Virus record (IMG/VR): IMGVR_UViG_3300036828_000908
Coordinates: 1-20,275 of that record
Source of the DNA: a virus
DNA: 20,275 nt
Direction: 5' to 3' (one strand)
The position numbers and the translations under genes were made by a program. The notes beneath the pieces are model-generated. The model made no database searches and was not told the DNA's origin. It saw nothing but the letters and a program-made list of their open reading frames with translations. Below, piece by piece: positions 1 to 20,275 of this stretch; positions within the stretch are counted from its first letter, which is position 1, and each line of letters starts with the position of its first letter.

Positions 1-356
1 TTGTTGAACTCCTTGTAGGCCGGCACCTCGACGCCGTTCTCCTGCAAGATCTGCATGCCCACGGTGCGGTCCAGCTCCCACTCGGCGCTCTCCACCGTCG
101 CACCGCAGACCGCAACACCCTCGCGCCGAGCTGCGTCGGTGCTGTGCAGGTACGTGGTGTTGTCGGTCAGGAAGACGAGGTCCGCCCAGCGCATGCTGGG
201 AGCAAACTCGGTCACCCTGGGGACGAGGCCCTCGCCGATCCACTTGTTCTTGGCGTCGGGCGGGAAGAACCAGCGCACGTTGTGCCCATCGCGCTGGGCG
301 CGCATGACGAAATCGAGACCATGGGCATGCTTGCTATCGAGTACGAGCAGGTTCAT
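1..356 (-). CDS. ATP-grasp (PurD-like) ligase, N-terminal part, cut by window edge
   Basis: The first 118 residues of a protein that continues beyond the left edge. It begins MNLLVLDSKHAHGLDFVMRA, which looks like the first beta-strand and helix of a pre-ATP-grasp (Rossmann-like) domain. A second strand follows (HNVRWFFPP), then WADLVFLTDN, and then ESAEWELDRTVGMQILQENG near residues 90-110. That last stretch resembles the linker where PurD-type ligases (phosphoribosylamine-glycine ligase fold) enter the ATP-binding domain, where the family usually reads 'G-x-x-x-L-x-x-x-G-[IV]-x-x-P'. ATP-grasp enzymes join a carboxylate to an amine through an acyl-phosphate. The ATP site itself is not in the window, so substrate and activity are unknown. 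The start is the ATG at 356, with AGGA 8 nt upstream; it overlaps the end of the 907-aa gene by 23 bp, which suggests translational coupling. A degenerate ATP-grasp relative is also possible. Confidence 0.6.
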   Translation of the reverse strand, partial: MNLLVLDSKHAHGLDFVMRAQRDGHNVRWFFPPDAKNKWIGEGLVPRVTEFAPSMRWADLVFLTDNTTYLHSTDAARREGVAVCGATVESAEWELDRTVGMQILQENGVEVPAYKEFN

Positions 357-3057
357 TGTTTTGATCCTGCATCATCTTGGCTCCCAGCAAACCTGCCCCA
401 CCAAATCCCAGGAGAGGTTTCTGCTTGCGAATAAATGCGCGCAGGGTGGTCATAGGGTTTTCACCACGCATCATTGCCGTGTAAAGCACGCGATTGTTGA
501 ACATCTGCAGGAACGTCTGATCAGGCACAGTGCCGAGCCCGGTCAGCTCGCCTGCTCCGCTCCAGGCTGCTGATTGCCCTTGGGCTGGTGCTAGTTTTAG
601 TTTTTCAGCCAGATCAGAATAGAACTTTTCAACCGCACCGTACTCACTTTCACGCGGCATGCCGGCCCAGAACGGCGCTACCTTTTGTGCCTCCTCCATG
701 CTCATGCGTCCCTTTTGCACGAGGTCCTGTGGCCTGTAAACAATCATCTTGCCTTTCGGGGTTTCCTTCACTGTGCCGTAAGTACGTTGGAACTCGGATG
801 GCTTGGCACCCTCTTTTAGTTTTTCCTGTATCTGCGTTTCCAGAAAACGTGGGTCCCCGGTACGCATGGTGATGTTGCGCACGGCGTGCGTATCAGCTGC
901 AATCGGGGTCAGATTGCCCTGCAGGTTTTCTGAGAATGAAACAGGTTTAGGATTTTCAAAGACATCCCATCCGCGGAATTGCGGGGCAGCTTCCGCGCCA
1001 ACGGTCGAACCTGCCTGTTCAAGCTTGCCGATGTTTGAGCGGTGTAGCGCCTGCGCCATGTGCCCGTATGGGTAAGGCAGTTTACTGGGCAGCTCGCGCC
1101 CGTGCATTAGGTAGTAGTAGCTCGCGTTGCGAATATTAGTTGGTACATCTGAACGTGGGCTGGTGGCTGCGGTGTAGTCCATGTAACGAGCAAACTCATT
1201 TGCTCCTGCCCGCGGACCCAGTTCCTTGATGAAAGCTTGCCGGATCGGCTCGTTGAGATACCAGTCCTGGGCTCCCATGCGCATGCCGGCACGCATACTA
1301 TCCTGCACGCCTTTAACTATCTGCGGGTTCGCCAGCGCATCTTGCATACGTTCTGACACACCACGCGGGGGCTCATAGCGCGGGACCGGTGTCTGCGGAA
1401 CGTCTGAACGCAGCTGGCCAGTAGTCTCAAGCGGACCGGCGCCTTTCGGCATACCCTTGATCTCTTTCAATGCTGCACTCGATGCCTTGCTGAACTCCCT
1501 GCCAGGGACTGCCAGACCTTCCGGTGTGATCAGTGCGCCGCCGCCGACCCCGGCCTGGCCGCGGCCAGCGAACGGCATGCGCCCCATCGCCATCTGCGCC
1601 GCCTGGACCGGCGCTTTAGGATCAAACTTTTCCGGTTCGAAGAAGGCCGATCGACCCGCCTCCTTCAGCCGCTTGCTGAGATCCTCGCCGCCTTCGAGCA
1701 TCTGCTTCCAGATAAACTCCATGAACGGCACGCCCTTGGGCGTCTTGCCCAGCGGCTCCCCGTGCAGCGGCTCAGGCTGCCTGCCTAGCCCCGGTGATTG
1801 CCCGGGGAGGGGGAGTGCCTGCTGTCCCATCAGCGCAGCCTGCGGTGTCGGGGGCGGCTGCCCTGGCTGACTTGCCTGCCCCGGCGGGGGCGCCTGGGGT
1901 CCCTGGGGGAGCACAGCCTGCGCCCCGCCCAGGGAGCGACCGACGTCAGAACCCCCGTAGGCGCTCGGCACAGCGGTGCTGGGAGGTTTTTTCGCGGCCT
2001 GGGCATCCAGTATCCTAGAAGCGGCTAACATCGTCTTGCTGCCCGCCTCTGTGTCACGGGCGGCACTCCGCAGGATCTTGATGTCCTCGTTGGGTAGGTC
2101 CTTCTTGGCCTCGCGGTCCTTGAGGAGCGCCGCAGCGCCGGTAACGATCGCAGAGCGGGTAGGTGCGGCCGCCGTGCCGGCCAGCCCGCGCTCGGCTGCA
2201 CCGAGCCCGTACATCGCCGAGCCCATGGCGCGCGGCGACGTCGCCGCAGTCATCCCTGCCCCCCCGGCTGCAACAGGAAGGTTGCCAGTCAGCGCAGCAG
2301 CACCAGTCGCGGCCAACATTTTTGGGTTTGGCGCAAAGCCGCCGGCAGCTATGTCTCTGCCGGCCTGCCCATACGGCTCCATCATCCCCCGATAAGCCAG
2401 TCCCGGCGCTGCCTGGGCTCCTCGAGTCAGCTCCTCAGCAGGTGAAGGCTGGCCTCGTAAGCCGGCCTTGTACTCAGCTGCCTCGACGTCTCCGAGGCGC
2501 CCCGCTTCACCCGCCGTTCTCAGCGTCCCTTCTTCGAGCCCTGCTCCCTTGGCCGTCAGCGTGGGGATGACCGCGCGCGCGCCCCGCGCACCCAGCTCGG
2601 CGCCTTTGCGTGCGAGGGCAGATCCGCCCCTCCCCAGGGTAGCCGCATCAAGCATGGTGCCGGCAGGGTCGTCCTCGAACGTCTTCTGAAATTTCTCGAC
2701 GCTGCCGTAGCGCTCGCGCAGGGCCGGGAACCCGCCCGAGGCCTCGTCCCACAGCGACTTGGCGGTGTCAGCTGGATGCATGACGGCGTTCCACAGGCCG
2801 GTGGCGACGCCTTCCACGCTGCCGGGAAGGTTCTGGGTGGCGCGTGCAAACGATCCGCCGGCGCCGGTGGAGCCTCCGAACAGAAAGTCGTGCAGCGGCG
2901 AGCTGCCGGCATCTTTGGACGAGTAGCCGATCTTTTTGTCGAACTCCGCGCGCGGCATGTCGGAATAGAATTTGTTATAGAAGCCGCCGACAAATTTATC
3001 GTCCGGCAAATCGTTGTATTGCGGATATTGCTGGCGCAGCTCATTGAGCGAAGGCAT
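334..3057 (-). CDS. large internal virion / DNA-ejection protein (907 aa)
   Basis: Probably carried in the head or tail and ejected into the host cell. Residues 1-45 (MPSLNELRQQYPQYNDLPDD ... FYSDMPRAEFDKKIG) form a short helical motif that I associate with large ejection or internal virion proteins of podoviruses. Residues about 45-315 are Ala/Gly-rich and helical, including a weakly hydrophobic stretch around 243-312. Residues about 375-430 are a Pro/Gln-rich linker. Residues about 560-875 form a compact, well-ordered domain with motifs MDYTAATSPRSD (about 628-640), ADTHAVRN (about 722-729) and AAWSGAGELTG (about 828-838); I recognise it as recurrent in phage virion proteins but cannot name an activity. 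The C-terminus has a Gly-rich hydrophobic patch (LLGFGGAGLLGAKMM). The start codon shares one base with the stop of the 624-aa gene (TGATG). No catalytic motif was identified. Confidence 0.75.
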   Translation of the reverse strand: MPSLNELRQQYPQYNDLPDDKFVGGFYNKFYSDMPRAEFDKKIGYSSKDAGSSPLHDFLFGGSTGAGGSFARATQNLPGSVEGVATGLWNAVMHPADTAKSLWDEASGGFPALRERYGSVEKFQKTFEDDPAGTMLDAATLGRGGSALARKGAELGARGARAVIPTLTAKGAGLEEGTLRTAGEAGRLGDVEAAEYKAGLRGQPSPAEELTRGAQAAPGLAYRGMMEPYGQAGRDIAAGGFAPNPKMLAATGAAALTGNLPVAAGGAGMTAATSPRAMGSAMYGLGAAERGLAGTAAAPTRSAIVTGAAALLKDREAKKDLPNEDIKILRSAARDTEAGSKTMLAASRILDAQAAKKPPSTAVPSAYGGSDVGRSLGGAQAVLPQGPQAPPPGQASQPGQPPPTPQAALMGQQALPLPGQSPGLGRQPEPLHGEPLGKTPKGVPFMEFIWKQMLEGGEDLSKRLKEAGRSAFFEPEKFDPKAPVQAAQMAMGRMPFAGRGQAGVGGGALITPEGLAVPGREFSKASSAALKEIKGMPKGAGPLETTGQLRSDVPQTPVPRYEPPRGVSERMQDALANPQIVKGVQDSMRAGMRMGAQDWYLNEPIRQAFIKELGPRAGANEFARYMDYTAATSPRSDVPTNIRNASYYYLMHGRELPSKLPYPYGHMAQALHRSNIGKLEQAGSTVGAEAAPQFRGWDVFENPKPVSFSENLQGNLTPIAADTHAVRNITMRTGDPRFLETQIQEKLKEGAKPSEFQRTYGTVKETPKGKMIVYRPQDLVQKGRMSMEEAQKVAPFWAGMPRESEYGAVEKFYSDLAEKLKLAPAQGQSAAWSGAGELTGLGTVPDQTFLQMFNNRVLYTAMMRGENPMTTLRAFIRKQKPLLGFGGAGLLGAKMMQDQNNEPARTR

Positions 3058-4931
3058 CAGCGTATGCCGAGCGGATCATTTGCTGCAGGCGCCGCAGCTG
3101 CCGCAGGCGGCGCTGCCTCTTCCTCTTCGTCTGCCAGTGCCGGCGCGCTCTTAACGCCGTAAAATTTGGCTACCCTCTCATACTCACGGTTCATCCGATC
3201 CAATTCTTGCTTGTTGGATTTTTGTTTGATGTGTGCATCGTTGATTATCAGATTTTTGATGGCGGTGATCGCCCTTTGCGGCACCACCCCGCTGAGCATG
3301 TCCTGCATCTCTTTTTGCGTGGTGACCGGTACCCCGGCGTTGCTCATGGCGGCACCGGACATCGATTTGGCTGCCTCCGTAAGCGCAGTCTTGAGCTGAA
3401 ACTCGTATTCTAACGCACCTTCGTTGCCAAACATCTTTTTATATTTCTGGATCATCTGATCGAGCGGCAGCAGCCCGGTGACATTCACCTTCTCAGCCAG
3501 CTTGGCCAACGTGTCAAAATGCCCAACCATGGTTCGCTCGAATGCACGCGACGCCCGGTCTTGTCCCGCGAACTTGGGATAGTTGGTCGATATGTCTCTG
3601 ATCTTGGGATCAGCTCTGAACTGACTTAACGCGTTGCGCTCGTCCGCTTGCTCGCGCGCTCTCTCCCCGCGGCTCGCCGTTTCTTCCTTGTGCTGCTCAC
3701 CTTTCTGGAAATGCTCCTCACGTTGCTGGTATTGCAGCATCTGCATCATCTGGTTGAACTGCTGCTGGCTGTTCTGGTTCATCAGCTGCGAGACCTTTTT
3801 CATCGCCATGAGCTTGGCCGTGGCGCTCGCGCCCGGTGATGACTGCTCGATGCGGCGCGCCATCTGAGAAAAGTCGAGCGGACCGTAGCCGGTCTGCCGC
3901 GACTGCATGAGGTCCTGCGCAGTCAGTCTGCCGACGTCGCCCGTCGGTCCGCCGGGACCGTGTGCGCCGGCAGCACCAAGCACAGTGCTACCAGGATCAG
4001 TCTGACCCATCCTGCGCGCCCACGCCCTGTCGGGTCCTTCAGTGCCATGCTGCTCGCCCTGGTAATACGCGGTCTGCCTTCCGCCCGGGCCAAACCCCAC
4101 TGGGAGACCGGTGCGCGGGTCGATCGAGGCATTGCCGGTGCCGAAATTGGTCAGGTTGGCTGGGTTGATCGGATCGAACATGGCCGGCGTGACGCCCATC
4201 CCCGTCCCACCCTCGCGCTGTGCGCGGGCATAGGTCTCCGGCGGGTAGTAGCTGCGATCACCGATCGCGTCCTTCACCGGGGTGTTGCGCGCCGCGGCGC
4301 GGTTGAGCAGGCCCTCCTGAAACATCTGCCGCGCGCGCGGATCCTTGCCCACCTCGGCAGTGGTCAGCTTGTCCAGCTGGCTCGCGAGCCCCGGCGTAGT
4401 CTCCAGTTCCACGCGTGATCGTTCACGCGCCGCGGCGAGCGGCGCCGGTTGCACGCTCATGCGCGGCGCCTGCGCCGTGGGCTGCATCTGCTGGGGCATC
4501 ATCGGCAACGACCCGGTCATCTGCGGGCCGGGGGCGCCGCCGCCCATGGGCGCGCCTCCCATTGCCCCCTGCGGCAGACCCAAGCCAGGAGCCTGTGGCT
4601 GCACCATCCCGCCGGACATGGGCCCTCCCGGCATCATGGTCCCGCCGGGACCCATCATGGGGGAGCCGGCGGACGAGGGGAGCCCGCGCGCCAGCGCGCC
4701 AGCGCTGGGGGTCGACATCGGGCCGGCCGTCGGCGGCTGCTGTGGCTGCTGCTGGCCGCCAGGAAACGCGCCGTAGCTCCCGCCGGGGCTCACGCCATCG
4801 ACGCCGCGGAGAAGCTGCATGGCGATCTGATTGCTCTGCATGTCCTGCATCTTTTGATACAAGTCCATGCCGGTGTTGACGCCAGACATGGCACCGGAAC
4901 CGAGAGCCGAGATCGCGCCCAGCATTGACAT
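3057..4931 (-). CDS. putative ejection protein with embedded cell-wall-hydrolase-like module (624 aa)
   Basis: Residues 1-45 are helical, 46-165 are a Gly/Pro/Met/Gln-rich low-complexity segment, and residues about 180-310 form an ordered domain. In that domain LTTAEVGKDP (189-198), FQEGLLNRAAAR (204-215) and YYPPETYARAQ (228-238) resemble the SleB-like hydrolase fold: a Glu in an 'AE' motif followed by a helix carrying 'NR'. E193 would be the candidate catalytic residue; this rests on family memory, not a search. Conserved-looking TNFGTGNAS (261-269) and QGEQHGTEGPDRAWARRM (291-308) follow. Residues 375-435 are a Gln/Met/Glu-rich probable coiled coil, 445-590 are helical, and the tail is acidic then Ala-rich. 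The start is ATG 4931, with AAGAGG 7 nt upstream; an in-frame extension to 4994 would overlap the previous gene and lacks such a site. Likely role: virion protein that helps DNA cross the envelope. Confidence 0.72.
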   Translation of the reverse strand: MSMLGAISALGSGAMSGVNTGMDLYQKMQDMQSNQIAMQLLRGVDGVSPGGSYGAFPGGQQQPQQPPTAGPMSTPSAGALARGLPSSAGSPMMGPGGTMMPGGPMSGGMVQPQAPGLGLPQGAMGGAPMGGGAPGPQMTGSLPMMPQQMQPTAQAPRMSVQPAPLAAARERSRVELETTPGLASQLDKLTTAEVGKDPRARQMFQEGLLNRAAARNTPVKDAIGDRSYYPPETYARAQREGGTGMGVTPAMFDPINPANLTNFGTGNASIDPRTGLPVGFGPGGRQTAYYQGEQHGTEGPDRAWARRMGQTDPGSTVLGAAGAHGPGGPTGDVGRLTAQDLMQSRQTGYGPLDFSQMARRIEQSSPGASATAKLMAMKKVSQLMNQNSQQQFNQMMQMLQYQQREEHFQKGEQHKEETASRGERAREQADERNALSQFRADPKIRDISTNYPKFAGQDRASRAFERTMVGHFDTLAKLAEKVNVTGLLPLDQMIQKYKKMFGNEGALEYEFQLKTALTEAAKSMSGAAMSNAGVPVTTQKEMQDMLSGVVPQRAITAIKNLIINDAHIKQKSNKQELDRMNREYERVAKFYGVKSAPALADEEEEAAPPAAAAAPAANDPLGIR

Positions 4932-4944
4932 GCGGTAGCCTCTT

Positions 4945-5880
4945 TCAGAGCAGCATGGCGCCCATGGCGAGGCCGCCAAGGCCTCCCAGCACATTGCCCA
5001 CGTTGCTCATTGCCTGCTGCTGCTGGTTCCATGCCAGCTGGCTCTGCTGCAGCCCCAGCTGCGCCGCCGTCGCGGTATTCTGGAACTGTTGCTGGTTCCA
5101 GCCGACTTGGTTGGCATACGCTTGCTGCTGCTGCTGGTTGGCCTGTCCCTGCAGGGACTGCTGCTGCGGGATTGATTGCTGCCATCCGGCAATCTGCTGA
5201 CCCGGTATCTGCGCGGCGTTCATTCCGTACTGACCCACCGCATTGAGCGCGTTGAGCTGGTTCGTCCCGATCCCCTGTGAAGTCTGATAGGGGTATTGTG
5301 CGCTTTGGTAGTACAAGGGAGCGGCCTGGCCCTGCAGTTGCGAAGCAGCCTGCGAGCCGGAAATCTGCCTTTGCAGCTGCGCGTTCTGCCAGTTGATGTT
5401 GAACTGGTTGTTGGCCCAGTCGGTTGCGCTCACGCCCAAGGGTGTCTGTCCGAGCCCGGCCGCGGCAGCGTTGGCGCCGGCTTGCTGGTTTGTCAGCTGT
5501 TGCTGCTGCTGATACAGGGCGTTCTGCGGATCGAAAGCCGTGTTGTAGAGCTGGCCCCCGGCCCCGTACATGTTGAACGCGGCGTTCTGCCCCAGGTTGG
5601 CAGCGGTCCCTGCCCCTGCCTGGAACGCTGCGGCATTGGGGTCGCTGACCATGCCCTGGCCGACGCCCCACGCCTGCGGCAGCGCCTGCCCGTAGGTGTT
5701 GTATTGACCCAGGCCCTGGATGCCGCCGAGTACGTTGGCCTGCGTCGGAGCGATCTGGCTGGGGTCGTACGACAGCGTATTGGTGGGCATCCCCGGCTGC
5801 GGCGCCGTCGGATAAATCGGCGGCGCATACGGCATCGGGACGTTTCCCGCAGGCGTGCCGCCAAGGCCAAAAAAGGACAT
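4945..5880 (-). CDS. Q/A-rich internal virion (ejection) protein (311 aa)
   Basis: The product is strongly biased to Gln, Ala, Asn and Gly, with several glutamine runs (LYQQQQQL near 123, ANQQQQQAYA near 250) and spaced Trp-Asn repeats (WANNQ, INWQNAQ, VGWNQQQ, AWNQQQQ) in the second half. It begins MSFFGLGGTP and ends in a hydrophobic glycine-zipper-like segment (SNVGNVLGGLGGLAMGAMLL) that could insert in a membrane. Glutamine-rich alpha-helical proteins with a hydrophobic glycine-rich end, encoded just before much larger internal virion proteins, fit podovirus ejection proteins; no sequence family was recognised, so this is inference from composition and position. The start is well supported: AGGAGG lies 5 nt before the ATG, one of the two strongest ribosome sites in the window. 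A 13-nt gap separates it from the preceding 61-aa gene. Confidence 0.72.
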   Translation of the reverse strand: MSFFGLGGTPAGNVPMPYAPPIYPTAPQPGMPTNTLSYDPSQIAPTQANVLGGIQGLGQYNTYGQALPQAWGVGQGMVSDPNAAAFQAGAGTAANLGQNAAFNMYGAGGQLYNTAFDPQNALYQQQQQLTNQQAGANAAAAGLGQTPLGVSATDWANNQFNINWQNAQLQRQISGSQAASQLQGQAAPLYYQSAQYPYQTSQGIGTNQLNALNAVGQYGMNAAQIPGQQIAGWQQSIPQQQSLQGQANQQQQQAYANQVGWNQQQFQNTATAAQLGLQQSQLAWNQQQQAMSNVGNVLGGLGGLAMGAMLL

Positions 5881-5896
5881 GGCGTCCTCCTATTCA
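5881..5896 (-). promoter_or_regulatory. strong ribosome binding site of the 311-aa gene
   Basis: On the minus strand the leader reads AATAGGAGGACGCC followed by ATG. AGGAGG (5886-5891) is a full match to the anti-Shine-Dalgarno core with a 5-nt spacer, and it fixes the start codon at 5880. It begins inside the stop codon of the 61-aa gene. It is nearly identical to the leader of the 61-aa gene itself. Confidence 0.8.
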
Positions 5897-6079
5897 GGCG
5901 TTGCGCGGACCCGGCACCGAAACGTGCGGGACATAGTGCACGTTGGGCCGATCGCCCACGTTGACCGACTGCCCCTTGGGATGCGGCTCGACCGCCGAGG
6001 GTGACTTGCGGTGCATGCCTTTCTGGTGGATCTGCGTGTCTTGATGGCCGGCATGGCCAGACGGTGAGTGACGCTCCAT
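5894..6079 (-). CDS. His-rich basic small protein (61 aa), unknown function
   Basis: I do not recognise a named family. The protein has 8 His in 61 residues, many Pro, Ser and Gly, no hydrophobic segment and no Cys, and looks disordered and basic. Its N-terminal half (ERHSPSGHAGHQDTQIHQKG) spaces His residues 3-6 apart, which could bind divalent metal or nucleic acid, but nothing in the sequence shows this. The gene is convincing because AGGAG sits 6 nt before the ATG and overlaps the preceding stop codon, and because it fills the interval between two real genes with almost no spare DNA. Its neighbours are a secreted Cys-rich protein upstream and the ejection proteins downstream, so a minor virion component is possible. 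Confidence 0.68.
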   Translation of the reverse strand: MERHSPSGHAGHQDTQIHQKGMHRKSPSAVEPHPKGQSVNVGDRPNVHYVPHVSVPGPRNA

Positions 6080-6093
6080 GGCGATCTCCTATT
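6080..6093 (-). promoter_or_regulatory. strong ribosome binding site of the 61-aa gene
   Basis: The minus-strand leader is AATAGGAGATCGCC followed by ATG. AGGAG (6086-6090) overlaps the TAG stop of the Cys-rich gene, giving tight coupling. It matches the next gene's leader at all but two positions. Confidence 0.75.
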
Positions 6094-6355
6094 TACAGGT
6101 TACACGGTCTCTTAACACTAAAGTAGGCGTCGTGCTGGTGCCTGCAGGGCAATAAGCCGGCCGCGGAGAGATCGTACAATCTTGCTGGTAGATCACCCGA
6201 GCGTGCGAGCATCCGCTTGCGTCGATGCAGGTTTGTAGCTTGGTGCAGCTCCTGTGTCCTGCCGGACAGGTGATAACCGGCGGCGTGGTGCAAGCCCCTT
6301 GCGCCACAGCCGGACTGATCGGATTGATCAACAAAAAGAAGAAAAGCATCATCAT
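6089..6355 (-). CDS. small secreted cysteine-rich protein (88 aa)
   Basis: An N-terminal signal peptide is plain: MMMLFFFLLI, a short turn with Asn and Pro, then PAVAQ followed by GACTT, with an SPase I-type A-x-A-like site near residue 18-19. The mature part is about 69 residues with eight cysteines (22, 30, 37, 43, 49, 60, 69, 87), an even number compatible with four disulfides, and includes CPAGHRSC and YCPAG. It should therefore leave the cytoplasm and fold in the oxidising periplasm. I do not recognise the family. The start chosen is the first of three ATGs, at 6355, because it overlaps the stop of the preceding spike-like gene as ATGA; the ORF could extend to 6490 but that part would lie inside the upstream gene. 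Possible roles are a tail accessory, a periplasmic exclusion factor or a lysis accessory; none can be chosen from sequence. Confidence 0.7.
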   Translation of the reverse strand: MMMLFFFLLINPISPAVAQGACTTPPVITCPAGHRSCTKLQTCIDASGCSHARVIYQQDCTISPRPAYCPAGTSTTPTLVLRDRVTCK

Positions 6356-8016
6356 TGTGGGTTCACAAAACATCCGCTCCAGCTGGCCGGTGGAGCAAAC
6401 GTCCCGCTGCTGTACAGGTAGCCGCCCTGCCCTGCCGTCAGGGCGGCTGGGTAAGGACTGCTGAATTGAATGGTTGCGTTGGTTGAACAAGCGTACTTGG
6501 CACCCGCTACCGTACCCCCGATGGAGTATGCAGGATTGCCGCCAATCTGCGCATTGTTGGTGGCGTCATACCAGAACGAAATGTTGGCGCTGGCGCCACC
6601 GGGAACTGAAATATTGTCCACTTGTACGGATGCCCCGAAGCTGGCAGCAACAAAAATGTCAGCGTTACCCTGCACCGATACATCAACGACGTTGACCGAC
6701 GCCAGATCAGTTGCAGAGACATCAACGCCGCCGATATTAGACCCAAAAATAACATTGTTAAGATCAAGTATGACAATCTGTCGGGCATTGACTGCCGCAG
6801 ACCCCGAGCCTGCATAGCCAAACTCAAAACCGGTGACAGTGACTTGCTGACCATCCTGCACGTCAAGTATCACGGTTCCGGCACTCGAGATCAGCGCGCA
6901 CGCACTTGGAGCGCTGGCGTTACCTACGAAATTAATGAGGCTGCCCAGACCGCGGTAAACCTGAATACTGTTCGCGGGACCATATGCGTCCGCACCATAA
7001 TGGGCCTCGCAATCAGCCTGGATTGTCGGACCACCCTGAGGCGGAAAGGTTTGCGTCTGAATGATGTTGACGGCGTTCTGGAATGTCGAGCACGCTCCCG
7101 CACTGGTCGCCAGACAGTCAGAAAGCAACGGGTCGTCACTGCCGCCAAGATGATTGACGGTGAACGTCCCCGGCGTCTGCCACAGCTGGGTCTGCGGCGC
7201 CTGCGACCAGGTCGTGCCGTCATAAGTGAAAACATAGCTCTGGCCGGGGAACAGCCGCATGCTCCTGCCAGCAATGCTCAATCCTTTCCCGCGCACCGTA
7301 TCCGCATCGTAGATCCGCACGACGCAGCCGGTCGGGGGGATGAAGGAAGGATCGATATTTAATGTATAGAACGCATTTCCACCCATGCTGAAAAACTTGC
7401 CGCAATCATCCGCCACGCTCATTATGTAAGCAGAAACCAGCGGCATCACGCGCAGCAGCTGCTGTGCGGGTGGTGGCAGTCCGGTGTTGTTGAGCAGCTG
7501 GAATTCCACGCCGTCGAATACGACCTCATACAGCTGATTGGCCACTATCTCGCCGCCTACCAGTTCCTGCAAGCCCGTGGCGGTCTGCTTGAGGATCGCT
7601 GTTGGCGAACCGCCCGCCACCGACAGCGTGGTTGCGCCGGTGTTGCCCACCCCGGCAATGAACAAGACCTGATAGCCGAGTGTCAGGACAAACGGGGACG
7701 GCAAGGTGGTATCAATTTTCTGCGCATTGCCCAGACCACTCGTGTCGGTCGTGGGGGAGATGGCAAAGAAGGACTGCGAGCCGCCAGCGCTGGGCGTTAT
7801 CGGCACAATGATGCTGGTGAGCTGCGTGATATCGCTGTTCACGCCGGCCGCTGCGGCATTGCCGAGGCAGGTCACCAGCGCATTGTAGTTCGACATGACC
7901 TGGGTGGCATCTGCCGGCTGACCGTTCTGCAAGTTGAACGGCAGTGCGCACGGCACCCCGGCCGCTGCCGGGGTGCAGCCAAACAGCAAAGACAGAAGCA
8001 GGATGATATTTTTCAT
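6352..8016 (-). CDS. tail-spike-like protein with N-terminal signal peptide (554 aa)
   Basis: The N-terminus MKNIILLLSLLFGCTPAAAG is a signal peptide: Lys, an eight-residue hydrophobic core, then AAA before GVPC. Cys14 in LFGC could instead be a weak lipobox. Residues about 24-70 (FNLQNGQPADATQVMSNYNALV) resemble a segment common at the start of phage tail-associated proteins. Residues 85-180 are beta-rich with repeated GATTLSV- and VVFDGVEFQLL-type strands. From about 285 (FTVNHLGGSDD ... FQNAVNIIQ) the pattern is that of a pectate-lyase-type beta-helix entry, followed by repeated short Val/Ile/Asn strands to about 470 and a small C-terminal cap. There are 11 Cys. The start is the ATG at 8016, which overlaps the nozzle stop as ATGA; the longer in-frame start would lie inside the nozzle gene. 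Likely a receptor- or polysaccharide-binding tail part; no catalytic residues were identified. Confidence 0.7.
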   Translation of the reverse strand: MKNIILLLSLLFGCTPAAAGVPCALPFNLQNGQPADATQVMSNYNALVTCLGNAAAAGVNSDITQLTSIIVPITPSAGGSQSFFAISPTTDTSGLGNAQKIDTTLPSPFVLTLGYQVLFIAGVGNTGATTLSVAGGSPTAILKQTATGLQELVGGEIVANQLYEVVFDGVEFQLLNNTGLPPPAQQLLRVMPLVSAYIMSVADDCGKFFSMGGNAFYTLNIDPSFIPPTGCVVRIYDADTVRGKGLSIAGRSMRLFPGQSYVFTYDGTTWSQAPQTQLWQTPGTFTVNHLGGSDDPLLSDCLATSAGACSTFQNAVNIIQTQTFPPQGGPTIQADCEAHYGADAYGPANSIQVYRGLGSLINFVGNASAPSACALISSAGTVILDVQDGQQVTVTGFEFGYAGSGSAAVNARQIVILDLNNVIFGSNIGGVDVSATDLASVNVVDVSVQGNADIFVAASFGASVQVDNISVPGGASANISFWYDATNNAQIGGNPAYSIGGTVAGAKYACSTNATIQFSSPYPAALTAGQGGYLYSSGTFAPPASWSGCFVNPQ

Positions 8017-9761
8017 GCGGCACTCCCGATCGGCTGTTGCAGGTATCCCAGTTGCTCGTAACGCAGATGCATGGTGCCGATACGAAACTGCTGGCTTGCC
8101 GGTCCCAGCACGTTCATTGCCATGCGGCGAAACACGATCGGTTTTGACCACGCAATCTGCTGTGGGAACAGCGACGACGGCTGCCCGCCCCAGGTTGCCG
8201 CTCCCCACTTGAACTCACCCCAGATCGTAGCACCAGCGATGCCGCCCACGACCACCATCCCCAGCGCCGAGCCGCTCTCGTTCAAAGCGTGCACGTTATA
8301 TGACGCTCCTGGCGCCTGTCCAAGATAAATCGTGGTTTCAATCATGGCGTTTTCGCTCATCTGATCGGTGTCGGGCAGCATGCAGGTCAACCAGCTGAAA
8401 CGCATCGGAACGCCGTTCTCGGTGAAAGTAGAAGCCGAAGTCTGCAGATAGTCCGATTGAAACAGCGCATGCGGAGCGGCATACGGCGCAGTGATGAACG
8501 TAGCTCGGTAAGGTCTGATCAAGCGCGCCGGAAAGCTGTGTGGCCCGGACCAGATGCCGCCGCGGGAAAAGTCCAGCCAGTATTCCACCATTGGCGACTG
8601 TGGAGCCGAGCCATCCTGTACGCTCACACGGTAAACAGTGCCGTTGGCTGCAGCGGCGATGCGCGACGGTGAAACCGCAAACAGGAAAGGCAACGTCTTG
8701 CCCATGCCGTCATTGCCGAGTGGGTCGCTGACCTGGGCGTTGAAATCGATGACGCGCACACCGTCGGGTGCGCAGAAGGCGAGCCCCTTGGGTGTCGCTG
8801 CCAGGGAGTTGGGTGCGAACGTGCCGGTCGCCACGTTGAGCGCATTGCGGGTCAGCGTGCCGAGCGGCGGCCCAGGACCGAGACTGATGTCACCGGTTAT
8901 CTGGAACATGTTGGTCACGCCCTTGAACACGATCAACGACTGGATGATGCCGCCCAGCTGATTGGACAGCGGCAGCGCGCCAAGCGCAGTGATGGCCACA
9001 TTATCGTCGTAGGTGATGACCTGAACAGCGCCTACATTGGACACCAGCAGCGGTGCAAGCACATCGGTGAACACCGTCGCCGATGGTCCTGAAGACGGGT
9101 TATAGGCCCAGTAAGCCCGGCCGTTGAAAGCCTTCACTGCCACGGGGACGCCGGTCGCAGTAGAAAAAACAAACTCATTGGTAATGGGAGGAGTAGTCTG
9201 ATCGTGAAAATTACCAGCGTTCCACAGCGGGATCGTAGGATCGGTAATGTCAAACCAGCCGAAAAAATTACCAGTTCCGGCAAAGCCGGGATGCGTCACC
9301 AGCACAATCGAGCCGATGATATCCATCGTCGGCGGCGTCCAGTCACCGCTGCTGAGTTGGCGGGTTGGCAGGTTGCCGCCGGTTCCAGGCGTCACGAACC
9401 CGACCGGGATGAAGCTGTGCGTCTTGAGATTGAAGACAAACGGGTAATCCTGATTGTCAGGACCAGCGGCAAACATGCCGTAGGCTGTATCGCCGACAAT
9501 CAGGAAACAGGAAACGACACCGAACGGTGACGGAAACAACTCGGAAATTTCAAAACCAGAACTGAAACCCGAGCTGAACGGGGCACCCATGTTGCCCAAC
9601 GAGATCGACGCCGGCCGGCATTCCCACAGCCCGCGCGTGGAAGGATCGGGAATGAGATCGCTCAACGCGGTCATCGCCCCACTAAAAACCATCGAGCTGT
9701 CTTCCGCATCGGAGACCCCGCGCGGGTGGAAGGCGAGAGCTGTGGTGCGACGCAGGCTCAT
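8013..9761 (-). CDS. tail nozzle / tail-tip beta-propeller-like protein (582 aa)
   Basis: The order and motifs fit the nozzle family of short-tailed phages, which forms the tube below the adaptor and gates DNA exit. Supporting features are the N-terminal SLRRTTALAFHPRGVSDAED, a long series of beta-strand repeats, and IIQSLIVFKGVTNMFQITGD near residues 276-295, which is close to the family's typical 'vFk..siy.itG' blade. KGLAFCAPDGVRVIDF (about 330-345) is another blade-like repeat. The C-terminus (FRRMAMNVLGPASQQFRIGTMHLRYEQLG) ends with beta-strands and a flexible tail. The ATG at 9761 forms an ATGA overlap with the one-TM gene, so it is preferred over the in-frame GTG at 9776. It is separated from the adaptor gene by the spike and lysis genes. 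Assignment is from motif memory and context; P22 gp10-like stabilising proteins are the close alternative. Confidence 0.72.
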   Translation of the reverse strand: MSLRRTTALAFHPRGVSDAEDSSMVFSGAMTALSDLIPDPSTRGLWECRPASISLGNMGAPFSSGFSSGFEISELFPSPFGVVSCFLIVGDTAYGMFAAGPDNQDYPFVFNLKTHSFIPVGFVTPGTGGNLPTRQLSSGDWTPPTMDIIGSIVLVTHPGFAGTGNFFGWFDITDPTIPLWNAGNFHDQTTPPITNEFVFSTATGVPVAVKAFNGRAYWAYNPSSGPSATVFTDVLAPLLVSNVGAVQVITYDDNVAITALGALPLSNQLGGIIQSLIVFKGVTNMFQITGDISLGPGPPLGTLTRNALNVATGTFAPNSLAATPKGLAFCAPDGVRVIDFNAQVSDPLGNDGMGKTLPFLFAVSPSRIAAAANGTVYRVSVQDGSAPQSPMVEYWLDFSRGGIWSGPHSFPARLIRPYRATFITAPYAAPHALFQSDYLQTSASTFTENGVPMRFSWLTCMLPDTDQMSENAMIETTIYLGQAPGASYNVHALNESGSALGMVVVGGIAGATIWGEFKWGAATWGGQPSSLFPQQIAWSKPIVFRRMAMNVLGPASQQFRIGTMHLRYEQLGYLQQPIGSAA

Positions 9762-10003
9762 GGCGGCACGACGCACTTGGCCAGCAGCTGCGAGACCTCA
9801 CGCTGATACTCGAACTGCGATTTGAGCAGATTATCCCTGAACTCGGCGGCGCGGATCAAAGCGTAAAAGATGAAGCCGAGCAGGGCGACATTGCAGACGA
9901 TCAGCGCCAGCACCGCGGGCTGCGTGCGCATCGCGTCGAAGAACGAGCGCGCGGTCTGACCTGCCTCTTCCATCGGCCCCGGGGCCATCATCATCATCAT
10001 CAT
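9758..10003 (-). CDS. one-TM small protein, candidate holin or lysis accessory (81 aa)
   Basis: After six Met residues the protein reads APGPMEEAGQTARSFFDAMR, then one hydrophobic span (PAVLALIVCNVALLGFIFYA, about residues 29-48), then a charged amphipathic helix (RAAEFRDNLLKSQFEYQREV) and the end LLAKCVVPP. A single membrane span with a charged C-terminal helix, immediately downstream of the endolysin, fits a one-TM (class III-like) holin or an inner-membrane spanin-like protein; I cannot separate these. The N-terminal tail lacks a cleavable signal. The start is taken as the first ATG, one base after the endolysin stop; GGGAG lies 12 nt upstream, a long spacer, and the later ATGs would be even further away. 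Its own stop overlaps the nozzle start (ATGA). Confidence 0.65.
   Translation of the reverse strand: MMMMMMAPGPMEEAGQTARSFFDAMRTQPAVLALIVCNVALLGFIFYALIRAAEFRDNLLKSQFEYQREVSQLLAKCVVPP
9986..10003 (-). repeat. six tandem ATG codons at a gene start
   Basis: Six consecutive ATG triplets on the minus strand begin one base after the TGA of the endolysin gene. They form an 18-bp trinucleotide microsatellite exactly at the initiation region of the one-TM gene, so several in-frame starts are available. Confidence 0.95.
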
Positions 10004-10004
10004 G

Positions 10005-11567
10005 TCAGGCAATCGCTCCCTGCGTATCGATGTAATCCTGTACCTGATGCAGCATGACATCGGCGTCGGTCTTGAGTTCGGCCTCTTCGCGGTTGATGGG
10101 TCCGTAGTGCTGTCTTAATTTGCGCAGCACGACCGCACACGTCTCGCAGGCAAATGCCGGCTCGCTTTTGCACAGATCCTGGAATTCCTTGCCCATACCC
10201 GAACCGTAGCTGTCCCAATCGGAAGAGGAGCACGACACTCCATCCTCGAACTGAGCCAGGAAACCCTGTAGCTCCCCGGCTCCAAACGCGCGCATCAGCT
10301 CGTCAAATTCACTCGAACACGTGTGCGCGTTGTAGCTGGTCTGAAACAGCCCCGCCTCTGCCGTATCGCTCGAGGTGTTATCGGCGCTCTGATCGCGGCC
10401 ACAGCAGTGCTGGCCGGAACTCTCGCGCATGCCAAGCCCCATCAACAGCGCCCACAGGTGGCGCAGCGTATCGGGGCCATCCCTCGTGTTGTCCATCTCG
10501 GCGTCACGGTATTGCGTGTAATACCATTGCAGAACATCCTTCTCAGAGTTGCCCGAGTTCTTCTTCGCCATCTCGACCGCCGGAGAATAGCCGGCAAGCA
10601 GCTGCCGGTAGGTGTTGGCGAAAGCCAGCGCAAAGCCCGTCACGTAACCATCGGGCGCGATGCCGCGATCGTCCCAATTGTAGTTCGCAATTCTGGAATT
10701 GATCGCGATCACCGAGATTGCATCCACCTGCTCGTCGCTCAATGGCGACAGCGCACCGCCGCCCGGCACCTCGCCCTGCGGGTCGATGTAGGCGCTCGAG
10801 GCCCAGCCGTAGACCGCCACGCCGGCCATGTGATCGTCGCCCCATTTCAACTTGTACCAGTCGCCGCTCGACCCGACGATGGTGACCAGATCGCCGTTCT
10901 CGGCCCGGCCGATGATCGGGGACGAGCTAGACGCGGTCGCCCGTATATTCAGATAGTCGTGATAGGGGACGTTCATCACCTCGCCGACGATCGGGCCGCT
11001 GCTCGGAGGTGGCATCTCGATCTCATCCGGCGGCTGCTCATCGATCGATACCCCGGCAAGCGTTTCGGCAATCGCGCGACAGATATCCTCGAAATGCTGA
11101 TTAAGCAGGTCCGTGTCTGCGCGGCTGTCGCAGAACATGGTCTCGATGAGGATGCTTTTGGCCCTGGTGTTATTCAAAAACGCCAAATCGGACTTGTACT
11201 TTGGGCCGCGGTCAATAAAATGGCCAGCAGCCGCAATGGCCTCCGACATCCGATCGGCGAAGTCTTCCTGGGTGACCCAGAGCACCTCGACGCCCATTGG
11301 CTTGGTAGTCGAGGAGTACGCATTCAGATGGACGGAGACGTCGTAGGTGTGCGACGGCTGGGCGTTGTGGAAATTGGTAATTGTCGAGAGATTTTCACTC
11401 TGGGAATGGCTGGTATTATCGTGGAACTTGGTCACTTGCACGTTTGCCGATTTCAGCATTTCGGTGACGCGGTCAACGATCCGTCTGGCCTCATTGACCT
11501 CGTCGCAGTACCCGCTGGCGCCCCGCACGTAGAGACCGTGTCCTGAACTGATAACGATGCTGTTCAT
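10005..11567 (-). CDS. modular endolysin: amidase_3, SH3 and C-terminal lysozyme-like region (520 aa)
   Basis: Residues 1-175 are an N-acetylmuramoyl-L-alanine amidase (Amidase_3) that cuts the bond between MurNAc and L-Ala. SSGHG holds zinc ligand H10, DEVNEA (22-27) holds the Glu ligand (E23 or E26), SVHLNA holds H80, and ILIETMFCD holds the catalytic E142. Residues about 190-262 are a bacterial SH3 domain (YLNIRATASSSSPIIG, then WYKLKWG and YGWASSAYI), probably binding the wall. The last 240 residues look like a second catalytic region: GLGMRESSGQ (377-386), with E382 as candidate general acid, then EAGLFQTSYN (404-413), the 'E-S-S-G ... G-[LI]-x-Q' pattern of lysozyme-like transglycosylases and muramidases. 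Seven Cys (388, 389, 417, 446, 466, 474, 477) lie in it. There is no signal peptide, so a holin is needed unless it is virion-borne. The start lies 4 nt after the spike stop. Confidence 0.85.
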   Translation of the reverse strand: MNSIVISSGHGLYVRGASGYCDEVNEARRIVDRVTEMLKSANVQVTKFHDNTSHSQSENLSTITNFHNAQPSHTYDVSVHLNAYSSTTKPMGVEVLWVTQEDFADRMSEAIAAAGHFIDRGPKYKSDLAFLNNTRAKSILIETMFCDSRADTDLLNQHFEDICRAIAETLAGVSIDEQPPDEIEMPPPSSGPIVGEVMNVPYHDYLNIRATASSSSPIIGRAENGDLVTIVGSSGDWYKLKWGDDHMAGVAVYGWASSAYIDPQGEVPGGGALSPLSDEQVDAISVIAINSRIANYNWDDRGIAPDGYVTGFALAFANTYRQLLAGYSPAVEMAKKNSGNSEKDVLQWYYTQYRDAEMDNTRDGPDTLRHLWALLMGLGMRESSGQHCCGRDQSADNTSSDTAEAGLFQTSYNAHTCSSEFDELMRAFGAGELQGFLAQFEDGVSCSSSDWDSYGSGMGKEFQDLCKSEPAFACETCAVVLRKLRQHYGPINREEAELKTDADVMLHQVQDYIDTQGAIA

Positions 11568-11571
11568 GGTA

Positions 11572-14500
11572 TCACCACAGCGCGTTGGCTTGCGTCACTG
11601 TATCTGCAAATTGATTAACACCATCGTGTGCATTCAAGACCAATGACGGATAGATCCCCTGATCGGTTTGCGCTGTCACAACAACGTACGGCATCATCGC
11701 CAAGGTATCACCGCCGCCAAGAGTTGGGCCTACAGCGACAACATGCGATCCTGTCAACCAGAATGGTACAGCTGATATCGCATCACCCGCCAGATTGCCT
11801 GTTACGCCTGCTGCTGTAATCTGGCGAAGACCAACAGTTTTCAGATTGACACTTTGACTTGAAATAGTCGGATAAGTAATCCCACCAGCTGTCTTGTAGC
11901 CAAATATATTTATATTGAATTGATAACTCGCAGCGGCTCCGGTGTAAGGCCGCAACACGTTGATGTTCAAATAGAGCAGATTTCCTGCCAGTCGCACGTA
12001 CCTCTCTGATGTATTCACACTTATCGGCAAGCCGGCAAACGCTCGCCTGAAATACGAATACATCGGAATGTCTGGCGGAGCCCCTGCCATGTCCGCCACC
12101 GTCCGACCGCCAGTGCAATTGATCACTGTCAATCGAGCACAAGAGTGAGGCTGGTAGTGCATCACATTGGTGACTGTGAAAGGCGTGGATGCGCCTATGG
12201 TAGCAGAGTTGTTGAGAGTGTAAGCACCCAGTTGATTTGCTGGTACACCAGGGATCTGGGTTATGACTGTCCCACCGGGTAATGTGCCACCAGTGATGTT
12301 CATACCGGCTAACGGCCACGCATCGGAGGGAGTAACCGCAGTAGCAGTCAACGTAGTGCCGGAGACTGTGCCAGTAAGCGTTATTGCCGTGTTTGGGAAA
12401 ACTGGGAGATCGGTATCGACGCTAAATGCACCAGCACCATCCGTATAAACATCCAGAACCGTGAAAGCCTTGATCATCCCCATGGTAGAGCCAGGATTTA
12501 TCGTTCCACTAGTGCTGGCATTTGTAATAACAGTCGGAGTAGCACAGAGTGCAATCTTTGCACCAGGAACAGCCCATGGTAAGGGGCAGACTGCCGCCGT
12601 AGCACCGCCTGGAGCACGCCAAGTTCCATAAGCGGTTGTCCCTCCTATTGGGATCGACAATGTGCCATTTGTAAATGTAACAAAGACAGTATTAACAACC
12701 GTCCCTTCCTGCATGCTGTCGAGAGTTTCACCAATATATGAGTTGATCAGCGTAACCCGATCGGTTGCACCATACACAATGCCTAACTTGAACTGACCGC
12801 TGAGAAAGCTGTCCTTGATGACCGTCTCTTTTGCAGTGCCGGATACACCGTTCATCATCTTGCAGCGCTCGATGAGCAGCTTGTTGATGGATGCAGTCTG
12901 CAAGCGAGGATAGGATGTCTGATCAAACACGCAGTCGATGTACTCGATCGTGTCGATCATCTTGTCAACTTCAGGAATGCAATTATGAAAATTACAGCGT
13001 TCCATGGTGAACTTGCGCACCAGAGCCGGAGACGGACCGCTGTCAAATGCCCAACCATACATCTCACAGTCGATAAGTCGAACAGTGCGCATGCCACCGA
13101 TCGTACCCTCGGTGACGCCGTAGATGTTAAGTCCGTGGACCTCCAATTCCTGATCAAACCCATCATTCAACTGCACGATCGTACCAGGCCCGTCCGCTGA
13201 CCCGCTCCAGCCAACGCCAGTCCCTGGAGTGAACTTTGGATAAGTCGAACGGTAGTTGTACTGCAAACGATCATAGAAGGTGATGACCCCGCCGATTGCA
13301 TCTACAGACTTGACCTTGAGAAATTCGAAGGTGGACGGGTTCCAGTTGGCGCCTGCATCCTGCTGCATGTCGATCGCCATCAAGGCGACCCAGGAATTGA
13401 CATAGAAATTAACTGCTTGAGCTGGGGTTATCAATGTAACGTTGTCTTGCTGGTGCCCACTAGTGTTGACGTCAGTTGTTTGAAATTGAGTGTGGTAGCA
13501 CCAGAGTGAAGGACCACCAGAAGCGGGAGTGTTTGCATTCTGATCACGATCGGCTCCGCCATAAAGATTTATATTGGTCGCTATACGTGTGCCATAGGCC
13601 AGCGCTCGTGTGCGCTTAAGTCCACAGTTGATGCCAGGAGCCATGTTGCCGCTTGCTGCATAGTTGCCTGGATCCCAGACAAAGTCGGTCCAGCTCTCGC
13701 CATAAGTTGTGTAAGAATGTGTACCTGACTGAGTGCCACTAGTGGCGATTGGTGTGCCCTTAACCGAAGTAGCTGTGCTGCCATTGAACAGCGGCGTGCT
13801 GGTGATCTGAAACGTAGTAGGCGTTACCGTGCCATAAAGGACGTAGTAGATCTGATTTACGACAATTCCAGTAGGCAATGCTCCGGTAGTCTGGAAGCTG
13901 ATTGCCTGTCCGTTGCGCAGACCATGATTACCAGGAAATTGCGGCGGCATGGTCACGGTAATAACCGCAGGGCTGGCAATAGAAATCGCTACCGTTCCGG
14001 TATTAGGCGTACCGGCTCGCTCGGCACCTATCCCGCCAGAAGGTGCAGCTATTGTCGACAGGTATTTGCTGAAATTCTGGAATGGAACGGCGTTATCAGA
14101 AGCGATAGGATCAATCCCAAACTGCGCTGTATGAAGAGGTAGGCTGGGAATTAGTTGCCAAAAAGAAGCATCAATAGTAGATGTTGGAAATGTCTTGAAC
14201 GTCAGCACGGCAGCCCAGGTGCCAGTGGGAGCATCCCCTACTGTCCACGTCGGATTAAACGTGACAGGATCCATGCTGTTGGTGACGACGCAAGCTATCG
14301 GATCTTTGCCATTGATGGGCGGCTGCAAGTCTATCCACCCAGGCGGAACCGTATAGGCCAGCCCAGGCACGCCTGGATTAACAACAAAGGTCTGTTGTGT
14401 CCAAACCAGTCCAATGACGAACTCAGGAGAGCCGGTCAATGAAGGCGAGGTGACTGAAGCTCCTCCAGAGGTTGTTACAGGAGAATATACAGCATTAGTT

Positions 14501-15516
14501 TGATCCAGCACTGCTCCCTTGAAGGTAGGACAGCAGTAGATGTTCATCTGAGGCTGCTGGCCAGCCACCGCAGGATCAAAGCCAGCGAGCGTAAAGACAG
14601 TTCCGATCGGCGCAAAAACCGGGTTTGAATTAGTGTAAATCGCAAAGGCTCCGACAGTTCCACTGCCGCCATATGCAAAAGCCAAAGTATACACATTGCC
14701 GGCACTGTCGGTGATGTTCGCAGGATAAGGAAATGGAGTCCAAAAGACCACACAGAATGTAAAACAACCCGCGAGTATCGGCTGATCTATTCTGAACACA
14801 TACGAGCGATTGGCGACTGTATCATAGGTTGTAGCAAAGCAGAGAACTGGGACACCTCCGCTCGTAAAGCTTGGCGGGATTAATTGTCCAGAAGGCCCGT
14901 CACCAACATACGCTGGAGGCAAGCTAGCGACACGCTTGTAGTTGGATGCTCCTCCATCACTAGGAATTTTGTTACCCATAACTCCGAGATTGACTACAGC
15001 GTCTGGGATAACGGCTGCCTGCGCATCCGCTGGGGTCGCAAACATAGGTGCGCCAAGGGCCGCCAGTGTTGTTGTACCCCCGCCACCGCCGCCACCGCCG
15101 CCTCCTCCGGTGCCGGCAACACTCAGAATGCCGGTATGCCAGTTGGACCCATCGCTTATCACCCAAGCCGACTCACCTTGACCCAGTGCTACAGAGACGC
15201 CGCCATCAATAGTGGTGCCCGCCGGAGGTTCAACGAGGAGAGAGTTTGAACCTTCATTTTTGACCAGCACATTGAAAGGGAAAACATCAGGCAATGACAC
15301 CGAGGCCCCTGCTGGAGCGTTTACCGCCACCAGCTGTCCGTAATCATCCGCCGTGATAGGGTAACTGGCACTCTGCTTGTTTACCTGCGGGGCCTGCTGC
15401 CAGGAATTGACCTCATCAATGGTCGTCGTACGCAGGATCTCCGGCGTGATGTCACCGTCGGTATTATCAGGAAAATTAGTATTGATCTCGGTGATCAAGT
15501 CTGTCTTGGTTGCCAT
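11572..15516 (-). CDS. modular tail spike / tail fibre protein (1314 aa)
   Basis: The longest gene and the likely receptor-binding spike. Residues 1-130 form an N-terminal adaptor-type region (MATKTDLITEINTNFPDN, then a beta-rich part ending ESAWVISDGSNWHTGI). Residues 137-147 are eleven Gly. Residues about 160-460 are a beta-rich domain. At about 466 (QFGIDPIASDNAVPFQNFSK) the pattern of a pectate-lyase-type spike begins, but it is interrupted at about 505-600 by a recognisable phage beta-module (SPAVITVTMPP ... TTGALPTGIVVNQIYYV ... SGTQSGTHS). Residues about 800-945 are parallel beta-helix rungs with a ladder of aligned positions (LIDCEMYG, MERCNFHNC, YIDCVFDQ, IERCKMMN, IKDSFLSG, LINSYIGE). 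A second module lies at about 1043-1118 (TGTVSGTTLTATAV ... GAYTLNNSATIG). The start at ATG 15516 shares a base with the preceding stop (TGATG). Depolymerase activity is possible; no catalytic pair was identified. Confidence 0.8.
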   Translation of the reverse strand: MATKTDLITEINTNFPDNTDGDITPEILRTTTIDEVNSWQQAPQVNKQSASYPITADDYGQLVAVNAPAGASVSLPDVFPFNVLVKNEGSNSLLVEPPAGTTIDGGVSVALGQGESAWVISDGSNWHTGILSVAGTGGGGGGGGGGGTTTLAALGAPMFATPADAQAAVIPDAVVNLGVMGNKIPSDGGASNYKRVASLPPAYVGDGPSGQLIPPSFTSGGVPVLCFATTYDTVANRSYVFRIDQPILAGCFTFCVVFWTPFPYPANITDSAGNVYTLAFAYGGSGTVGAFAIYTNSNPVFAPIGTVFTLAGFDPAVAGQQPQMNIYCCPTFKGAVLDQTNAVYSPVTTSGGASVTSPSLTGSPEFVIGLVWTQQTFVVNPGVPGLAYTVPPGWIDLQPPINGKDPIACVVTNSMDPVTFNPTWTVGDAPTGTWAAVLTFKTFPTSTIDASFWQLIPSLPLHTAQFGIDPIASDNAVPFQNFSKYLSTIAAPSGGIGAERAGTPNTGTVAISIASPAVITVTMPPQFPGNHGLRNGQAISFQTTGALPTGIVVNQIYYVLYGTVTPTTFQITSTPLFNGSTATSVKGTPIATSGTQSGTHSYTTYGESWTDFVWDPGNYAASGNMAPGINCGLKRTRALAYGTRIATNINLYGGADRDQNANTPASGGPSLWCYHTQFQTTDVNTSGHQQDNVTLITPAQAVNFYVNSWVALMAIDMQQDAGANWNPSTFEFLKVKSVDAIGGVITFYDRLQYNYRSTYPKFTPGTGVGWSGSADGPGTIVQLNDGFDQELEVHGLNIYGVTEGTIGGMRTVRLIDCEMYGWAFDSGPSPALVRKFTMERCNFHNCIPEVDKMIDTIEYIDCVFDQTSYPRLQTASINKLLIERCKMMNGVSGTAKETVIKDSFLSGQFKLGIVYGATDRVTLINSYIGETLDSMQEGTVVNTVFVTFTNGTLSIPIGGTTAYGTWRAPGGATAAVCPLPWAVPGAKIALCATPTVITNASTSGTINPGSTMGMIKAFTVLDVYTDGAGAFSVDTDLPVFPNTAITLTGTVSGTTLTATAVTPSDAWPLAGMNITGGTLPGGTVITQIPGVPANQLGAYTLNNSATIGASTPFTVTNVMHYQPHSCARLTVINCTGGRTVADMAGAPPDIPMYSYFRRAFAGLPISVNTSERYVRLAGNLLYLNINVLRPYTGAAASYQFNINIFGYKTAGGITYPTISSQSVNLKTVGLRQITAAGVTGNLAGDAISAVPFWLTGSHVVAVGPTLGGGDTLAMMPYVVVTAQTDQGIYPSLVLNAHDGVNQFADTVTQANALW
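15076..15108 (-). repeat. eleven-glycine (GGN) tract in the spike gene
   Basis: Eleven successive GGN codons encode a flexible linker between the N-terminal attachment region and the body of the spike (residues 137-147). The minus strand is a G-rich run prone to slippage or quadruplex formation. Confidence 0.93.
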
Positions 15517-16370
15517 CACGGCACTCCGACCGCTGTCATGTACGTGCGCATGGCGTTATAGAATGCCGTACGATTTACCCCAGACTGACCGGGTCCACCA
15601 AACCCAAAGGCACAAATCTGACTGGTGGAATAAACACTTGGTACGCCTCCGGCGAGTCCGGTAAAGTTGGCGCTAAGTGGCCCTGTTGAGGTTATGGTGT
15701 TAGAACCGTAGACAGCTCCATTTACATCTACACTCTGCGCACCAGTACCGGCCCTCCGGTTAAGCAAATATAATCCAGTGACCGCTGGAGCCGGAATTGA
15801 TGACCCTCCTGTAGTATCCACACTATTCAGATCCCAGTACATAACACTTGCGTTGTTAGTATTTAGTCGACTAAATCCAGCGGCGATAGCCGACCCTTGC
15901 CCAACTAGCGCACCCACGTCAGCCCCAGCACTATTCGTCCATCCAAACAAATATCCCGCGTCCGTAACAAAATGTGGGCTTGGCGCTGTAGCTGGATTAA
16001 AGCCACTATCGATGTAGGAGCCTGATGTTGGATTGGTGGTGTCTTGATAACCTCTATCTGCGGTGAATGTAAGCGAGCCACCATTATGAGCTGTAGCCAA
16101 TGCGCCAGCTACCAGATCAGTTAGTGCACTTGGTGCATTCTCAGCTGCGGTAAGCCAGATCCTGTCGACAGTCGCCCAGAGGCCATTCGACTTGAGAGTG
16201 GTAATAAGATTGTCGACTACCGTCTTCCGCCCAGCGCTGACTGTGCCGCCATGAGAATTAACAGCACTAATCCATGCTGTAGTGGAACTATCCAGACCTC
16301 CACCGCCTCCAGCTGACCCCATACGAGGCCCCGCTCCGAGCTGGGCAAACTCTTTGAATGACGAAAACAT
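15516..16370 (-). CDS. tail-associated structural protein, probable lectin-like beta-fold (284 aa)
   Basis: Residues 1-30 are a short N-terminal segment with a Gly run (MFSSFKEFAQLGAG, then GSAGGGGGLDS). Residues about 30-75 are helical (WISAVNSHGGTVSAGRKTVV ... WATVDRIWLTAAENAPSALTD). The remainder is beta-rich, with YIDSGFNPATA (about 117-127) and VMYWDLNSVD (about 172-181). I recognise this arrangement from proteins encoded beside tail fibres and spikes in phages and prophages, usually without a named function; a jelly-roll or concanavalin-like fold is plausible. The C-terminal SQICAFGFGGPGQSGVNRTAFYNAMRTYM fits a strand plus helix that closes such a fold. It starts 3 nt after the 100-aa gene and is coupled to the spike by a TGATG junction, so it is probably a spike partner. 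Its base composition is as AT-rich as the spike gene. Confidence 0.62.
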   Translation of the reverse strand: MFSSFKEFAQLGAGPRMGSAGGGGGLDSSTTAWISAVNSHGGTVSAGRKTVVDNLITTLKSNGLWATVDRIWLTAAENAPSALTDLVAGALATAHNGGSLTFTADRGYQDTTNPTSGSYIDSGFNPATAPSPHFVTDAGYLFGWTNSAGADVGALVGQGSAIAAGFSRLNTNNASVMYWDLNSVDTTGGSSIPAPAVTGLYLLNRRAGTGAQSVDVNGAVYGSNTITSTGPLSANFTGLAGGVPSVYSTSQICAFGFGGPGQSGVNRTAFYNAMRTYMTAVGVP

Positions 16371-16373
16371 ATT

Positions 16374-16676
16374 TCATACCGTTGGAGCAATCACCGCAAC
16401 CTTGTCACCACGATTGACGCCAAAATACTCAGTCTGGTTTGCTGCCAAACGCATGCTGACATTGAGCACCGCTGTAGGATTGACACCAAATTCCACCTGG
16501 GCTGCCACGTCCGAATGCAGACGGACGAAGCGCGTAGACGAACTAAACGCGACAGACTGCACCGAAGAAGCGCCGATAGCTATCGGCGCCTGCGTCACCA
16601 TGGCAGGCACTGACGCAGCCTGCTGACCACCGCCCTGCGCCAGCGCGGAGAACTCAGAGATGTAAAGCAGAGCCAT
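16374..16676 (-). CDS. small beta-rich structural protein (100 aa)
   Basis: The protein begins MALLYISEFSALAQGGGQQA and continues with strands rich in Ala, Ser and Val (PIAIGASSVQSVAF, TRFVRLHSDVAAQVEFGVNP), ending MRLAANQTEYFGVNRGDKVAVI. The combination 'TRFVRLHSD' with 'AANQTEYFGV' is familiar to me from small proteins encoded between the head and tail genes of many phages, which are annotated only as hypothetical. A head-decoration or tail-attached beta-sandwich is a reasonable guess. It lies 3 nt after the adaptor stop and 3 nt before the 284-aa gene. Confidence 0.62.
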   Translation of the reverse strand: MALLYISEFSALAQGGGQQAASVPAMVTQAPIAIGASSVQSVAFSSSTRFVRLHSDVAAQVEFGVNPTAVLNVSMRLAANQTEYFGVNRGDKVAVIAPTV

Positions 16677-16679
16677 GGC

Positions 16680-17402
16680 TCACCATCCAATTGTTTTCGT
16701 GTTTCTCAAGGTAGCCAAGCTAGGCTTGAACATACGTGGGTCGAGTTTGACGTTCTTTGGTGCCGTCTCCGGGTCATCCTTCATTACGAGATACTTGCGC
16801 AGCAGCTCACCCGCCCCCCCGGACCCCTGCTGATCAGACAGGAACCCGTTCATACGATCATCATTGGTGATCTTCATCAGCTCACCGGCGATGCGCGTGT
16901 ACAGATAGGAGGAGTTAGGAAACCACGGCACCGCCGTGGTATCGGTGATGTCCGGTATCATCGGATTGTAGCGCACCGTGGCCGGGTAAGCGCCCGAGGC
17001 CGGCGGCCACACGTACAACCCCGCGGGCGAGGTCGCGATGTCAACGTAGGCCAGATAAGGAAACGAGGCGAGACCCGGCTGCTGAACGAACGTATCGAAC
17101 TCTTCCTGGGTAACACCAATCAGAACGTACGGGACCTGAGAGATCTGATAAAACCCGCCACCTCGATGCAAGCGCACGAAATCAGCAGGCATAGGGTTAG
17201 GACCAGAGCCAGGAGCGTAGCCAAGACCACTAGCATGAGTATTGAAAGTAAAGTTAAAGGTTTTACGAATGCTAAGAAAATCATAATCGAGCAGCAGCTC
17301 CTGCAGAACCGCGTTCAGCAGCTGCAGCGCCTGCGCCGTGAAACCAGGACACTTGGCAATCTGGGTAGATAGATCGATGATCTGTGCCGTGTTGAGAGCC
17401 AT
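16680..17402 (-). CDS. head-to-tail adaptor protein (240 aa)
   Basis: It matches the phage adaptor family (gp4/gp11-like ring under the portal of short-tailed phages). The N-terminal helices include AQALQLLNAVLQELLLDYDFLSIRK (residues 23-47), the usual 'lN.al.el...yd..f..k' start. A beta-hairpin middle carries PMPADFVRLHR, then GLYVWPPASGAYPATVRYNPMIPDI (the common 'i.v.P.p..a.tv.yy..p.di' segment), and a C-terminal helix AGELMKITNDDRMNGFL is followed by an extended tail that would contact the portal or nozzle. The length is normal for the family. The ATG at 17402 directly abuts the stop of the 29-aa ORF (TAGATG), so initiation is likely coupled. Expected role: docks the nozzle onto the portal after DNA packaging. 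Confidence 0.78.
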   Translation of the reverse strand: MALNTAQIIDLSTQIAKCPGFTAQALQLLNAVLQELLLDYDFLSIRKTFNFTFNTHASGLGYAPGSGPNPMPADFVRLHRGGGFYQISQVPYVLIGVTQEEFDTFVQQPGLASFPYLAYVDIATSPAGLYVWPPASGAYPATVRYNPMIPDITDTTAVPWFPNSSYLYTRIAGELMKITNDDRMNGFLSDQQGSGGAGELLRKYLVMKDDPETAPKNVKLDPRMFKPSLATLRNTKTIGW

Positions 17403-17492
17403 CTAATCCTCATCTGAGAACTCTACCCAATTGTCCGGGTCATCCGGCGCGTTGGCTTCCTCCTCGTAGGCATTCCATTCATAAGGCGGCAA
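17403..17492 (-). CDS. acidic microprotein (29 aa), TTG start
   Basis: This short ORF fills the interval between the 145-aa gene and the adaptor, which would otherwise be the largest gap among the genes downstream of the capsid gene. GGGAG lies 7 nt before a TTG codon at 17492; the ORF overlaps the upstream gene by 14 bp and its TAG touches the adaptor ATG. The product (PPYEWNAYEEE, then PDDPDNWVEFSDED) has 11 acidic residues and two Trp in 29 residues, a composition that random overlap rarely yields. No family was recognised. The alternative is a +1 frameshifted C-terminal extension of the 145-aa protein, since the frame is open for nine codons upstream of the TTG. A non-coding spacer cannot be excluded. 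Confidence 0.5.
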   Translation of the reverse strand: MPPYEWNAYEEEANAPDDPDNWVEFSDED

Positions 17493-17916
17493 GCTTAGTC
17501 TCCCATTCCATCTTGTTCTTCGTCAGCACTGCAATGCGTTCCTTGAGCCCTTCAGCGATGTCGTACGCCTCGCGCTGCTTCTGTAACTGTGACTGTGACA
17601 GGCACACGTCGCCACGCCTACTCCCGTTTGCCCATTCCGCCTTGATCGCCGCGTCCGCCTTCTCGATACGGATCTGGTGGTCCCGCGCATTCTTGTATTC
17701 CTGCTCGATCTTGAGCTGTAAATCATCGATCTGCCCCCAGGCGAACTGACGCTCACCGGCATTGCGCAACTTGTCGAGCAGAGTATTCAGCTCGTCCTTG
17801 GAACAGTCACGGCCAATGAATGACTGCAGCACCAGCTGGCGCTGCGCGTGCAACGCCACCTGATAAGAGATGCCGATCGATGGTACTTTCTCGTCGAGCT
17901 CCTGGGTCACAATCAC
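17479..17916 (-). CDS. coiled-coil head/connector-region protein (145 aa)
   Basis: The protein is almost wholly helical and charged. A short N-terminal part (IVTQELDEKVPSIGISYQV) precedes helices rich in Gln, Lys, Glu and Leu (LNTLLDKLRNAGERQFAWGQ, DDLQLKIEQEYKNARDHQIR) and a final helix (GLKERIAVLTKNKMEWETKL), consistent with a long coiled coil. No named family was recognised. It starts with GTG at 17916, chosen because the codon overlaps the previous stop as GTGA; there is no better ATG. Lying between the capsid gene and the adaptor, it could be a head-completion, head-fibre or scaffold-like component, or a packaging accessory. Confidence 0.65.
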   Translation of the reverse strand: MIVTQELDEKVPSIGISYQVALHAQRQLVLQSFIGRDCSKDELNTLLDKLRNAGERQFAWGQIDDLQLKIEQEYKNARDHQIRIEKADAAIKAEWANGSRRGDVCLSQSQLQKQREAYDIAEGLKERIAVLTKNKMEWETKLAAL

Positions 17917-18329
17917 ACCCTCAGCAGTGGCGCATTGCTGATCGAGCCATTGGCGCCCGACATGCGCGTGTTGCGCTTGGTATAGAAATCCTTCCTGCGG
18001 CCCTCGACCACGGCCTGATGCTCCCAGGCCCGGGCCATGGTCTCACGCAACTGTATCGCCACGCTGGCACGCGCCTCATAGGCACGCCCGTGCATGTACG
18101 GATGTTGATTGATGACGATACGGTCAGCGTGCTCCGGCAGATTGATCTCCACCATCTCGGATGCTTCAAGCAACCCGCGTGCAACACGGGCCTTCTCCAG
18201 CAGCCCCTTTTTCGCATCATCTTTTGCCTTGGTCTTCAGCTCCTTATCAATCTCGCGCTGAACCTCGGCCTCAAGCTCGGTCAGCTCCTCGACGGTGAGC
18301 AGACCATCCTTGCTCTTTTCCCTGCTCAT
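17913..18329 (-). CDS. helical head-region protein of unknown function (138 aa)
   Basis: Residues 1-55 are a highly charged helix (EELTELEAEVQREIDKELKT, then KAKDDAKKGLLEKARVARGL). The rest is a mixed fold with EINLPEHADRIVINQHPYMHG (about 65-85) and AIQLRETMARAWEHQAVVEG (about 94-113), ending in a short flexible tail (NTRMSGANGSISNAPLLRV). The residue pattern, including the His/Tyr-rich 'HPYMHG' turn, looks like a folded virion protein; I do not recognise a family name. The ATG at 18329 is preferred over the ATG at 18341 because it makes an ATGA overlap with the preceding gene. Gene order suggests a minor head protein. Confidence 0.62.
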   Translation of the reverse strand: MSREKSKDGLLTVEELTELEAEVQREIDKELKTKAKDDAKKGLLEKARVARGLLEASEMVEINLPEHADRIVINQHPYMHGRAYEARASVAIQLRETMARAWEHQAVVEGRRKDFYTKRNTRMSGANGSISNAPLLRV

Positions 18330-18643
18330 GTGTGCACCCATGATGCTGAAGCAGCCGCGCGCGCCGACAGCACGATCGGCCAGCCGCTGCCATCCACGGC
18401 GATGTAATCACCCGGATACAAACGCAAGACACCACGATCCGGTATAATTATGTTACCAGCGCGCGATATGGGAAGACCGAGAGGCGGTTGTGGCCCAGTC
18501 AAGCCCCCCGGCACAGACGGATTGTGCGTGTCGCGCTTGACCGCAGCCGCGAGGGTTGCAAAATCAACCGGCAACATACCATAGATGAACGGCACGGCTA
18601 CCAGCGTGGTAGTCGCTGCAGTTCCTAATGTGACTGTCGCCAT
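18326..18643 (-). CDS. small protein following the capsid gene (105 aa), possible head decoration
   Basis: The protein begins ATVTLGTAATTTLVAVPFIYGML, and ends RGVLRLYPGDYIAVDGSGWPIVLSARAAASASWVHT. The two beta-rich ends flank a Pro/Gly-rich middle with the sequence NPSVPGG. This 'T-L-G-T-A-A-T-T-T-L ... R-G-V-L-x-L-x-P-G-D-Y-[IV]-A-V-D ... G-W-P' signature is familiar from small proteins encoded right after N4-gp56-type capsid genes, generally unnamed. A decoration or cement role is inferred from position only. ATG 18643 lies 4 nt after the capsid stop; longer in-frame starts would lie inside the capsid gene. Confidence 0.65.
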   Translation of the reverse strand: MATVTLGTAATTTLVAVPFIYGMLPVDFATLAAAVKRDTHNPSVPGGLTGPQPPLGLPISRAGNIIIPDRGVLRLYPGDYIAVDGSGWPIVLSARAAASASWVHT

Positions 18644-18647
18644 GAGC

Positions 18648-20075
18648 TTAACTCGCCTGCAAGACGTTACGATCGAAGCCTTGCTGGCCACCACCGAATG
18701 CCGACACGCTCTCGATCCGCATAAAAAAGTTCTGGTTCTCGATCAGCGTACCGTAGAATGTCTTCCACCCTACGACACGCAGCTGATTGAGCGGATCGCT
18801 CTTGTCGGCCTCTTTCAGATAGGTGAACTTGACATCGTCAAGCATGACCTGACCGTAAGCCCCGCGACCGATCACGAAGGTTGCGTAGGTAGTGATGCCC
18901 GCGGCTGGAGCCGCCGGCGGCTGCTTTGCTGCACCGTTGTTGTTGCTGATTGTCACCGTGCCGCCGGCGGTAAGCAATGTAGCCAAGCCGGCATAGGCAC
19001 CAGTCGTCGGCCCCAGCGTCGGGCTGGCAGGCCCAACCACGCCAAGAGTGGCGTTGGCCATGGTCGCCGAGGTCGAGATGTAGACCGAATAGGTGAAGCC
19101 GGTAACGTTAGGCAGCACCACCGTGATCAGACCGGTGCCCGTGGTTGTCAGGCCACCTGAAATTGCATAGACCTGACTTTCAAACTGGTTCTGGCCATCA
19201 GTACCAGTGACCTGCACAAAGTACGTAGCGGCAGCGAGATTACCACCGCTATTGGCAATTGCATAAGTCGCACCGTTAGAGCTGCTAAGAAAACCGGTAA
19301 ACGCCGGCACCATATTGCTCTCACAGAAACGGATGCCGTTGAACTCACCTACCTCGTAATTGTAGAGACGGTTGATGTCCGAAAATGACCAGGCAGTGAC
19401 CACCTGTGAGTTCTGTCGCATGTCGGCAGCAACAAAAGGATGAATGATCGCCGAGTAATGCGGCATCATGCGCGGATTGTTGGATGCCTTGGCCCCGCCA
19501 GCGTCGGCCTCAAGCTTGGTGTCGGTCATCTCATCGCCGCTGAAACGCGGTGCACCGACATTGAACAGCGCCGAGTAGGCGCGCTGCACCTCGAACGGGG
19601 AAAGCACGTCGCCTGCGACCAGGGCAGCACGGGAAGCGCGTGAATTGACAAAGTTGAAAGTTGTTCCGCTCAACAACGTGTTGAACGTATTGCGCTCCAG
19701 CGTCTCTGCCACCTGCAAGCCGACCAGCTCGGTGGCCTTGGTGAACAGCGGATGATAGATCGTCATCTCCGCAACGTCGGTGATGGTCACCTTGTCGCCC
19801 CACTGCAGCGCAGTAACACTCACCTGCTGCAGCGACATGGTCTCGCCGATCGGCGGCACGCCTTCCGAGATTGGTGCAACAGGCAACGGCAACCGGATGT
19901 ATCTGGTTGCGGTGTAAGTGGTACCCCGCCCCTTGGGGAGGCTTAGAGGATCACCAAACTGGTATGCAACCAGTTGCTTGCGCGCAAGCGGAAGCGTCTT
20001 CTCCGCAATGAACGCGACTACGTCAGCCGAGAACTGTGAGGCTATGTTTGCGGTTTGCCCGCCGATGCTCGCCAT
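18648..20075 (-). CDS. major capsid protein, N4-gp56 family, with inserted beta-domain (475 aa)
   Basis: Forms the icosahedral head shell (HK97-type fold expected). Family features include the N-terminal arm, PKGRGTTYTATRYIRLPLP (48-66), SEGVPPIGETMSLQQVSVT (70-88), QWGDKVTITD (91-100), HPFVAADMR (212-220) and the segment YNYEVGEFNGIRFCESNMVP (239-258). The family's usual follow-on, TYATFVIGRGAYG (396-408), is separated from it by about 120 residues (about 275-392): LAAATYFVQVTGTDGQNQFE, then GFTYSVYISTSATMANATLG, which reads like a fibronectin-III or Ig-like module ending in a PPAAPAAG linker. A domain of that kind would project from the capsid surface. The ATG at 20075 has GAGG 6 nt upstream. 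The C-terminus RNVLQAS is complete. Confidence 0.87.
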   Translation of the reverse strand: MASIGGQTANIASQFSADVVAFIAEKTLPLARKQLVAYQFGDPLSLPKGRGTTYTATRYIRLPLPVAPISEGVPPIGETMSLQQVSVTALQWGDKVTITDVAEMTIYHPLFTKATELVGLQVAETLERNTFNTLLSGTTFNFVNSRASRAALVAGDVLSPFEVQRAYSALFNVGAPRFSGDEMTDTKLEADAGGAKASNNPRMMPHYSAIIHPFVAADMRQNSQVVTAWSFSDINRLYNYEVGEFNGIRFCESNMVPAFTGFLSSSNGATYAIANSGGNLAAATYFVQVTGTDGQNQFESQVYAISGGLTTTGTGLITVVLPNVTGFTYSVYISTSATMANATLGVVGPASPTLGPTTGAYAGLATLLTAGGTVTISNNNGAAKQPPAAPAAGITTYATFVIGRGAYGQVMLDDVKFTYLKEADKSDPLNQLRVVGWKTFYGTLIENQNFFMRIESVSAFGGGQQGFDRNVLQAS

Positions 20076-20095
20076 GATGGCCCTCGCCTAGCTGC

Positions 20096-20114
20096 GCGGG
20101 CCAGGATGACCCGC
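20096..20114 (-). other. hairpin between the scaffold stop and the capsid gene
   Basis: On the minus strand GCGGGTCA pairs with TGGCCCGC around a TCC loop, giving an 8-bp stem with one G-T wobble. It overlaps the last base of the scaffold stop and sits about 20 nt before the capsid start. No T-tract follows, so it is not a standard terminator. A role in mRNA processing or stability, or in shaping access to the capsid ribosome site, is an inference. Confidence 0.5.
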
Positions 20115-20275
20115 TAGATCAAAACATCCTTCAGCCGCTCCTCGGCTGTACTCCTGCGCGCTGCGCTACCAGACTGCCGCGCCGTGTCGCCCTTGCCGGA
20201 TGACGGCGCAACGCGCTGGTTCTCGACCCGACGGCGTGCCTGCTGCCGGGACTTGGAACTGTTCGCCCCATTCAC
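20114..20275 (-). CDS. probable capsid scaffold protein, C-terminal end (cut by window edge)
   Basis: Only the last 53 residues are visible: an Arg/Ser/Ala/Gln-rich hydrophilic tail (NGANSSKSRQQARRRVENQR, later RRSTAEERLKDVLI) ending at TAG. A highly basic, disordered C-terminus encoded directly upstream of the major capsid protein is typical of phage scaffold proteins, where the basic tail contacts the capsid N-arm. The first visible codon is GTG, but that is simply where the window cuts in and is not claimed as the start. A protease-scaffold fusion or an unrelated head protein is possible. Confidence 0.5.
   Translation of the reverse strand: MNGANSSKSRQQARRRVENQRVAPSSGKGDTARQSGSAARRSTAEERLKDVLI

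Follow-up and report, generated by a model that had tools for sequence, protein, structure and literature searches.

The main genes of the window, a 20,275-base virus fragment from IMG/VR, lie on the minus strand (Table 1). The gene of interest starts with an ATG at 8016, ends with a stop codon at 6352-6354 and is preceded by a ribosome-binding site. Its ATG overlaps the stop codon of the preceding gene by 4 nt (ATGA). That gene encodes a tail nozzle. Foldseek matched the AlphaFold2 model of its product (pLDDT 82.9) to the nozzles or tails of Pa223, Pan3, GP4, PhiM1, P22 gp10, Sf6, and T7 gp12, confirming the fold. Upstream of the nozzle gene are a holin candidate, which gave no match in family searches, an endolysin, a large fibre-like protein, a conserved 240-aa protein that is an adaptor judging by gene order, and the major head protein. 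The endolysin is unusual: it has 520 aa and 10 Cys, carries no signal, and its C-terminal region matches phrog_33367, a family of unknown function. A small protein at 5894-6079 (-), with the pattern 'HSPSGHAG..HQKGMH..PHPKGPSV', directly follows the fibre gene in many relatives (L033, L066, L080, and L144-L146).

Table 1. Features of the window and, in the last two lines, of related loci and a Bradyrhizobium phage.
Feature	Position	Strand	Basis or remark
Tail-fibre gene, predicted to be exported, 554 aa	6352..8016	-	sequence, family membership, RBS, ATGA overlap with nozzle gene
Signal peptide, residues 1-19, containing C14; predicted signal peptidase I (SPase I) cut AAA/G	7960..8016	-	sequence and family
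GGAG Shine-Dalgarno sequence, 6 nt 5' of the fibre ATG	8023..8026	-	sequence
Mature N-terminal domain, residues 20-180 (helix 37-57 and beta domain); proposed nozzle-docking part	7477..7959	-	alignment, AlphaFold2, foldseek
Cys23, at motif -12, the first of the two conserved paired Cys	7948..7950	-	family comparison
Family motif ADATQVMSNYN, residues 35-45	7882..7914	-	family pattern and alignment
Cys50, at motif +15, the second of the two conserved paired Cys	7867..7869	-	family comparison
C-terminal part with 8 Cys, residues 181-554; orphan, presumed to bind the receptor	6355..7476	-	no homologue, low-confidence model
Small Cys-rich gene, 87/88 aa, hydrophobic N-terminus, ATGA-coupled to the fibre gene	6089..6355	-	sequence
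Tail nozzle, frame of 587 aa, in translational coupling with the fibre gene	8013..9776	-	AlphaFold2 model, foldseek
Holin candidate, small membrane protein with one hydrophobic segment	9758..10060	-	sequence
Endolysin, amidase_3 and SH3	10005..11567	-	family matches
Large fibre-like protein, 1315 aa, no signal peptide, 17 Cys (odd)	11572..15519	-	internal contrast
Second family, predicted to be exported	L050:2849-4054, L093:9493-10740, L071:1838-2428, approximately 25 others	-, +, - (the three loci named)	
Two consecutive signal-bearing fibre genes of ppBdUSDA122-1	OP596612.1 5285-9366		annotated only as tail fiber / hypothetical protein

Residues 1-19 of the fibre protein, MKNIILLLSLLFGCTPAAA, are followed by GVPC and have the Sec/SPase I layout, namely, a positive n-region (Lys2), a hydrophobic core, and Ala-x-Ala. 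The mean hydropathy of the N-terminus over 10 residues was 2.96. Among the 17 genes of the window, such an N-terminus was found only here and in the next gene (3.00), and the third-ranking protein, the capsid, reached 1.96. These features confirmed the original prediction of a clear signal ending in AAA-G on a 554-aa gene. The predicted total of 11 Cys was also correct; C14 lies inside the signal, and the mature form has an even number (10). The idea that every fibre of this phage is exported is wrong, because the 1315-aa fibre lacks a signal and has an odd number of Cys.

The AlphaFold2 model of the N-terminal domain mostly had a pLDDT of 70-96, with a dip at residues 51-70. Foldseek matched this domain to phage tail fibres (9b45 at E 0.009, probability 1.00) and to BFVD entries. 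A search with residues ~190-554 did not find homologues, and pLDDT in this part was mostly <50. The window protein itself gave no match in domain and PHROG family searches.

Relatives were collected in two samples. Sample 1, defined by one motif pattern (ADAxQVMxN[YF]N), yielded at least 119 loci from IMG/VR and a further 21 from contigs of bacterial genomes; 126 proteins were left after the removal of two chance matches and near-copies. A scan of the bacterial contigs with the window protein yielded no confirmed relatives, and the motif pattern then succeeded. Signals were called with a home-made test rather than SignalP, and start codons were set by rule. By this test, among the matches listed and after redundancy filtering, the signal was present in 105/126 members and absent in 21/126; L002, a relative found by sequence, also has one. 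Sample 2 was centred on the nozzle and comprised 65 loci that were not chosen by the fibre motif. A fibre-family gene, nearly always with a signal, was downstream of the nozzle in 63 of these, and in both exceptions a signal-bearing gene also begins next to the nozzle. In most loci the fibre start and the nozzle stop codon lie no more than a few bases apart, with the start mostly at -4. The signal is kept in most of the approximately 140 relatives, and these homologues rule out a chance hydrophobic N-terminus, as had been argued from the window alone. Homologues lacking a hydrophobic N-terminus had been named as evidence against the signal; they were looked for, and most members have one.

The layout of the signal is also conserved. 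Among the matches listed, Lys or Arg occurred within residues 2-6 in 103 of the 105 signal-bearing relatives and Ala at -3 in 83; Ala at -1 is partly a product of how the site was chosen. In 74 of these 105 members, the distance from the last [AVST]xA site to the motif was exactly 15 residues, and signal-less members begin 15-16 residues ahead of the motif in 16 of 21 cases (again among the matches listed). Since the cleavage position equals the signal-less N-terminus, the cleaved form would restore the start that other members are born with.

The C-termini in the family are of fibre type: Pfam Collar (PF07484) was recognised in 33 of 81 members, and others were gp53-like, gp10, lectin, Mtd, or pectate-lyase. 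PHROG matches were numerous and were to tail fibres or collars. With these fibre domains and a gene beside those of the tail machine (the nozzle), the family can be classified as tail fibres, and the description "tail-spike-like" is supported at this level by the fibre domains and foldseek. The original interpretation as a fibre or spike with a cleavable signal is strongly supported by the relatives, whereas neither the beta-helix that it included, given the orphan, poorly modelled C-terminal part, nor activity on capsule was confirmed. Neither this nozzle nor the fibre N-terminus was found in cultured phages among 50,697 phage records.

A pair of cysteines at -12 and +15 from the motif accompanies the signal. 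Among 119 members in the matches listed, 81 had both the signal and pair, 24 the signal only, 14 neither, and none the pair without a signal; the pair was thus present in 81/105 signal-bearing members versus 0/14 signal-less members at nozzle loci, and a single Cys of the pair was never observed (0/119). The two positions shift together; when the first is at -15, the second is at +20. The number of mature Cys was even in 60 of 66 phage members. Parity is not a product of the conserved pair only, because the C-terminal part alone had an even number in 55/61. No parity was found in the adjacent nozzle, our cytoplasmic control (27/64), and other residues of the fibres had even counts near one half. 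The binomial P values for the Cys counts (1e-12 and 1.5e-8) ignore relatedness, are inflated by related sequences, and are rough. Paired, even cysteines tied to export, together with a negative nozzle control, point to disulfides.

On the nozzle tree, the signal state changes about ten times. The signal and pair changed in the same direction in 5/5 informative independent contrasts (p = 0.0625), which is a small test; Cys density as the trait instead of the pair gave a weaker result. On this tree, L071, which has neither a signal nor Cys, is the sister of L057, and L052, which lacks both the signal and the pair, groups with L049/L035 as its sisters.

The next gene had also been predicted to carry a signal peptide. 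This stands in part: its hydrophobic N-terminus ends AVAQ/G, but the n-region contains neither Lys nor Arg. The product has 8 Cys. The gene was specific to the window among the relatives examined, being absent from the nearest ones (L144, L145, L146, and L033), and a homologue search with its product gave nothing convincing; the motif PPxxxCPxGHRxC faintly recurs in L045, L172, and L201. In relatives, the gene after the fibre gene often encodes a different, presumably exported fibre. A second family of this kind (165-200 or ~400 aa, '..GPQDPSQLxATINTLIQSIN..') is found directly downstream of the fibre gene. Its mature Cys number was even in 26/26 members, one of which, from a bacterial contig, is a first-family paralogue, and the ~400-aa forms match PHROG tail fibre 4492. 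This second gene is present in L071 although the first fibre has lost its signal there.

We compared the family with known systems. Approximately 40% of its members end in a collar domain, as do tail-collar fibres (PF07484; the short fibre tip of T4 gp12 type), and there are many PHROG tail-fibre matches, whereas the C-terminus of the window protein matches none of these families. To our knowledge, typical fibres of these families have no signal and are assembled in the cytoplasm. P22 gp9/gp10 likewise combines a fibre or spike with a gp10-like nozzle (a fold match); however, no sequence similarity was detected, and we know of no signal peptide on gp9. Agrobacterium phage Milano, which infects an alphaproteobacterium, has a disulfide-linked tail, and neither signal peptides nor the periplasm are mentioned in the paper describing it (PMC10811340). 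Functional tail disulfides, as in the fibres proposed here, thus occur without reported export, which counts against our model but would not account for the signal. Bradyrhizobium phage ppBdUSDA122-1 encodes two consecutive fibres (WAX24263 and WAX24264) with signal-like N-termini and even Cys numbers (18 and 6), and these genes adjoin an amidase gene. However, its gene order is of the siphophage type, the N-terminal domain is different, and there is no nozzle. Its host strain, B. diazoefficiens USDA 122, spontaneously produces siphophage particles, as observed by electron microscopy (PMC10127595). No signal was seen in other cultured phages whose fibres have similar C-terminal parts (EBPR siphovirus 2 and Rhizobium phages), and the target proteins of phage DGRs are reported to have no detectable signal peptides (PMC6199706). 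Among open-licence papers, we found no earlier report of exported tail fibres.

Exported bacterial proteins (Bradyrhizobium, Mesorhizobium, Reyranella, and others) share the signal, motif, and Cys pair with the phage family. However, they are chromosomal, some are beside RHS-like genes, and no nozzle homologue accompanies them. In six bacterial contigs, mostly of Alphaproteobacteria (L128, L133, L135, L136, L140, and L141), after the exported protein comes a small RHS-repeat-like protein that is exported as well, and L133 and L140 also encode a ~1570-aa protein with a signal-like N-terminus. This neighbourhood looks like a conserved non-phage operon. Since the same N-terminal domain occurs in exported proteins outside phage tails, the domain alone is no proof of virion docking.

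We consider it rather probable that the window gene encodes a podovirus-type tail fibre that is exported by Sec, disulfide-bonded, and docks on nozzle-bearing virions at lysis. Export of the fibre is strongly supported by the sequence evidence; we infer docking at lysis from the gene position and signal-less orthologues. The fibre would be translated coupled with the nozzle and then sent through the Sec translocon, and signal peptidase I would remove residues 1-19. Host Dsb enzymes may make the disulfides in the periplasm, where the mature fibre would wait. When the holin and endolysin destroy the envelope, cytoplasmic nozzle-bearing virions would meet the folded fibres, and the cleaved N-terminal domain would dock on the nozzle, completing the particle. 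Because the cleaved and signal-less forms share an N-terminus, both probably dock in the same mode. P22 tailspikes attach to tailless particles in vitro, and late addition is hence feasible. Among the options originally raised, joining the particle only at lysis fits the data best.

The same export signal would also suit a fibre that is not part of the virion and acts as a decoy on, or released from, the infected cell, blocking receptors for superinfection exclusion or for the release of progeny from debris. Exported envelope proteins, Lom for example, are known from phages (PMC12309495), export is well supported here, the signal-less fibre gene 11572-15519 could serve the virion, and the bacterial exported proteins with this N-terminal domain keep the idea alive. 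However, a periplasmic decoy needs export, whereas orthologues at the same nozzle-adjoining place lack the signal and start at the same residue; moreover, the coupling to the nozzle and varied receptor-binding C-termini resemble those of a virion part. We regard the decoy as unlikely, but as the foremost of the alternatives. It is still less likely that the fibre of the window phage is a lipoprotein anchored in the envelope by C14, although the option of coating the cell was kept for this protein because C14 makes a possible lipobox. LFGC (in LLFGC) suits a loose lipobox ([LVI][ASTVI][GAS]C), the close relative L144 has the classical LASC at nearly the same place, and cysteine parity is compatible with both cleavages. 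Nevertheless, within the pattern-scan set the box is found only in the window and is absent from nearly all relatives, C14 is unusually close to the N-terminus, and both the window and L144 retain the AAA/G site where the family has it.

The two remaining readings concern the N-terminus itself. Residues 2-12 are predicted to form a hydrophobic helix, and an uncleaved segment might remain part of the fibre in the virion and act on membranes or form a core, similar to the membrane-interacting tip originally suggested. This is a poor fit and very improbable: the n/h/c layout is conserved, with Ala at -1 (partly by construction) and mostly at -3, the distance from the cleavage site to the motif is fixed and equals the signal-less N-terminus, and the cysteine pair and parity are tied to the signal. 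A mis-called start, with the real one downstream and the hydrophobic stretch untranslated, has the least probability, even though some orthologues begin at the mature position. The window ATG has GGAG and ATGA coupling, most loci start near the nozzle stop codon, mostly at -4, and even diverged sequences retain the hydrophobic layout; on the strength of the RBS, coupling, and synteny, we rejected this reading.

Tailed-phage assembly is regarded in textbooks as wholly cytoplasmic. We judge the chances evenly balanced that virions are built in two compartments by a whole uncultured podovirus-type clade and, independently, by one or more Bradyrhizobium siphophages: the particle would form in the cytoplasm and the disulfide-bonded receptor-binding fibres in the periplasm, to be joined only at lysis, with the signal gained or lost approximately ten times on one gene. 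Phage ppBdUSDA122-1 provides a bench system and makes a related arrangement testable. Fibre genes of this kind may be listed as 'hypothetical secreted proteins', which export would explain. Tail fibres determine which bacteria a phage infects. If they mature in the periplasm, receptor-binding proteins could use disulfides and avoid the limits of cytoplasmic folding. Virions that have not yet been released may then be non-infectious before lysis, and co-infecting phages could swap fibres in the lysate (phenotypic mixing).
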